A program made the translations under genes and the position numbers. From Polaribacter irgensii 23-P (lineage in GTDB: Bacteria; Bacteroidota; Bacteroidia; Flavobacteriales; Flavobacteriaceae): 64,000 nt of DNA. Shown one piece after another: positions 1 through 64,000 of the stretch (its first letter is position 1; every line of letters begins with the position of its first letter). Under the pieces are notes generated by a model that saw only the letters and a program-made list of their open reading frames with translations, had not been told where the DNA came from and made no database searches. Location of the stretch: positions 2,558,611-2,622,610 of the forward strand of contig NZ_CH724148.1 in the NCBI RefSeq assembly GCF_000153225.1, given 5' to 3'.

Positions 1-96
1 TTAGTGCTAAACTTAAAAGAATTAATCATTCCTTTTTTTATTGGGTACTCTGCCTTTATTTTTGTGTTTATTTTTATTCGAAGAGCATTTTATTAA
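1..96 (+). CDS. C-terminal end of an unidentified membrane protein (partial)
   Basis: Frame 1 is open from the window edge to a TAA at 94-96 and encodes 31 residues, mostly hydrophobic (Phe, Ile, Leu), ending in a basic patch RRAFY. This looks like the last transmembrane helix and cytoplasmic tail of a membrane protein whose body lies left of the window. Its stop overlaps the stop of the convergent MFS gene by four bases, the compact arrangement of real neighbouring genes. The family cannot be recognised from so short a piece. Confidence 0.4.
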   Translation, partial: LVLNLKELIIPFFIGYSAFIFVFIFIRRAFY

Positions 97-1469
97 TGTA
101 CATGTTTGGTGCTTTTTAATTTATTTAGCACGCACAAAGCAGCCACAAAGAACAATCCTAAAGAAAGTACACTCCACTGCATAGAATCTGTTAAATAAAT
201 TAGAAATCCAAAAACAAAAGTCCCTAAAACAATTGCAATTTTCTCGGTAACATCATAAAAACTAAAGTAGGTTGTATTGTCTTCTGTCTTGGGTAGTAAT
301 TTAGAATAGGTAGAGCGCGTCAAAGATTGTATTGCTCCTAAAACCAATCCTAAAAGAGCTCCTAAAGCATAGAAATAGTTTTCTACATATGTCATTTCTT
401 TTTCTAACATAAAAGCGGCCAAACAAACAAGAATCCAAATAACCAAAGTAATTTTCAAAGCTTTGAAATTCCCGTATTTTTTTGATATTTTAGAAAAAAC
501 ATAAGCTCCTAAAATGGCTACAAATTGAATTAATAATACCGTGATAATTAAATTAATAGTTCCTAAACCCAATTCAGAAGATCCAAAAATAGTCGCCAGT
601 AAAATAATCGTTTGTACACCAACACTTAACAAAAAGAACGCAAGTAAAAAGTTTTTTAATGTAGGGTATTGTTTTAATTCAAACCATACTTTTTGCAACT
701 CTTTGAATCCTTTCCAAATAAAGTCTTTTGCAGGTTTTCGATTGTGCATTTTATTCGGTAATTTCTTAAAAGTAACTTGTGCAAAGCCAATCCACCATAA
801 GCCCACCAATATAAAAGAAACGCGCATCGCTTTTAAAGAGGCTTCATTTTTAGCGCTTTCCAATGCTGTTTCAATTGCAGCTTCACTCCCATTCGCAAGA
901 ATTGTTTTAGAAATATGCAAATCAAAACCAAATATCCCTGGAACTAAAATCATAGCTAAACAACATAACAACAGAATAATAGACCCTATATAGCCATATA
1001 TAAAACCTTTTGCACTGGTAGCGTCTTGTTCTTCTGGACGCGCAACTTCGGGTAGATAAGAATTGTAGAAAACAATACTGGCCCAAAATCCAATACTGGC
1101 CAGAATGGTGCAAATAATTCCGATCCAAACCGTATGTAAGTCTTCAAAAAAATACATGGTCATTACAGAAAGTCCTCCCAACCAGCAGAAAAACTTCATA
1201 AATTTTAGTTTATTCCCCGTATAATCTGCAATTGCAGATAATATTGGCGAGATGAAAGCGACAATTAAAAAAGAAAACGACAACGCATAACTATATAAAG
1301 TATCGGCATATTCCCATTTCATACCCAAAAAATAAACCGTCTCACCTTTAGTAATCGCACTATAAAATAGTGGGAAAACTGCTGTACTAATAACTAAAGA
1401 GTAGACTGAATTTGCCCAATCATAAAATGCCCAAGCGCCTATTAACTTTTTATCTCCGATTTTTAACAT
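93..1469 (-). CDS. MFS transporter, UMF1/Atg22-like family
   Basis: This 458-residue polytopic membrane protein begins with the pattern KKLIGAWAFYDWANSVYS, characteristic of the Atg22-like UMF1 branch of the major facilitator superfamily. About 12 hydrophobic segments run through it, with a charged cytoplasmic loop near residues 230-265 between the two halves. The SLTRSTYSKLLP pattern in the second half is also typical of the family. In yeast the family exports amino acids from the vacuole; bacterial substrates are generally unknown, so none is assigned. The gene stands alone on the minus strand and ends convergently with the partial gene at the left edge. Confidence 0.85.
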   Translation of the reverse strand: MLKIGDKKLIGAWAFYDWANSVYSLVISTAVFPLFYSAITKGETVYFLGMKWEYADTLYSYALSFSFLIVAFISPILSAIADYTGNKLKFMKFFCWLGGLSVMTMYFFEDLHTVWIGIICTILASIGFWASIVFYNSYLPEVARPEEQDATSAKGFIYGYIGSIILLLCCLAMILVPGIFGFDLHISKTILANGSEAAIETALESAKNEASLKAMRVSFILVGLWWIGFAQVTFKKLPNKMHNRKPAKDFIWKGFKELQKVWFELKQYPTLKNFLLAFFLLSVGVQTIILLATIFGSSELGLGTINLIITVLLIQFVAILGAYVFSKISKKYGNFKALKITLVIWILVCLAAFMLEKEMTYVENYFYALGALLGLVLGAIQSLTRSTYSKLLPKTEDNTTYFSFYDVTEKIAIVLGTFVFGFLIYLTDSMQWSVLSLGLFFVAALCVLNKLKSTKHVH

Positions 1470-1656
1470 CCAACTTTTTTTAACCTTTAAGACTAATTTT
1501 CAACTTTTTGTTTCATATTCTAATGATACAGTAAGGACGCATAAACCTATAATATTAAACTTATTATTTAATATATTTCAAACCAAACCTTAAATAAATA
1601 CTTTGATCGGCACACAATATAGTAAAAGTTTTTATTACTTTTTTTAAGAAGACCTG

Positions 1657-1749
1657 CTGTGCTAAATTAAATGATGGGGCAAGTTGGTTTGCTTTTGGCA
1701 AATAACTTCTTAGATTTTCAATTCTAAAAGCATTTCAAGGGGTATCGCT
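1657..1749 (-). pseudogene. Relic of the 3' end of an M48 peptidase gene
   Basis: Read on the minus strand, these 31 codons align without gaps with the last 31 residues of the intact M48 peptidase at 3152-3958. I count 20 identical positions by hand, including RIE, LRSYL and ANQ. One codon is a TGA stop. Homology fades beyond about 1646 and 1750, so only the 3' tip of a second copy remains. The rest of the 1470-2053 gap holds no open frame or recognisable element. Confidence 0.7.
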
Positions 1750-2053
1750 ATCTTCTAAACAATTACCAATAGCAAGATAGCCCGGCAAAAGTGGATGTAT
1801 AATGCAAAATGAAGGATGACAACTCAAATTACAATTCCATAACTTATTTGTATTAAGTAATGCAATAACAATTTTTAAAACAATGCTATTTTACATTTTT
1901 TATCTGTTTTTAAGTCTCCATAAGTACCCCAATAACAACCAATTGCACATGGCTTTAAATTAGTTGTACTAGAACGATAACAGCAAAATTTAATCTAAAA
2001 AAACCACTACAAAATTGTAGTTGTTTTAATAATAGAATTAAAAAATATTTTTA

Positions 2054-2898
2054 TTACTTTATTATTTTTTTAGTTAAGTGCCCAATCTTTGAAAGTATCC
2101 TTGCAAAATATACACCGTCTGACAAAATAGACCGATCTCGTGTGTTTGAAGTGCTCTCTCGAATTTTCTTCCCTAATATATTGTGTAAAATTACAGAGGA
2201 AAGCACATCATTTGGTTGTAATTGAATGTGCAAAATAGCTTCAACAGGATTGGGATATACCAGCTCTGCATCTTCTTGTAATTGCTCAATATCTAATACT
2301 GCAACATTAAAACCCTTCCAAACATCCGCAGCACCATAAGCTTCTTCACTGCCTTCAGACACATATAAAGTGCCAATATATCTAGCAGCAAAAGCATTTT
2401 AATTATCCCCTGCTAGAGATGCAGGATTTAATGAAGTTACACTTGTTAAACGTGCAATAATAAAAAGCACTCTCACCAATAAAATTTACCGAATCTAAAA
2501 ATGTAACACAAATGAACTTGTACAATAAACAACTGCACCCTTACCAATAGTGGTTGCCGAATTTCCAATTATAACGTTCGTTAAACCTGAACAATCACGA
2601 AATGCCATCACACCAATAGAAGTTACCGTATCTAGAATTGTAACACTGATTAGACTGGTACAATCAGTAAATGCCCTCTCACCAATAGAACTTACCGAAT
2701 ATGCTATAGAATTATAAGTAACTGCATTCGGAATATTTGCAACACCAGCAAAAGAATTATTAGTACCAACTTCTACATACCAATTTGTTTCATTCGTAAC
2801 ATTAACATAGGTGCTATTAAAAGTAAAATTTTAGATTTAACCTTAGGCTTGTATGCTTGAATAAAAAAAAGATAAATACCAAAAAAAAGTTTTTTCAC
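2054..2898 (-). pseudogene. BspA-like leucine-rich-repeat (LRR_5) secreted protein with T9SS tail, degraded
   Basis: The minus strand encodes the pieces of one secreted protein in broken frames. A signal-peptide-like start (KKLFFGIYLFFIQA) lies near 2898. LRR_5 units with the cores SIGERAFTDC and SIGVMAFRDC occupy roughly 2530-2830. They are followed by a stop, a unit in another frame (FIGESAFYYC), a second frame change and a TAA near 2400. The open 3' part (2054-2362) has the typical junction SEGSEEAYGAADVWKGF and then a type IX secretion sorting domain (YPNPVEAILHI, ILGKKI, DGVYFARI). Intact relatives are surface proteins made of tandem LRR_5 units. At least two frameshifts and two stops mean the gene is dead as sequenced. 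Confidence 0.8.
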
Positions 2899-3151
2899 AA
2901 TTATATTATTAATTGGAAAGATAGCGTGTATCAACTTCCTAAGATTACCATTCAGCTAGTCAAAAAAACAGGCTTCACTTCTAATGATTTTAGTGCAAAA
3001 TATGTTTCTTTTTGTTCTCAATTCCTTCACCCCTTTTATCTTTTATCAACACCTTGAAAAATGCTAAAAACTACAACATTCCTCAATAAAAAAAATAATT
3101 TAAAAAAACATACAAAATCAAAAAATATTCTCGTTACTTTTCTAAGAGAGC

Positions 3152-3958
3152 TTACTGTGCTTGGTTGAATTTTGCCGCAAATTGGTTTGCTATTGACAAA
3201 TAGCTTCTTAAATCTTCAATTCTAGATGCATTTGAAGGATGTGTGCTTAATATTTCTGGTTGAGAGTTCCCTTTTGATTTTTCACTCATTCGAACCCAAA
3301 CAGCTGCAGCCTCAATACCGTCATATCCTGCCATAATCATAAAAATCAATCCTAACCGGTCTGCTTCTTGCTCGTGAACTCTACTAAATTTTAAACCCCC
3401 CAAGCCAGCGCTCACGCCATATGCTGTATTCCATATTTTTTGTGCTTCGACACTTTCATTTGATGTTCCAAGCACCACCAGCAGTTGTCCAGCTTGCTGT
3501 CCATAAGAAGTCGTCATTCGTTCTTGCCCATGTTTTGCAAATGCATGTGCAACCTCGTGCCCCATCACTGCAGCAATACCGTTTTCGTTGGCACAAATTG
3601 GCATAATACCCGTATAAAAAACAACTTTACCCCCAGGCATGCACCAAGCATTCAACGTTTCATCTTCAATTAAATTAAACTCCCATTGATATGAATTTGC
3701 TTCTGACACCATTTTATTTGCGCGCATAAATCGGTCAACAGCTTTTGAAATATTTGCTCCGATCGTTTTAATTTGCTTTGTCATTGCACTGTCGTTGGAT
3801 ACTTTATTTTCAACTAAAAACCCTTTGTATTGCGCGAAACTTGCTGGTAATACTTGAGAGTCAGGCACTAAATTTATACGTGTTCTTCCGGTTATTGGAA
3901 CTTTACTACAACTTAACAACAGATAAAAACCGACAACTAGGATCCCTATATTTTTCAT
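3152..3958 (-). CDS. M48 family metallopeptidase, predicted lipoprotein
   Basis: This 268-residue zinc endopeptidase is of the single-domain M48 (Oma1/LoiP-like) type. The N-terminus is a lipoprotein signal with lipobox LLLSC and acylated Cys17, so the protein should sit in the periplasm on a membrane. The zinc motif HEVAH is at residues 134-138 and the third ligand is the Glu in HEQEADRLG near residue 198. The family degrades misfolded envelope proteins. A relic of a second copy of its 3' end lies 1.4 kb further along, beyond an LRR pseudogene, so the locus was once duplicated. The gene appears monocistronic, with a promoter-like -7 element upstream. Confidence 0.9.
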   Translation of the reverse strand: MKNIGILVVGFYLLLSCSKVPITGRTRINLVPDSQVLPASFAQYKGFLVENKVSNDSAMTKQIKTIGANISKAVDRFMRANKMVSEANSYQWEFNLIEDETLNAWCMPGGKVVFYTGIMPICANENGIAAVMGHEVAHAFAKHGQERMTTSYGQQAGQLLVVLGTSNESVEAQKIWNTAYGVSAGLGGLKFSRVHEQEADRLGLIFMIMAGYDGIEAAAVWVRMSEKSKGNSQPEILSTHPSNASRIEDLRSYLSIANQFAAKFNQAQ

Positions 3959-3979
3959 TTTTATTTTTATTTACTGATT

Positions 3980-3987
3980 CAAATTTA
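3980..3987 (-). promoter_or_regulatory. Candidate -7 element of the M48 peptidase gene
   Basis: The minus strand reads TAAATTTG, matching the Bacteroidetes -7 consensus TAnnTTTG, 21 bases before the ATG. A TTTG at 4012-4015 could serve as the -33 box, although the 24-base spacer is slightly long. Confidence 0.4.
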
Positions 3988-4091
3988 AACTAAATCTCTT
4001 TAAATAGTATCCAAAGTAATACCGATATTTCGATTTAATGATAAAAAGTATTAAATTTTAGGATTCCGTTTTCTTTTTAATAAATGATGGT

Positions 4092-4099
4092 TATCTTTG
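4092..4099 (+). promoter_or_regulatory. Candidate -7 element of msrB
   Basis: TATCTTTG matches TAnnTTTG about 56 bases before the msrB ATG. No clear -33 box was seen. Confidence 0.35.
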
Positions 4100-4155
4100 A
4101 GTATTAATTAATTTAAATTCTTGATTTAAAATTACGCTCCAAATCTATCATACCA

Positions 4156-4635
4156 ATGAACAAAATAGTTTCTTTTTTAATTCTCGTTTTTTTAGCAAGC
4201 TGTGCGGGCAAAGCACAAGATAGTTCTGAAGACAATAAAAACTATAAAATTACAAAAACAGCGTCACAATGGAAAAAAGAACTTACCCCTGCGCAATATT
4301 CGGTGCTACGTGAAGCGGGTACAGAAAGACCTTTTTCCAGTCCATTGGATAAAAACAAAAAAGTTGGCACCTTTGTTTGTGCCGCCTGTAAAACCCCCTT
4401 ATATGCTTCTAAAGATAAATTTGATTCTGGAACGGGGTGGCCTTCTTTTGATCGCTCTATTAAAGAGAACGTTCTTTTGGATACGGATTATAAAATAGGA
4501 TATGCGAGAACAGAATTAAAATGCAACACTTGTGGTAGTCACTTAGGACACTCTTTTGATGATGGTCCAAAAAATACTACAGGTAAACGCCATTGCATTA
4601 ATGGAGTAGCTCTAAAGTTCATTGCAAAGAAATAA
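4156..4635 (+). CDS. msrB: Peptide-methionine (R)-S-oxide reductase, predicted lipoprotein
   Basis: This 159-residue protein reduces methionine-R-sulfoxide in oxidised proteins. Residues 1-16 form a lipoprotein signal (lipobox FLASC, Cys16), so the enzyme is probably periplasmic. The SelR fold follows: zinc-binding CAAC (75-78) and CNTC (123-126), the GTGWPSF motif near 92-98, and the catalytic Cys147 in RHCING. Length beyond the signal is normal for a stand-alone MsrB. The partner MsrA, also a predicted lipoprotein, lies 53 kb away at 57487-58149 rather than being fused. The gene is flanked by decayed DNA on its 3' side. Confidence 0.95.
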   Translation: MNKIVSFLILVFLASCAGKAQDSSEDNKNYKITKTASQWKKELTPAQYSVLREAGTERPFSSPLDKNKKVGTFVCAACKTPLYASKDKFDSGTGWPSFDRSIKENVLLDTDYKIGYARTELKCNTCGSHLGHSFDDGPKNTTGKRHCINGVALKFIAKK

Positions 4636-4742
4636 TTGCAACTAAAAAAAAAGAATACATTTACATTCCCAACTTTTTTCATTTTTTACCGCAAGGTAAA
4701 AAATAGGTAACTTTTGAAACAAAAAAAGGCATAACAAAAAAA

Positions 4743-5420
4743 ATGAAAGATTTGGGAAAGACATTATTTAATTTACTCTGACTCTTTGCTTTCACGCAAA
4801 TCCATTCTCAAAAATTATCAAAAGCTACAATCACTTCTTTAGGCAGTGCAACTGCTCATATAGACATTTTAGGTAAAAACCTATAAATTCAATAAAGTAT
4901 TGGACAATCGAGTAGCATTGGCACACAAAATATTAAAAGAATAACTGTCCAACAAGGGTTTTTAAATATTGTTAAGATCTTTAATATCTACAATTCCAAT
5001 CACTATTGCTCTAGAAAAAGATGTTTGGCTAGCTAGGATAAAACTCTAAGTAACCATAAAATTTGAGATGATACGCAGTAGTTGAAAATAGATATACGAG
5101 CAAAAATGGAGAAAACTTAGGCATTATTAATGCTACACTCACCTCTTTTGACACAAATCTGGATAGTTTCGGTTTTCGTCTTAATATCAGTTTTATTGAA
5201 GGAACTGCTCCCAATTCTGGCTTACTAGGTGGTGCTTTATTTGGATCTAATTCAAATGAGGACATTTTTAATGAAAATTTAATCATATTCTTTACTGCTG
5301 ATAAAGAAAGTTTTAAATGAACACACTTTTGAATAATCAATAATTTATATCCAAAAACACGTTTATCTTTCCTCAGGTGTTTTTACAGCTACTATTAATT
5401 TTAGCAGTTAAACTTGCAAC
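4743..5420 (+). pseudogene. Decayed secreted-protein gene
   Basis: From the ATG at 4743 the frame reads as a signal peptide broken by TGA, then ATITSLGSATAHI, stops, and SIGQSSSIGTQNI with a following QQGFLN. This SIGQ...IGT...QGF pattern is common at the start of flavobacterial secreted proteins that carry a T9SS tail. After more stops, another frame is open from 5072 to 5320 and encodes about 82 residues resembling an extracellular domain. A short tail GVFTATINFSS follows near 5380. No continuous frame exists, so this fills most of the 948-base gap between msrB and ffh as a relic. Whether it represents one gene or two is unclear. Confidence 0.6.
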
Positions 5421-5551
5421 CGTACTCCAACAATCACAACTTTTTATTTTATGGGATCCCAGAAGCAGGTCGAATCATTTTGACAAAAAAGAATACCAAT
5501 TACCCATAGAAAAAACTATGCGTATTCATGAAACCAATCGGCTCTAATTCT

Positions 5552-5559
5552 TATATTTG
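5552..5559 (+). promoter_or_regulatory. Candidate -7 element of ffh
   Basis: TATATTTG fits the Bacteroidetes -7 consensus 24 bases before the ffh ATG. A -33 box is not obvious. Confidence 0.4.
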
Positions 5560-5583
5560 TGATTCCAAAAAAAGAAACAAATT

Positions 5584-6912
5584 ATGTTCAATAATTTAAG
5601 CGATAAATTAGATAAAGCCTTACACACCCTAAAAGGGCACGGTAAAATTACAGAAGTAAACGTAGCCGAAACTTTAAAAGAAGTTAGGAGAGCACTACTA
5701 GACGCGGATGTTAACTTTAAAATCGCTAAAGAATTTACTAAAAAAGTTCAAACTCAAGCCTTAGGACAAGATGTATTAACCACATTAAATCCAGGCCAAT
5801 TAATGATTAAGTTAGTTAAAGACGAACTTACGGTGTTAATGGGGGGTGAAACTGTGGGCGTTAATCTAGCTGGTTCGCCTACTATTATCTTAATGTCTGG
5901 CCTACAAGGATCTGGAAAAACTACATTTTCTGGAAAATTAGCCAACTTTTTAAAAACTAAAAAATCAAAAGAAGTTTTGCTCGTTGGTTGTGATGTTTAC
6001 AGACCGGCAGCGATTAACCAATTACAAGTTGTTGGTGCGCAAATTGGCGTAGAAGTATACGCGGAAGTTGATAATAATAATCCTGTAGAGATTTCAAAAA
6101 ACGCCGTTAAATACGCAAAAGCTAACGGTAAAAATGTAGTGATTATAGATACTGCAGGTCGTTTGGCCGTGGATGAAGAAATGATGAAAGAAATTTCTGA
6201 AATTCATAAAACAATACAGCCACAAGAAACTTTATTTGTGGTAGATGCAATGACCGGGCAAGATGCCGTGAACACCGCTAAAGCCTTTAATGATATTTTG
6301 AATTTTGATGGTGTTGTACTGACAAAATTAGACGGAGATACGCGAGGTGGCGCTGCTTTATCTATTAAATCAGTTGTCAATAAACCTATTAAATTTATTG
6401 GTACTGGTGAAAAAATGGATGCACTTGATGTCTTCCACCCAGATCGAATGGCGGACCGAATTCTAGGAATGGGGGATGTTATTTCTCTTGTAGAGAGAGC
6501 ACAAGATCAATACGATGAAGAAGAGGCGCGAAAATTACAAAAGAAAATCGCGAAAAATCAATTTGGTTTTGATGACTTTTTAACGCAGATTCAGCAAATT
6601 AAAAAAATGGGAAGTATGAAAGACCTTATGGGCATGATTCCTGGAGCTGGCAAAGCAATGAAAGATGTAGACATTGACGATGACGCTTTTAAAGGAATCG
6701 AGGCAATAATTCACTCGATGACTCCTTCTGAAAGAAGCACACCCACAAGCATCAATGCGAGTAGAAAAAAAAGAATTGCACAGGGATCTGGAACTTCAAT
6801 TCAGGAAATAAATCAATTGATGAAGCAGTTCAATCAAATGAGTAAAATGATGAAAATGATGCAAGGCGGTGGTGGAAAAAAAATGATGCAGATGATGCAA
6901 GGAATGAAATAA
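5584..6912 (+). CDS. ffh: Signal recognition particle protein Ffh
   Basis: This 442-residue GTPase binds 4.5S RNA and signal sequences and targets nascent membrane proteins to FtsY and SecYEG. The N-domain (1-85) is followed by the G-domain with the P-loop GLQGSGKTT (106-114), DTAGR near 193 and TKLDGD near 244. The C-terminal M-domain (about 325-442) has the RNA-binding SRKKRIAQGSG motif and a very methionine-rich tail with a GGGG stretch. Length and domain order are normal. It is followed after 73 bases by folD on the same strand, a pairing that recurs in Flavobacteria. Confidence 0.98.
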   Translation: MFNNLSDKLDKALHTLKGHGKITEVNVAETLKEVRRALLDADVNFKIAKEFTKKVQTQALGQDVLTTLNPGQLMIKLVKDELTVLMGGETVGVNLAGSPTIILMSGLQGSGKTTFSGKLANFLKTKKSKEVLLVGCDVYRPAAINQLQVVGAQIGVEVYAEVDNNNPVEISKNAVKYAKANGKNVVIIDTAGRLAVDEEMMKEISEIHKTIQPQETLFVVDAMTGQDAVNTAKAFNDILNFDGVVLTKLDGDTRGGAALSIKSVVNKPIKFIGTGEKMDALDVFHPDRMADRILGMGDVISLVERAQDQYDEEEARKLQKKIAKNQFGFDDFLTQIQQIKKMGSMKDLMGMIPGAGKAMKDVDIDDDAFKGIEAIIHSMTPSERSTPTSINASRKKRIAQGSGTSIQEINQLMKQFNQMSKMMKMMQGGGGKKMMQMMQGMK

Positions 6913-6985
6913 ATTTTCAAAGAAAAGAGCGCACTAATTCTTTTTTCACCAAACAGTCAAAAACACGCGCAATACTAAAAAAATT

Positions 6986-7861
6986 ATGATTTTACTAGAC
7001 GGAAAAAGAACAGCAGCAGACATTAAAGAAGAAATTGCTTTAGAGGTTAAACAATTAAAAGATAAGGGTGGAAAAACACCACACTTAGCGGCTGTTATAG
7101 TAGGAAGTAACGGCGCGAGTATTACCTATGTAAATGCAAAGGTAAAGGCATGTGAGCGGGTTGGTTTTGAATCCACATTGATCCGTTTACCAGAAGATAT
7201 TTCAGAATGCGAACTCCTCAACGAAATTGCAATTTTAAATGTCGACCACGCTATTGACGGATTTATTGTGCAACTTCCATTACCAAGTCATATTGATAAA
7301 CAAAAGGTATTAATGGCAGTCGATCCAAATAAAGATGTAGATGGATTTCATCCTACCAACGTTGGCAAAATGGCGTTAAACCTCCCTACTTTTATTTCTG
7401 CGACACCGTTTGGAATTTTAGAATTATTGGAAAGGTATAAAGTGGAAACTTCAGGAAAACATGTGGTGGTGCTCGGCAGAAGTCACATTGTTGGTAGTCC
7501 CATGAGTATCTTACTCTCGCAAAAAAGGAAGGTAGGAAATGCAACGGTGACCATGTGTCACAGTAGAACAAAAAACCTAAAAGAGCTCACGTTACAAGCA
7601 GATATTATTATAGCAGCTATTGGAATTCCTGAGTTTTTAAAAGCAGACATGGTCAAAGACAATGTTACTGTCATTGATGTTGGAATTACCCGCTTAGCAG
7701 ATTCCTCTAAAAAAAGTGGCTTTAGATTGGTGGGTGATGTCGCCTTCGCAGAAGTTGCTAAAAAGGCTGAATTTATCACACCTGTTCCCGGCGGTGTTGG
7801 TCCCATGACTATTGCCATGTTATTAAAAAACACTTTACTCGCTTGCAAAAGAAAAAATTAA
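6986..7861 (+). CDS. folD: Methylenetetrahydrofolate dehydrogenase / methenyltetrahydrofolate cyclohydrolase
   Basis: This 291-residue bifunctional cytosolic enzyme interconverts 5,10-methylene-THF, 5,10-methenyl-THF and 10-formyl-THF. Seen in the sequence are the catalytic Tyr/Lys pair in [10 protein letters not shown] (about 50-59), the substrate motif QLPLPSHI, the nucleotide-binding [11 protein letters not shown] (about 167-177) and the C-terminal [14 protein letters not shown]. All family signatures are intact and the length is normal. It lies just downstream of ffh and may be co-transcribed with it. Confidence 0.97.
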
Positions 7862-7980
7862 TTCTTAGAAACAAGTAAGCTCTGAGAACTATTACCAATA
7901 AATTGAATATATTGTGCGAACTGAAATAGGAACAAACGCTTGAAAGAATCTCTGCGTGCTTTGTACTCTTTCTAATCTAT

Positions 7981-8694
7981 ATGCATATGTTCATGGATTT
8001 TTTCTTAAAAGAAAACAGTGACTTTAGTCCTTTTTCAATGCAACACTTGTGGGTTGTTATCTGCTGTGTATGCTTTGGCATTCTGCTTATTTTGTTCTCC
8101 AAGAATCAAAATAAGCGCAGACAAGATATCATTGGAAATATTTTAGCATTCTCCATTACTTTAACCGTTCTTTTGGGAACCACTTTAAACATATACAAAG
8201 AAAACTTTAATTTTAAAGAAGACCTGCCTTTGCACCTGTGTAGCTTTCTTGCACTTGTAATTCCTATTTTATCTGTCACTAAAAAGTTTGTATTCTATGA
8301 AGTCTTTTTTTTCTTAATAATTGCAGGAACATTACAATCATTAATTACACCTGACGAATATAATTATTTAAATTTCGCTTTTTTCAGATATTGGTTTGTG
8401 CACGCTGGTCTTGTGATTTTTATGCTGTTTGCCACCTTTATCTATGAAATGAGACCTGCCCTTAAAAGTGTTGGGAAGGCATTTATTGGAATGCAAATCT
8501 ATATGATTCTAATGTTTATTCTTAACTACTGTCTTGGTTCTAACTACTTTTATACCAATAGAAAACCAAGTTCGGCAACTGCATTAGACTTTTTTGGAGA
8601 TTGGCCACAGTATGTTATTGCTGTAGAAATTCTTGTAATCCCTTATTTCTTGCTGATTTATCTACCTTTTTACCTTTGTAAGGAAAAGAATTAA
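7981..8694 (+). CDS. YwaF/TIGR02206-type integral membrane protein
   Basis: This 237-residue protein has about seven hydrophobic segments and no catalytic motif. The opening pattern (FSPFSMQHLWVV), the acidic-histidine motif EDLPLHLCS near residue 80 and the later YFYTNRKPSSATALDFFGDWP are typical of the TIGR02206/YwaF family, whose function is unknown. The first codons contain three Met residues (1, 3 and 5), so the exact start is uncertain. It converges with the cupin gene, whose stop overlaps its own by four bases. Confidence 0.75.
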   Translation: MHMFMDFFLKENSDFSPFSMQHLWVVICCVCFGILLILFSKNQNKRRQDIIGNILAFSITLTVLLGTTLNIYKENFNFKEDLPLHLCSFLALVIPILSVTKKFVFYEVFFFLIIAGTLQSLITPDEYNYLNFAFFRYWFVHAGLVIFMLFATFIYEMRPALKSVGKAFIGMQIYMILMFILNYCLGSNYFYTNRKPSSATALDFFGDWPQYVIAVEILVIPYFLLIYLPFYLCKEKN

Positions 8695-9056
8695 TGCGCT
8701 TCTCTGTGCACCAATTCGAAAGAAAATGCAGGCGTGCATATTGAAATATAATCACAAGGCTCGTCGAAAGGATTTGAATATTGAACCCTTGTGTTTTTTT
8801 CAATCTTAATAGATTCTCCTGCTTTTAAAACTACGATCTCTCCTGCAATAATAAACTGTTTCTTTCCTTTTATAACATACGTGTATTCCTCAAACTCTGG
8901 GGTCTGAAAAGGTTCACTCCATTTTGGTGGCGCCACCATATGTGCAATACTAATTTTTGCTCCATCATCTGTAACTTTACCAAAATGCTCTTCAATTATT
9001 TTACCATCTGATGTAGGTACCACAAAAGGGGTTTTCTGAATGGTATATTTTTTCAT
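8691..9056 (-). CDS. Small cupin-domain protein
   Basis: This 121-residue single-domain protein is a predicted cupin. Residues about 30-110 hold the two beta-barrel motifs, with EEYTYVIKGKKQFIIAGE in motif 1 and LKAGESIKIEKNTRVQYSNP in motif 2. The usual first His pair of motif 1 is weak (no clear HxH), and a conserved Glu in EFEEYTY may serve instead, so metal binding is uncertain. No neighbouring gene gives a pathway. Such proteins act as isomerases, sugar-binding domains or small-molecule dioxygenases; no specific role is claimed. Confidence 0.75.
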   Translation of the reverse strand: MKKYTIQKTPFVVPTSDGKIIEEHFGKVTDDGAKISIAHMVAPPKWSEPFQTPEFEEYTYVIKGKKQFIIAGEIVVLKAGESIKIEKNTRVQYSNPFDEPCDYISICTPAFSFELVHREAH

Positions 9057-9143
9057 TTTTTGTATTTATGTCTGAGATTCATAATACACTTTGCAGGTAT
9101 CCAAACAATTTATTAGCTTCCTAAAACAAAAGATCAAACCCTT

Positions 9144-9710
9144 TTAATTGAACCAAACGATAAAAGCTTTCATCTTTGCTAAATCTGGAATTTGCTCCAA
9201 TGTTACTTTCTGAGTCGTAAAGTCTTTTAAACCAAGCTCTTCTTTATCAATGGCAATTGTCGCATTTAAATCATCTATAAACAAGGTTGCTGTGAAGAAT
9301 GTAGATTCAACTCTATTGATATTATTATTAGCATTCACCTCAGAAAAGCTAGAATTCTTATTGATCCCTGTTTCTGTAGCATATCTAATATCGTGTACCT
9401 CTATACTCTTAATTGTAGAAGTAGAGTCCAATTGTTCTCTTGGTATGATCGTTAAAATGTGCTTTCCTCCTTTTTCATAGATAAGATATTCGTCGTCGTC
9501 TTGAAAGTAGTTATCTCCTAATGCACCCTCACTTAAATTTTTAACAATAGAATCTTTTTCAAAAATTGTAGCCAATTCTTGAATGGTTGTTGTTGTTGTT
9601 AAATGGCCAACTCTGCCTTTTTTAATATTGAACTTGCCTCCATCTCCACAACTTGACATTAAGAGTACAGTGGCTAATATTAAAACGGAAAGCGTCTTTT
9701 TTTTGATCAT
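9144..9710 (-). CDS. Hypothetical lipoprotein
   Basis: This 188-residue protein has a lipoprotein signal (basic start, hydrophobic core, lipobox LMSSC with Cys21) and a soluble domain with no catalytic motif I recognise. The mature part is mixed alpha/beta in composition, with many Thr and Asn residues. It should be anchored to the periplasmic or outer membrane. It stands alone, followed by the cupin gene after 87 bases on the same strand. The 485-base gap to the response regulator (9711-10195) shows nothing recognisable. Confidence 0.7.
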   Translation of the reverse strand: MIKKKTLSVLILATVLLMSSCGDGGKFNIKKGRVGHLTTTTTIQELATIFEKDSIVKNLSEGALGDNYFQDDDEYLIYEKGGKHILTIIPREQLDSTSTIKSIEVHDIRYATETGINKNSSFSEVNANNNINRVESTFFTATLFIDDLNATIAIDKEELGLKDFTTQKVTLEQIPDLAKMKAFIVWFN

Positions 9711-10195
9711 TTCTAACTTTTTAATGTTGTTACAATGTGTTTATTTGAATCCTTTACTCTAGCAAATTTTGATAAAAATACTCAAACTTTAGGAGTTCAG
9801 AACTACTTTATAGATTTTGTTCAAAATAATATTCAAACGTGCGTAATTCTCAAGAATTTATTATTTTAATAAATACAACTAACCAGCAAATTTCATACAA
9901 TACACTAGAGCATTCCGCTTTTCACATTTCACAAAATATTCGCTATTGCTATAAAACAAGACATCTTAAGCAGCGCCCATTTAAAAGCAATGCATGCGCA
10001 GTTTATTATTAACCTTCAAGGAAGCATACACTTCCCCCTTTTTTACACATGCGGTTCAAAAGACAGGTACGCTGTAATTTTAAGCAGCTTAATTTTATGC
10101 AATTGCGAATTTCATTTTTATTCGTGTTTTAAATAGCGATTGAAACAATCTTAACAACTCTATTTATGAATAAAAGACCCAAAAAAATTTACCTT

Positions 10196-10951
10196 TTAAG
10201 CAATCCAGTTTTTAAAATCTTTTACACGCTCTCTGCTTACAATAATTTCAGTTTCTACACTCGAATGCAAAATTAATTTGAACCGAGAATTGGCGTAGCA
10301 TATAATATCTTTAATAGCATTCAAATGAATAATAAAAGTGCGGTTTACTCTAAAAAATTTTTCAGGATCTAGTTCTTCTTGCCAATACTCTAAAGAATTG
10401 TCTAATGTATAATTTCTGTTTGCCGAGGTCTGTATATACGTGGCTTTATTTTCGCTGTAAAAACAAGCTACTTCATCTGTGTTTATAATTTTTATGTGCT
10501 GTCCCACTTTAACGGTAAGTCTTTTCTTAAACTTTCTATCAATAGGGTTTATTAATAAATTACGAATTGTGTCTAAATCTATTTGCCCATTGACTTGTTT
10601 TTGCTGTCTTTCTTGAAAGGTAGTCACCGCAAACTTCAATTCATCTTCATCTAAGGGTTTTAATAGATAGTCGATACTATTTAATTTGAAAGCTTTCAAG
10701 GCATATTCGTCATAAGCCGTGGTAAAAATAATAGCTGATTTTACTTCAATTTCTTCAAAAATCTCAAAAGACAAACCGTCCGAAAGCTGAATGTCTAAAA
10801 ATATTAAATCAGGATGCTCATTATTTTGCAACCAATTCAAAGATTCTTCTACGGAATGTAGCATTGTCTTAGCCTCTAATCCTAATGCTAACAACATTCT
10901 GCTAAGCCTTCTTGCTGCCGGTTTTTCGTCTTCTATGATAAGTACAATCAT
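10196..10951 (-). CDS. LytTR-family response regulator
   Basis: This 251-residue two-component regulator has a receiver domain (1-120; acidic EDE at 7-9, phosphoacceptor Asp53 in IFLD, Thr in FTTAYD near 77, Lys in LLKPLDE near 97) and a LytTR DNA-binding domain (about 145-250, with FFRVNRTFIIHLNAIKDI). It should be phosphorylated by the PF06580-type histidine kinase at 12544-13896, five genes upstream on the same strand. A 316-base spacer separates it from the 2TM genes, so it may have its own promoter. That spacer (10952-11267) contains nothing else I can identify. The target genes are unknown. Confidence 0.92.
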   Translation of the reverse strand: MIVLIIEDEKPAARRLSRMLLALGLEAKTMLHSVEESLNWLQNNEHPDLIFLDIQLSDGLSFEIFEEIEVKSAIIFTTAYDEYALKAFKLNSIDYLLKPLDEDELKFAVTTFQERQQKQVNGQIDLDTIRNLLINPIDRKFKKRLTVKVGQHIKIINTDEVACFYSENKATYIQTSANRNYTLDNSLEYWQEELDPEKFFRVNRTFIIHLNAIKDIICYANSRFKLILHSSVETEIIVSRERVKDFKNWIA

Positions 10952-11267
10952 ATGGGTTTAATTCTTTTTATTCATTAAATCTTAAATCTTTGTCTTTTCT
11001 CTACTTTTATGAATTACGTTTATCGTAACAACTGATGTTATACAGGACAGGTTAAAAACAAGCAACAACACAAAAAAATAATACCGATCACACTTTTCGA
11101 GGCGTCTTAACATATATTTACTACTTAAATATCATTGCATTTTATTCGCAATTCACAAAAAATTAACCTTAAAATAAGTCTACAAAAATTAATAACCCTT
11201 TTTGATTTTATACAGACCTTTCTTTGCTATTAAGCACTTTACTAATTCCACGCACAGTACCATCATT

Positions 11268-11591
11268 TTACTCCTTTCCATTCATAAATTCAGCTACTTT
11301 ATTTTCTTCCCAATCGTCTATAACATTCATTTTAAACTTAAAAACAAAAAGGCCATGCATCACTAATGCGATCAACCACAACAGTACATTTATCCAAATA
11401 TTTGCTTTTACCTTTTCTAAGGAATTTTCATTTTCAATATAACTTTCAAAAAAATCAATAAAAGTATTAGAAAACAATAAAACAAAAAGCATTATTATTA
11501 TAAATATTTGAAGATGATTGAAAAAACCTCGCATTCTTCTCACTATTTTTCTTGCTTGTTTGAGCTCCCTATTTTTACTTTTAACCTCCAT
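11268..11591 (-). CDS. 2TM-domain small membrane protein (array member 4)
   Basis: This 107-residue protein has the 2TM-domain plan: a basic amphipathic start, a first transmembrane helix (about 28-48), a loop, a second helix (about 65-90), and the ending DDWEENKVAEFMN, the family's W-E...K...MN signature. The arginine-rich linker KIVRRMRGFFNH replaces the usual K-x-GFYxH and the inter-helix loop is longer and more acidic than in its neighbours, so it is the most divergent of the array. It lies 11 bases after the preceding 2TM gene. Its molecular function is unknown; genes of this family commonly sit beside LytTR kinases in Bacteroidetes. Confidence 0.75.
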   Translation of the reverse strand: MEVKSKNRELKQARKIVRRMRGFFNHLQIFIIIMLFVLLFSNTFIDFFESYIENENSLEKVKANIWINVLLWLIALVMHGLFVFKFKMNVIDDWEENKVAEFMNGKE

Positions 11592-11602
11592 AAAGGTTCT
11601 CT

Positions 11603-11915
11603 TTAATCGTTCATGTATTTACGTATTTTACGCGCTTCCCAGTCTTTTTCAAAAAGAAAAATAAATCCAAAAACACTCCATGTGTGAAATACCAAACCGA
11701 TTCCCCAAATGATCCAAACTGCATACATACCAAAATCAGAAAATATATCAATAAATGATTTGTTTTCAGTAATTCCATCCACGAATTGAGCGCCACTTAA
11801 AAATAGATTTACCAAGATATATATTGCTAAATGCCAATAATATTCCTTTACATCTTCTACTCTTTTTTTTTGCTCGAATGTATTTTTGTTCCTGCAAATG
11901 ATTGTCCAGTTTCAT
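11603..11915 (-). pseudogene. 2TM-domain membrane protein with a frameshift in an A9 tract (array member 3)
   Basis: The ATG at 11915 opens a frame reading KLDNHLQEQKYIRAKK that hits a stop right after a run of nine A (T9 on the plus strand at 11863-11871). With one A fewer, the frame continues as RVEDVKEYYWHLAIYILVN into the open downstream part with SGAQF and WGIGLVFH, giving a complete 103-residue 2TM protein ending RKYMND. Without the N-terminal half, the visible frame from 11815 lacks the first helix. The start lies two bases after the stop of the preceding gene, as elsewhere in the array. The defect may be genuine, a slippage site or a sequencing error. Confidence 0.75.
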
Positions 11916-11917
11916 GC

Positions 11918-12244
11918 TTACCGTTTTGTACTATTCATGTATTTCTCTATCTGCTTTTTCTCCCAATTTTTACCAAAGAAGACATTAGAACCAAAAACTC
12001 CCAGCCAATGGAAAAACAATCCTATTCCCCAAAACAACCAAGTAGAGTAGACTCCAAAATGACTCATTGCTTGAACAAAATTATATTCATTATCGCTATT
12101 ATTTGTCAATCCAAAAATAATAATTCCAGAAAGAAAAACATTTACTGCAGCATACACCGCAAAGTGTATATAAAATCCTTTTATTTTATCCACTTGCTTT
12201 TTTGCTTGGATGTACTTTTGATTTTCTCTGAATTCTCTTTCCAT
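11918..12244 (-). CDS. 2TM-domain small membrane protein (array member 2)
   Basis: This 108-residue protein has a canonical 2TM domain: charged start with QKYIQAKKQVDKIKGFY, a first helix (about 28-48), a second helix with WLFWGIGLFFHWLGVFG (about 70-88), and the C-terminal GKNWEKKQIEKYMN. It belongs to the tight minus-strand run headed by the histidine kinase and starts seven bases after the previous gene. Function is unknown. By context it may act as a membrane accessory to the kinase. It shares the pattern GIGL-FH-W with the domain fused to the kinase. Confidence 0.85.
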   Translation of the reverse strand: MEREFRENQKYIQAKKQVDKIKGFYIHFAVYAAVNVFLSGIIIFGLTNNSDNEYNFVQAMSHFGVYSTWLFWGIGLFFHWLGVFGSNVFFGKNWEKKQIEKYMNSTKR

Positions 12245-12251
12245 TTTATTT

Positions 12252-12542
12252 CTAATTTTTATTTGCGTTCATTATTTCTTTAATTTTTCTGTCTTCCCAA
12301 TTTTTACCGATAGACAAATAATTAAAACTAAAAATGTTTAACCAATGAATAAATAGTCCGATTCCCCAACCAATTGGAGAAAACCAAAACCAATGAAAAT
12401 GAGGTTCAAATTTAAGATTTATAAAAATAAGTATTGAGACCACAAAGCAATATACCGTTAAGTGTTTGTAAAATCCCTTTATTCTTTCCATGCGTTTTTT
12501 TGCCTGAATATACCTTTGCTCTTCTGTCAATACTATTTCCAT
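12252..12542 (-). CDS. 2TM-domain small membrane protein (array member 1)
   Basis: This 96-residue protein has the 2TM layout with QRYIQAKKRMERIKGFYKHL at the start, two hydrophobic helices (about 28-45 and 55-75), the inter-helix WFWFSPIGWGIGL and the end GKNWEDRKIKEIMN. That end is nearly the same as the C-terminus of the adjacent histidine kinase (GKNWEDRKIKELM), which points to a recent duplication of the kinase's own 2TM module. Only one base separates it from the kinase stop, so the two genes are surely co-transcribed. Confidence 0.87.
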   Translation of the reverse strand: MEIVLTEEQRYIQAKKRMERIKGFYKHLTVYCFVVSILIFINLKFEPHFHWFWFSPIGWGIGLFIHWLNIFSFNYLSIGKNWEDRKIKEIMNANKN

Positions 12543-12543
12543 T

Positions 12544-13896
12544 TTATTTTTGTTTATTTTCCTCTTTCATCAGCTCCTTTATCTTTCTATCTTCCCAATT
12601 TTTTCCTAAAAAAATATTGTAATTATTTACTGATAAGAAGTGAAAAGCGACCCCCATTCCCCATCCAAATATTACAAACCAAAACCAATAAAATCCTGGA
12701 GAGAATCTTAAATTTATGAAAATTAAAAACGGAATTACAATACAATAAGACGCTAAGTTTTGATAAAACTCTTTTAATTTCTCTACTCTTTCTAATGCTT
12801 TTATGTAGTTACTATTTTCTAAATCCTCTGAATACATCGCATTACTCATTTTATGCAAAAGTGGCAAACACACTTTAAAAGTTTTATTATTATTTTCTAT
12901 TTTAACCTCTTTCTCTGTTATTAACCCATATCTATCTGCTATATTTTGCAAACCAACTTTAGTGCTTTTTCCGATAGCCTCTTTAAAATTGACGTTATTT
13001 TCTATAATTAAATAATGATGTTCTTCATAAATACTAATCGTTAAAGGTCTGTATGAAGAAACTACATTGTGTTTTACTGCATTTTCAAGCAAAAGCTGCA
13101 GGGAAAGTGGCACGATTTTTAATTCCATATCGCTTATAATATCTGGAATATTAAACTTTACAGCATCTTCAAACCGCATTTCTAATAATTGCATGTACAC
13201 TTTTGCAAAATTCAATTCTTCTGCAATAGGCACTAAGTCTTTATTTCTTTGCTCTAATACATAGCGATATACTTTAGATAGTTTTGTCGTAAACTTTTCT
13301 GCCTGATGGGGATTTTCTCCAATTAAACTAGTTAATACATTTAAACTATTGAATAAAAAATGTGGATCTAATTGATTTTTTAAAGATTCAAATCTAGCTG
13401 TTTCTGTTTTTGCCACAATCTCTTGTTTGGTAGATTCTTGTTTTACAGAATTTTTCCACTGCAACATAAAACTCCTTGCATGTAAAAAAGCAGAAACTCC
13501 AAAAGAAAGAATAACATAAAATACGTGCACCCATATATAGTTTCCACGTAAAAATCGATCTGGATTCGTCCCTGAAATTAGGACAAAATTTATGTAATTT
13601 ATAAATAAAACAGCAGGCACTGTATACATAACAGTTCCTATTATACCCACCCATATTCTTTTATTTGTATGTGTAATCCAGTCCCATCTTTTACTTAAAT
13701 AATCATTGAGAAGTGCTTGTGCAAAACCTAATCCAAAAGAATACATAGCGGAGATAAGGATCGTATTACCAATTCTTACCAATGTAAATTTCTGGTTGAT
13801 TAAAATAAAAAACAAAGCAACGATGAAGGTAATCTTAAGACTAATTATAACGCCATTCAAAAAGGTTTTTTCTGGTATGTCCTTCTGTAAATTCAT
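12544..13896 (-). CDS. Sensor histidine kinase (PF06580 type) with a C-terminal 2TM domain
   Basis: This 450-residue kinase has four predicted transmembrane helices (about 14-34, 44-62, 82-106, 120-140), a short coiled linker, a His_kinase domain with phosphoacceptor His179 in QLDPHFLFNSLN, and a HATPase region (LLLENAVKH near 260, VGLQNIADR near 305). After the kinase, residues about 363-450 form an extra 2TM domain ending GKNWEDRKIKELM. LytTR-partner kinases normally end after the ATPase domain, so the tail is an addition. Downstream follow four separate 2TM genes and then the LytTR regulator. The signal sensed is unknown. Confidence 0.9.
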   Translation of the reverse strand: MNLQKDIPEKTFLNGVIISLKITFIVALFFILINQKFTLVRIGNTILISAMYSFGLGFAQALLNDYLSKRWDWITHTNKRIWVGIIGTVMYTVPAVLFINYINFVLISGTNPDRFLRGNYIWVHVFYVILSFGVSAFLHARSFMLQWKNSVKQESTKQEIVAKTETARFESLKNQLDPHFLFNSLNVLTSLIGENPHQAEKFTTKLSKVYRYVLEQRNKDLVPIAEELNFAKVYMQLLEMRFEDAVKFNIPDIISDMELKIVPLSLQLLLENAVKHNVVSSYRPLTISIYEEHHYLIIENNVNFKEAIGKSTKVGLQNIADRYGLITEKEVKIENNNKTFKVCLPLLHKMSNAMYSEDLENSNYIKALERVEKLKEFYQNLASYCIVIPFLIFINLRFSPGFYWFWFVIFGWGMGVAFHFLSVNNYNIFLGKNWEDRKIKELMKEENKQK

Positions 13897-13914
13897 GTGT
13901 ATTCTTTTTCTTTT

Positions 13915-14328
13915 TTACAATTTAATTTTTAAAGATACATTTTTGTCAACAACCACAAAATTTGCATTCCTGTAATTTAATCGTGCGAAAAACTTATTTT
14001 TAGGTGCGCTTAAGAAAACACTCGCAAGTATATTCTTTTCACCAACAATAGTTTTACCAAGGTTTTTTTGTTCACTGCAACCCGCACCGTTATAAGCAAC
14101 AGCTTTTATGTCTTTAAAAGAGACCATACATTCTCTTCCAGTTCTTTGAGCTTCTATTATATGCAAACTTGCAGGGCTGTCATAATTTGGCAAAGAAATT
14201 CTAAATTCTACTTCCCCTAAATCGGAAACTATCCGCTCCATGGCTGCAGTAATTGAAAAATTTTGATTTGTCACTGAATTTAAGAGACCTAAGGTTACTA
14301 CTGTCAAAAATACTAGTAAAATTTTCAT
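13915..14328 (-). CDS. Hypothetical secreted protein
   Basis: The likely start is the ATG at 14328, giving 137 residues with a clear signal peptide (MKILLVFLTVVTLGLLNS). A 13-residue upstream extension is possible but would bury the signal. The mature domain contains two Cys residues (RECMV and GCSEQ), a pattern rich in small residues and beta-type stretches, and no motif I recognise. It precedes the kinase gene by 18 bases on the same strand and so could be the first gene of the kinase/2TM operon, possibly a periplasmic partner. That role is only inferred from position. Confidence 0.6.
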   Translation of the reverse strand: MKILLVFLTVVTLGLLNSVTNQNFSITAAMERIVSDLGEVEFRISLPNYDSPASLHIIEAQRTGRECMVSFKDIKAVAYNGAGCSEQKNLGKTIVGEKNILASVFLSAPKNKFFARLNYRNANFVVVDKNVSLKIKL

Positions 14329-14552
14329 ATACTTTTTCAGTTGTACTGTTACCTTGTAAAGATGCATTGAAGCTTTTGAGTTTAAAAATAAAAAATACTG
14401 GACTGGCGTTTTCTAGAGATGAATCGTTTTCAAAATCAATAATAATCGCTTTTAAAAAACCTGCGAAAATTTATCAAAAAAAGAATACAAAGCCTTTATT
14501 TTCATTAATTTATAACTTAAAGTACCATTTTATTGAAATTTGATAAAACTAA

Positions 14553-14592
14553 AAAAAAAGCAGCACACTTTTAGTGCTACTTTTTAAAAAAG
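14553..14592. terminator. Hairpin with flanking A and T runs
   Basis: AGCAGCAC and GTGCTACT form an 8-base stem with one mismatch, flanked by A-rich DNA on the left and T5 on the right. It may terminate transcription in either direction. It lies in the 588-base non-coding gap between the secreted protein gene and the arginine operon. Confidence 0.4.
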
Positions 14593-14653
14593 ATATATTT
14601 TAGCCACATGTTTACCTCAAGAATAAATATTTTGAACACAATTAATAAGCCCA

Positions 14654-14840
14654 GTTTGCGCTTGCGCAATCGCCGTAGCTAACAATTCGATTAGCAACCA
14701 TTCAAGCCTATTATTGTATTCAATTCTTTATTTTTTCAACATGATACTTTCAAACAAATCATACTTCCATCGTCAAACTACTTCACAAAATAGCTTAAAC
14801 GGCCTCCGTTTTAATATGCGCCCTTTGAGGTCTTAGCTAT
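14654..14840 (+). promoter_or_regulatory. Leader region of the arginine operon with palindromes
   Basis: No gene is visible between 14329 and 14916. The stretch holds the palindrome TTGCGCAA, an inverted repeat GCTAA/TTAGC around 14677-14693, and a short hairpin AAACGG-CCT-CCGTTT at 14797-14811. GC-rich patches such as these stand out in this AT-rich DNA, and the position directly upstream of the operon suggests an operator or leader structure. No ARG box or riboswitch fold was recognised. Confidence 0.3.
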
Positions 14841-14916
14841 AACAGAATTCAGGTGTGTCCAATTCTACCTTCAAAAAAACCAAACAATAATTAGTATTAT
14901 CAAAAAATTCAATGCA

Positions 14917-15534
14917 ATGGAAATTGTAATTGCAAATAAATCACACAATGTTTATGCAGATATTATCTGTAAAACAATAGAAGAGGCTGCACAAATTCGA
15001 GGAACCGGAATTGCAAAACGGAAACCCGAATATATTTTAACCAAGCTAGAAAACGGAAATGCAGTCATTGCACTAGACGGAGATGAATTCGCTGGATTCT
15101 GTTATATAGAGGCTTGGGGACATGGAAAATTTGTTGCCAATTCAGGATTGATTGTACGCCCTGATTACAGAAACATCGGACTTGCAAAAAAAATCAAAGA
15201 AGTCATCTTTAAGCACTCGAGAACAAAGTTTCCCGATGCTAAAATTTTCAGTATCACAACCGGTTTAGCAGTTATGAAATTGAATAGTAATTTAGGATAC
15301 AAACCCGTTACATTCTCTGAACTTACAAATGACCCAAGTTTTTGGGATGGCTGTCAAACATGCAAAAACTATGATATTTTAACCAGGACGGAAAGAAAAA
15401 TGTGCATGTGTACGGGAATGCTATTTGATCCAAAAAACAATAACAAGTCCGCTTCTAAAGAAGTCAAAGAAAGCGTCTTTCGGAAACTAAAAAACATCAA
15501 AGAAAACTTATTTCTTAAAAAGAGTAAAATATGA
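14917..15534 (+). CDS. GNAT acyltransferase with Cys4 tail, candidate N-acylglutamate synthase
   Basis: This 205-residue protein has a GNAT fold (about 1-140) with the acyl-CoA loop RNIGLA at 85-90 preceded by the LIVRPDYR strand. A C-terminal extension follows with Cys146, Cys149, Cys163 and Cys165 (CxxC-x13-CxC), which may bind a metal. It is the first gene of the arginine operon and overlaps argG by four bases (ATGA). It is the only visible candidate for the acylation of glutamate that starts the pathway. Whether the donor is acetyl-CoA or succinyl-CoA cannot be read from the sequence. The assignment rests on fold plus operon position. Confidence 0.75.
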   Translation: MEIVIANKSHNVYADIICKTIEEAAQIRGTGIAKRKPEYILTKLENGNAVIALDGDEFAGFCYIEAWGHGKFVANSGLIVRPDYRNIGLAKKIKEVIFKHSRTKFPDAKIFSITTGLAVMKLNSNLGYKPVTFSELTNDPSFWDGCQTCKNYDILTRTERKMCMCTGMLFDPKNNNKSASKEVKESVFRKLKNIKENLFLKKSKI

Positions 15535-16712
15535 AAAAATTAGTAATTGCATACAGCGGAGGTTTAGATACCTCTTACTGTGCCGTAAGTTTATCAAAAG
15601 AATATGAAGTCCATGCAGTAAGTGTAAACACTGGTGGTTTTTCTGAGGATGAGATCAAACATATTGAAAGTAACGCTTACAAAATGGGCGTTACTAATTA
15701 TAAGAATATTGACGCCGTAGCTACCTTCTATCAAAAAGTGGTGAAGTATTTAATTTTTGGAAATGTATTAAAAAACAATAGCTATCCGCTTTCTGTCAGT
15801 GCTGAAAGAATCATACAAGCTATCGAAATTGTAGAATATGCCAAAAGTATTGGGGCAGCATATATTGCACATGGCAGCACAGGTGCAGGAAATGATCAGG
15901 TACGATTTGATATGATTTTTCAAACCTTAGCTCCAAACATTACAATTATTACTCCTATTAGAGACCAGCAATTAACCAGAAAAGAGGAAATTGACTATTT
16001 AAAATCGGAAGGTATTAATATGTCTTGGGAAAAATCCAAATATTCGGTAAATAAAGGACTTTGGGGAACAAGTGTTGGCGGGGTGGAAACTTTAAAATCA
16101 GAAAAACCTTTGCCAAACGAGGCCTACCCTTCTCAATTAAAAAAAGAGGGAGAAGAAAAAGTAACACTTACTTTTAAAAATGGAGAATTTGTTGCTTTCA
16201 ACGGCATAGAAAATTTGCCTGAACTTAATATTGAAAAATTAAATGAGATTGCTGCAGGCTATGCAATTGGAAGAGACATCCATGTTGGCGACACTATTGT
16301 TGGAACAAAGGGGAGAGTTGGTTTTGAGGCTGCTGCAGCACTAATCACTATAAAAGCACACCATTTACTAGAGAAACATACTTTGACAAAATGGCAATTG
16401 CAACACAAAGAATATTTATCAAGTTTCTATGGAATGCATTTACACGAGGGCCAGTATTTAGACCCTGTAATGAGAGACACAGAGGTGTTCCTGCAAAGCT
16501 CACAAAAGATGGTCTCCGGAAATGTTGTGGTGCGCTTAAAGCCATATCACTTTTCTTTGGATGGAATTATTTCTGAACATGACTTAATGTCTAGCAGTTT
16601 TAGCACCTATGGAGAGGAAAACAGAGCATGGACCGCAACCGATGCCAAAGGTTTTATAAAAATCCTAGGAAATCAGAACAAAATATATCAACAAGTAAAC
16701 TCAAAAATATGA
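15531..16712 (+). CDS. argG: Argininosuccinate synthase
   Basis: This 393-residue cytosolic ligase joins citrulline and aspartate, using ATP, to form argininosuccinate. The N-terminal PP-loop AYSGGLDTSY is at residues 8-17, followed by the GSTGAGNDQVRFD substrate region (about 116-128) and the family's WGTSVGGVET motif near 178. Length and motifs are normal for the short bacterial ArgG. It overlaps both neighbours by four bases (ATGA), so translation is likely coupled to the GNAT upstream and argC downstream. Confidence 0.97.
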   Translation: MKKLVIAYSGGLDTSYCAVSLSKEYEVHAVSVNTGGFSEDEIKHIESNAYKMGVTNYKNIDAVATFYQKVVKYLIFGNVLKNNSYPLSVSAERIIQAIEIVEYAKSIGAAYIAHGSTGAGNDQVRFDMIFQTLAPNITIITPIRDQQLTRKEEIDYLKSEGINMSWEKSKYSVNKGLWGTSVGGVETLKSEKPLPNEAYPSQLKKEGEEKVTLTFKNGEFVAFNGIENLPELNIEKLNEIAAGYAIGRDIHVGDTIVGTKGRVGFEAAAALITIKAHHLLEKHTLTKWQLQHKEYLSSFYGMHLHEGQYLDPVMRDTEVFLQSSQKMVSGNVVVRLKPYHFSLDGIISEHDLMSSSFSTYGEENRAWTATDAKGFIKILGNQNKIYQQVNSKI

Positions 16713-17686
16713 TCACAGTAGGCATTATTGGCGGCGCTGGATATACCGCAGGAGAATTGATACGGTTGTTGCTACATCATCCAGAAACAAGCATAAATTT
16801 TGTATACAGCACCTCGAATGCTGGTAATAAAATATACCAAATACATCAAGATTTAATTGGTAGCACTGAAATGAATTTTACTCAAGAAATTAATGCAGAT
16901 GTCGATGTCCTCTTTTTATGCTTAGGTCACGGAAATTCAACCGCTTTTCTTCAGAAGCATTCCTTTTCTGACAGTACAAAAATTATTGATTTAAGCAATG
17001 ATTTTAGATTGGCTACCGATAAAAATTTCGGAGAGAAAGCGTTTGTATATGGTTTGCCTGAATTGCAAAAAGAAAAGATAAAAGAAGCCAATTACATTGC
17101 AAACCCTGGTTGTTTTGCAACGGCCTTACAGTTGGCAATTTTACCTTTAGCTGCAAACGGACTTTTGCATAGTGACGTGCATATAAATGCGGTGACTGGA
17201 GCAACTGGAGCCGGAACCTCCTTCTCTACTACTACACATTTTACATGGAGAGATAATAACTATACACACTACAAAGCTTTTGACCATCAACATTTAGGTG
17301 AAATACATCAAACAGTGCAGCAGTTGCAACCTAATTTTAATGCAGAAATAAACTTTTTGCCAAACAGAGGAAATTTTTCTCGAGGCATCTTTGCTACGAG
17401 CTACACAAAGTTTGAGGATAGTCTTGAAGCAGCGATCAAGATATACCAAGAATACTACAAAGACGCTGCTTTTACCTTTGTTTCAACAAATGATATACAT
17501 ATGAAACAGGTAGTAAACACTAATAAATGCATACTCCACTTGGCGAAACACGGCAATAAATTACTAATTACAAGTACCCTCGATAATCTTTTAAAAGGAG
17601 CTTCTGGACAGGCACTTCAAAATATGAATTTAATGTACGGACTTGAGGAGTGTTTAGGATTAAATTTAAAAGCCAATTATTTTTAA
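16709..17686 (+). CDS. argC: N-acyl-gamma-glutamyl-phosphate reductase
   Basis: This 325-residue NADPH-dependent enzyme reduces the N-acylglutamyl phosphate made by ArgB to the semialdehyde. I chose the ATG at 16709 because it directly precedes the Rossmann motif GIIGGAGYTAGELIRLL and overlaps the argG stop as ATGA; the frame is open 27 codons further up, but that part overlaps argG. The catalytic Cys lies in NPGCFAT near residue 134, and GATGAG follows. Length is normal. Confidence 0.95.
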   Translation: MITVGIIGGAGYTAGELIRLLLHHPETSINFVYSTSNAGNKIYQIHQDLIGSTEMNFTQEINADVDVLFLCLGHGNSTAFLQKHSFSDSTKIIDLSNDFRLATDKNFGEKAFVYGLPELQKEKIKEANYIANPGCFATALQLAILPLAANGLLHSDVHINAVTGATGAGTSFSTTTHFTWRDNNYTHYKAFDHQHLGEIHQTVQQLQPNFNAEINFLPNRGNFSRGIFATSYTKFEDSLEAAIKIYQEYYKDAAFTFVSTNDIHMKQVVNTNKCILHLAKHGNKLLITSTLDNLLKGASGQALQNMNLMYGLEECLGLNLKANYF

Positions 17687-17700
17687 AACCAACAACTCAT

Positions 17701-18492
17701 ATGAAAATAGCAATTATTGGAGCGGGAAGTTTAGGACAATCTATCGCGAAAGGACTATTAAAAAATGAAGTGGTTCAGACTTTGTATTTGACAAAAAGAA
17801 ATACAAACACACTTCAAAGTTTTACCAATTTCAAAGAAGTTATTTTGACTTCAAATAATCAAGAAGCCGTTAAAAATGCTGATATTTTAATTTTTGCTGT
17901 GCAGCCAAAACACTTAGAGCATATCTTAACCAACATACAACCACTGCTATTTGATAGGCATATTTTAATCTCTGTAATTACCGGTTTTTCTATTGCTAAA
18001 ATAGAAGCTATTGTTGGACCTAATATCACTATTATTCGAGCAATGCCAAATACTGCGTCGGCCGTTGGACAATCGATGACCTGCATCTCTGCAAATACAA
18101 GTGGAAAAGAAAAGGTTACATTGGCAAAAACTATATTTAATAGTTTGGGAAACACCTTAGAAATTCCTGAAGAACAATTACAAGCAGCCACCGTTATTTG
18201 TGCGAGTGGAATTGCTTTTTGGATGCGTTTGATTAGAGCAACCACACAAGGAGCGATTCAATTGGGCTTTGAAGCACACGAAGCGCACGAATTAGCTATG
18301 CAAACTTGTTTTGGTGCTGCCAGTCTTTTAAAAGAATCTGGAAACCATCCTGAAGTAGAAATAGACCGTGTTACCACACCTGGAGGTTGCACAATTGAAG
18401 GTCTGAATGAAATGGAACACCAAGGTTTAAGTTCCTCACTAATCAAGGGAATTAAAAAATCTTTTGATAAAATTAACCAAATAAAAAACTAA
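17701..18492 (+). CDS. proC: Pyrroline-5-carboxylate reductase
   Basis: This 263-residue NAD(P)H-dependent enzyme makes the last step of proline synthesis. The start at 17701 gives the dinucleotide motif MKIAIIGAGSLGQSIAKG; the frame extends 17 codons upstream, overlapping argC, without conserved sequence. The signature region near the end reads TTPGGCTIEGLNEME, the usual P5CR motif. Its place inside the arginine operon means arginine and proline supply are controlled together. The next gene starts after three bases. Confidence 0.95.
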   Translation: MKIAIIGAGSLGQSIAKGLLKNEVVQTLYLTKRNTNTLQSFTNFKEVILTSNNQEAVKNADILIFAVQPKHLEHILTNIQPLLFDRHILISVITGFSIAKIEAIVGPNITIIRAMPNTASAVGQSMTCISANTSGKEKVTLAKTIFNSLGNTLEIPEEQLQAATVICASGIAFWMRLIRATTQGAIQLGFEAHEAHELAMQTCFGAASLLKESGNHPEVEIDRVTTPGGCTIEGLNEMEHQGLSSSLIKGIKKSFDKINQIKN

Positions 18493-18495
18493 ACC

Positions 18496-19626
18496 ATGTC
18501 TGTATTTAACGTTTATCCCCTGTACGAAGTCACCCCTGTTTCCGCAAAAGGAATCTATGTGTATGACAAAAATAACACCGAATATTTAGATTTGTATGGA
18601 GGTCATGCCGTAATTTCTATCGGACACTCACACCCCAAATACGTGGAAGCAATTACCAATCAAGTTGCAAAATTAGGATTCTATTCTAATGCAGTTCAAA
18701 ATCCCTTACAGGAGGAGTTGGCTGCTAAAATTGAGTCCCTTTCTGGCTGTAAAGACTATGCGCTCTTTTTGTGCAATTCTGGCGCCGAAGCAAATGAAAA
18801 TGCATTAAAACTTGCCTCTTTCAAAACGAATAAATCGAGAGTAATCGCATTCAAAAACGGATTTCATGGCAGAACTTCTGCTGCAGTAGCAGTGACTGAT
18901 AATGCGGCCATAATTGCTCCTATCAACGCACAACAAGAAGTAACTATTTTAGAATTAAATGACATTAAAAGTGTACAACGAGAACTTGAAAAAGGAGATG
19001 TCTGTGCTGTCATTGTAGAGTTTATTCAAGGTGTCGGCGGATTGGACCAAGCAAATGCTGCCTTTTTTGAACAATTGGATCTTCTTTGCAAAGCCAACAA
19101 CACCTTGTTTATTGCAGATGAAGTACAATCTGGTTACGGACGGTCAGGAAAATTCTTTGCCTTTCAATATTACAAACTCACTCCAGACATTATCTCAATT
19201 GCAAAAGGAATGGGAAATGGATTTCCAATTGGTGGAATATTAATCCATCCCTCAATTGAGGCGAAGTTCGGAATGCTAGGAACTACTTTTGGTGGAAACC
19301 ACCTCGCTTGTGTTGCAGGGTTGTCCGTGTTAACTGTAATCGAAGACGACCATCTTATAGAAAATGTGAATGAGATGTCTGCATACTTTATCAAAATTGC
19401 AAACACAATCCCACAAATAAAAAAGACAAAAGGCCGAGGACTGATGCTTGGTTTGGAATTTGACTTTGAAGTTGCCAACTTAAGAAAAAAATTAATTTAC
19501 GAGCACCATATTTTTACAGGAGGTGCTTCGAATAAAAAAGTCCTGCGAATTTTACCACCATTAAATATTGACAAAGAACACATCCATCAGTTTTTTGACG
19601 CATTGGTTGCTGCCCTTGACAACTAA
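18496..19626 (+). CDS. argD: Acetylornithine (or succinylornithine) aminotransferase
   Basis: This 376-residue class III PLP aminotransferase converts the N-acyl glutamate semialdehyde to N-acylornithine. Visible are the N-terminal GGHAVISIGHSHP, CNSGAEANENALKLA near residue 93, the PLP-aspartate motif FIADEVQSGYGRSG near 197, and the PLP lysine in SIAKGMGNGFPIGG near 237. It is closer to ArgD than to RocD in length and in its operon. Some Bacteroidetes genes of this kind are labelled ornithine aminotransferase, so a side activity towards free ornithine is possible. Confidence 0.93.
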   Translation: MSVFNVYPLYEVTPVSAKGIYVYDKNNTEYLDLYGGHAVISIGHSHPKYVEAITNQVAKLGFYSNAVQNPLQEELAAKIESLSGCKDYALFLCNSGAEANENALKLASFKTNKSRVIAFKNGFHGRTSAAVAVTDNAAIIAPINAQQEVTILELNDIKSVQRELEKGDVCAVIVEFIQGVGGLDQANAAFFEQLDLLCKANNTLFIADEVQSGYGRSGKFFAFQYYKLTPDIISIAKGMGNGFPIGGILIHPSIEAKFGMLGTTFGGNHLACVAGLSVLTVIEDDHLIENVNEMSAYFIKIANTIPQIKKTKGRGLMLGLEFDFEVANLRKKLIYEHHIFTGGASNKKVLRILPPLNIDKEHIHQFFDALVAALDN

Positions 19627-19661
19627 ACAGTTACAATCAACAACTCATTAGAGAAAAAATC

Positions 19662-20942
19662 ATGAATACCTTGTTATCCATATCAACTAGAAATAATGTT
19701 TTGCGAAGCATGGCGGATCCTCTTAACAAAGAAAGAGCTGCCATTATTAAAAGTAACAAAGAGGATATGGCGCGCTATACGGGAGCAGACATTTCGATGT
19801 TGGAGCGTCTCAAAGTAGCTCATTATAAAGTAGACGAGATGATCTTCGCTGCAAAACATTTAGCTGCTCAAGAGGATCTTATTTGCGTGGAATGTTTTAG
19901 TTTTAAGCATGACAATGGTCTTCAAGTAGACAAGAAAACCGCTTCTTTTGGAAGCGTTTTAATCATTTACGAATCGCGATCTGATATAACGCAAGAAGCC
20001 GCAGGAATTGCTTTTAAATCTAGAAATAAAATCCTTTTAAAAGGAGGAAAAGAATCTTTAAAATCAAATCTTAAAATTGTTGACTTGTGGCATACCGCTT
20101 TAAAACAAAACGATGCTGCCTTAAATTGGGTAACTTATTTACCCTGTATCTTCACGGAAATGGTCAAATGCGATAATATGCAGGAAAAGAAACGCATTTT
20201 AATAAAGATAGGTTCTCATACATTGACAAAGGAAACCGATAATATCTCTCGAGGAAAAATTGAAGATATGGCCAATCAAATCGCAAAACTCAAAGATACC
20301 TGTGAATTTATTATTGTAAGTTCCGGCGCGATCGCAGTGGCAAAACAATTTGTAAAATTAGAAAGTAAGCAATCAAGAGTTTTTGTGAGGCCAGCCTTAG
20401 CCTCTATTGGACAACCACACTTGATCCGAATTTATCAAGAAATATTTAGAGAATATGGCCTGTTAAGTACGCAGTGTTTGCTCTCCTATTCAGATTTTGA
20501 AAAACTCCAAAGTAAAACAAATATTGTAAATACCATTAATGTATTGGTGCACGACAAATACATTCCAATTATCAATAAAAATGAGACGGTTGCTACCGAT
20601 GAGATTCAATTTGGAGATAATGAAAAACTAGCTGCATTCACCGCTGTTTTATTAGAGGTAGATCTCTTAATAATAGCCACCAATACCTATGGAATTTACA
20701 CCAAAGAATCCCTGCAAAATAAACATCCTAAAACTATTTTTGGAGTGATTAATTTGGACACTTTGAAAAATGAGGTTGTAAATTCTAAATCTTCTCATGG
20801 AAGTGGTGGAATGCACTCTAAAATTGAAGCGGCTACTTTAAGCCAAAAGGCACAGATAGAAACACGGATTGTAAACGGATTGGAAGATAATTTTATTACG
20901 AATGCCTTTGGAAACAAAGTTTCGTTTACAAAAATAAAATAG
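19662..20942 (+). CDS. Fusion of a truncated ProA (glutamyl-phosphate reductase) to ProB (glutamate 5-kinase)
   Basis: This 426-residue protein has two parts. Residues 1 to about 165 resemble the N-terminal third of ProA (NTLLSISTRNNVLRSMAD; GIAFKSRNKILLKGGKES), but the catalytic-Cys domain and C-terminus are absent. From about residue 173 it is a glutamate 5-kinase amino-acid-kinase domain (RILIKIGSHTL, IIVSSGAIAVAK, ALASIGQPHL, GSGGMHSKIEAA) with no PUA domain. The order is the reverse of plant and animal P5CS (kinase first). An in-frame ATG at 20178 could start the kinase alone. Kinase motifs deviate from the usual NENDTV (NKNETV here) and GDND (GDNE here). Reductase activity must come from elsewhere, and kinase activity is not certain. 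Confidence 0.88.
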   Translation: MNTLLSISTRNNVLRSMADPLNKERAAIIKSNKEDMARYTGADISMLERLKVAHYKVDEMIFAAKHLAAQEDLICVECFSFKHDNGLQVDKKTASFGSVLIIYESRSDITQEAAGIAFKSRNKILLKGGKESLKSNLKIVDLWHTALKQNDAALNWVTYLPCIFTEMVKCDNMQEKKRILIKIGSHTLTKETDNISRGKIEDMANQIAKLKDTCEFIIVSSGAIAVAKQFVKLESKQSRVFVRPALASIGQPHLIRIYQEIFREYGLLSTQCLLSYSDFEKLQSKTNIVNTINVLVHDKYIPIINKNETVATDEIQFGDNEKLAAFTAVLLEVDLLIIATNTYGIYTKESLQNKHPKTIFGVINLDTLKNEVVNSKSSHGSGGMHSKIEAATLSQKAQIETRIVNGLEDNFITNAFGNKVSFTKIK

Positions 20943-20948
20943 ATAACA

Positions 20949-21887
20949 ATGAAAAAGTATACTTCTATAAACGACATTGACAATTTGACCTCATGGATTG
21001 AAGAAGCTAAAGAGCTCAAAGAAAATCCTTTAAAACATTGTGCCTTAGGTACAAAAAAAACTTTGGGACTGTTATTTTTTAACACCAGTTTGCGCACGCG
21101 CTTAAGCACGCAAAAAGCAGCTTTAAACTTGGGAATGGATCCTATTGTTATGAATGTTTCTGGTGATGCCTGGGGAATTGAATTTGAAGATGGTTCAATA
21201 ATGAATGGAAGCACAGCAGAGCATATTAAGGAAGCTGCAGCCGTGGTTTCTCAGTATTGCGATATGATCGCCGTAAGAGCTTTTCCGTCTTTAAAAGACA
21301 AAGAGCAAGACGAAGCAGAGCACGTTTTAAAAGCTTTCATGAAATATGCTTCAGTACCCGTAATAAGTATGGAAAGCGCGACAGAGCACCCTTTACAAGG
21401 CTTCACAGATGCCATTACTATTTCTGAAAATACAAAGAAAAAAAGACCAAAAGTTGTATTAAGTTGGGCACCACATGTGAACGCATTGCCCCATGCCGTT
21501 GCCAATAGTTTTGTACAAGCCATGCAGAAGATGGATGTTGAATTTATAATTACCAATCCTAAGGGATACAATTTAAATAGTGCGATTACAAAAGAGACAA
21601 CCATTGAACACGATCAAATAGTTGCTTTAAAAAATGCAGATTTTGTTTATGCCAAAAACTGGAGTTCTTATGAGGATTATGGAAAAATATTAAATACAGA
21701 TACTGCTTGGATGCTCACGAAAGAAAAATTAGGAAATGCTAAATTCATGCACTGCCTTCCTGTAAGAAGAAATTTAGTGGCAGAGGATGCTGTATTAGAT
21801 AGCAACGCTTCGCTGGTTATCGAACAAGCCAATAATAGAACGTACGCTGCTCAATTGGTTTTAAAAAAGATTTTAGAGAATTTATAG
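20949..21887 (+). CDS. argF': N-acylornithine carbamoyltransferase (succinyl- or acetyl-ornithine type)
   Basis: This 312-residue enzyme carbamoylates N-acylornithine rather than free ornithine, the Bacteroidetes variant of the pathway. The carbamoyl-phosphate motif FNTSLRTR is at 44-51, HPLQ near 147, the late HCLPVRR near 274, and the end resembles Bacteroides fragilis SOTCase (QLVLKKILENL). The residue before EHIKEA is Ala90, at the position that is Pro90 in the Bacteroides succinyl enzyme and Glu92 in the Xanthomonas acetyl enzyme, from memory of the published structures. A small residue there favours succinylornithine, but this needs testing. It starts six bases after the ProA/ProB fusion. 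Confidence 0.92.
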   Translation: MKKYTSINDIDNLTSWIEEAKELKENPLKHCALGTKKTLGLLFFNTSLRTRLSTQKAALNLGMDPIVMNVSGDAWGIEFEDGSIMNGSTAEHIKEAAAVVSQYCDMIAVRAFPSLKDKEQDEAEHVLKAFMKYASVPVISMESATEHPLQGFTDAITISENTKKKRPKVVLSWAPHVNALPHAVANSFVQAMQKMDVEFIITNPKGYNLNSAITKETTIEHDQIVALKNADFVYAKNWSSYEDYGKILNTDTAWMLTKEKLGNAKFMHCLPVRRNLVAEDAVLDSNASLVIEQANNRTYAAQLVLKKILENL

Positions 21888-21970
21888 GGTAGCGCTAGAG
21901 GAGAAATACTTTTCATATTCCTGAAAAAAATTCTTTAATATTCTTCCTTGCAGAACTAAATACACATTAA

Positions 21971-22747
21971 ATGGAAAAATTATCAATCGTAAAAATTGGA
22001 GGAAATATAATTGAAAATGAAATTGCTTTGCATACTTTTCTTCAATTATTTTCTTCGATAGAAGGAAAAAAAATCTTAGTACACGGAGGCGGAAAACGCG
22101 CTACAGAATTTGCAGTAAAATTAGGCTTAGCACCCAAAATAATTTCTGGTAGACGTCTCACAGATGCTCAAAGCTTAGAGGTTATCACCATGGTATACGG
22201 AGGACTGGTTAATAAGAATATCGTTGCAAAACTGCAAGCTTTAAAAATTAATGCTATCGGATTATCGGGTGCAGATGCAAACAGTATACGCGCTAAAAAA
22301 AGACCGATAACCCCAATCGATTTCGGCTTTGTGGGAGATGTAAAAGAAGTTAGTTCCAACGCAATTGATGCGTTAATTCAAGCCAGTTTTACACCAGTTT
22401 TCTGCGCCATCACGCATGACGGAAATGGGCAACTTTTAAATACAAATGCAGATACAATTGCCAGTCAGATTTCCATTTCGATGAGCAAAAGTTACGCAAC
22501 AGTACTTTATTATTGTTTTGAATTGAATGGTGTTTTAAGAAATTTCAATGACAAAACATCCGTAATACAGCACCTCAATACCACCCGCTATCAAGGATTA
22601 TTAAAAGCCGGTATTATTGCTGACGGAATGCTACCAAAATTAGAAAACTGTTTTGATGCCTTGAAAAATGGCGTTGCCAAAGTACACATAGGAAATACAG
22701 AAATGCTCACAAAAGAAAACGATAATTTCACAACAATTACCTTATAA
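21971..22747 (+). CDS. argB: N-acylglutamate kinase
   Basis: This 258-residue amino-acid kinase phosphorylates the N-acylated glutamate. The N-terminal KIGGNII loop, the glycine-rich LVHGGGKRATE near residue 40, GLSGADANSI near 98, and the C-terminal KAGIIADGMLPKLENC with the following GVAKVHIGN are the ArgB signatures. Length is normal. The N-terminal arginine-sensing helix of feedback-inhibited hexameric NAGKs is absent, so simple arginine inhibition is unlikely. An 83-base gap from argF' could hold a weak promoter. Confidence 0.94.
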   Translation: MEKLSIVKIGGNIIENEIALHTFLQLFSSIEGKKILVHGGGKRATEFAVKLGLAPKIISGRRLTDAQSLEVITMVYGGLVNKNIVAKLQALKINAIGLSGADANSIRAKKRPITPIDFGFVGDVKEVSSNAIDALIQASFTPVFCAITHDGNGQLLNTNADTIASQISISMSKSYATVLYYCFELNGVLRNFNDKTSVIQHLNTTRYQGLLKAGIIADGMLPKLENCFDALKNGVAKVHIGNTEMLTKENDNFTTITL

Positions 22748-22748
22748 T

Positions 22749-23822
22749 ATGAATGTCGAAAAGCTCACAGAAAACGCAATTTCTCTTTTAACAAAATTAA
22801 TTGAAACGCCTTCATTTTCACAAGAAGAAGAAAATACAGCCTTACTTATTTCCGAGTGGTTTCTACAACATGATATTCCCTTCAAAAGCACAAAGAATAA
22901 CATTTGGGCAGTGAATAAATATTTTGACGAAAGCAAGCCAACACTGCTGTTAAACTCTCATCACGATACTGTAAAACCAAATTCTGCCTACACCAAAAAT
23001 CCTTTTAAAGCTAGTGTTGAAGACGGAAAATTATATGGTTTAGGAAGCAATGATGCTGGTGGATGTTTAGTCTCACTACTTGCCGCTTTTACAAATTTTT
23101 ACCCTGCAGAAAACCTTTGCTATAACCTTGTAATCGTGGCCTCTGCTGAAGAAGAAAATAGTGGTAAAAATGGATTGAATAGCATGCTTCCAATACTTCC
23201 ACACATAGATGTAGCGATCGTAGGAGAACCGACTTTAATGCAGTTGGCAGTTGCAGAAAAAGGCTTGGTTGTCTTTGATGCTGTTGTTGCTGGAACTCCA
23301 AGTCATGCTGCACACACAAATGAACACAATGCTATTTACAACAGTATTGAAGTTTTACAATGGTTTAAAGATTTTAAATTCGAAAAAAAATCAGATGCTT
23401 TAGGTGCGGTGAAAATGACAGTAACGCAAATCTCTGCAGGATCTCAGCACAATGTTGTTCCTGCACATGTTGATTTAGTAATAGATGTTCGCGTAAATGA
23501 CGCCTACTCAAATGAAGAAATTACAGCGATTTTACAAAAAGAATCCCCCTGCTCAAAGATTACGCCAAGAAGCTTGCGTTTAAACTCTTCTGCCATCGCT
23601 ATCGATCATGAATTGGTAAAAGCAGGTATTGCAATTGGAAGAGACACCTATGGTTCTCCAACCCTCTCGGACCAAGCAGTCTTAAGTTGTCAATCCTTGA
23701 AACTAGGACCTGGAGATAGCACGCGCTCTCATTCTGCTAACGAGTTTATTTATCTTCAAGAGATTGAAGAAGGCATTCGACTTTACATCGCTTTATTAAA
23801 CCGCGTAATTACTCAGAAATAA
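22749..23822 (+). CDS. argE: M20 family N-acylornithine/N-acylcitrulline deacylase
   Basis: This 357-residue metallo-deacylase removes the acyl group after carbamoylation, giving citrulline for ArgG. Metal ligands fall in SHHDTVKP (His near 73), GSNDAGG (about 98-104), the catalytic SAEEENSG (about 130-137) and VGEPT. The dimerisation domain includes GTPSHAAHTNEHNA. Since ArgF' acts on N-acylornithine, the expected substrate is the acyl-citrulline. The start follows the argB stop by one base. The C-terminal metal-binding GDSTRSHSANEF is also intact. Confidence 0.93.
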   Translation: MNVEKLTENAISLLTKLIETPSFSQEEENTALLISEWFLQHDIPFKSTKNNIWAVNKYFDESKPTLLLNSHHDTVKPNSAYTKNPFKASVEDGKLYGLGSNDAGGCLVSLLAAFTNFYPAENLCYNLVIVASAEEENSGKNGLNSMLPILPHIDVAIVGEPTLMQLAVAEKGLVVFDAVVAGTPSHAAHTNEHNAIYNSIEVLQWFKDFKFEKKSDALGAVKMTVTQISAGSQHNVVPAHVDLVIDVRVNDAYSNEEITAILQKESPCSKITPRSLRLNSSAIAIDHELVKAGIAIGRDTYGSPTLSDQAVLSCQSLKLGPGDSTRSHSANEFIYLQEIEEGIRLYIALLNRVITQK

Positions 23823-23916
23823 ACAAGGAATTGTTTAAAAGTATTGGCACTTTAGAACTGCTTTTAAAAAAGTAGCAGATATAGACTATAAATTTCAAAA
23901 ATAAAAAGGTACACAT

Positions 23917-25191
23917 ATGAAACTTTGGGACAAAGGATTTTCAATAGACAAGCAAATAGAAAACTTTACCGTTGGCAACGACAGAGAAATTGATATGCAC
24001 ATCGCAAAATACGACGTGCAGGCATCTATAGCACACGCAATCATGCTTGAATCCATTGGAATTATTACAAATAATGAGTTAAAAAAATTGCAGAAAGGAC
24101 TTCGTGAATTGGCAGACGATATTGAACATAGCACTTTTATTATTGAAGCCTCCTTTGAAGATGTACATTCAAAAATTGAATGGGAACTGACCAACAAATT
24201 AGGAGAAGTAGGAAAGAAAATCCACACAGCACGTTCAAGAAACGACCAAGTTTTGGTAGCACTCCATTTATACTACAAAGAAAATCTAAGCACAATAGAT
24301 ACTAAAATACACACGCTATTTGAAACACTTTTAGATCTTGCAGAAACGCATAAAAAAAGCTTATTACCTGGATATACGCATTTACAAGTAGCCATGCCAT
24401 CTTCTTTTGGACTGTGGTTTTCTGCCTATGCAGAATTGCTGATAGATGATGTGTATATGCTGCGTGCAGTTTCTAAAGTTGTAGATCAAAACCCTCTTGG
24501 CTCTGCGGCTGGATATGGAAGTTCCTTTCCTATTGACAGGGAATTAACAACCAAAGAATTGAACTTTGCTACCCTAAAATACAATGTAGTTGCAGCGCAA
24601 TTAAGCAGAGGTAAAAGTGAACGCTCTATTGCTGCTGCATTAGGTGGGTTGTGCAACACAATGGCACGCTTTGCTATGGATGTTTGCTTATATATGAGTC
24701 AGAACTTTAATTTCATTTCTTTTCCTGACGAACTGACAACAGGGAGTAGTATTATGCCGCACAAAAAAAATCCGGATGTCTTTGAATTGATTCGTGGAAA
24801 ATGCAATAAAATTCAAGCATTACAAACAGAAATGCTACTCATTACCAATAATTTACCGACAGGTTATCACAGAGATTTTCAATTGTTAAAAGAAAATATC
24901 ATCAACGCTTTTGAAGATGTGAAAGAAATTTTAGACATCTTTAATTATGCCATTCAACAAGTTATTGTAAAAGACATTGATTTAAATGACGAAAAATATC
25001 AGTATTTATTTACTGTAGATAGTATTAATAATTTAGTTACAAATGGGATGTCATTTCGAGAAGCATATCAAAAAATTGGCGCTCAAGTGCAAGCTGGAAA
25101 ATACACTCCTGATTTGGGAAAACAACACACACATATAGGAAGTATTCATAATTTATCTCTAGATAAAATAAGAGAAAAATATCCTAGGTAG
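23917..25191 (+). CDS. argH: Argininosuccinate lyase
   Basis: This 424-residue lyase splits argininosuccinate into arginine and fumarate. It shows the family motifs TARSRNDQV near residue 108, the catalytic-histidine stretch PGYTHLQVAMP near 151, and the GSSIMPHKKNPDVFE signature loop near 277. It is shorter than many bacterial ArgH proteins (about 450-470), as is usual in Bacteroidetes. It is the last gene of the operon and is followed by a strong terminator shared with crtB. Confidence 0.96.
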   Translation: MKLWDKGFSIDKQIENFTVGNDREIDMHIAKYDVQASIAHAIMLESIGIITNNELKKLQKGLRELADDIEHSTFIIEASFEDVHSKIEWELTNKLGEVGKKIHTARSRNDQVLVALHLYYKENLSTIDTKIHTLFETLLDLAETHKKSLLPGYTHLQVAMPSSFGLWFSAYAELLIDDVYMLRAVSKVVDQNPLGSAAGYGSSFPIDRELTTKELNFATLKYNVVAAQLSRGKSERSIAAALGGLCNTMARFAMDVCLYMSQNFNFISFPDELTTGSSIMPHKKNPDVFELIRGKCNKIQALQTEMLLITNNLPTGYHRDFQLLKENIINAFEDVKEILDIFNYAIQQVIVKDIDLNDEKYQYLFTVDSINNLVTNGMSFREAYQKIGAQVQAGKYTPDLGKQHTHIGSIHNLSLDKIREKYPR

Positions 25192-25196
25192 TGTAA

Positions 25197-25232
25197 AAAA
25201 AAAGCAGCTATTGTTTAATAACTGCTTTTTTT
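25197..25232. terminator. Bidirectional terminator between argH and crtB
   Basis: An inverted repeat of about 16 bases (A7-GCAG-C-TATT, loop GTTT, AATA-A-CTGC-T7) has one internal mismatch. Flanking A and T runs let it end both the arginine operon and the carotenoid operon. Confidence 0.85.
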
Positions 25233-26074
25233 CATATCATTTTTAATTTGTACTTGACGTAACTCCTAGCTAATAAATTTAACTTCATTGGATCCGAAAT
25301 CCGTATGCGAGTATCCATAATTTTCTCTGAAGGAACACTGTCCAATTTCATCAACAACCTTCTGTAATATCGATATGCCATATACACTCCAAACTTTGCC
25401 TCTGCTGGTAACTTTAAAATACCATTGGTAAAAGCAAAATCAAAATCCGCTTTAATTTCATCAATAATCAATTGTTTGGAAGCAGTGTTTAATTTACCAA
25501 GATCAATGTTGGGAAAATAAGAACGGTTTAAAACTTCGTAATCGTCCTTTAAATCTCTAAGAAAGTTTACTTTTTGAAAAGCAGACCCTAAGCGCATAGC
25601 AGCATCTTTTAATAAGTCAAATTGCACATCATCACCATTTACAAAAACCTTCAAACACATCAATCCAACAACATCTGCAGAGCCATAAATATAAGCATCG
25701 TATTCTTCCTTTGTTTCATAAACGGTTTTATGTAAATCTGCTTTCATACTTTTTAAGAAAGCTTGCACCATTTCGTCAGGAATATTGTACTTATTTACTG
25801 TCTGCTGAAAGGAATTTAAAATCGGATTTAAACTTATACCCATTTCTTTTCCCATGTAATAATCACGCTCAAAATGTGTCATTAAAAGCTCCTTATCATA
25901 CTCGTGAAAGGTGTCTACAATTTCGTCTGCAAAGCGAACAAAGCCATAAATATTATAAATGTCTGTCCTGATTTTCGGCGACAAGGTATTTACGGCCATT
26001 GAAAAAGAGGTACTGTATTTTTCAGTTACCAATTTACTACAGTCGTTAGAAACAGTATCAAACAATTCTTTCAT
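25232..26074 (-). CDS. crtB: Phytoene synthase
   Basis: This 280-residue prenyl-transferase condenses two geranylgeranyl diphosphates to phytoene, the first committed carotenoid step. The first aspartate-rich motif is FADEIVDTFHEYD near residue 49-61 and the second is FLRDLKDDYE near 193-203. Length is normal for the short bacterial CrtB. It starts two bases after crtI on the same strand, so both enzymes are made from one message. Downstream genes for cyclisation or hydroxylation (crtY, crtZ) are not in this window. Confidence 0.94.
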   Translation of the reverse strand: MKELFDTVSNDCSKLVTEKYSTSFSMAVNTLSPKIRTDIYNIYGFVRFADEIVDTFHEYDKELLMTHFERDYYMGKEMGISLNPILNSFQQTVNKYNIPDEMVQAFLKSMKADLHKTVYETKEEYDAYIYGSADVVGLMCLKVFVNGDDVQFDLLKDAAMRLGSAFQKVNFLRDLKDDYEVLNRSYFPNIDLGKLNTASKQLIIDEIKADFDFAFTNGILKLPAEAKFGVYMAYRYYRRLLMKLDSVPSEKIMDTRIRISDPMKLNLLARSYVKYKLKMI

Positions 26075-26076
26075 AC

Positions 26077-27543
26077 TTAGAGACTATTTTTTTTTATTAA
26101 TTCTGATGCAATTTTACCGGAAATTAAAGCTGGTGGAACTCCTGGACCAGGAACCGTTAATTGACCTGTAAAATATAAATTATGCACTTTGCCACTTTTT
26201 ATTTTTGGTCTTAAAAAAGCAGTTTGCAGCAATATGTTTGCCATACCGTAAGCATTGCCTTTGTAAGAATTGTATTCTTCTTTAAAATCTTTCACACAAA
26301 AAGATCTTTTAAAGATAACATTATTTTTCACTTCTTGACCTGTTAACTGTTCAAATCGATCCATTATTTTATTAAAATATGACTCTCTTAGCTCTTCTGT
26401 ATCTTCTATCCCTGGTGCTAAAGGCATTAAAAAGAAACCTGCTTCTTTCCCTTCAGGAGCCGAGGTTACATCGGTCATTGAGGTAAAATTGGCATAAAAC
26501 AGTGGATCCGTTGGCCATTTAGGATCGTCATAAATTTCTGCTGCGTGCAAGTCAAAGTCTGTATCAAAAAATAAGGTGTGATGGCTTGCATTTTTAATTT
26601 TCTTATCAAAACCAACATAAAACAGCAAAGAAGATGGCGCAAATGTTTTCTTATCCCAATATTTTTCTGAATATTGTCTTAAACCCTCTTCTAATAAGGT
26701 TTCTGTGTGATGATAATCCGCACCACTTAAAACAAGACTTGTTTCAATGGTTTTACCATTCACCAATAGACCAGAAACTTTGTTTTGAGCGTCGGTTATA
26801 ATCTTTTCTACATTGGCGTTTACTTCAAAACGGACCCCTAGAGAAGTAGCTAAAGAAACCATACCTTCAATAACTTTGTACATACCTCCTCTTGGATGCC
26901 AAGTACCCAATCCAAAATCTGCATAATTTATAAAATTATAAAAAGCTGGAGTGTTGTCTGGTTTCGCACCCAAAAACAAAACTGGAAATTCTAAAATTTT
27001 GATTAATTTTGGACTTTTAATATTTTTTCTCACCTGTTTTCTAACTGTAGAAAAAAACTGGGTCACTCTCGCAACAGTGGTTGTTGTAACCAGCTCTAAT
27101 GGCGAAATACCCGGTTTGTATACCAAGTCTAAAATCGCAGTTTCATAATTTGCTTTCGCTGAGTCTAGAAAAGTTTTCAAATGCTTCGCACTGCCTTTTT
27201 CTTCTTTCTCAAACATCGCATAAATGTCTTCCAGATTGTCAGAAACTTTTAAGGAAGAATTTTCTCCAAAATAAACCTCATATCCCGGACTCAATTTGTC
27301 TAAAATATAATAGTCTGAAGGTTTTTTACCAAAGTCAGCAAAAAAACGTTCAAAAACATCAGGCATCCAATACCAGGAGGGACCTAAGTCAAAAGTAAAT
27401 CCATCCTTCTTATATTGTCTTGCTCTTCCTCCTAAAGTATCATTTTTCTCGAAAACAGTAACATTGTACCCTTCTTTTGCCATATAGCAAGCCGAAGACA
27501 ATGCCGAAAACCCTGATCCAATTATATGAATTTCTTTTTTCAT
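26077..27543 (-). CDS. crtI: Phytoene desaturase
   Basis: This 488-residue FAD enzyme introduces double bases into phytoene to form lycopene or a related product. The N-terminal dinucleotide-binding motif is GSGFSALSSACYMAKEG with VFEKND after it, and the C-terminal FAD motif GQLTVPGPGVPPALISG lies near residue 462, both typical of bacterial CrtI. A two-base gap to crtB and a 62-base upstream gap with a -7 box and inverted repeats make this the start of a crtIB unit, likely controlled by the MerR/B12 regulator next door. Confidence 0.95.
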   Translation of the reverse strand: MKKEIHIIGSGFSALSSACYMAKEGYNVTVFEKNDTLGGRARQYKKDGFTFDLGPSWYWMPDVFERFFADFGKKPSDYYILDKLSPGYEVYFGENSSLKVSDNLEDIYAMFEKEEKGSAKHLKTFLDSAKANYETAILDLVYKPGISPLELVTTTTVARVTQFFSTVRKQVRKNIKSPKLIKILEFPVLFLGAKPDNTPAFYNFINYADFGLGTWHPRGGMYKVIEGMVSLATSLGVRFEVNANVEKIITDAQNKVSGLLVNGKTIETSLVLSGADYHHTETLLEEGLRQYSEKYWDKKTFAPSSLLFYVGFDKKIKNASHHTLFFDTDFDLHAAEIYDDPKWPTDPLFYANFTSMTDVTSAPEGKEAGFFLMPLAPGIEDTEELRESYFNKIMDRFEQLTGQEVKNNVIFKRSFCVKDFKEEYNSYKGNAYGMANILLQTAFLRPKIKSGKVHNLYFTGQLTVPGPGVPPALISGKIASELIKKNSL

Positions 27544-27552
27544 TATTTATTT

Positions 27553-27589
27553 TTTGTTTAACAAAGATACCGCAAAATTAAACATTTAA
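27553..27589 (-). promoter_or_regulatory. crtI promoter with two inverted repeats
   Basis: On the minus strand TATCTTTG (plus positions 27562-27569) fits the -7 consensus. A perfect inverted repeat TTTGTT-T-AACAAA (27553-27565) overlaps it, and a second, TTAAA-CA-TTTAA (27578-27589), lies just upstream. Both would be well placed for a repressor to block RNA polymerase. Their recognition by the adjacent MerR/B12 protein is inferred. Confidence 0.45.
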
Positions 27590-27605
27590 CTCTGCAGTTA
27601 CAAAA

Positions 27606-28523
27606 TTATAAGACTTTTAAAACATCGAGCATTGAGGCATAAAATGAAACGTCAAAATTGAGATCTTTGTCTTTCATGAGTTCTGTTTTTCTACCAACAG
27701 CAATCAATTGGTGATTCGTGTTTTTTAAACCATTTTCAAATTGCTTAAAATATGCTTCTATCTTATCGTCGTAAGGTTGAATAGTCAAAGAAGTTACAAA
27801 ACATATTTTTTTCTCGCTTTTAAAAAAATGATCTAGATTGTCTAATGGTAAATTTTGACCTAAATAAATGGTCTGATTCCCTCTTAAAATAAGTTCGTAA
27901 TTTAAATATAGCAAACCCAATTCATGAATTTCATTTTCTGGCAAAAATAATACGTATACTTTTTTAGATTTTTTTATTCCGTACTGAAGACTCTCTGTAT
28001 TAATATGAATTTTCTGCGCGATTAAATTTGAGACAAAGTGTTCGTGAACTGGTAAAAGCGTACCTGTTTGCCACAAAAGACCGACGTGATTTAGAAAGGG
28101 AATAAAAACTTCTTTAAAAACTTCTCGAAAGGTTTTTTTAATTAGTAATTTATGATAGGTAGCATTAAAAATTGTTTTATCGAATTGCAACATTGCTAAT
28201 TTTAAAGCAATAATTGCCTCGTCGTTAATTGCAGTTAAATTGGCAACTTCTCTAGAATGTATCAAAATATCTTCGTCAGACATTTTAGCGATTTTAGATA
28301 TTTTGTAATTGTTATTACTTAACAAAACAACATTTAACAGTTTCTGTAAATTTTGATGCGAATAATATCTAATATTTGTTTCTGTCCTCTTTGGCTCTAA
28401 GAGGTTGTATCTCTTCTCCCAAATGCGAATTGTATGAGATTTAATTCCCGATATATTTTCAAGGTCTTTGATCGTAAAGTCTTGCTTAATATTGTTCAAA
28501 CCTATAAGTTTTAAGTTAATCAA
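27606..28523 (-). CDS. MerR-family regulator with B12-binding domain, CarH-like
   Basis: This 305-residue protein has a MerR winged helix (about 15-85; HTIRIWEKRYNLLEP) followed by a four-helix and Rossmann-type cobalamin-binding region. Residues W151 and E161-H162 form the W-x9-EH motif that caps adenosylcobalamin in the Thermus photoreceptor CarH. E198-I-H200-E-L-G203 is the ExHxxG motif that supplies the lower axial histidine. The later GG of B12 domains is only GR here, so binding is likely but unproven. CarH proteins repress carotenoid genes in the dark and release DNA in light. This gene lies directly upstream of crtI and crtB on the same strand. Confidence 0.85.
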   Translation of the reverse strand: MINLKLIGLNNIKQDFTIKDLENISGIKSHTIRIWEKRYNLLEPKRTETNIRYYSHQNLQKLLNVVLLSNNNYKISKIAKMSDEDILIHSREVANLTAINDEAIIALKLAMLQFDKTIFNATYHKLLIKKTFREVFKEVFIPFLNHVGLLWQTGTLLPVHEHFVSNLIAQKIHINTESLQYGIKKSKKVYVLFLPENEIHELGLLYLNYELILRGNQTIYLGQNLPLDNLDHFFKSEKKICFVTSLTIQPYDDKIEAYFKQFENGLKNTNHQLIAVGRKTELMKDKDLNFDVSFYASMLDVLKVL

Positions 28524-28577
28524 AGATAAATGTTTTTAGTTCAATAAAAATTTTTTTATAAAAATTGTAACATTTCA

Positions 28578-28585
28578 TACATTTG
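28578..28585 (+). promoter_or_regulatory. Candidate -7 element of the ECF sigma operon
   Basis: TACATTTG matches TAnnTTTG 32 bases before the TTG start of the sigma factor gene. It lies in the 94-base divergent space shared with the MerR/B12 regulator gene. A -33 box is not clear. Confidence 0.45.
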
Positions 28586-28617
28586 CTTGACTTATAGGTA
28601 ATCTTAGAACCACCAAA

Positions 28618-29112
28618 TTGCAAAAAGATTTAGAAGATAAATTTTTAGTAGACTTCGAAACAAATCAAAACATAGCGCATAAAATTTGTAGAATTTACAC
28701 TTCGAATAGAGATGCCCACAACGATTTGTTTCAGGAAATAACCATACAAGTTTGGAAAAACTACCCGAAATTCAGGGGAGACTCTAAATTTAGCACTTGG
28801 ATGTACCGCGTTGCTTTAAACACTGCAATTTCCTTATATCGGAAATCTACGCGTCAATTAAAGACGCAAGATTTCGACGATGTTGCTTACAAAATCAAAA
28901 CGGTTGAATACGATGACACAGAAGAAGTGCAATTAAAAGCGCTCTATAAGGCAGTACACCAATTGAACGATATTGACAAGGCGCTCATTTTTTTATACTT
29001 GGAAGACAAACCATACACCGAAATATCAGAAACACTTGGTATTTCTAATGTAAATGCGAGAGTAAAAATGACCAGAGCTAAAGAAAAATTAAAAAATATT
29101 TTAAACCCATAA
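28618..29112 (+). CDS. ECF-type RNA polymerase sigma factor
   Basis: This 164-residue sigma-70 family protein has region 2 (about 10-75: DLFQEITIQVWKNYPKFRG, FSTWMYRVALNTA) and region 4 (about 105-160: DKALIFLYLEDKPYTEISE, GISNVNARVKMTRAKEKL) with no region 1 or 3. The only usable start is TTG at 28618. The next gene, one base downstream, encodes a membrane protein that may act as its partner. It is divergent from the CarH-like regulator, so it may take part in the light or oxidative response with the carotenoid genes, although no target is visible. Confidence 0.92.
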   Translation: MQKDLEDKFLVDFETNQNIAHKICRIYTSNRDAHNDLFQEITIQVWKNYPKFRGDSKFSTWMYRVALNTAISLYRKSTRQLKTQDFDDVAYKIKTVEYDDTEEVQLKALYKAVHQLNDIDKALIFLYLEDKPYTEISETLGISNVNARVKMTRAKEKLKNILNP

Positions 29113-29113
29113 T

Positions 29114-29728
29114 ATGTATTCGTTAGACAATTATAAAAAAGCGTGGGGAAACCAACCAGAGGAAACCTATCAATTTTCAGCTTTGGAGATCTATAAATTA
29201 GCGCATTCAAAATCAAGCTCCATTGTAAAGTGGATTTTTATTATTGGAATTTTGGAGTTCGTTGTTTTAAACTCATTATCCTTTTTTATCGATACAGAAA
29301 CTTCCTACGACGTTTACAAAGAAATGGGCTTAGAAAAGACAATTTTATATTCCACAATTGTGGCATATGGAGTTTTATTTTACTTTTTAGTGCTGTTCTA
29401 CCTCAATTACAAAAGAATCTCAACCACAGATTCCTCAAGACAATTGATGAAAAAAATAATTAAAACACGAAAAACAGTTCGCAATTACGTTTTGTTTAAT
29501 TTTAGTTACATGGCATTCGTCATCGTTTTGGTAACTGCAGCGTATTTAAAGACTCACTTTAACGATTTGGAAGCGAAACAAATTGTACTAATTTTACTTT
29601 TAATCTTTGTGCTCACCCTTATAATTTTAGGAGTATTATGGCTATTCTATCAGCTATTATATGGAATACTACTTAGAAAATTAAATTACAATTACAAAGC
29701 ACTCGCTAAATTAGAAAAAGAGTCTTAA
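29114..29728 (+). CDS. Four-helix membrane protein co-transcribed with the ECF sigma factor
   Basis: This 204-residue protein has a soluble start (about 35 residues), then four hydrophobic helices (about 37-58, 80-105, 128-148, 158-185) and a basic end. It follows the sigma gene by one base. It has no zinc-binding anti-sigma motif (HxxxCxxC). Similar flavobacterial proteins are often labelled beta-carotene monooxygenase in databases, but nothing in the sequence supports an oxygenase. By position it may be an unconventional anti-sigma factor, with the N-terminal segment contacting the sigma factor. Confidence 0.7.
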   Translation: MYSLDNYKKAWGNQPEETYQFSALEIYKLAHSKSSSIVKWIFIIGILEFVVLNSLSFFIDTETSYDVYKEMGLEKTILYSTIVAYGVLFYFLVLFYLNYKRISTTDSSRQLMKKIIKTRKTVRNYVLFNFSYMAFVIVLVTAAYLKTHFNDLEAKQIVLILLLIFVLTLIILGVLWLFYQLLYGILLRKLNYNYKALAKLEKES

Positions 29729-29842
29729 GTTTTATTTAAAATAAAACGCTTTTAATATTCTCTGAGCATACAAGGAGTGTTATGGATATAATTACATTTT
29801 AAGCCTTTCTATCTTGTGCTCTAAAAAAGAAATTCACAAGTG

Positions 29843-30868
29843 TTAGTGCTTAAAATTCATTAATTCCTGCAACAAAATCTCGTGCATTTCGCTGGTATAA
29901 TCCAAATGGGTAACAATTCTAATCCGACCTTCTCCCATAGGTGTTAAAAGTATGTTCTTGCATTTCATTTTTTCAATAAAGTTTGTGGCTCCAATCTTTT
30001 CATCCACGTAAAAAATAACAATATTTGTTTCTATGACTTCTAGCTTTGTAACGTAAGAGACCGAAGCCAAAACCTTACCAATCTCTTGTGCTCTTTTATG
30101 GTCTTCAGAAAGCCTTACAACATGATTGTTTAGTGCATATATCCCTGCAGCAGCTAAAAACCCTCCTTGTCTCATTGCTCCCCCGAGTAACTTGCGAACT
30201 CTTAGCGCTTTTGCTATATGCTCCTCAGTTCCTAATAATATCGATCCAATAGGTGCTCCTAAACCTTTAGAAAGACAAATTGAAATCGTGTCGAATAACT
30301 GACCGTATTGCTGTGGAGTCTCGTTTTTAGCAACCAACGCATTGAATAAACGAGCGCCATCTAAATGAAAAGCTAAATTATTATTTTGAGCTATTTTTTG
30401 TAACTTTTCTAACTCTGTGAAGTCCCAGCAAGCACCTCCACCTTTGTTTGTTGTATTCTCCACACAAACTAAACTTGAATAAGGAACATGAATATCTGCT
30501 CTTCCTGCCACGGCTTCCTCCAATTGTTTCGCTGTAAACATCCCTCTATTGCCGTCAATTAGCTTACAAGTCACCCCAGAATTAAACGCGGCTCCTCCTC
30601 CCTCATAATTGTAAACATGTGCGTACTTATCACAAATTAACTTGTCTCCCGGTTGTGTATGTAATTTTATCGCTGTTTGATTTGCCATCGTTCCAGAAGG
30701 AAAAAATAATGCCGCTTCCATTCCAAACATAGTGGCCGCTTTTTCTTGCAACTCGTTTACTGTAGGATCCATTTTAAAAACATCGTCACCCACTTTAGCT
30801 TGCATCATTGCAGCTAGCATTCCTTTTGATGGCCTTGTTACTGTATCTGATATTAAATCTATAATCAT
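29843..30868 (-). CDS. ltaE: Low-specificity L-threonine aldolase
   Basis: This 341-residue PLP enzyme cleaves threonine to glycine and acetaldehyde. It opens with the family pattern IDLISDTVTRPSKGML and has FPSGTMANQTAI near residue 57, HLDGARLFNA near 169 and the PLP lysine in CLSKGLGAPIGS near 200. Length is normal. It is monocistronic between the carotenoid block and a protease gene. A serine or allo-threonine preference cannot be decided from sequence. Confidence 0.93.
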   Translation of the reverse strand: MIIDLISDTVTRPSKGMLAAMMQAKVGDDVFKMDPTVNELQEKAATMFGMEAALFFPSGTMANQTAIKLHTQPGDKLICDKYAHVYNYEGGGAAFNSGVTCKLIDGNRGMFTAKQLEEAVAGRADIHVPYSSLVCVENTTNKGGGACWDFTELEKLQKIAQNNNLAFHLDGARLFNALVAKNETPQQYGQLFDTISICLSKGLGAPIGSILLGTEEHIAKALRVRKLLGGAMRQGGFLAAAGIYALNNHVVRLSEDHKRAQEIGKVLASVSYVTKLEVIETNIVIFYVDEKIGATNFIEKMKCKNILLTPMGEGRIRIVTHLDYTSEMHEILLQELMNFKH

Positions 30869-30953
30869 CTGTTTATTTTATTAATATGGGTTTGATTCTT
30901 CTTTTTTGACTGTCTAACTAAGAAAAACCCTTAAGAAATTTGCAAATATGTAT

Positions 30954-33389
30954 TTAATTTTCACTAAAATTAAAGAAAGATTCACTTCCAATTGGAGAAC
31001 CATCTGGAATTTTTAACGTGGCTGGTTTCTCAAATGACTTTGGCTCTTTCAAAAAAGCATCAATCATTTTTACCATCGCTAAATTATATATTTTCTGAAC
31101 TCCCTCAAGCTTTTTATTTTGTAAGATTGTTTTGATCTCATCTAACTTATAAAAAACGATAGCATTTACCTGTTTGTATTGATTTTTAGCGGCTGCCAAA
31201 TAAAACAATTGCACTAAAATATTTCTATTTACAACACCTTGTAATTCTTGATAGTATGTATCTTCATATATTTTTTGAAACGTTTTAGAAACCAGTTCAT
31301 CAATTAACTCTTCCAAACCTAGTTGACTTTTGTCAATGCTCTTATGTGCAATTAGTCGAGAAGCCCTTTCAGGATTTAACAACAAATTTAAGGTCATCTC
31401 ACTGGCTGTTTCTACTGCTCCAAAAGCGTCAAACTCAACTCCTAAATTGCTTTTAAAAGACTCTCTAGTTCTTCCGTAGCCTATTGCTCTTGGCGGAAAT
31501 AAATTCAATTTTTCTTTCGGAATTGCAATTTCATCAACAGCAATGGTTTTTAAAACTGCTTGTAAAGCAATTCTTTCCGAAACGCCAGAAACTCTTTTCA
31601 CAATCGTTTGATTGCCCCCTTTTACAGCATAACCGTATACTAAGCCCCCAATTAACTTTACTGTTGCTTCTGTTTGAAATCTATGGAAAAAATACAAAGG
31701 AACAAACACATCTTCCAGCACACTATACGGCTGATCTGTTTTAATATTATCGCTAGAAAATTTTTCTATGGCTGTTTTTCTTATTTTTAAAACGTTGTAC
31801 AACTCATCATGAATATTGCCTCCATTATCCCACAAATGCGCAGAAGCACTTGCACTTCCAGGTCCTCTTGCGTCTTTATCTGACAAATACTTCAATCCAC
31901 TTTCAAAAGCATTCTCTAAAATTATTCGCAACTGATTTTTAGTATCACCTTCAAAGTCTTGATAAAAATAAGCGACTGCTACTTTGTCCCAAGCACCTAT
32001 CTTAGTTTCGTATGCTTCAGAGAAATCGAGAACTCCTTCTTTTAGCCGCAATTTCATATGTGGATAATCCATCACAGAAGCATTCCCATTTGTACTGGCT
32101 GCAAAATTATGCGCAAAACCTAAGGTATGGCCAATTTCATGTGCCGATAATTGTCTAATTCTAGCAATTGCCACTTGCAAGGCTGCAGCATCGTCTGCAG
32201 TATGCTCCTTATAAGCAGCTTGTAAGGCTTGCACAATTAAAAAATCTTGTCGAATCCTTAAACTTCCTAAACTTACATGTCCTTTAATTATTTCACCTGT
32301 TCTTGGATCAGAAATACTCCCCCCATAGCTCCAACCTCTTGTAGATCTGTGCACCCATTGCACCATATTATATCGAATATCTAAAGGATCTGCCCCTACA
32401 GGTAACATCTTCATTTGAAAAGCATCCTTGTAACCAATTGCCTCAAAAGCCTGATTCCACCAACTTCCGCCTTCTAATAAAGCGGAACGGATCGGTTCTG
32501 GTGTACCAGGGTCTACATAATAAATAATTGGAGTGATTGCCTCAGAAATTAACGCTTTGGGGTCCTTCTTTTCCAAGCGATGTCTATAAATAAAACGTTT
32601 TGTAATAGACTCGTTTACAGGAGATGCGTAATTTAAATACGTCATTGGATAGCCTCCAGCCCGAGGATCAAAAGTTCTTGGCTTGTAATTATTATCTGGC
32701 AACTCTACAAAAGCGTGTTGCTGGTAGACACTTACCAAACTCGCATCTGGTGTAACACTTCTGATTTGGTATCCTTTTGGAGTTCCTTTAAAAGTGAGCA
32801 GCACATCAAAGGCTACATTTTTAGGAAATGCTTTTGTTCTTTCTAAATTAAAAGCTGATTTACTGATGTCTAAGCTATAATTTCCTTGTTTGTTATCCGC
32901 CAAAGCTTTTGCAACTCCGTGCGCATCTCGCAGAAAGAAATCGCTAGCATCTATTAAAAAAAGACCATTTTTCTCTTCTTTTATTACAAAACCATGCAAA
33001 ACAGATTTTGAAAACGCCTCTTTTACTGATTTTTTTTCTGCTGTATTGTCTGTAATTGCTCTATACTTTTGATTGGGCTGTAGCAGCAATAATTTATTCC
33101 CCGCTTTTTTAAAATAAACAACAACTCCACCCCCTAACTGCCCTCTATCCAATCCGATATCATTCGAACCGATTCCTTCTGACAGCGCATGCGTGTATAG
33201 AAATTCAGTTTCTAGATCAGCTACCTGAAGAAATATTTTATCAGTACCTTCATCATAATAAAAAGTAAAATATCCTTCGTATTTTGTAATGCCTTTTTGT
33301 AATTTATTTCCCTGTTTTTCTTTAAAAAATTGAGAAAATCCGCTAGAAGTAATGGAAATAATAAATAGAAATAAAAGTAGTTTTTTCAT
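30954..33389 (-). CDS. Secreted zinc-dependent metalloprotease, DUF5117/DUF5118 family
   Basis: This 811-residue protein starts with a signal peptide (KKLLLFLFIISITSSGFS). The first part (about 20-330) is the DUF5118/DUF5117 region with repeated beta-strands. The catalytic zinc motif HEIGHTLGFAH (near 416-426) is the HExxHxxGxxH of metzincins. The C-terminal part (about 430-811) is a helical DUF4953-like region. It is probably periplasmic or secreted; it lacks a visible T9SS tail. Such proteases are common in Bacteroidetes, but their substrates are not established. No neighbouring gene suggests one. Confidence 0.88.
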   Translation of the reverse strand: MKKLLLFLFIISITSSGFSQFFKEKQGNKLQKGITKYEGYFTFYYDEGTDKIFLQVADLETEFLYTHALSEGIGSNDIGLDRGQLGGGVVVYFKKAGNKLLLLQPNQKYRAITDNTAEKKSVKEAFSKSVLHGFVIKEEKNGLFLIDASDFFLRDAHGVAKALADNKQGNYSLDISKSAFNLERTKAFPKNVAFDVLLTFKGTPKGYQIRSVTPDASLVSVYQQHAFVELPDNNYKPRTFDPRAGGYPMTYLNYASPVNESITKRFIYRHRLEKKDPKALISEAITPIIYYVDPGTPEPIRSALLEGGSWWNQAFEAIGYKDAFQMKMLPVGADPLDIRYNMVQWVHRSTRGWSYGGSISDPRTGEIIKGHVSLGSLRIRQDFLIVQALQAAYKEHTADDAAALQVAIARIRQLSAHEIGHTLGFAHNFAASTNGNASVMDYPHMKLRLKEGVLDFSEAYETKIGAWDKVAVAYFYQDFEGDTKNQLRIILENAFESGLKYLSDKDARGPGSASASAHLWDNGGNIHDELYNVLKIRKTAIEKFSSDNIKTDQPYSVLEDVFVPLYFFHRFQTEATVKLIGGLVYGYAVKGGNQTIVKRVSGVSERIALQAVLKTIAVDEIAIPKEKLNLFPPRAIGYGRTRESFKSNLGVEFDAFGAVETASEMTLNLLLNPERASRLIAHKSIDKSQLGLEELIDELVSKTFQKIYEDTYYQELQGVVNRNILVQLFYLAAAKNQYKQVNAIVFYKLDEIKTILQNKKLEGVQKIYNLAMVKMIDAFLKEPKSFEKPATLKIPDGSPIGSESFFNFSEN

Positions 33390-33459
33390 CTGTCATTTAA
33401 TTTTTATAAATCTATAAAATAAGCAGCAGTTTTAAAACAAGAAATCTTAAAAATTCATT

Positions 33460-33467
33460 TAGTTTTG
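33460..33467 (+). promoter_or_regulatory. Candidate -7 element of prfB
   Basis: TAGTTTTG fits TAnnTTTG and ends only eight bases before the prfB ATG. If used, the transcript would be nearly leaderless. Confidence 0.35.
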
Positions 33468-33475
33468 TTCAACCT

Positions 33476-34573
33476 ATGATTACACTAGACCAACTTAAAG
33501 ATATTGCGGATAGAATTGAGAAATTGAAATCTTATTTAGAGATCGATAAAAAACTCATAGAAATCGCTAATGAGGAAGAAAAAACAACCAACCCTGGCTT
33601 TTGGGACCACCCTAAAGAGGCAGAAGTTGCGATAAAAGAATTGCGTTTCAAAAAGAAATGGGTAACCGACTATCAGCACGCTATCACTTTAAATGACGAT
33701 GTAATTGTGTTGTACGAATTCTATAAAGAAGGAGACGTTGCAGAAACAGAAATGGACGAACAGTTTGAAAAAGTAAGTTCATTTTTAGAAGATATTGAGT
33801 TTAGAAATATGCTCTCTGAAGAAGGAGATTCTCTGGCTGCCACAATACAAATAACAGCTGGTGCTGGCGGAACAGAAAGTTGCGATTGGGTAGAAATGTT
33901 ATCTCGTATGTACAGTATGTGGGCAGAAAAACAAGGTTTTAAATTAAAAACCCTGAACTACCAAGCAGGAGATGTTGCCGGAATAAAAACCATTACTATA
34001 GAAATTGAAGGTGATTTCGCCTTTGGATGGCTAAAAGGAGAAAATGGAGTGCACCGATTGGTACGAATTTCGCCCTTTGATTCTAACGGAAAGCGACACA
34101 CTACATTTGGATCTGTTTACGTCTTCCCTGTAGCCGACGACTCTATAGAAATTGCAGTAAATCCAGCAGACATAGAAATTGTCACTGCGAGATCTAGCGG
34201 CGCTGGAGGTCAAAATGTAAATAAGGTGGAGACCAAAGTACAATTGACACACAAACCCACAGGAATACAAATCCAATGTTCTAATTCTCGATCTCAGCAT
34301 GACAATAGAGCCACTGCCATGAAAATGCTAAAGTCGCAATTATATGAAATTGAGCTAAAGAAACAACAGGCAACACGCGCTGACATCGAGGCAGGAAAAC
34401 TTAAAAACGAATGGGGAAGTCAAATTCGAAACTATGTAATGCATCCTTATAAATTAGTAAAAGATGTAAGAACTGCCTACGAAACAGGAAATGTTGATGC
34501 CGTGATGGATGGAAACATCAATCCTTTTTTAAAATCCTATTTAATGAAGAATGGACAAAAAAAAGATTCCTGA
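33476..34573 (+). CDS. prfB: Peptide chain release factor 2
   Basis: This 365-residue factor ends translation at UGA and UAA. The stop-recognition SPF tripeptide is in [11 protein letters not shown] near residue 200 and the catalytic GGQ in [13 protein letters not shown] near 243. The frame is continuous from ATG: the region after KLKSYL, where many bacteria have an in-frame TGA and a +1 programmed frameshift, reads straight through here. The autoregulatory frameshift is therefore missing in this gene. Length and domain plan are otherwise normal. Confidence 0.96.
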
Positions 34574-34615
34574 TAATTTGAAACAAAAAAACAAAGCTTT
34601 TAAACTTTTAAAAAA

Positions 34616-34957
34616 ATGATTAAAATATACCACAACTCTCGTTGCAAAAAATCTAGAGAAGGTTTGGCTATTTTAGAAAATTCAGAAAAAAAATTCGAAA
34701 TTATAAAATATTTAGAAACCGCTCCTTCAGAAGAAACACTCACTGAAATCATTGCGCTATTGAATATCAAACCCATACAATTGGTGCGAAAAACAGAAAA
34801 AATCTGGAAAGAGGAATTTAAAGGTAAAGACATGTCAGATACAGAAGTTATCAAAACAATGATTGCATACCCTAAATTAATTGAACGCCCAATTGTGATC
34901 AATCATCAACATGCAGTAATTGGCAGACCTCCAGAAAAAATCAACAGTATTATTTAA
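34616..34957 (+). CDS. ArsC/Spx-family thioredoxin-fold protein (arsenate reductase-like)
   Basis: This 113-residue protein has the ArsC thioredoxin fold with the N-terminal NSRCKKSREGL motif, giving a single Cys near residue 10 as in glutaredoxin-coupled ArsC proteins. The later RPIVINHQHAVIGRPPE holds the family's cis-Pro and active-site Arg. There is no arsenical transporter or ArsR nearby, so arsenate reduction is only the family label. YffB-like or Spx-like roles are alternatives. It follows prfB by 42 bases. Confidence 0.82.
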   Translation: MIKIYHNSRCKKSREGLAILENSEKKFEIIKYLETAPSEETLTEIIALLNIKPIQLVRKTEKIWKEEFKGKDMSDTEVIKTMIAYPKLIERPIVINHQHAVIGRPPEKINSII

Positions 34958-35048
34958 AACCACCTTACTTTCATTTGTTTAACTTTTTTTTAACTGAAAG
35001 TGCTAATATGAAGCGTCAACTTTGCTGCCGAACCATTAAAAGCATAAT

Positions 35049-37511
35049 TTGTTCCTAAAAAAAAGTTTTCTACTTCTTTGCATCTTTTCGATATCCATCC
35101 TTTTTTCGCAACAAAAAACGAATGAAAACGAAGTTTTCATCAACGGAACGGTGATTGATGGAAAAACAAAACAACCACTAGAATTTGCTACTGTTGTATT
35201 AAAGAATACCGAAACCGAAGCACTGTCAGGAGGTCTTACAGATCTGCGCGGGAATTTTAAAATAGCAACACCGAATGCTACATATGAAATAAGTATTAAA
35301 TATATTTCATTTAAATCTATAGTATTCCCTGCTGAGAGTGTCAATTCAAGTAAGGATTTTGGAACGATTTCGCTCTATGAGGATTCAAACAGTTTAAATG
35401 AAATTGTTATTGTTGCAGAAAAAACAACCGTAAATATTCGCTTGGATAAAAAAATATTTAATATCGGGAAAGACTTATCAATTAGAGGTGGAAATGCAAG
35501 TGATGTTCTTGGAAATGTGCCCTCTGTGCAAGTTGATGTTGAAGGAACCGTGAGTCTTAGGGGAAATGAAAATGTAACCATATTAATAGACGGAAGACCC
35601 AGCGCACTCGTAGGAATGAATGGTGCAGAAGCACTTCGACAAATTCCGGCAGAAGCGATTGAAAAAGTAGAAGTCATTACTTCTCCATCGGCAAGATATG
35701 ATGCCGAGGGCACTGCTGGTATTTTAAATATTATTTTAAGAAAAAATAAATTAGTTGGTTTTAACGGCTCTTTACAATTAGATCTTGGAAATCCATTAAA
35801 AACAGGAACAGCTTTTAATGCAAATTGGCGCACTGAAAAATTGAACTTGTTTACCAATACTGGTTTTCGCTACAACACAAACCCTGGAAATGCGTATAGT
35901 GACTCTAAGTATCTGTCTACAAACGCCCAAAATGCAAGAGTGCTTGAAGAGCGGAGATTTGGAAGACAAGGACGGTCTTTATTTACAAGTTTTGGCGCCA
36001 CATATTTCCTTACAGCAAATACAAGTATTGTAGGAAACATTGTTTTAAATGGTGGAAAAGACAATGACTTAAACACAAATAAGATACAAAGATTTGATGC
36101 ACTGGGAAACACAAATGAGCGAACAAAAAGAACGGAAGCAAAAAGTGAAGATGAACAACGCGTTCAATATACCTTAGATTATCTAAATAATTTTGATGGA
36201 ACTGGAAGAAAACTATCTATAAACACCCAATATTCTGCAGAAATAGAGCGCGCTTTAAATACAATTACAGAAATTGATACGCCTTCAAAAATATTGAATG
36301 ACTTAGAACAAGTAAAGAATGATCAAGACGAAACCCAGGCATTACTTCAAATAGATTATGTACATCCCGTTGGAGAAAGCATTCAATATGAAGCAGGATT
36401 CAGAGGAAATTACAGAGATATTTTCAATAGTTTTTATCTTGCTGAACGCAAGGATTTTGAAAATGAGGGTCCCTTAATTCCAGACACAGGTCTTAATAAT
36501 TCTTTTAATTACAACGAATTTGTAAATGCTGCCTACTTTCAATACGGCCAAAAATTTAATAAAATATCTCTTTTGGCAGGAATACGGTATGAATTTACTT
36601 CCATTGAGATTGCACAGCAAACCGCAACAACGGAAGATAAAAGAAAGTACGGCAACTTCTTTCCTACTGCTAATCTTGGCTATGAATTTAAAGATGGAGA
36701 AAATATTACTTTGGGATATAATAGACGAATTAGAAGACCTCGAGGACGCAGTTTAAACCCATTTCCTAGCCGCTCAAGTGAATCTAATTTGTACAGTGGT
36801 AACGTATCATTAAACCCAGTAATTACGGATGCTTTAGATATTGGATACCTAAAACGTTGGAATAAATTTACATTAAGCACCTCGTTGTATTATAATATTA
36901 GCAACAACAACTGGGAATGGATTCAAGAAAATACAGGAATGTTAACAGACAACGGAGATCCGATCACCAAAAAATTTCCTATCAACCTCTCTACAGAGGA
37001 AAGGTTTGGTTTTGAGTTCACACTGAATTACAAACCTTTTAGAAGCTGGAACATTAATAGTGACTTTAATATTTTTAATATAACTAGCACCGGAGACTAT
37101 ACAAGTAATGCAACAAATGTTAACCAAAATTTTGATTTTAACAATACCGCCTTCTTCATACGATTAAACCAAAAAATTACGTTGCCAGGAAAAACAGATT
37201 TGCAAATAAACATGAACTACAGAGGACCGAGTCAAAATGCACAAACCAAAAGTAGAAGTGTTTTTCGCATGAGTATCGCCGCTAGTAAAGATCTTTTTAA
37301 CGAAAGAGCCTCCTTAAGTTTAAATATGAGTGATCTTTTTAATAGCAGTATTAGCCGAAGATCCACTTTGCTTCCTGGATTCTTAGATCAGTCCTTTGAA
37401 TTTCAATGGAGAGAACCTCAAATTAATTTAAGTTTGGTATACCGTTTCAATCAAAAAAAGAAGACAAACATAAGTAGCGCATCTGCCAACGGCGACGGTG
37501 AAGGCCTTTAA
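35049..37511 (+). CDS. Outer-membrane TonB-dependent receptor-like protein
   Basis: This 820-residue protein starts at a TTG and has a signal peptide (FLKKSFLLLCIFSISILFS). A carboxypeptidase-regulatory-like beta-sandwich (about 27-110: NGTVIDGKTKQPLEFATVVL) is followed by a TonB plug (about 120-225: GNASDVLGNVPSVQVD, GRPSALVG) and a C-terminal beta-barrel of the OMP_b-brl_3 type ending LSLVYRFNQ plus a short tail. No SusD partner is adjacent, so it is not a polysaccharide-utilisation pair. Peptide or metal-chelate uptake are both possible. There is no in-frame ATG upstream. Confidence 0.87.
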   Translation: MFLKKSFLLLCIFSISILFSQQKTNENEVFINGTVIDGKTKQPLEFATVVLKNTETEALSGGLTDLRGNFKIATPNATYEISIKYISFKSIVFPAESVNSSKDFGTISLYEDSNSLNEIVIVAEKTTVNIRLDKKIFNIGKDLSIRGGNASDVLGNVPSVQVDVEGTVSLRGNENVTILIDGRPSALVGMNGAEALRQIPAEAIEKVEVITSPSARYDAEGTAGILNIILRKNKLVGFNGSLQLDLGNPLKTGTAFNANWRTEKLNLFTNTGFRYNTNPGNAYSDSKYLSTNAQNARVLEERRFGRQGRSLFTSFGATYFLTANTSIVGNIVLNGGKDNDLNTNKIQRFDALGNTNERTKRTEAKSEDEQRVQYTLDYLNNFDGTGRKLSINTQYSAEIERALNTITEIDTPSKILNDLEQVKNDQDETQALLQIDYVHPVGESIQYEAGFRGNYRDIFNSFYLAERKDFENEGPLIPDTGLNNSFNYNEFVNAAYFQYGQKFNKISLLAGIRYEFTSIEIAQQTATTEDKRKYGNFFPTANLGYEFKDGENITLGYNRRIRRPRGRSLNPFPSRSSESNLYSGNVSLNPVITDALDIGYLKRWNKFTLSTSLYYNISNNNWEWIQENTGMLTDNGDPITKKFPINLSTEERFGFEFTLNYKPFRSWNINSDFNIFNITSTGDYTSNATNVNQNFDFNNTAFFIRLNQKITLPGKTDLQINMNYRGPSQNAQTKSRSVFRMSIAASKDLFNERASLSLNMSDLFNSSISRRSTLLPGFLDQSFEFQWREPQINLSLVYRFNQKKKTNISSASANGDGEGL

Positions 37512-37640
37512 CTAAATTGAAATAATGTACGAAAACACTTTTGAAATTTGCAGAGCAAAAAACAAGAGAGTTTTTATTTAGAAGCGAGCCTATCTTTGCA
37601 ATGGATATTTGCATACTGTAATCTTTCATCATTATAACAA

Positions 37641-37672
37641 AAAAAACCGTTCAAATTATTGAACGGTTTTTT
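37641..37672. terminator. Bidirectional terminator
   Basis: A perfect 14-base stem (A6-CCGTTCAA / TTGAACGG-T6) with a four-base loop lies between the receptor gene and the convergent small membrane protein gene. Confidence 0.9.
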
Positions 37673-37692
37673 TGAGTATATTTTTAAAAAAA

Positions 37693-37866
37693 CTACTTTT
37701 CTTCAGCAGCGTTTTTTGCTTCCTTCTTTAATTTTAAGCTCTCCCAAACAGTACCGCCAATCCAATAAGGAACTACAAATGTTAATAGAAAAATCAACAA
37801 CCAAAAACCTGCAGTAAATACAAACATGAATAAAACCAATCCTGAAAATTGAGAAAAATCTAACAT
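37693..37866 (-). CDS. Small single-span membrane protein
   Basis: The most likely start is the ATG at 37866, giving 57 residues (LDFSQFSGLVLF...). A 16-codon upstream extension is open but lacks a good start context. One long hydrophobic stretch (about 9-38, possibly two helices) is followed by a Lys/Glu-rich cytoplasmic tail ending AAEEK. Nothing else is recognisable. It lies between a terminator and the divergent fumC gene. Confidence 0.55.
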   Translation of the reverse strand: MLDFSQFSGLVLFMFVFTAGFWLLIFLLTFVVPYWIGGTVWESLKLKKEAKNAAEEK

Positions 37867-37992
37867 AATAAATATTTTAATAATTATTGGAACAAAAATA
37901 AGACATATTTTCAAATTTTACTTGCTTAATTCAAAATTTTCCGAAAGAATTTAATCGGTTTTGTTCAAACTCTTTTTACTTAGTTTTTTTTG

Positions 37993-38000
37993 TAAATTTG
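37993..38000 (+). promoter_or_regulatory. Candidate -7 element of fumC
   Basis: TAAATTTG matches TAnnTTTG and lies 109 bases before the fumC ATG, which implies a leader of about 100 bases. A TTTG at 37960-37963 is too far to be a good -33 box. Confidence 0.35.
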
Positions 38001-38109
38001 CCTTGTTAGTGAGCATATTATTTTTATATCAAAAGGACGTTTTTAGATTTTTATCCCTTAAAGAAATTTGGATACAAAATTAAAAGAGACCGTTTAAAAA
38101 AAGAACCAC

Positions 38110-39507
38110 ATGAAGTATAGAATTGAGAAAGACACGATGGGGAATGTAGAAGTCCCTGCAGATAAGTATTGGGGTGCACAAACGGAACGCTCGCGCAACA
38201 ACTTTAAAATTGGAGCTGCAGGTTCTATGCCTTTAGAAATTGTTTATGGATTTGCTTACTTGAAAAAAGCTGCTGCCTTTACGAATGCAGAATTAGGAGT
38301 TTTATCACTAGAAAAAAGAGATTTAATAGCGCAAGTTTGCGATGAAATTTTAGAAGGTAGATTAGACGATCAATTTCCGTTGGTTATTTGGCAAACGGGC
38401 TCAGGCACACAATCAAACATGAATGTGAACGAAGTAATTGCCAACAGAGCGCACGAAATTGCGGGAAAAGTTATTGGAGAAGGAGAGAAAACAATTCAAC
38501 CTAATGACGATGTCAACAAATCACAATCCTCAAATGACACCTTTCCAACTGGTATGCATATTGCCGCCTATAAAAAGATTGTTGAAAACACCATTCCTGG
38601 AATTACACAGCTAAGAGATACGTTAAAAGCAAAATCAATCGCCTTTGCAACTATTGTAAAAATTGGACGCACACATTTAATGGATGCAACACCACTCACC
38701 CTCGGGCAAGAGTTTTCTGGATATGTAGCGCAATTAAACTTTGGTCTAAAAGCATTAAACAATACCTTAGAACACCTAGCTCAGTTAGCTTTAGGAGGTA
38801 CTGCTGTCGGCACTGGATTAAATACGCCTGCAGGATATGATGTATTAGTAGCTAAATATATTGCTGATTTTACAGGGCTGCCCTTTATTACAGCGGAAAA
38901 CAAGTTTGAAGCTTTGGCCGCACATGACGCTTTTGTAGAAACCCACGGTGCTTTAAAGCAAGTAGCGGTTTCTTTAAATAAAATAGCAAATGATATCAGA
39001 ATGATGGCTTCTGGACCAAGATCTGGAATCGGTGAAATCATGATCCCTGCCAATGAACCAGGTTCTTCGATTATGCCAGGAAAAGTAAACCCTACACAAG
39101 CAGAAGCAATTACCATGGTTTGTGCACAAGTTATGGGGAATGACGTTGCCGTTACCGTAGGAGGAACCCAAGGGCATTATGAATTGAATGTTTTTAAACC
39201 AATGATGGCCGCGAATGTGTTACAATCTGCGCAGTTGATCGGAGATGCCTGTGTTTCTTTCGATGTAAACTGTGTTGCTGGTATTGAACCGAATCATAAA
39301 AGAATTACCGAATTATTAAATAATTCACTTATGCTTGTAACGGCTTTGAATACTAAAATAGGCTACTATAAAGCTGCTGAAATTGCAAACACAGCGCATG
39401 AAAACGGTACAACACTAAAAGTAGAAGCGGTTCGTTTAGGATATGTTACTGAAGCGCAATACGACGAATGGGTAAAGCCAGAAGAAATGATTGGCGGATT
39501 AAAATAA
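38110..39507 (+). CDS. fumC: Class II fumarate hydratase
   Basis: This 465-residue cytosolic enzyme hydrates fumarate to malate in the TCA cycle; it can also take up the fumarate released by ArgH. Motifs seen are [15 protein letters not shown] near residue 97, the catalytic-His region [16 protein letters not shown] near 184, and the superfamily loop [16 protein letters not shown] near 317. Length is typical. It forms a single-gene unit preceded by a -7 element. Confidence 0.97.
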
Positions 39508-39578
39508 AATTATAGTAAATACAACTTTTAAAGAACGGCATGCTTTTGCAGTTCTTTTTTCACTAAAATAACGTGAAT

Positions 39579-40052
39579 ATGAAGCAACACGAAGAGTTTA
39601 TGAGTGCAGCTGTGAAAGCAGCTTTAAAGGGAATGAATAATAATGAAGGAGGCCCATTTGGATGCATCATTGTAAAAGATGGAGCTATAATTGGTAGTGG
39701 AAATAACAAAGTAACATCAACCAATGACCCTACCGCGCATGCAGAAGTCACTGCGATTAGAGATGCCTGCAAAAATATTGGTTCTTTTCAATTGGATGGC
39801 TGTATTATTTATACTTCCTGTGAACCCTGTCCAATGTGTTTAGGTGCTATTTATTGGGCAAGACCCGACAAAGTCTATTACGGAAGTAATCAGCAAGACG
39901 CTGCCAATATTGGTTTTGACGATGCTTTTATTTACAAAGAGATTCCTTTACCTTACGAAAAAAGGAGTATTCCTTTTGAACAGGTAGGGAGAGAAATTGC
40001 ACTAGAGCCCTTTCAAAAATGGACCGAAAAACAAGATAAAACGGCCTACTAA
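39579..40052 (+). CDS. Guanine deaminase-like nucleoside/nucleobase deaminase
   Basis: I start at the ATG at 39579, two codons after a possible GTG, giving 157 residues. The cytidine-deaminase fold has the zinc ligands and catalytic Glu in HAEVTAI (near 55-61) and PCPMCLGAIYWA (near 84-95). The GGPFGCIIV start and the C-terminal segment match the Bacillus GuaD type, not the tRNA adenosine deaminase TadA, whose RNA-binding end differs. Guanine deamination is the best guess; related proteins deaminate other bases. Confidence 0.85.
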   Translation: MKQHEEFMSAAVKAALKGMNNNEGGPFGCIIVKDGAIIGSGNNKVTSTNDPTAHAEVTAIRDACKNIGSFQLDGCIIYTSCEPCPMCLGAIYWARPDKVYYGSNQQDAANIGFDDAFIYKEIPLPYEKRSIPFEQVGREIALEPFQKWTEKQDKTAY

Positions 40053-40095
40053 AAAGGTAAAAAACCGAAGTTGTCACTCCGGTTTTTTACCTTTT
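40052..40095. terminator. Strong bidirectional terminator
   Basis: A perfect 16-base stem AAAAGGTAAAAAACCG / CGGTTTTTTACCTTTT with a 12-base loop separates the deaminase gene from the convergent DinB gene. Confidence 0.9.
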
Positions 40096-40120
40096 AAAAT
40101 TCAAGAATATTCCTTACTGT

Positions 40121-40630
40121 TCATAAATAACGTGCTGTTATAATATTTAAATGGTGTAATTGATGCCCTGAAAACAAGTACCCCAAAGCCCGCACAGAAA
40201 TAGCATTGTTGGATGCCATTCCTGCTCTTAACAATGCCGCTTCAGAAAAACTTCGATACAGTTGAATTGTAGATTTTCGAAGTATCGTCATCTCCTCTAA
40301 TAATTCATAATAATCGCGATCGTTGGCAGTATCGTTCTCCACAAAAAGATCTTGATCATATCCAGGCAAAGCAGTTTTATCATTTCTGGCAAAGCATAAA
40401 GCTCGATAACAAAAAATTCTTTCTGTATCTATAATATGTTGTATGACCTCTTTTAATGTCCACTTTCCAGCGGCATAAGAAAAGCTGTGTTTGTCTTTAG
40501 ATACAGTATGTAACAATTGGTTAAATGCTACTTGAGCGCTTTCTAAATTGTCTATAATTGACTTTTCCTCCATCGAAATCAACTGTATGTATTGTTCAAA
40601 ATAGGGAGCGTATTCTGTTTTTGATATCAT
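40121..40630 (-). CDS. DinB-family protein
   Basis: This 169-residue protein is a four-helix bundle of the DinB/YfiT superfamily, with the sequence AAGKWTLKEVIQHIIDTERIF near residue 60, which carries the first metal-binding His, and the late LFSGHQLHHLNII with a His pair near 155-159. These proteins are putative metal-dependent enzymes, some of them thiol transferases. The substrate is unknown. It stands alone. Confidence 0.85.
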   Translation of the reverse strand: MISKTEYAPYFEQYIQLISMEEKSIIDNLESAQVAFNQLLHTVSKDKHSFSYAAGKWTLKEVIQHIIDTERIFCYRALCFARNDKTALPGYDQDLFVENDTANDRDYYELLEEMTILRKSTIQLYRSFSEAALLRAGMASNNAISVRALGYLFSGHQLHHLNIITARYL

Positions 40631-40820
40631 TTTATTTTAATTTTGAAAAATTTATCGGACTTTTCAGATTCACTGTTGCGTTAAAAAACTTTTGAAATCA
40701 AAGCTAGCCCTCAGCAATGAAAAGAAAATAAGTTTTAAAAACAAAGCCAACAGGAACAAATATAGCTTTTATGCCGGTTAAGCTATTATTTTAAATTAAT
40801 TTTGTATTTCATCGCAAGAC

Positions 40821-41597
40821 ATGCTATTTCGACAAAAAAAATACATTCAATTTTTGCTAAAAGCAACCAATCAGCACGGCGTACACTCCCCTTTTGTGTT
40901 CCTCCTGGTAACCAAGTGTTTCTATGTAAAGCTTGAAAATACCCTATGGAATAAATTTTTAAATGCAAAAAGTTCTACTGCAAAAAATCATCACAAAATT
41001 AAAACTTTGAATTTTGATAGCACTTCTAATGTTTTTGAGAAAAAGCTTCTTAAAATTTCTGAGCTCGGAAAACTGGAGGGGATTTCAAATAAAAATGCCA
41101 AGCTTTTAATTAAAATTATCCAATACCTGAAACCGAAAAACATATTAGAAATTGGCACTTCAATAGGCTTGGGAACTACTGCAATAAAAATAGCAAATAA
41201 AAATTCTTCAATAACAACCATAGAAGGCTGTCCAGAGAAAATTAAAATTGCACGCGCATTATTTCTGGAAAATAAATTAAATGCTAGCGAAATAATTGCT
41301 GGAAATTTTTCAGAAACACTTCTAACAACCGTGCAAAAAAAACAATTCGATTTTATATACTTTGATAGCAACCCCACAAAAGAAGCAACTCTCGCCTTCT
41401 TTAAAATAGGAATACAAGGCATTCACAACGATTCTTTTTTCATCTTCAATTCAATTTATAAGAATGCTGAAATGCAAGCAGCGTGGTCTCAAATTAAAAA
41501 GCATCCAAAAGTTCGTGTTACAATTGATATCTTTTACTTCGGAATCGTTTTTTTTAGAAAGGAACAAGCCAAAGAAAATTTTAAAATAAGAGTTTAA
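40821..41597 (+). CDS. Class I SAM-dependent methyltransferase, O-methyltransferase-like
   Basis: This 258-residue protein starts with a flavobacterial lead segment containing TNQHGVHSPFVFLL. The Rossmann-like methyltransferase core begins at NILEIGTSIGLGTTAI (motif I, near 113) with ITTIEGCPEK (motif II) after it and FDFIYFDSNP (motif IV, near 175) further down. The arrangement resembles catechol-O-methyltransferase relatives. The substrate is unknown. Sixty bases separate it from the cobalamin adenosyltransferase gene, which has its own -7 box. Confidence 0.78.
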   Translation: MLFRQKKYIQFLLKATNQHGVHSPFVFLLVTKCFYVKLENTLWNKFLNAKSSTAKNHHKIKTLNFDSTSNVFEKKLLKISELGKLEGISNKNAKLLIKIIQYLKPKNILEIGTSIGLGTTAIKIANKNSSITTIEGCPEKIKIARALFLENKLNASEIIAGNFSETLLTTVQKKQFDFIYFDSNPTKEATLAFFKIGIQGIHNDSFFIFNSIYKNAEMQAAWSQIKKHPKVRVTIDIFYFGIVFFRKEQAKENFKIRV

Positions 41598-41621
41598 CAC
41601 CTTCTTAAAAGATAAACTTTG

Positions 41622-41629
41622 TAACTTTG
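41622..41629 (+). promoter_or_regulatory. Candidate -7 element of the cobalamin adenosyltransferase gene
   Basis: TAACTTTG matches the -7 consensus 28 bases before the ATG. Confidence 0.4.
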
Positions 41630-41656
41630 AGAGGTAAAACTTTAGAAATAAATTAG

Positions 41657-42229
41657 ATGAAAATATATACAAAAACTGGAGATCGAGGAACTACTGCATT
41701 ATTTGGTGGTACAAGAGTAAAAAAATACAATCTGCGCATCAATAGTTATGGAACGGTAGATGAACTAAACTCCTACATCGGATTGATTAAAGATCAGCAG
41801 ATTTCAGAGGACCACAAAGAAGGGCTTTTAAAAGTTCAAAATGAACTGTTTACTTTGGGTGCGATGTTGGCAACACCTCCAGATAAAGAAATGTTAAAAT
41901 CAGGAAAAGATCGCTTAAATATTCCGAAAATTGACGAAGACTCGATTTTATTCTTAGAAAATGAAATTGATAAAATGGAGCTAACTCTTCCTCAGATGAC
42001 GCATTTTATACTTCCTGGAGGGCATCAAGCGGTATCATTTTGTCACATAGCAAGGTGCGTTTGTAGGCGTGCAGAAAGATTATCTGTAGAGTTAAACGAT
42101 CAAGAAGCAATAAATAATGACATTTTAAAATACCTAAACCGCCTTTCTGACTATCTTTTTGTATTGGCACGAAAGTTGTCACAAGATTTACAAATAGAAG
42201 AATTCAAATGGATTCCTAAAAAAAATTAA
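41657..42229 (+). CDS. Cob(I)alamin adenosyltransferase, PduO type
   Basis: This 190-residue enzyme attaches the 5'-deoxyadenosyl group of ATP to cob(I)alamin, giving adenosylcobalamin. The N-terminal ATP motif KIYTKTGDRGTTALFGG (2-18) and the RCVCRRAERL region near 135 with NRLSDYLFVLAR near 165 are characteristic. Length is normal. Neighbours do not form a cobalamin operon, but adenosylcobalamin is the cofactor expected by the CarH-like regulator elsewhere in this window. Methylmalonyl-CoA mutase or ribonucleotide reductase would be other users. Confidence 0.93.
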   Translation: MKIYTKTGDRGTTALFGGTRVKKYNLRINSYGTVDELNSYIGLIKDQQISEDHKEGLLKVQNELFTLGAMLATPPDKEMLKSGKDRLNIPKIDEDSILFLENEIDKMELTLPQMTHFILPGGHQAVSFCHIARCVCRRAERLSVELNDQEAINNDILKYLNRLSDYLFVLARKLSQDLQIEEFKWIPKKN

Positions 42230-42349
42230 TACGTTCTTTTTTTATCGCATTGAAGAAGTTTATAGTCCTTATTTGTTTATTTTAAAGATTGATTTTAAAC
42301 ACTTGAAAAAAATTATGATTTTCTTCACAATAAATTTCTTAAAAAAGAC

Positions 42350-42379
42350 TTGCGTAATTCAGTAAAAAAATTATTTTTG
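42350..42379 (+). promoter_or_regulatory. Promoter of the DUF2795 gene
   Basis: A TTG at 42350-42352 and TATTTTTG at 42372-42379 are separated by 19 bases, fitting the Bacteroidetes -33 and -7 elements. The ATG lies 21 bases after the -7 box. Confidence 0.55.
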
Positions 42380-42400
42380 CACAAAATTAAACAATAAGAA

Positions 42401-42622
42401 ATGTATTGGACTTTAGAATTGGCATCTTATTTAGCAGATGCGCCTTGGCCAGCAACCAAAGATGAGTTAATAGATTATGCTATCAGAACTGGATCTCCCT
42501 TAGAAGTTGTTGAAAACTTACAAGATATAGAAGATGAAGGTGATTCATATGACTCAATTGTAGAGATTTGGCCAGATTATCCGACGGAAGATGATTACCT
42601 TTGGAACGAGGATGAATACTAA
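42401..42622 (+). CDS. DUF2795 domain protein
   Basis: This 73-residue acidic protein is the small DUF2795 type: ELASYLADAPWPATKDELIDYA at the start, a helix with SPLEVVENLQDIEDEG, and a strongly acidic end. DUF2795 is a short helical domain found across bacteria, often between core genes. In Bacteroidetes it commonly sits just before secA, as here, but its function is not established. It has its own promoter and terminator, so the link to SecA may be positional only. Confidence 0.85.
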   Translation: MYWTLELASYLADAPWPATKDELIDYAIRTGSPLEVVENLQDIEDEGDSYDSIVEIWPDYPTEDDYLWNEDEY

Positions 42623-42636
42623 AAAATATTAAATAT

Positions 42637-42664
42637 AAAAAGTCTCAAACGAGGCTTTTTTTTT
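42637..42664 (+). terminator. Terminator after the DUF2795 gene
   Basis: A short stem AAAAGTCTC / GAGGCTTTT (with a G-T pair) with the loop AAAC is followed by a T run. Confidence 0.7.
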
Positions 42665-42768
42665 GTTTTATTTTAAACAAAAAAAATATTTTTTATGAGG
42701 TAGCTAAAACTCTGTAATGCAAGTAAATAATTCGGCGATCTTTTATCGCCACTAAAGATAAATAGAAA

Positions 42769-45700
42769 ATGAATGTTTTAAATTCAGTAATCAAACTTTT
42801 TGTGGGTGACAAACAACAAAAAGATTTAAAAATTTTACAACCGATAGTGACCGATGTCAATGCATTTGAGGCTGCAATTTCTAAACTTTCTCACGATGCA
42901 TTGAGGGCAAAAACTATTGAGTTTAAAGCAAGGATTAAAGTAGCTACAAAAGAATTTGACACTAATATTGAAGCCTTGGAGAAAGAGGCTACCACCGCAA
43001 ATATCGACAGGCAGGAAGCTATTTATGCAGAAATTGACCGTCTAAAAGATGAAGCTTACAAAGTTTCTGAAGATGCATTGCTACAAATTATGCCAGAAGC
43101 TTTTGCAGTAGTAAAAGAAACCGCAAAACGTTTTGTTGAAAACAAAGAAATTGAAGTAACCGCAACTGCTTTTGACAGAACATTGTCAGGGGAACGGGAG
43201 CATGTACTCCTCCAAAATGACAAAGCGTTATGGTTAAATTCTTGGGATGCTGCTGGGAAACCAGTTACTTGGGATATGGTGCATTACGATGTACAATTAA
43301 TCGGTGGTTCTGTTTTGCATCAAGGGAAAATTGCAGAAATGATGACTGGTGAAGGAAAAACATTAGTTTCAACCCTACCCGTATATCTAAACGCTTTAAC
43401 AGGAAATGGGGTGCATTTAGTCACCGTAAATGACTATCTAGCGAAACGTGACAAAGCTTGGATGGGTCCCATTTTTGAATTTCATGGTTTTACGACCGAC
43501 TGTATCGATTATCACCAACCAAACTCAGACGCAAGAAGAAAAGCATACAATGCCGATATCACCTATGGAACGAATAATGAATTCGGATTTGATTATTTAC
43601 GTGATAATATGGCAAGCTCCAAAGATGATTTAGTACAAAGAGCACCAAATTATGCCATTATTGACGAAGTTGATTCAGTATTAATTGATGACGCTAGAAC
43701 TCCTTTGATTATCTCAGGCCCCGTTCCACAGGGAGACAGACATGAATTTAATGAACTAAAGCCACTTGTAAGTGATATCGTTGGAATTCAAAGTAAATAT
43801 TTACTTGGAGTCTTAGCAGATGCAAAAAAAATAATTGCAAGTGGGGATACAAAAGAAGGGGGCTTTCAACTGTTAAGAGTCTATAGAGGTCTGCCAAAAA
43901 ACAAAGCTTTGATAAAGTTTTTATCTCTTGAAGGAATGAAACAAATTCTTCAAAAAACAGAAAACTACTACATGGCAGACAATAATAAATTAATGCCCGA
44001 AGTAGACGAAACCTTGTGGTTTGTGATCGAGGAAAAAAATAATCAAATTGATTTAACAGACAAAGGAATTGCACACTTATCAGAAAAGACAGACAATGAT
44101 AACTTTTTTATATTGCCAGATATCGGTGTAAAATTTGGAGAAATTGATACTTCAGAAATGTTACCCGAAGAAAAGTCAAAACAAAAAGAAGAATTGTACA
44201 AAGACTTTAATATTAAAAGTGAGCGCATCCACACCATGAATCAACTCTTGAAAGCATATACTGTTTTTGAAAAAGATGTTGAATACGTGGTAATGGAAAA
44301 TAAAGTAATGATTGTTGACGAACAGACGGGTCGTATTATGGATGGTCGTCGTTATTCTGATGGACTGCACCAAGCAATTGAGGCGAAAGAAAATGTTAAG
44401 ATTGAAGACGCTACACAGACCTTTGCAACGGTAACACTGCAAAATTACTTTAGAATGTATCGCAAACTTTCTGGAATGACAGGAACTGCGGTTACAGAAG
44501 CGGGTGAATTATGGGAAATTTATAAATTAGATGTCGTAGAAATCCCAACGAACAGACCCATACAAAGAGATGACAAAGAAGATTTAGTCTATAAAACTGC
44601 CCGAGAAAAATACAATGCAGTAATCGAAGACATTGTAATTTTAGTAGAGCAAAAGCGTCCTGTTCTGGTAGGAACAACCTCTGTTGAAATATCTGAATTA
44701 CTGGGAAGAATGCTTCAAATGCGAAAAATTCCACACAATATCTTAAACGCGAAGCTTCACAAACGTGAAGCAAATGTTGTTGCAGAAGCAGGAAAGCCCG
44801 GTGTAGTGACTATCGCAACAAACATGGCAGGTCGTGGTACTGATATTAAACTAACCAAAGAAGTGAAAGAAGTGGGTGGTTTGGCAATTATAGGTACTGA
44901 AAGACACGACTCTAGACGTGTAGACAGACAACTTAGAGGACGAGCTGGTAGACAAGGTGATGTTGGATCAACACAATTCTACGTTGCTTTAGATGACAAC
45001 CTGATGCGTCTTTTTGGATCAGACAGAATTGCCAAAATGATGGATAGAATGGGGTTAAAAGAAGGAGAGGTAATTCAACACTCTATGATCTCTAAATCTA
45101 TTGAAAGAGCTCAAAAGAAAGTTGAAGAAAATAACTTTGGAATTCGTAAACGCTTGTTAGAGTACGACGATATTATGAACGCTCAAAGAGAGTTTGTTTA
45201 TAAACGAAGGAAAAATGCTTTAGATGGAAAACGTTTGCAAGTTGACATTGCAAACATGATTTATGAGACTTGTGCTTCTATTATTAACAGTAACAAACCC
45301 GCTAAAGATTTTCAAAATTTCGAGTTTGAACTGATTAAGTTTTCTTCCATGACTTCTCCTTTCTCAGAAGAAGAATTTGAGAAATTATCAGAAAATGAAT
45401 TAATAGACAAGTTATATGATATCATTGCGGTACACTACAAAAACAAAATTGAAAGAAATGCCGTTTTAGCATACCCAGTAATTAAAGATGTTTTCGAAAA
45501 CGAAGGAGATAAATATGAGCGCATTGTTGTACCTTTTACAGACGGTGTTAAATCTTTGCAAGTAGTTACCAACTTAAAAGAAGCTTATGAAACGGAAGGT
45601 AAAAGTTTAGTAACAGACTTTGAAAAAAATATTACACTTGCTATTATAGATGAAAACTGGAAAGAGCACCTGCGTAAAATGGATGAGTTAAAGAATTCTG

Positions 45701-46104
45701 TTCAAAACGCCTCTTATGAGCAGAAAGATCCCTTATTAGTTTATAAATTTGAAGCTTTTGAATTGTTTAAAAAGACCGTAGATGAGATTAACAAAGAAGT
45801 ATTGTCTTTCTTATTCAAAGGAGAATTGCCAGCGCAATCAAACCAAATTTCTGAAGCAAGAAACCAAAGAAAAGAAAGTTTAAATACAAGTAAAGCAGCT
45901 GTTCAAAACTCAACTGAGCAATCAATTTCAAAAGCTAGACAGCAATCTGAACCTGTTGAAACAATGGTGCGAGAGCAACCAAAAATTGGCAGAAATGAGC
46001 GAATTACGATAAAAAATGTGATGAGTGGTGAGCAAAAAGAAGTGAAATTTAAACAAGCCATTCCGCTAATAGAAAAAGGAGAATGGGTTTTGGTAAATAA
46101 TTAA
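42769..46104 (+). CDS. secA: Preprotein translocase ATPase SecA
   Basis: This 1111-residue motor drives unfolded proteins through SecYEG. Walker A is [11 protein letters not shown] near residue 187, the DEAD-box variant [15 protein letters not shown] near 302, and GRGTDIKLT with the [16 protein letters not shown] motif near 695-735. The protein is longer than E. coli SecA because of insertions in the first nucleotide-binding domain region, which is usual in Bacteroidetes. The C-terminus ends in KGEWVLVNN and lacks the CxCx8CH zinc site that binds SecB. It is a single transcription unit, ending in a strong terminator. Confidence 0.98.
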
Positions 46105-46129
46105 ATTAGATCCGCCATTAGTTTTCATA

Positions 46130-46162
46130 AAAAAACCGTTTAGACATTCTAAACGGTTTTTT
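46130..46162. terminator. Bidirectional terminator between secA and folE
   Basis: A perfect 15-base stem A6-CCGTTTAGA / TCTAAACGG-T6 with a three-base loop lies between two convergent genes. Confidence 0.92.
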
Positions 46163-46182
46163 TATATCTTAAATTTTATATC

Positions 46183-46869
46183 TTAAAAAATTGTAGGCAT
46201 TTGTAAATATTGCAAAAACTCCTTCTTGGTTTCTTTTTCTTTGAACTTACCACCAAACTCTGAGGTTACTGTAGAGCTTTCAATGTCTTTAATCCCCCGA
46301 GAATTTACACACAAATGTTTTGCATCAATTACACAGGCAACATCTTTTGTACCTAAAGCTTCTTGCATTGCTTGCACAATTTGCATCGTTAAGCGCTCTT
46401 GCACTTGTGGCCTTTTTGAATAATATTCCACAATTCTATTCATTTTAGAAAGACCAATTACTTTACCGCTCGAGATATAAGCGACATGCGCTCTTCCAAT
46501 AATTGGCAACAAATGGTGCTCACAAGTAGAATATACCACGATATTTTTTTCCACCAACATTTCACCATAATTATAGTTGTTGTCAAACGTAGAAGCTTTC
46601 GGCATATTTTTAGGATCTAATCCCATAAACATTTCATTAATGAACGCCTTCGCAACTCTTTTGGGAGTCCCCTGAATACTGTCATCCGTTAAATCCATTC
46701 CTAAAGTGTGTAAAATATCCTGTACACTCTTTTCAATTTTTGCTATTTTTTCTTCGTTAGAAATATCAAAAGCATCTGACCGTATCGGATTTTTTGCCGA
46801 TGTTGCCACATGATTTTCTCCTAACTCGTCAATCCTATCGTCATTCATTTTGCTGTTCAATTCAAACAT
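46183..46869 (-). CDS. folE: GTP cyclohydrolase I
   Basis: This 228-residue enzyme makes dihydroneopterin triphosphate from GTP, the first step of folate synthesis. The zinc site includes the Cys and His in STCEHHLLP near residue 114 and a later CVNSRGIKD near 186. GLSKMNRIVEYYSKRPQVQE is the conserved active-site segment. The N-terminus carries about 35 extra residues, as in several flavobacterial orthologues. A -7 box lies upstream. It pairs functionally with folD at 6986-7861. Confidence 0.96.
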   Translation of the reverse strand: MFELNSKMNDDRIDELGENHVATSAKNPIRSDAFDISNEEKIAKIEKSVQDILHTLGMDLTDDSIQGTPKRVAKAFINEMFMGLDPKNMPKASTFDNNYNYGEMLVEKNIVVYSTCEHHLLPIIGRAHVAYISSGKVIGLSKMNRIVEYYSKRPQVQERLTMQIVQAMQEALGTKDVACVIDAKHLCVNSRGIKDIESSTVTSEFGGKFKEKETKKEFLQYLQMPTIF

Positions 46870-46888
46870 TTCGTTCTTAATTAGTATG

Positions 46889-46896
46889 CAAATTTA
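46889..46896 (-). promoter_or_regulatory. Candidate -7 element of folE
   Basis: The minus strand reads TAAATTTG, a match to TAnnTTTG, 19 bases before the folE ATG. Confidence 0.4.
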
Positions 46897-47034
46897 CGTT
46901 TTTGCGACGTACTATTTTACCTTTTGTATCAATTATCGTGATACTTCTATAAATATCATTTCAACCTCCAAAGCCAAATACTGGAAACCTACCTCTATAT
47001 TTAGCCGTGCAACCTCAAAATTACAATACTTTTC

Positions 47035-48399
47035 CTATTTTAATTTTTCTATTAATGCTCTTAAATCGCATGCCTCTTGTTCACCTGTGCCCATATTCTT
47101 TAGGGTATACATATCGTTTGAAATTTCAGAAACCACAAAAGCTATTTCTCTACTTGCAACATATTTCCACTGTCGCTTTTGTTGCTTATTACTTGTTCCA
47201 AGATCTGGATAAAGTTCACTTTTCACACCTTGCTTTCTCAATTCTTTTAATGCTTTCATTTTCATGATATCCGAAGTAGCGTCAAAATTTAGGAAAATTA
47301 CCTTTGGAGTAGGCAAATCAACTGTTTTGAACAAACCTAACTCCTCTAAAACAAGGTAAATCCTATCCAAACCAAAAGAAACTCCCACACCAGAAACTTC
47401 TTTTAAACCAAAGATCCCTGTTAAATCGTCATATCTTCCGCCTCCTCCAATAGATCCCATTTTTACACTTTTTGGCGCAGCTACCTCAAAAATTGCTCCT
47501 GTATAATAATTTAGCCCCCTTGCTAAGGTGACATCTACTTCTAAACTGGCTGTTTCTAAACCTAACTGAGCAATGGTGTCAATTACAAACCGCAACTCTT
47601 CCACCCCTTTTATTCCCTCTTCAGAAGTTTCTAGCATGGAATGTAAAGAAGATAATTTCTCACTATTAGATCCAGAGAAATCAAACAAAGGCTGCACTTT
47701 CTCAATAGCCTCGTTCGTAATTCCTTTCGACAGCATTTCTGTTACAACACCTTCTTTTCCAATTTTGTCTAGCTTATCTAAGGCAACCGTAAAATCAATT
47801 AATTTATCTTGAGCACCTATAACTTCGGCAATTCCAGATAGTATTTTTCGATTGTTTATTTTAATCAAGGTTCCCACCAAGCCAAGCTTGGTAAAAACAG
47901 TGTCATATAATTGAATAAAATCTACTTCTTGCCATAAAGAGGGGCTTCCTACAACATCTGCGTCACATTGAACAAACTCTCTAAAACGACCTCTTTGTGG
48001 TCTGTCTGCTCTCCAGACAGGTTGAATTTGATACCTTTTAAAAGGAAAGGTAATTTCATTTTGATGCTGGACTACATACCGCGCAAATGGCACTGTTAGA
48101 TCATATCTCAGCGCTTTTTCCGAGATTTGCGAAGTAAGTTTTAAGCTGTCTTTTTTTGACAACACTATTTCCTCAGCTTTCGCTAAATAGTCGCCTGAAT
48201 TTAATATTTTAAAAATTAAGCGGTCCCCTTCCTCACCGTATTTACCCATTAGCGTCGCTGAGTTTTCAAAACTTGGTGTTTCTATCGGCTGAAATCCAAA
48301 AGTTTCGAAAGCCATTTTAATGGCGTTCATAATGTAACTGCGATTGGCTACTTCGATAGGTGAAAAATCTCTGGTTCCTTTTGGAATACTTGGTTTCAT
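47035..48399 (-). CDS. hisS: Histidyl-tRNA synthetase
   Basis: This 454-residue class II synthetase charges tRNA-His. Visible are motif 1 around [12 protein letters not shown], motif 2 with [21 protein letters not shown] near residue 117, the histidine A region [14 protein letters not shown] near 293, and motif 3 as [11 protein letters not shown] near 339. An anticodon-binding domain fills the last 85 residues or so. Length is normal. It stands alone on the minus strand. Confidence 0.97.
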
Positions 48400-48507
48400 T
48401 ACTTTTTTTTTAGTTCTTAGCTAGTAGCTTTTAGTAATATCACTTAAAACCAGTTACTTAAAAATACACCTTTAAAAAATGCATTTACAAATATCGTGAA
48501 AAAGTTG

Positions 48508-49449
48508 TTATTTTATAAGAGTTCTATCAGTTTTATTTCTACCTCTTAAAGCATAAATAGCAGCATTAAGTTCAAAGCCTAATAACAATATGATAGCGTT
48601 CAACCAAATAAACAGCATCAATATTAAAAGGGTTCCTATAGAACCGTACAACTCATTATATTTTGCGAATTCTGTCACGTAATATCCAAACAAGTAAAAT
48701 GTTAAAATTGATAGAATTGTGGTAAAAACAGCTCCAGGAGAGAAAAACCCAGACTGTTTTCCTTCCTTAACACCGTAATGGTATAACATAGAAACTGTTA
48801 AGTGGAGCATTATTAAAAAGATCAAACCCCGACCAAGTTGAAGCCAAATTAAATTGTCGTTCAACCACCCTAAAGAAACCATATCTAACAAAAATAAATC
48901 AAAGAATATAATTAAAGTAATCGCTACAATCACAAAAATTACAATGACAACCGACACTAACATTGCTATGAAGTAAGCTTTAAAGATATTCCTTGCCTCT
49001 TTTATATGGTATGAATACTCAAAACCACCAAAAATAGCATTCACGCCATTTGACATCAAAAAGATAGAACCTATAAAACCAAAAGATAATAAACCGCCAT
49101 ATTGGTTTTTAATAATATCCAATAAAACCGCATGCACCGCGTCAAAAGTTTTCGGAGGTAGGACGTCTGAAATGATAGACAACAAGCCCTCTTGCGCTCC
49201 TTCAATTGGTAAAAATGGAATTAAGGTAAGTACAAATAATAAAAACGGGAAAATTGCCATGAAAAAACTGTAGGCAATGCCACCAGCTCTTGTGCTTAGA
49301 GCTCCTTCGACAATGCCTATAAAGTACATTTCTAAAATGTCATACAAAGACATCCCTTCCATTCCTGGAACTTTTATTCTCTTTCCTGATTTTACAAAAA
49401 CATTTACAATAGGCACTTTTGACAGCCTGTGTTCTATTTCTTTAGTCAT
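48508..49449 (-). CDS. YihY/virulence factor BrkB family membrane protein
   Basis: This 313-residue protein has six hydrophobic segments after a cytoplasmic start of about 40 residues. The YihY pattern is visible as ALSTRAGGIAYSFFMAIFPFLLF near residue 55 and GSIGTLLILMLFIWLNAIILLLGFELNA near 270. Older annotations call the family ribonuclease BN, a misnomer. Its function is unknown, possibly transport. The frame is intact and isolated from its neighbours by about 40 to 110 bases. Confidence 0.9.
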   Translation of the reverse strand: MTKEIEHRLSKVPIVNVFVKSGKRIKVPGMEGMSLYDILEMYFIGIVEGALSTRAGGIAYSFFMAIFPFLLFVLTLIPFLPIEGAQEGLLSIISDVLPPKTFDAVHAVLLDIIKNQYGGLLSFGFIGSIFLMSNGVNAIFGGFEYSYHIKEARNIFKAYFIAMLVSVVIVIFVIVAITLIIFFDLFLLDMVSLGWLNDNLIWLQLGRGLIFLIMLHLTVSMLYHYGVKEGKQSGFFSPGAVFTTILSILTFYLFGYYVTEFAKYNELYGSIGTLLILMLFIWLNAIILLLGFELNAAIYALRGRNKTDRTLIK

Positions 49450-49488
49450 GGTCGTTTTATCTCCGAGCTTTTCCTGCTAGTTGAGGAG

Positions 49489-49968
49489 TTACTCCGTTCT
49501 TACACTGTTTAAACTTCTAAAAAGCCTCTTAAAATTATACTCTTCTATTTTTGGCAACATCTCTTCTTTTGTAAAAATAAAATTTTCACCAAAACCTAAG
49601 CTGGCAAAAAGTCCATAATCTTTATTAAACACTAAAGTAACTGCGGTATCTTGAACTGTTTCTTCTTGATATATTGTAAACACATAATTGTCAAAACGAT
49701 ACTTCATTCTGGTCGATATGAACGTTCTAGATTTAAATTTCAACATTTCTTTATCCGCTAAATAACGATACGTATTTGGTAATACCGAATCCTTAGCCGA
49801 GGTGTATTCATAAAGCATTAAAGAGTCCTTTTCCCGTGTATTTAAAATAAAGTTTTCTGCTACACGTGCTTCTAATGAATACTTATAAATTGAAAACTTT
49901 GTTTCTTTGCTAGCGCAAGAGTACCAAAATAATATGAATCCTAAAAAATAAAATTTCGTGTATTTCAT
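49489..49968 (-). CDS. Hypothetical lipoprotein
   Basis: This 159-residue protein has a lipobox signal (FILFWYSC, Cys18) and a soluble domain with many Tyr, Phe and Lys residues but no recognised motif. Its start overlaps the stop of the pentapeptide-repeat gene by four bases (ATGA on the minus strand), so the two are co-translated. The family is unknown. Confidence 0.7.
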   Translation of the reverse strand: MKYTKFYFLGFILFWYSCASKETKFSIYKYSLEARVAENFILNTREKDSLMLYEYTSAKDSVLPNTYRYLADKEMLKFKSRTFISTRMKYRFDNYVFTIYQEETVQDTAVTLVFNKDYGLFASLGFGENFIFTKEEMLPKIEEYNFKRLFRSLNSVRTE

Positions 49969-50537
49969 TCTATAATAATTTGATAGTTTGACAATAAACC
50001 TTCAATACTATTTCTACTAAATTTAGCCTTCTGTAGTCTGTTTTTTGATGGATTAATCATAAAATTCTTTGCCGTTCTAAAATTTGCTTTCTCTAAATTT
50101 GAATCCTCAAAAATTGCTCCTCTTAAATCACAGTCTTCAAAAACAGTTTTGCTTGCATCTGTTTCTGTAAAATCTACTTGCTCTAAATTACAAGATATAA
50201 AAGATGTGTTTGATATTTTTAACTGATAAAAAGATGAAAAATTTAGCTGACATTCTTTAAAAAAAAATTGTAAAAGAAAGGTGTTTGCTTCGTGAAATTG
50301 GACTCCAATCATTTTACACCCAATAAAAGTTACATTTTTAAAACCACTGTCATTTAGACTCGCATTGCTAAAATTACAGTCTAAAAATTGGCATTCTAAA
50401 AATTGAAAATTTGAGACATGCGTGTTTTGAAAATTACAATTTATAAAAGTACAATTATCATATTCGCCTTTTTCAATACTTACTTTCGTGAAGTCTACTT
50501 TTAAATATTCAATGCTATTAAAATAATTATCATTCAT
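49965..50537 (-). CDS. Pentapeptide-repeat protein
   Basis: This 190-residue protein is made almost entirely of five-residue units with central Phe or Leu (patterns such as CNFQNTHVSN and ADLRG-like CDLRGAIFED, SNLEKANF), which fold as a right-handed quadrilateral beta-helix. The repeats run from about 18 to 165, with an unusually high Cys content at repeated positions, and end in a basic tail. Such proteins can mimic DNA and protect gyrase, or serve only as scaffolds. No gyrase-protection partner is visible, so a role is not assigned. Confidence 0.88.
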   Translation of the reverse strand: MNDNYFNSIEYLKVDFTKVSIEKGEYDNCTFINCNFQNTHVSNFQFLECQFLDCNFSNASLNDSGFKNVTFIGCKMIGVQFHEANTFLLQFFFKECQLNFSSFYQLKISNTSFISCNLEQVDFTETDASKTVFEDCDLRGAIFEDSNLEKANFRTAKNFMINPSKNRLQKAKFSRNSIEGLLSNYQIIIE

Positions 50538-50573
50538 AATTTCTTTAAAAATTAATTTATCTACAGTAAATAG

Positions 50574-51431
50574 TTATACTGCTTTTAAACTCAAATCAAT
50601 ATTAGAAACGGCATGTGTTAGTGCTCCTGAGGAGATAAAATCAACACCACAATCTGCATATTTTCTAATAGTCTTTTCATTAATACCACCAGAGGACTCC
50701 GTCAAACAAGAGGTTCCAATTAAAGCAACCGCACTTCTGGTGTCCTTATAATTAAAGTTGTCTATTAGAATTCTATATACTCCCTTATTCTCAAGAATCT
50801 CCTTCACTTCTTCGAGACTTCTTGCTTCGACAATTATCTTAATATCAATTTTCTTTTCAATTAAATATTTCTTAGCCTTTGTAATTGCTGCAGTAACTCC
50901 TCCAGCAAAATCAATATGATTGTCTTTAATCATCATCATATCATAAAGTGCAAATCTATGGTTTACACCTCCTCCAATTTTTACCGCCCATTTTTCGATT
51001 GCTCTCACTCCAGGTGTTGTTTTCCGAGTATCTAAAACCTTGGTTTTTGTTCCCTTTAATAGACTGGTGAAAAACGCAGTTTTTGTGGCAATTGCCGACA
51101 TCCTTTGCATGGCATTTAAGACTAATCGTTCTGCCATAAGAATGGATTGCGATCTACCAGAAACAATAAAAACAACATCACCATAGGTCACTCTCTCACC
51201 GTCCTGAATAAAAGTCTCTACTATCAAGTCTGCATCCACAAATGAAAAAACTTGTTTTGCAAATTCAACTCCCGCAATAATACCTTCATCTTTTACAAGT
51301 AATTTGGCCTTCCCCTTAGCTCCTTTCGGAATACAAGAAAGTGATGTGTGATCACCATCTCCGATATCTTCTCTAATTGCGTTGGCAATAATAAGATCTA
51401 ATTCCTTTTCAAACTGTTCCTTTGATATCAT
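50574..51431 (-). CDS. nadC: Quinolinate phosphoribosyltransferase
   Basis: This 285-residue enzyme turns quinolinate and PRPP into nicotinate mononucleotide in NAD synthesis. The N-terminal DIGDGDHTSLSCIP, the ERLVLNAMQRMSAIAT helix near residue 103, the catalytic TRKTTPGVRAIEKWAV near 138 and MIKDNHIDFAGG near 169 are characteristic. The C-terminal ESSGGINEKTI and GVDFISSGALTHAV complete the barrel. Length is normal. nadA and nadB are not in this window. Confidence 0.96.
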   Translation of the reverse strand: MISKEQFEKELDLIIANAIREDIGDGDHTSLSCIPKGAKGKAKLLVKDEGIIAGVEFAKQVFSFVDADLIVETFIQDGERVTYGDVVFIVSGRSQSILMAERLVLNAMQRMSAIATKTAFFTSLLKGTKTKVLDTRKTTPGVRAIEKWAVKIGGGVNHRFALYDMMMIKDNHIDFAGGVTAAITKAKKYLIEKKIDIKIIVEARSLEEVKEILENKGVYRILIDNFNYKDTRSAVALIGTSCLTESSGGINEKTIRKYADCGVDFISSGALTHAVSNIDLSLKAV

Positions 51432-51598
51432 ATTTTGCGAATTCTACTGTAAAAATAACAATGATTTTTAACTTTTTATGACTTCTGTGTAATTTATACT
51501 TTAAAACTAATAAATTTGTGGAAATACTCATACCTGCTAGCGCGCATCTAAACGATAATTTTAACAAAGTCTCCACTGCGAAAAACCACCTATTTATT

Positions 51599-52072
51599 AT
51601 GAAAATAAAACTTTTAGTTATTGGAAAAACAGATCACAAAAGCTTGCTTCAGTTAATTGAAGAATATAAGAATCGTTTAAAACACTACATAAAATTCGAG
51701 ATAGAGACAATTCCTGATATTAAAAACGTCAAAAATTTAAGTGAAATTCAGCAAAAAGAAAAGGAGGGCACTTTGATTTTATCCAAATTACAAAATACAG
51801 ACCAACTAGTTCTGCTAGACGACAAGGGAAAACACTATAGCTCTGTTGAATTTTCAGAATATCTGCAGAAAAAAATGAACGCAGGTATTAAGCAACTCGT
51901 ATTCGTTATTGGTGGACCTTATGGTTTTTCTGATGACGTATATAAAAAAGCAAATGAAAAAATGTCTCTGTCTAAAATGACTTTTTCACATCAAATGATT
52001 CGTCTTTTTATTATCGAACAACTGTATCGTGGATTTACGATTTTAAAGAATGAACCTTATCACCACGACTAA
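51599..52072 (+). CDS. rlmH: 23S rRNA (pseudouridine1915-N3)-methyltransferase
   Basis: I start at the ATG at 51599, which gives the normal 157-residue SPOUT enzyme (KIKLLVIGKTDHKSLLQLI). A 27-codon upstream extension from a GTG has no conserved sequence. The SAM-binding knot shows LVLLDDKGKHYSS near 75, FVIGGPYGFSD near 103 and the family-invariant FSHQMIRLFIIEQLYRG near 131 with the end NEPYHHD. The 3' end overlaps the convergent araC-type gene by 38 bases. Confidence 0.96.
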   Translation: MKIKLLVIGKTDHKSLLQLIEEYKNRLKHYIKFEIETIPDIKNVKNLSEIQQKEKEGTLILSKLQNTDQLVLLDDKGKHYSSVEFSEYLQKKMNAGIKQLVFVIGGPYGFSDDVYKKANEKMSLSKMTFSHQMIRLFIIEQLYRGFTILKNEPYHHD

Positions 52073-53255
52073 AGGATTTCAAATCTTTTTTCACTTTCAC
52101 ATATTCTTGAGGTGCATAATTGGTGATTTTCTTAAAAGCTGTAAAAAAAGGATTGTAAGAGGCAAATCCGGTAGTATATGCCAATGATTCTAAAGTTTCT
52201 GTGTTTAAAAAACTTCCTTCAATTAGCCCAATAGCGTCTTGTATCCTACTATTCATTCGGAATTCAGAAAAAGATAAATTAGAGTGATACTTAAATAAGA
52301 ACACAATATGGCTTTTCGGAATACCGATGTCCGCTGCAATATCGCTTTGTGATGCTTTTTGATTGCGAAAAAACAAAGATTTCGTACTTAACTTATTAAC
52401 TTCCTGTATGTAATCTGAAATCTGATCCTTTATATTTTCTTGTAAAACTCTGTCTTGCGCATTCTTTACACTACTGGACACTTTGATCCAATTATTATCA
52501 TTTACAATAGCTTCTATATTCTTTAGTGCAGAAGAATGAAACTTTGACAACGTTTTATTAAGCTCCGGTAAACCAAATAATATCTCGGGAGAAACTAAAA
52601 TTTTCAAGAAACTAAGTAGCCAAAAAACTAATGAAAACAATACTGCTGTTTTACCAGAAAGCTGCACTCCGGTATATGATTCGTTATACACAGAAACAAT
52701 TACCATACAACCACATAATACATTAATTAAATAAAAAAAAACAGTCCAATTTTTTATCAAGTTGAAATGTTCGTTATTGAAAGTTACCCCTTTTCGAAAC
52801 CATACTTTGTTTTTTAAAAGATTGAACGTCAGTATTAAATAAAAAAATATGTGCATAGTGATAAAAATAGCATTGGTCATCTCGCCAAAGTAAAAGAGAA
52901 AACTTTGTTTTAAAAAGTCATTTGTATTTATAGTAAATAAAAAAAGTAGGAAAGAAAGGTGTTTTAAGTCTTCAAGATCATATCTCTTATTCTGTAATAT
53001 TAAGTTTTTATAATACAGATAAGCACTGGGGATAATTATTAAATATAGTATTGAAGATACACCCGCAGTTGGCTCTAATATCGATTGAAAACCAACACCA
53101 TACGTACCATGAACAAAAAATCGGAAAGAAATAATTCCAATATTTAATATCAAATAAAAATTACAAAAAGGATTAGAGCGGTAAACCCTTATCATTAAAA
53201 AAAAGGTTATGAACCCAACAATGCTTGTCACTAAAAATAAAAAGGATTCTAACAA
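52035..53255 (-). CDS. AraC-family regulator with an N-terminal seven-helix membrane domain
   Basis: This 406-residue protein has about seven hydrophobic helices in residues 1-235 and a cytoplasmic AraC domain (about 290-395; LSFSEFRMNSRIQDAIGLIEG, SLAYTTGFASYNPFFTAFKK). The helix-turn-helix pair is intact. Membrane-anchored AraC proteins of this layout occur in many Flavobacteria and probably sense an envelope or lipid signal; the ligand is unknown. Two direct repeats upstream may be its own operator. The last codons overlap rlmH by 38 bases. Confidence 0.87.
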   Translation of the reverse strand: MLESFLFLVTSIVGFITFFLMIRVYRSNPFCNFYLILNIGIISFRFFVHGTYGVGFQSILEPTAGVSSILYLIIIPSAYLYYKNLILQNKRYDLEDLKHLSFLLFLFTINTNDFLKQSFLFYFGEMTNAIFITMHIFFYLILTFNLLKNKVWFRKGVTFNNEHFNLIKNWTVFFYLINVLCGCMVIVSVYNESYTGVQLSGKTAVLFSLVFWLLSFLKILVSPEILFGLPELNKTLSKFHSSALKNIEAIVNDNNWIKVSSSVKNAQDRVLQENIKDQISDYIQEVNKLSTKSLFFRNQKASQSDIAADIGIPKSHIVFLFKYHSNLSFSEFRMNSRIQDAIGLIEGSFLNTETLESLAYTTGFASYNPFFTAFKKITNYAPQEYVKVKKDLKSFSRGDKVHSLKS

Positions 53256-53316
53256 ATTTTATAAATTACAATTAGGAAGTAAAAGTAATAAAATTATCGT
53301 AAAAACACCATTAGAT

Positions 53317-53354
53317 CTTACTGATTACATTAAACTCTTACTGATTAGGTTAAA
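53317..53354 (-). repeat. Two direct repeats upstream of the araC-type gene
   Basis: CTTACTGATTACATTAAA and CTTACTGATTAGGTTAAA (16 of 18 identical) begin 20 bases apart, about two helical turns, in the 559-base gap upstream of the regulator. This spacing suits a dimer of AraC-type DNA-binding domains. The remainder of the gap (53355-53814) holds nothing recognisable. Confidence 0.6.
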
Positions 53355-53814
53355 ATAATGTCAATCTAATAGGTTTATGCACAAAAGATGTTTGGTTTTT
53401 TATTAAGTTTGTTAGACAAATTAAATAGGAAAGAAAAAATAAAATACCTGTTGATGTTGATTATTCAATTTTGGTGGTAAAGTAATTATTTGTTTTTTGG
53501 GGAAAATATAATTAAGGGCTTTTAAATCTTTTTGAATATAGTTGACAGGTTATTTTTAAACTAATAATTTTTAGACGACACAACCAAGTCTTCCATTAGC
53601 TTCTAATTAAGCAGCTCTAATAACAGAACTTGAACACAAGACCTACTACCTCAAAAAAATTTTCTTCTTTCTGAGTGACAAAGTTTCTTAACACCTAAAA
53701 TATATTTTCAGAATACTACGCTTTACTTCTATTGCTCGTCATTTATTCTCTCAAACGAAAACTTAAGGATACAAGATAGAAAGAGTTACATTTACGTAAA
53801 ACTATATCTTTTTA

Positions 53815-54396
53815 ATGAAATTAGTATTTGCCACAAACAACAGCAATAAATTAAAAGAAGTGCAAGAGATGTTGCCAGAATCAATACAGCTTTTAGGTTT
53901 AAAAGACATTAATTGTAAGGAAGAAGTTGAAGAAACATCCACAACCCTTCAAGGAAATGCAATATTAAAAGCATCTTATATTACACAGGTTTTTAAATTG
54001 GATTGCTTTGCAGATGATACGGGTTTAGAGGTAGAAAGTTTAGACGGCAAGCCGGGAGTTTATTCTGCTCGATTTGCTGGAACACCGTATAATCCTGAAA
54101 ACAACATGCAAAAGTTATTAAAAGACCTACAACCTCATAAAAACAGAAAAGCCCAGTTTAGAACGGTTATTTGCCTACATACAAATGGACAAGAATTTTT
54201 ATTTGAAGGAATTTGTAAAGGTGAAATTTTAATTAAAAAACAAGGAACTAAAGGCTTCGGATATGACCCAATTTTCATTCCAGAAGGATTTACAAAATCT
54301 TTTGCAGAAATGGACTCTTTAGAAAAAAACAACATTTCTCACAGAGGAATTGCAATCAAAAAATTAGTCAGTTTTTTGAAGGATAAGTATTCATGA
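53815..54396 (+). CDS. rdgB: dITP/XTP pyrophosphatase, RdgB/HAM1 family
   Basis: This 193-residue house-cleaning enzyme hydrolyses inosine and xanthosine triphosphates. It opens with KLVFATNNSNKLKEVQEML, has the central FADDTGLEVESLDGKPGVYSARFAG (split here as FADDTGLEVE and GVYSARFAG) near residue 65-88, and the later GFGYDPIF near 147 with the C-terminal FAEM and SHRG. Length is normal. It precedes the ABC importer genes by 83 bases. Confidence 0.95.
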   Translation: MKLVFATNNSNKLKEVQEMLPESIQLLGLKDINCKEEVEETSTTLQGNAILKASYITQVFKLDCFADDTGLEVESLDGKPGVYSARFAGTPYNPENNMQKLLKDLQPHKNRKAQFRTVICLHTNGQEFLFEGICKGEILIKKQGTKGFGYDPIFIPEGFTKSFAEMDSLEKNNISHRGIAIKKLVSFLKDKYS

Positions 54397-54479
54397 GCCA
54401 AGTCATCTTTTTATCCAAAAAATTACCACATTATAAGTAATGGCTAGCAGACTAAATTATTTTTAATGAGCACTAAAAA

Positions 54480-55508
54480 ATGTTAAAACAAACACCTAAA
54501 AAAAAATTTCTTCTTTTATTCGTGCTCCTTTTAATTTTAGGCTTATTAAATATAAGCTTGGGCTCGGTGTCCATTCCTTTTTACGATATTTTAGACATAT
54601 TGACGGGTAATATTAGCATCAAAGAAAGTTGGCTAACCATTATTCTAAATTTTCGCGTACCTAAGGCGATCACAGCAATTTTAGTAGGCTCTGGCTTATC
54701 TGTTGCAGGTCTGCTAATGCAGACTTTATTTAGAAACCCTTTAGCTGGCCCTTTTGTTCTGGGTATTTCTTCTGGCGCAAGTTTCGGAGTTGCCTTATTT
54801 ATTCTAGGAGGTTCTCTTTTTAGTGGTTTCCTTTTAACCAATTCAATTTCCTATTGGTCTCTGCCAATCGCATCTAGTTTGGGTGCCTTTTTTGTCTTAT
54901 CAGCAGTAATTGTAGCGGCTAATAAAGTAAAAAACACCATGTCTATTTTAATAATAGGACTGATGTTTGGCAGTCTAACTGCAGCTTTAATAAGTATTTT
55001 AACTTATTTTAGTGAAGCATCGCAAATTCAACAATTCCTATTTTGGAGTTTTGGAAGTTTAGGGAATCTTTCCTGGAATGAACTCTTCATTTTTTCTTCC
55101 ATTTACGGAATTTCAATTCTAGCAACATTAACTATAATAAAGCCACTAAACAGCTTGCTTTTGGGTGAAAATTATGCAAAAAGTACCGGAATTAATATCA
55201 AAAAAAGCAGAAATATTATTTTGTTAATTACGAGCATCTTAACTGGAGTTATTACTGCTTTCGCCGGACCAATTGCCTTTATAGGACTTGCAGTTCCGCA
55301 CATTGCAAGAATAATTTTTAGCACTGCCAACCATAAAGTATTAATCCCTGCAGTACTTCTTCTAGGAGCTATTGTGATGCTGATTTGTGACACTATTGCA
55401 CAATTACCCGCAAGTGAGTTCACCCTCCCAATAAACGCAATTACTTCTTTATTCGGTGCTCCTATTGTTATTTGGCTACTGATTAGAAAGAAAAAACTAT
55501 TTGTTTAA
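54480..55508 (+). CDS. ABC importer permease, BtuC/FecD type
   Basis: This 342-residue protein has about ten transmembrane helices of the FecCD/BtuC family. The characteristic stretches are FRVPKAITAILVGSGLSVAG near residue 55 and FIGLAVPHIARII near 270, which contacts the ATPase. It carries vitamin B12, haem or iron-siderophore complexes. No substrate-binding protein or TonB receptor is next to it, so the substrate is not fixed. Its stop overlaps the start of the ATPase gene by one base. Confidence 0.9.
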   Translation: MLKQTPKKKFLLLFVLLLILGLLNISLGSVSIPFYDILDILTGNISIKESWLTIILNFRVPKAITAILVGSGLSVAGLLMQTLFRNPLAGPFVLGISSGASFGVALFILGGSLFSGFLLTNSISYWSLPIASSLGAFFVLSAVIVAANKVKNTMSILIIGLMFGSLTAALISILTYFSEASQIQQFLFWSFGSLGNLSWNELFIFSSIYGISILATLTIIKPLNSLLLGENYAKSTGINIKKSRNIILLITSILTGVITAFAGPIAFIGLAVPHIARIIFSTANHKVLIPAVLLLGAIVMLICDTIAQLPASEFTLPINAITSLFGAPIVIWLLIRKKKLFV

Positions 55509-56305
55509 TGATTAAAAACACAAAAAATATCATCCTAAAAACCGATAATCTCACTATCGGATATTCTCAAAAAAAAAGAAATAAAATTGTCTTATCTAAG
55601 ATAAATATAGCCATCGAAAGCGGAACATTAATCAGTGTTTTAGGAAAAAATGGTATTGGAAAATCAACCCTACTTAGAACACTTTCTAAAGTACAAAAAC
55701 CTATTTCTGGTTTTGTTTATTTAGACGAACAATCTTTAGACAGCTACTCTGAGAGTGCGCTTTCTAAAAGACTCAGCCTTGTACTCACAGAGCGCTTGCC
55801 TGAAAGCCAATTAACCGTTTTTGAATTAATTGCCCTAGGGAGACAACCGTACACAAATTGGATTGATACCTTATCTCGCGTTGATCTAGAAAAAATCGAT
55901 ACTGCCATAAAACAAACAGAAATAACTCATTTAAAAAACGAGCTCTTTTATGAACTAAGCGATGGACAACTACAACGTGTTTTAATCGCAAGAGCTTTGG
56001 CACAAGACACTGCCGTAATTATTCTCGATGAGCCGACAGCACATTTAGACATGTACCAAACGATAAATATTTTTACGCTTTTACAAAAACTCGTAAAAGA
56101 AACGAATAAGACGATTATTATCTCCTCTCATGAAATTAATTTAGCCTTAAAACTTTCTGATCAAATTATATTAATGACAGAAAACAACCTTCAGTTTGGA
56201 ACTACAGCCGCATTGGTATCGCAAAATATTTTTGACACTATCTTTCCTGATACACTACTTAAATTTGATAAATCCTTAGAACAGTTTGTAATTAAAAGCT
56301 CATAA
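55508..56305 (+). CDS. ABC importer ATPase, BtuD/FecE type
   Basis: This 265-residue ATPase pairs with the permease just upstream. The Walker A motif is LGKNGIGKSTLLR near residue 46, a slightly degraded signature LSDGQLQRVLIARAL near 146, and Walker B AVIILDEPTAHLD near 170 with the switch His in IISSHE. Length fits BtuD/FecE. Together they form a two-gene importer lacking a periplasmic binding protein nearby. Confidence 0.92.
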   Translation: MIKNTKNIILKTDNLTIGYSQKKRNKIVLSKINIAIESGTLISVLGKNGIGKSTLLRTLSKVQKPISGFVYLDEQSLDSYSESALSKRLSLVLTERLPESQLTVFELIALGRQPYTNWIDTLSRVDLEKIDTAIKQTEITHLKNELFYELSDGQLQRVLIARALAQDTAVIILDEPTAHLDMYQTINIFTLLQKLVKETNKTIIISSHEINLALKLSDQIILMTENNLQFGTTAALVSQNIFDTIFPDTLLKFDKSLEQFVIKSS

Positions 56306-56330
56306 CTTCAAAATAAGAAGAACTTTTTGT

Positions 56331-56338
56331 TACTTTTG
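56331..56338 (+). promoter_or_regulatory. Candidate -7 element of the M28 peptidase gene
   Basis: TACTTTTG fits the -7 consensus 31 bases before the ATG. Confidence 0.35.
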
Positions 56339-56369
56339 GAAACAGGTAATACCAAAAAAAACTATTAAA

Positions 56370-57422
56370 ATGATAAAAAAAACACTTTACATTGCAAGTG
56401 CGCTTACGTTTATGGCGTGTGGATCGGTTAAAAAGACTCCTGAAGAAAATGCACCCTTAGATCAAGCTGCGAAATATGCTGCCTCTATTACCGCTAAAGA
56501 TTTAGGACAGCACTTATTTATTTATGCCTCAGACGAATTTGAAGGCAGAAACACAGGAGAAGCTGGACAAAAAAAAGCAGTTGAATATTTAAAAAGCTTT
56601 TATGTATCAGAAAATATTATCTCTCCTTTAGGGGGTGATGATTATTTTCAAGAAGTGCCTTCAGATTGGTTATCAGAAAATTCTAGAGGCAACTTAAAAG
56701 CCTCTGAAAATGTAGTTGCATTTATCAAAGGAAGTGAAAAACCCGATGAAATTGTAGTAATTTCTGCACACCTAGATCACGAGGGTATTAAAAATGGTGA
56801 AATTTACAATGGAGCTGATGACGACGGGTCTGGAACCGTGGCAATTTTAGAAATTGCACAAGCTTTTCAAATGGCTGTAAAAGCGGGTAAAGGACCGAAA
56901 CGTTCTATCTTATTTTTACATGTAACAGGTGAAGAGAAAGGATTACTAGGCTCAAAGTATTATACTGATGTAGCACCTTTATTCCCATTAGTTAATACTG
57001 TTTGCGATTTGAATATTGATATGATTGGTAGAATTGACAGCCGTCATAAAAAAGATCCTAATTTTGTCTACTTAATAGGTTCAGACAAATTAAGCACAGA
57101 GCTACACAATATCTCTGAGGCTGTGAATAAAAAATACATGAACATCAATTTAGATTATAAATACAATGATGAAAATGATCCTAATAAATTTTACTATCGA
57201 TCAGATCATTATAATTTTGCTAAAAACAATGTGCCAATTATTTTCTATTTTAATGGCACACACGCAGATTATCATCAACCTTCCGATACTCCAGATAAAA
57301 TTAATTACTCCCTTTTAGAAAATAGAACTCGCTTGGTATTTCATACAGCGTGGGAAGTTGCGAATATGGAGAAAAGAATTGTTGCAGACAAGGCAGTTGT
57401 AAAAGAAGCGCCTTCTAAATAA
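56370..57422 (+). CDS. M28 family metallopeptidase, predicted lipoprotein
   Basis: This 350-residue protein has a lipoprotein signal (LTFMACG, Cys17). The M28 domain has the zinc-binding and catalytic residues in ISAHLDHEG near 131, NGADDDGSG near 146, the Glu pair in TGEEKGLLGS near 190, and the late THADYHQPSDTPDK near 304. The family removes N-terminal amino acids from peptides in the periplasm or outside the cell. It ends before a bidirectional terminator. Confidence 0.92.
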   Translation: MIKKTLYIASALTFMACGSVKKTPEENAPLDQAAKYAASITAKDLGQHLFIYASDEFEGRNTGEAGQKKAVEYLKSFYVSENIISPLGGDDYFQEVPSDWLSENSRGNLKASENVVAFIKGSEKPDEIVVISAHLDHEGIKNGEIYNGADDDGSGTVAILEIAQAFQMAVKAGKGPKRSILFLHVTGEEKGLLGSKYYTDVAPLFPLVNTVCDLNIDMIGRIDSRHKKDPNFVYLIGSDKLSTELHNISEAVNKKYMNINLDYKYNDENDPNKFYYRSDHYNFAKNNVPIIFYFNGTHADYHQPSDTPDKINYSLLENRTRLVFHTAWEVANMEKRIVADKAVVKEAPSK

Positions 57423-57435
57423 AACTTTTTTATTT

Positions 57436-57475
57436 AAATAAAAAAACCAAGCTTTCGCTTGGTTTTTTTTTATTT
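57436..57475. terminator. Bidirectional terminator between M28 gene and msrA
   Basis: A stem AAATAAAAAAACCAAGC / GCTTGGT-T-run-ATTT with loop TTTC stands between the two convergent genes. Confidence 0.88.
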
Positions 57476-57486
57476 AAAGAATCGAC

Positions 57487-58149
57487 TTAATGTTTCTCAC
57501 TTTTTAAAAGTCCTGGAAACTTCTTTTTAAACTTGTTTAGGCGAGGCACCGAAACTGCTTTTACATACCCTTGGTTTGGATTTTTTCGCTCAAAGTCTTG
57601 ATGATAATCTTCTGCTTTATAAAATTTAGTAAATGCTGTAACCTCTGTTGCAATCTTACTTTTATAGACAGTCTTGCTTAATGAATTAATTACTTCCTCT
57701 ATAATCTTCTTTTCTTTTGCGGTTTTATAAAAAGCAATGGAGCGATATTGCGTGCCGTAATCAGGATCTTGCCCGTTGACCGTTGTTGGATCATGAGAAC
57801 CAAAGAAAACAGTTACCAATGTCTCAAAACTTACTTTTTTAGGATTATAATATACCGCTACAGTTTCTGCATGCCCTGTTTTCCCAGTCCCTATTTTCTT
57901 GTACGTTGGATTTAATGTTTCACCTCCTGCATATCCGGACACCGCTTCCTCTACTCCAGTTAAACTTTCGAAAATAGCCTCTACACACCAAAAACATCCG
58001 CTTGCAAAATAAGCTACTTGTGTGCTCTCTCGTGGAACAAACTCATGCGTTGCAGTCCCTTTTTTAGAATCTTTTTTATCCGCAAATCCGAAGCAAGAAA
58101 CCAATACAACAAAGCCAAATACGACTAAAACTCCTTTTAAAATTTTCAT
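57487..58149 (-). CDS. msrA: Peptide-methionine (S)-S-oxide reductase, predicted lipoprotein
   Basis: This 220-residue enzyme repairs methionine-S-sulfoxide. The N-terminal signal has lipobox VVLVSC (Cys19), so the enzyme should be lipid-anchored in the periplasm. The catalytic GCFWCVEAIFESLTGV begins near residue 52, with GYAGG near 74 and HDPTTVNGQDPDYGTQYRS near 120, and the resolving region near the C-terminus lacks an extra Cys pair. MsrB (4156-4635), likewise a predicted lipoprotein, is the partner. Six TTTA repeats lie directly before its start. Confidence 0.95.
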   Translation of the reverse strand: MKILKGVLVVFGFVVLVSCFGFADKKDSKKGTATHEFVPRESTQVAYFASGCFWCVEAIFESLTGVEEAVSGYAGGETLNPTYKKIGTGKTGHAETVAVYYNPKKVSFETLVTVFFGSHDPTTVNGQDPDYGTQYRSIAFYKTAKEKKIIEEVINSLSKTVYKSKIATEVTAFTKFYKAEDYHQDFERKNPNQGYVKAVSVPRLNKFKKKFPGLLKSEKH

Positions 58150-58150
58150 T

Positions 58151-58174
58151 TTTATTTATTTATTTATTTATTTA
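58151..58174 (-). repeat. Six tandem TTTA (AAAT) units in front of msrA
   Basis: The plus strand carries TTTA six times in a row, immediately upstream of the msrA start codon (ATG at 58147-58149 on the minus strand). On the message this is AAAT x6 in the 5' leader. The remaining 58175-58460 gap shows only non-coding AT-rich DNA between divergent genes. Confidence 0.9.
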
Positions 58175-58460
58175 GAAAGACACTAATGATTGAACAGCAT
58201 CCCCAAAAACCTTTTTCAGGATTTATAATGTCGTTTAACAAATATTCTCCTTACAATTGCTTTGCAAAATTACATATCTTTTTACCGTTGTTTACAACTT
58301 TAGCATTTTGTTAAGAATCCTTTTTGTTTTCAAAGCCTCAGATAGTTATTTTTGCAATGCTAATTTAGAGAACAATTGTATTTTTAAATTATTCTGCTTG
58401 CATAGATTTAAATCTCTCTGCTACACTCATATAAATAATCAAAATAGTACGTAATTTTAA

Positions 58461-60188
58461 ATGGAGCATTTTATAGTATCAGCACGTAAATACCGTCCGA
58501 AAAATTTTCAGGATGTTGTTGGGCAACAGGCCATCACAAATACGTTAGAAAATGCAATAAAAAACAATCATTTAGCACAGGCATTACTATTTACAGGTCC
58601 AAGAGGTGTTGGTAAAACTTCCTGTGCACGAATTTTAGCAAAAAGAATAAATCAACAAGATACAGAAAACTTGGAAGAAGAAGACTTTGCTTTCAATATT
58701 TTCGAGTTAGATGCAGCTTCTAACAATTCTGTTGATGATATCCGAAGTTTGACCGATCAAGTTCGCATTCCACCACAAACGGGTAAATACAAGGTATATA
58801 TTATAGATGAGGTACACATGCTGTCGCAGGCGGCCTTTAATGCGTTTTTAAAAACACTCGAAGAACCACCAGCACACGCAATATTCATTTTAGCCACGAC
58901 CGAAAAACACAAAATAATTCCCACTATTTTATCTCGCTGTCAAATTTTTGATTTTAAAAGAATTGGTGTTTTAGATGCAAAAAATTACCTGAAAGAAATT
59001 AGTGTGAAAGAAAACATCACCGCTGATGATGATGCCTTGCATATAATAGCTCAAAAGGCGGACGGTGCAATGCGAGATGCCCTCTCCATTTTTGACAGAG
59101 TTGTTAGTTTTTCGGGAAAGAAGCTTACAAGGGAAGCGGTTACAGAAAACTTAAATGTATTAGATTACGACACGTATTTTGAAATGACAGATTTGCTATT
59201 AGACAACAAAATACCCGATGTTTTAAATGCTTTCAACGTGGTCTTAAACAAAGGATTTGAGGGTCATCACTTTATAAATGGGTTGGCAAGTCATTTCAGA
59301 GATCTCTTAGTTGCTAAAGACAAAGCTACTTTAGACTTATTAGAAGTGGGTGACAGTGCTAAAAAAAAGTACTTAACACAAGCCACGAGGGCAAGTATCC
59401 CTTTCTTACTGCAAGCTATTGAAAAGGCGAACAATTGCGATTTAAATTATCGTGCTTCTAAAAATCAACGCCTCCTGGTAGAACTAAATATCATGCAAAT
59501 TGCCTCTATCACTTTTGATGGAGAAAAAAAAAAACCAGCTAACTACATAATTCCTGCAACATTTTTTCAGGCACTCTCACCTGCAGCTAAGAAAGGACCA
59601 GTTGTCGTTGTCAACAAACCTGAAAAGGAAGCAACTCCTTTAGTTTCCGAGCCACAACAAGAAATTCAAAAAACCGTTGCTGAGCAACTTCCACTAAAAA
59701 AACCAGTCCTTAAAAATATTGGTCGCCTGCACACACAACCGGGTAAATATTCCTTAAAGGGATTTAATCAGCAAAAAGAGGTAAAAAAAGCAGTTGTAGA
59801 AGAAAATTTTGATCAACATCCAAAAACTAATTTTACAGAAGAAAAACTGCAAGAACTATGGAAAGCTTATGTGCACCTGCTAAACACAAAAGGAGAGCGC
59901 AGTATGGCTTCTATTATGGGTACTGATATTCCCTCCTTGGGAGCTGACTTTAAAATTTCGTTTACAGTCCCCAACAAACTAATGGAAGATCAATTCAGAA
60001 AAGGAAGACCCCAAATTATGAAGTTTCTTCGAGAGAAGTTAAATAACTATGGAATTTCAATAACCGTGCAGCTAAATGAAGCCATAGAGAAGAAATTTGC
60101 TTATACCCCTGAAGAGAAGTACAAAAAACTAAATGAAAAAAATCCACTTTTAGAAAAACTACGTCAAGCTTTTGAACTGGATTTATAA
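58461..60188 (+). CDS. dnaX: DNA polymerase III subunits gamma/tau
   Basis: This 575-residue clamp-loader ATPase has Walker A GPRGVGKTSC near residue 45, a sensor DAASNNSVDDIR near 83, Walker B IIDEVHMLS near 113 and TLEEPPAHAIFILATTE near 130. The four-cysteine zinc module that normally follows Walker A is absent: after RILAKRI the chain runs straight into NQQDTENL. The tail (about 370-575) is the tau-like region. No obvious slippage site for a shorter gamma was seen. It overlaps the antiporter gene convergently by 25 bases. Confidence 0.95.
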   Translation: MEHFIVSARKYRPKNFQDVVGQQAITNTLENAIKNNHLAQALLFTGPRGVGKTSCARILAKRINQQDTENLEEEDFAFNIFELDAASNNSVDDIRSLTDQVRIPPQTGKYKVYIIDEVHMLSQAAFNAFLKTLEEPPAHAIFILATTEKHKIIPTILSRCQIFDFKRIGVLDAKNYLKEISVKENITADDDALHIIAQKADGAMRDALSIFDRVVSFSGKKLTREAVTENLNVLDYDTYFEMTDLLLDNKIPDVLNAFNVVLNKGFEGHHFINGLASHFRDLLVAKDKATLDLLEVGDSAKKKYLTQATRASIPFLLQAIEKANNCDLNYRASKNQRLLVELNIMQIASITFDGEKKKPANYIIPATFFQALSPAAKKGPVVVVNKPEKEATPLVSEPQQEIQKTVAEQLPLKKPVLKNIGRLHTQPGKYSLKGFNQQKEVKKAVVEENFDQHPKTNFTEEKLQELWKAYVHLLNTKGERSMASIMGTDIPSLGADFKISFTVPNKLMEDQFRKGRPQIMKFLREKLNNYGISITVQLNEAIEKKFAYTPEEKYKKLNEKNPLLEKLRQAFELDL

Positions 60189-62008
60189 GTATCTCCAATA
60201 GTTTTACCGAAATAGGAGAGCGTCAAGTGCTCTTTAATCTCAGATGTATTCTCAAACTCTGAAATTAAATAAATTGCTTTGCCCTTCTGAATAAATAAAG
60301 GAATGGATTTTTCTTCTTTAGAAAACATTTTAAAAAGCACTTCATATTCCGTTGCTGATTCAATCTTAATTTCTGTAATCCTAGGATTTTCACGATATGC
60401 CTCACTCAAATTAATATAGTCGTCGCTTGGAGTAAAAAAGCTCTTTCGCTCCAAATCGGTAGCTTCCCGAATCTCTTTAGAAGATGCCAACTTATAAGTA
60501 CCGTGTTCTCCAAAATCTTTAGAAAAACGATCGACGGCGTATGAATTAACCACATCACTCCCTGTTAAAGCGATTAAATAACCTACATCATTCAACTCAA
60601 TATTATCGGTAAGATCTTCATCGTACACATCTGCTTTAAAAGCCTCTAAACCGTCATTAAGAGCTTGCGCTATAAAGGTGCTGTTCGCATCTATTAAAAT
60701 TACGCGTTTCCCCTTATCTTTTAAGTATTTTGCAATTAACCGGGCTGGGTTTGAAGCGCCTACAAATAAAATAGAATCTGATGTTTTTAAGAAAACACCT
60801 ACCATTTTAGCAAATAGTCTTGCCGTTGTGGCATTTAATAAAACCGTTCCTAAAACAATCATAAATACCAAAGGTGTAATATACTCTGCACCTGCTACAC
60901 CCTGCTTTAATAATTTACTTCCGAATAAAGAAGCAATACCCGCAGCAACAATACCTCTAGGGCCTACCCAACTAATAAATAATTTTTCACGAACATTCAA
61001 CTTAGATTTATACGTACTTGAAAACACCGCTAAAGGTCGGATTATAAAAACTACCATTGCAAATAATACTATTGTTTTCCATGTATAGAGCAGCATCATT
61101 TCCTCAATATTGATGTTTGCAGCTAACAAAATAAATAAAATAGAGATTAATAAGATGCTCAAAGACTCCTTGAAATACAGCAACTCTTTTAAATTTTTCA
61201 ACTTTCCATTTCCCAAAACCATGCCCATTACTACCACTGCTAACAAACCGGATTCATGCGCAAAAACCTCTGACTCTACAAAAACGAATAAAACAGTAGA
61301 TAGTGAAGCTACGTTCAGTAAATAATGTGGAATCATTTTCTTGTTGACTGCATACGCTAATGCATGTGCAAATGTAAACCCGAAACTGGTTCCAAATAAA
61401 ATAATTTTACCAAACTCCATTAAGGCTGTTTTTGTAAAGCCACCTCCACCCCCAACACTAATAAACTCAAAAACTAGTACAGCAACCAAAGCCCCAATTG
61501 GATCTATTAGAATACCTTCCCATTTTAAAACGGTAGAGACATCTTTTTTAAGTGGTACATTTCTAAGAATTGGCGTAATAACGGTAGGCCCCGTAACAAT
61601 AATTAAACCCGAAAAAAGAAAAGAAATTTCCCATCCTAAGTGAAAGACATAATGCGCTACCACACCCGCTCCAAAAAATGTAATCGCAGCACCAAAAGTA
61701 ATTAATTTGGTGATTACGGGTCCTACGTTCTTAATTTCACTTCTCTTAAGCGTAAGACCTCCCTCAAAAAGTATGATACTAATTGCTAAAGAAACAAAAT
61801 AATACAAACCATCCCCAGGAAATAAACCTTTGGTTCCATTCCATACTGGTTCGATCCACTTAGAACCATCCTCACTCAAATATGCAGCAGCAATTGGCCC
61901 AACCAGTAAACCAATTAGAATTAAAGGTAAAATTGCAGGGATTTTAAATTTCCATGCCACCCACTGAGCTAATATCCCTAAAATGATGATTCCTGATAAC
62001 TCTAACAT
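60164..62008 (-). CDS. Na+(K+)/H+ antiporter with C-terminal TrkA-like domain
   Basis: This 614-residue protein has about 12 transmembrane helices of the CPA1 type (helix 3 GLLVGPIAAAYL, then GPTVITPIL and DPIGALVAVLV near 167, the ion-binding Asp) in residues 1-395. A TrkA_N nucleotide-binding domain follows at about 410-540 (ILFVGASNPARLIAKYL, VILIDANSTF), and a TrkA_C-like tail ends the protein. This layout fits NhaP2/KefC-type exchangers gated by a nucleotide. The ion cannot be set from the sequence. Confidence 0.9.
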   Translation of the reverse strand: MLELSGIIILGILAQWVAWKFKIPAILPLILIGLLVGPIAAAYLSEDGSKWIEPVWNGTKGLFPGDGLYYFVSLAISIILFEGGLTLKRSEIKNVGPVITKLITFGAAITFFGAGVVAHYVFHLGWEISFLFSGLIIVTGPTVITPILRNVPLKKDVSTVLKWEGILIDPIGALVAVLVFEFISVGGGGGFTKTALMEFGKIILFGTSFGFTFAHALAYAVNKKMIPHYLLNVASLSTVLFVFVESEVFAHESGLLAVVVMGMVLGNGKLKNLKELLYFKESLSILLISILFILLAANINIEEMMLLYTWKTIVLFAMVVFIIRPLAVFSSTYKSKLNVREKLFISWVGPRGIVAAGIASLFGSKLLKQGVAGAEYITPLVFMIVLGTVLLNATTARLFAKMVGVFLKTSDSILFVGASNPARLIAKYLKDKGKRVILIDANSTFIAQALNDGLEAFKADVYDEDLTDNIELNDVGYLIALTGSDVVNSYAVDRFSKDFGEHGTYKLASSKEIREATDLERKSFFTPSDDYINLSEAYRENPRITEIKIESATEYEVLFKMFSKEEKSIPLFIQKGKAIYLISEFENTSEIKEHLTLSYFGKTIGDTYKSSSKA

Positions 62009-62135
62009 CTTACCTATTTTCTTTATGAAAGTAAAACTAAGGATGTTTAATCAAATTAAATATTTAAAATTAGTTTTTTTGTTTCTTATAAAGTTTGGTA
62101 TCTTGTGCTTATTCGTTCACTTTTAAAGACACGCC

Positions 62136-62969
62136 TTGCAAAAGATCCATAAAATATTAATCGGTATCGCATTTTCTCCCAATTTAAAACCTAATTTATT
62201 CGAAGCAATACGCATCGCAAATATGTTTAATGCCGAATTAATTGGCGTTCATGTAGGTGAAAAAACAGCTCAAAAGGAAACCGATTTAAATCGTATTGTT
62301 GCCGAGGCCGATCCATTAAATATCGCACTAAAAACAATATGGCAAAAAGGAGAACCCGTTGCTGTTATTCTAAAAACTGCTGAAGTTGAACGTGCGGACC
62401 TGCTTATTTTAGGAGCATTACAAAAAGAAAATTTATTAAAATACTACGTGGGTTCTATCGCACGGAAAATCACGAGAAAAATAGGCTGCTCTATTTTGTT
62501 ACTTATCAAGCCTTCTATTGAAAGACAAATCTGCAAGCACATTGTTGTGAACGGATTAAAAGACAAAAATACCGCAGAAACTATTCGAACATCTGTCTTA
62601 TTTTGCACCCACTTACTCTGTAAAAAAATGACGATTGTAGAAGAAATAAGTCAAAGTGAATTGCAAATTCAAGTAAACGATGACAAAAGTTTAAGAAGAG
62701 CTACCATAGAAAAAGAGCGTCTAAAAAACAGAGAAGACCAGCGTATCAAAACCATTTTAAAAGGGATTCCTTGTGACGATATCACGATAAAAACACAAAG
62801 TATTTTTGGCAGAAGGGGCTACTCCATTGGACACTATGCAAAAGTTAAAAGAGCCGATTTACTAATCATGAATGCACCGCTTAAACTTGGGCTTTTAGAC
62901 CGCATTTTCCCTCACGATATCGAATATATTTTATCAGAATTACCAACAGATGTTTTAATCGTAAAATAA
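62136..62969 (+). CDS. Universal stress protein with two UspA-like domains
   Basis: This 277-residue protein starts at a TTG and has two Usp folds: about 1-130 (ILIGIAFSPN, LILGALQKENLL near 90) and about 145-277 (RICKH-like HIVVNGLKDKN, then LLIMNAPLKLGLLDRI near 245). The nucleotide-binding G-x2-G-x9-G(S/T) motif is degraded in both halves. The gene ends at the base before the SulP ATG, so it is translated together with the anion transporter and may regulate it. Confidence 0.85.
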   Translation: MQKIHKILIGIAFSPNLKPNLFEAIRIANMFNAELIGVHVGEKTAQKETDLNRIVAEADPLNIALKTIWQKGEPVAVILKTAEVERADLLILGALQKENLLKYYVGSIARKITRKIGCSILLLIKPSIERQICKHIVVNGLKDKNTAETIRTSVLFCTHLLCKKMTIVEEISQSELQIQVNDDKSLRRATIEKERLKNREDQRIKTILKGIPCDDITIKTQSIFGRRGYSIGHYAKVKRADLLIMNAPLKLGLLDRIFPHDIEYILSELPTDVLIVK

Positions 62970-64000
62970 ATGCAAAAAACAACCCCTTTTAAAACATTTT
63001 TAGGAGAAATTCCGCAAAACCTTTTTTCTGGATTTGTGGTTTCTTTAATTGCGCTTCCATTAGGCTTAGGACTTGCTTTAGCCTCTGGCGCACCGCCAAT
63101 TTCTGGGATAATTGCAGCAATAGTTGGTGGAATCGTGGTTTCTTTAATTGGAGGGTCCAAGGTAACAATCACAGGCCCTGGAAATGGGTTGGTTGTTGTA
63201 ATCCTTTCCGCAATCACCATTTTGGGAGAAGGAAATGCGTATCAAGGGTACTTGTTTACCCTCGCTGCAATTGTTATTTCTGGCGTCCTACTTGTAATCT
63301 TGGGTTTTTTAAGGATGGGTGCTTTGGGCGACTTCTTTCCTTCTTCCGCAATACAAGGAATGCTGGCAGCCATTGGCATTGGTATCTTTGCAAAGCAGAT
63401 CCACGTAATGTTTGGAAACTTAAATGCTAAAGGAAGTATTATTGAACTACTCATCCAAATTCCCGAGGGAATCGTACACTTTGTGAGTACCTCTGACAAA
63501 AGTTCGTTTTACGCAGGTTTGGTTGGTATTGTTAGCTTACTGATTATGATTTTTTATAGTAAAATTAGAAATCGATACTTTCAACTCATCCCTGCTCCTA
63601 TGTGGATTGTAGTTTTAAGTGTAGGATTGTATTATTATTTTGACCTCTTTGCGATTGCCGAATATCCCATCGATAAAAGTTTACTCATTGATTTACCAAA
63701 TGATGTATTCGCAAATTTTGCGTTTCCTGATTTTGGAAAAATATACAAACTAGAATTTATAGGTGCCGTTATCTCAATTACTTTAATTTCCAGTATCGAA
63801 AGTTTGCTAAGTATCAAAGCCGTTGACAAATTAGATCCCTTAAAAAGACGCTCAAACATTAATAAAGACATTAGAGCCCTAGGACTTGCCACCATTATTA
63901 GCGGTTTTTTAGGTGGACTGAATGTAGTTACGGTAATCGCTAGAAGCTCTGTAAACGTAAACAATAAAGGAAGTAACAGATCTGCTAACTTTTTCCATGC
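62970..64000 (+). CDS. SulP family inorganic anion transporter (5' part)
   Basis: The first 343 residues of a SulP transporter are visible; the gene runs off the window. About ten transmembrane helices are present, with the family motifs SLIALPLGLGLALASGAPP near residue 25 and GGSKVTITGPGNGLV near 61. The STAS domain, if any, lies beyond the window. SulP proteins carry sulfate or bicarbonate. Its start directly follows the UspA stop, so the pair is an operon. Confidence 0.9.
   Translation, partial: MQKTTPFKTFLGEIPQNLFSGFVVSLIALPLGLGLALASGAPPISGIIAAIVGGIVVSLIGGSKVTITGPGNGLVVVILSAITILGEGNAYQGYLFTLAAIVISGVLLVILGFLRMGALGDFFPSSAIQGMLAAIGIGIFAKQIHVMFGNLNAKGSIIELLIQIPEGIVHFVSTSDKSSFYAGLVGIVSLLIMIFYSKIRNRYFQLIPAPMWIVVLSVGLYYYFDLFAIAEYPIDKSLLIDLPNDVFANFAFPDFGKIYKLEFIGAVISITLISSIESLLSIKAVDKLDPLKRRSNINKDIRALGLATIISGFLGGLNVVTVIARSSVNVNNKGSNRSANFFH

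Follow-up and report, generated by a model that had tools for sequence, protein, structure and literature searches.

Organization of the Fused Locus

The window, the whole 64,000-nucleotide stretch from Polaribacter irgensii 23-P that was analyzed, carried at 19662-20942 on the forward strand a single stop-free ORF of 426 amino acids, in which the N-terminal part of ProA, without its catalytic domain, was followed by a whole ProB. Residues 5-157 matched positions 11-165 of the 398 positions in the proA profile TIGR00407 (86.8 bits, E 1.3e-24), a partial match far below the cut-off of 317 bits and without the catalytic cysteine domain. Residues 177-423 matched the proB profile TIGR01027 with 199.4 bits, above the curated cut-off of 186. 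These matches, in one open frame, bore out the proposal of a first-pass annotation that a ProA stub is joined in frame to ProB. The same annotation had described the stub as the N-terminal third of ProA lacking the catalytic domain; the domain was indeed absent, but the stub was larger, at ca. 160 residues or approximately 40% of ProA. The ProB part passed the TIGR01027 score cut-off, and its acidic motifs NEND and GDND were changed to NKNE and GDNE; because of these changes, we refer to it as a ProB-derived part rather than a working ProB. The fused frame is presumably translated.

The fusion sat in the middle of an operon on one strand, with argC, proC, and argD upstream and argF', argB, argE, and argH downstream (Table 1).

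Table 1. Features of the arginine operon and of the fused frame, in window coordinates.
Feature	Position	Strand	Basis
argC	16709..17686	+	TIGR01850, above cut-off
proC of the arginine operon	17701..18492	+	TIGR00112, above cut-off
argD-type aminotransferase	18496..19626	+	Best match TIGR00707, 355 bits, below the 410 cut-off
ProA N-terminal stub, ca. 160 codons	19662..20142	+	TIGR00407 match; proA of relatives colinear as far as ...WVTYL; junction set against L038
Three leftover bases between the matched sides of the deletion junction	20143..20145	+	Comparison with L038
Linker, old last codons of proA in the shifted (proB) frame	20146..20177	+	Locus comparison
TGC codon, two codons before the proB ATG	20169..20171	+	TAA at this site in relatives
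ProB (glutamate 5-kinase) part	20178..20942	+	TIGR01027; begins where the proB start codon of relatives sits
Kinase motif NEND to NKNE (E306K, D308E)	20577..20585	+	Residues 135 and 137 in E. coli, by alignment
Kinase motif GDND to GDNE (D321E)	20622..20624	+	Residue 150 in E. coli, by alignment
argF', acetyl/succinylornithine carbamoyltransferase type	20949..21887	+	NF003384, 279 bits, slightly below the 288 cut-off
argB	21971..22747	+	TIGR00761, above cut-off
argE/dapE-type deacylase	22749..23822	+	Best match TIGR01910, 127 bits, below the 218 cut-off
argH	23917..25191	+	TIGR00838, above cut-off

Deletion Junction and the TAA/TGC Site

The closest named loci came from Polaribacter, and their coordinates coincided with those of genomes surveyed as members of that genus. 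Most of the fetched relatives with an arginine-operon pair had proA and proB as separate genes. Compared with one of these loci, L038, the window lacked 682 bp of proA, retained three leftover bases at the junction, and was shifted in frame; the match resumed 32 bases ahead of the proB start. The intact relatives and the missing 682 bp upheld the earlier suggestion that DNA had been deleted from within a neighboring proA-proB gene pair. In L038, the stretch corresponding to the linker encoded WYVHGNGQIR followed by the stop codon in the proA frame.

At the site of the TGC codon, the proB frame contained TAA in L038, L056, L008, L060, L064, L097, and L053, and also in L037. Among 104 distinct arginine-type proB loci, 17 had an in-frame TAA at two codons' distance from the proB ATG; the others were spaced differently. 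Read in the old proA frame, the change from TAA to TGC amounts to Ile to Met plus a silent Arg change, and it may therefore have occurred either before or after the deletion. Neither the out-of-frame proA tail in the linker nor the TGC in place of the stop codon was noted in the first-pass annotation. At L037 (4880-5080), argD was without its own stop and ran into what appeared to be an old proA tail, the read-through stopping, in the proB frame, at the TAA that lies two codons upstream of proB.

Conserved Sites and Selection

The kinase motifs were compared in 135 ProB rows that shared 65% identity or more with the ProB of the fusion, three of which came from this genome, with some other genomes also present repeatedly. 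INENDTV was found in all 132 other arginine-type rows, as was FGDNDKL in 131 and FGDNDRL in one; the fusion carried INKNETV and FGDNEKL. We take the NEND and GDND acidic motifs to belong to the glutamate kinase active site. In the stub, P107S, which produces the SRSD motif, changed a residue that all other taxa in a 29-taxon alignment share. The altered motifs singled out by the first-pass annotation (SRSD, NKNETV, and GDNE) were thus real and private to this genome across the 132 ProB rows and the 29 taxa. An excerpt of PMC6099280 connects Asp137 with the proline/substrate site.

In the 29-taxon alignment, changes at otherwise invariant columns affected 12 of 93 columns in the stub and 12 of 153 in proB, against at most 2.4% (stub) and 2.8% (proB) in any other taxon, and 0 to 1.6% in seven genes elsewhere in this operon of the same genome. 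Single cases elsewhere reached 11 to 12% (proC of L042, argD of L046, and argB of L065), and such a level alone is therefore no proof of decay. Both halves had also moved away from eight outgroup loci. Mean identity to these loci was 0.687 for the stub, compared with 0.832 in other Polaribacter (lowest 0.773), and 0.780 for proB, compared with 0.848 (lowest 0.825); argF' of this genome was likewise somewhat farther from the outgroups (0.780 vs. 0.834).

Branch omega was raised in the proB part (0.159 vs. 0.068, LRT 6.7) and in the stub (0.19 vs. 0.067, LRT 4.5). Full neutrality was rejected for both parts (LRT 5.3 and 17.5) on a branch that also covers the time before the deletion. On the same branch, argB gave an omega of 0.305 vs. 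0.089 (LRT 13.6), a larger rise than in either half, with changes at 0 of 92 invariant columns, and high values were seen on several short tips, such as L038 (0.84, LRT 8.1) and L056 (0.75, LRT 5.1) for the part of their intact proA that corresponds to the stub. Because the argB rise was larger and short tips were noisy, the omega test is weak alone, and we placed more weight on the invariant columns. Taken together, outgroup identity, invariant-column changes, and branch omega agreed with the relaxed constraint that had been suggested for both parts. The frame stayed free of stops in 3.3% of 400 neutral, substitution-only simulation runs matched to the amino-acid change; since few neutral runs remained open, some constraint may remain on the frame.

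A Second Proline Operon

A profile search of the 2.76 Mb genome identified a complete second operon, proC-proB-proA, ca. 0.6 Mb from the fusion. Its proA was full-length, scoring 434 bits with NF001221 and 350 bits with TIGR00407, and its proB (ca. 219 bits) and proC (235 bits) were also above their NCBIfam cut-offs, as were both proA scores. The second-operon ProB was only distantly similar to the fused ProB (ca. 31% identity) and retained, as NEDD and SDND, the acidic positions altered in the fusion. The first-pass annotation had considered the glutamate route to proline broken if no other proA existed and had pointed to a genome search for a full-length copy; that copy was present, beside a proB and the second proC. 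The proline pathway of this genome is not broken, because a full second operon is present in the same genome.

Arrangement and Loss across Polaribacter

A search of 166 genomes of the genus with the fusion protein yielded matches in 54 and none in 112, and both parts lay in one frame in a single genome, the window's own (G000). No other fusion appeared among the matches listed for 59 relatives or for a 397-genome family sample that includes this genome. In the family sample, each genome contributed at most four scored candidates and lower-ranking matches were trimmed from the listing, but a fused match would be expected near the top. ProA was above its family cut-off in 44 of the 166 Polaribacter genomes, with nine more at 213 to 317 bits, and the argF' neighbor was matched in 144 of them, a few weakly. 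In G156 (C1:125500-126436; genome 69% complete), argF' was split over two overlapping matches, possibly by a frameshift. Within the family sample, G224, G449, and G572 each had a pair of ProB matches separated by 82 to 131 bases, resembling tandem copies.

An arginine-operon proB was present in 47 genomes of the genus, 40 of which were at least 90% complete and were tabulated by hand. Sixteen of these 40 had a second proA, and in 4 of the 16 (G000, G081, G118, and G119) the arginine-operon proA was absent or truncated; among the 24 without a second proA there was no such case (Fisher p 0.02, a test that ignores shared ancestry). The seven less complete genomes were excluded from this table, among them G115, the genome of L037, in which the arginine-operon proA was absent and no second proA was found in a genome 70% complete. 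The second-type proB of G107 (C1:565833-566603) was without a listed second-type proA; the arginine-operon pair is kept in G107.

The argD gene lay directly before proB in L037, L039, L040, L115, and L159 (the locus of G081). Six genomes have the second set only; in G013 and G105, the two of them that were inspected, argD adjoined argF', with neither proA nor proB. In a six-gene tree, the genome that carries L037 grouped with the window's genome as its sister (split support 100), and the proA losses in the two may share a step. Retention of proB without proA was thus seen several times in this operon; no clear case of proA without proB in the arginine operon was found among the genomes surveyed. 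In G151, an arginine-type proA had no listed proB, but the match lay at a contig end.

Origin of the Fusion

We consider it likely that the fusion is an eroding, redundant proA-proB pair caught in the arginine operon. The ancestor would have carried argC-proC-argD-proA-proB-argF' and the following genes as one operon, in a lineage that also possessed another operon, proC-proB-proA, related to the first only distantly. The loss of ca. 680 bp from the redundant proA would have taken out its catalytic part and placed the beginning of the gene directly before its tail, which is now read in the proB frame instead of its own; the TAA before proB, on becoming TGC, would have let the stub read on into proB, and these two events may have occurred in either order. 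Later changes at otherwise invariant sites in both halves would then have produced a remnant frame with little or no enzyme activity. The second operon may have permitted the loss of the arginine-operon proA, and it is most likely the operon by which proline is made. Judging from the altered sequence, enzyme activity appears to have been lost in the fusion, and its product is probably a poor or dead enzyme. Counted against plain decay are the open frame, the rejection of neutrality, and a ProB score above the cut-off.

Alternatively, the frame may have been kept only as a translated spacer, in which stops or frameshifts would lower expression of the downstream argF', argB, argE, and argH. The position of the gene in the middle of a same-strand operon and the 426 codons without a stop, an outcome rare in the neutral simulations, despite the relaxed appearance of both halves, are consistent with this explanation, but relatives that dropped proA, or proA and proB together, argue that a long spacer is not demanded. 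We regard the spacer as unlikely; it overlaps with erosion of the pair and is compatible with it. Somewhat less likely still is that the ProB part remains a working glutamate kinase feeding the second-operon ProA, the stub being a harmless N-terminal tail. Here the relatives are informative: L039, L040, and G081 (L159) have no arginine-operon proA yet have retained proB, the kinase motifs are intact in the proB of other Polaribacter without an arginine-operon proA, and such a proB may be useful independently. In L039 and L040, invariant-column changes were 0 of 141 and 1 of 142, respectively, and proB omega was 0.064 and 0.103, with no significant rise. The proB of G000 itself has kept its start position, a score above the family cut-off, and an omega well under 1. 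However, G000 alone among the arginine-type rows has the three acidic motif positions altered, its proB has changed at twelve invariant columns, and a complete second proB-proA pair lies elsewhere in its genome.

Two further explanations were given little credence. The fusion could have gained a new role, for instance in regulating the second ProA or ProB or in partnering one of them without catalysis of its own; in that case, a stable product with altered catalysis would use its ProA stub to join or control the second-operon enzymes. The open frame and the altered conserved sites in both halves would suit such a protein, but it is known from one genome, the changes fit decay, and a single sequence reveals no conserved new motif, so that we judge both the role and this way of acting highly improbable. 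Were it true, a gene wreck would have been turned into a regulator of proline synthesis. An assembly artefact masking a truly intact proA would explain why only one genome has the fusion, and we give this the lowest probability of all, close to negligible: divergence at conserved sites on both sides of the junction would not result from misassembly, and the sister locus L037 is also without proA, with its right end near the same place. Erosion of a redundant pair therefore remains our preferred account. It carries two cautions for annotation, namely that a chimeric gene may stem from decay and not from innovation, and that apparent gaps in a pathway need a whole-genome check.

Comparison with Known Systems

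The arrangement of a proA stub before proB was not found in the literature among the matches listed. The closest familiar protein is P5CS of animals and plants, which, like the fusion, has both proline-synthesis enzymes in one chain. According to an excerpt of PMC8963878, P5CS consists of the kinase followed by a reductase domain that comprises an NADPH-binding part and a catalytic part, and the match to the P5CS structure 8y2h ran in the same order, kinase and then reductase. In the fusion, by contrast, the reductase comes first and is incomplete, without the catalytic domain, and the score against the P5CS profile TIGR01092 was 171 bits compared with a cut-off of 797. The label "reverse of P5CS" given in the first-pass annotation therefore holds for the order of the parts but not for function, as a reductase part without its catalytic domain does not make a bifunctional enzyme.

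Partial P5CS genes in oomycetes, green algae, and trypanosomatids offer a second parallel. As argued in an excerpt of PMC11061531, one of the two domains was deleted in these genes where another copy of the enzyme probably existed, and the likeness to our locus, as far as that excerpt goes, lies in the loss of a domain alongside a probable second enzyme copy. The difference lies in the starting point: partial P5CS genes began from a fused eukaryotic gene, whereas the two bacterial genes here were separate until the deletion fused them. The nearest comparison is with the arginine operon of other flavobacteria. Loci of Polaribacter, Algibacter, and Tamlana share this gene order and are flanked on either side by orthologues, and in these loci proA and proB are separate or proA is absent, with two genomes lacking both. 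Set among them, the P. irgensii fusion would complete a snapshot of a redundant pathway copy leaving an operon, with the intact pair, the deletion fusion, proB alone, and neither gene all found within one genus.
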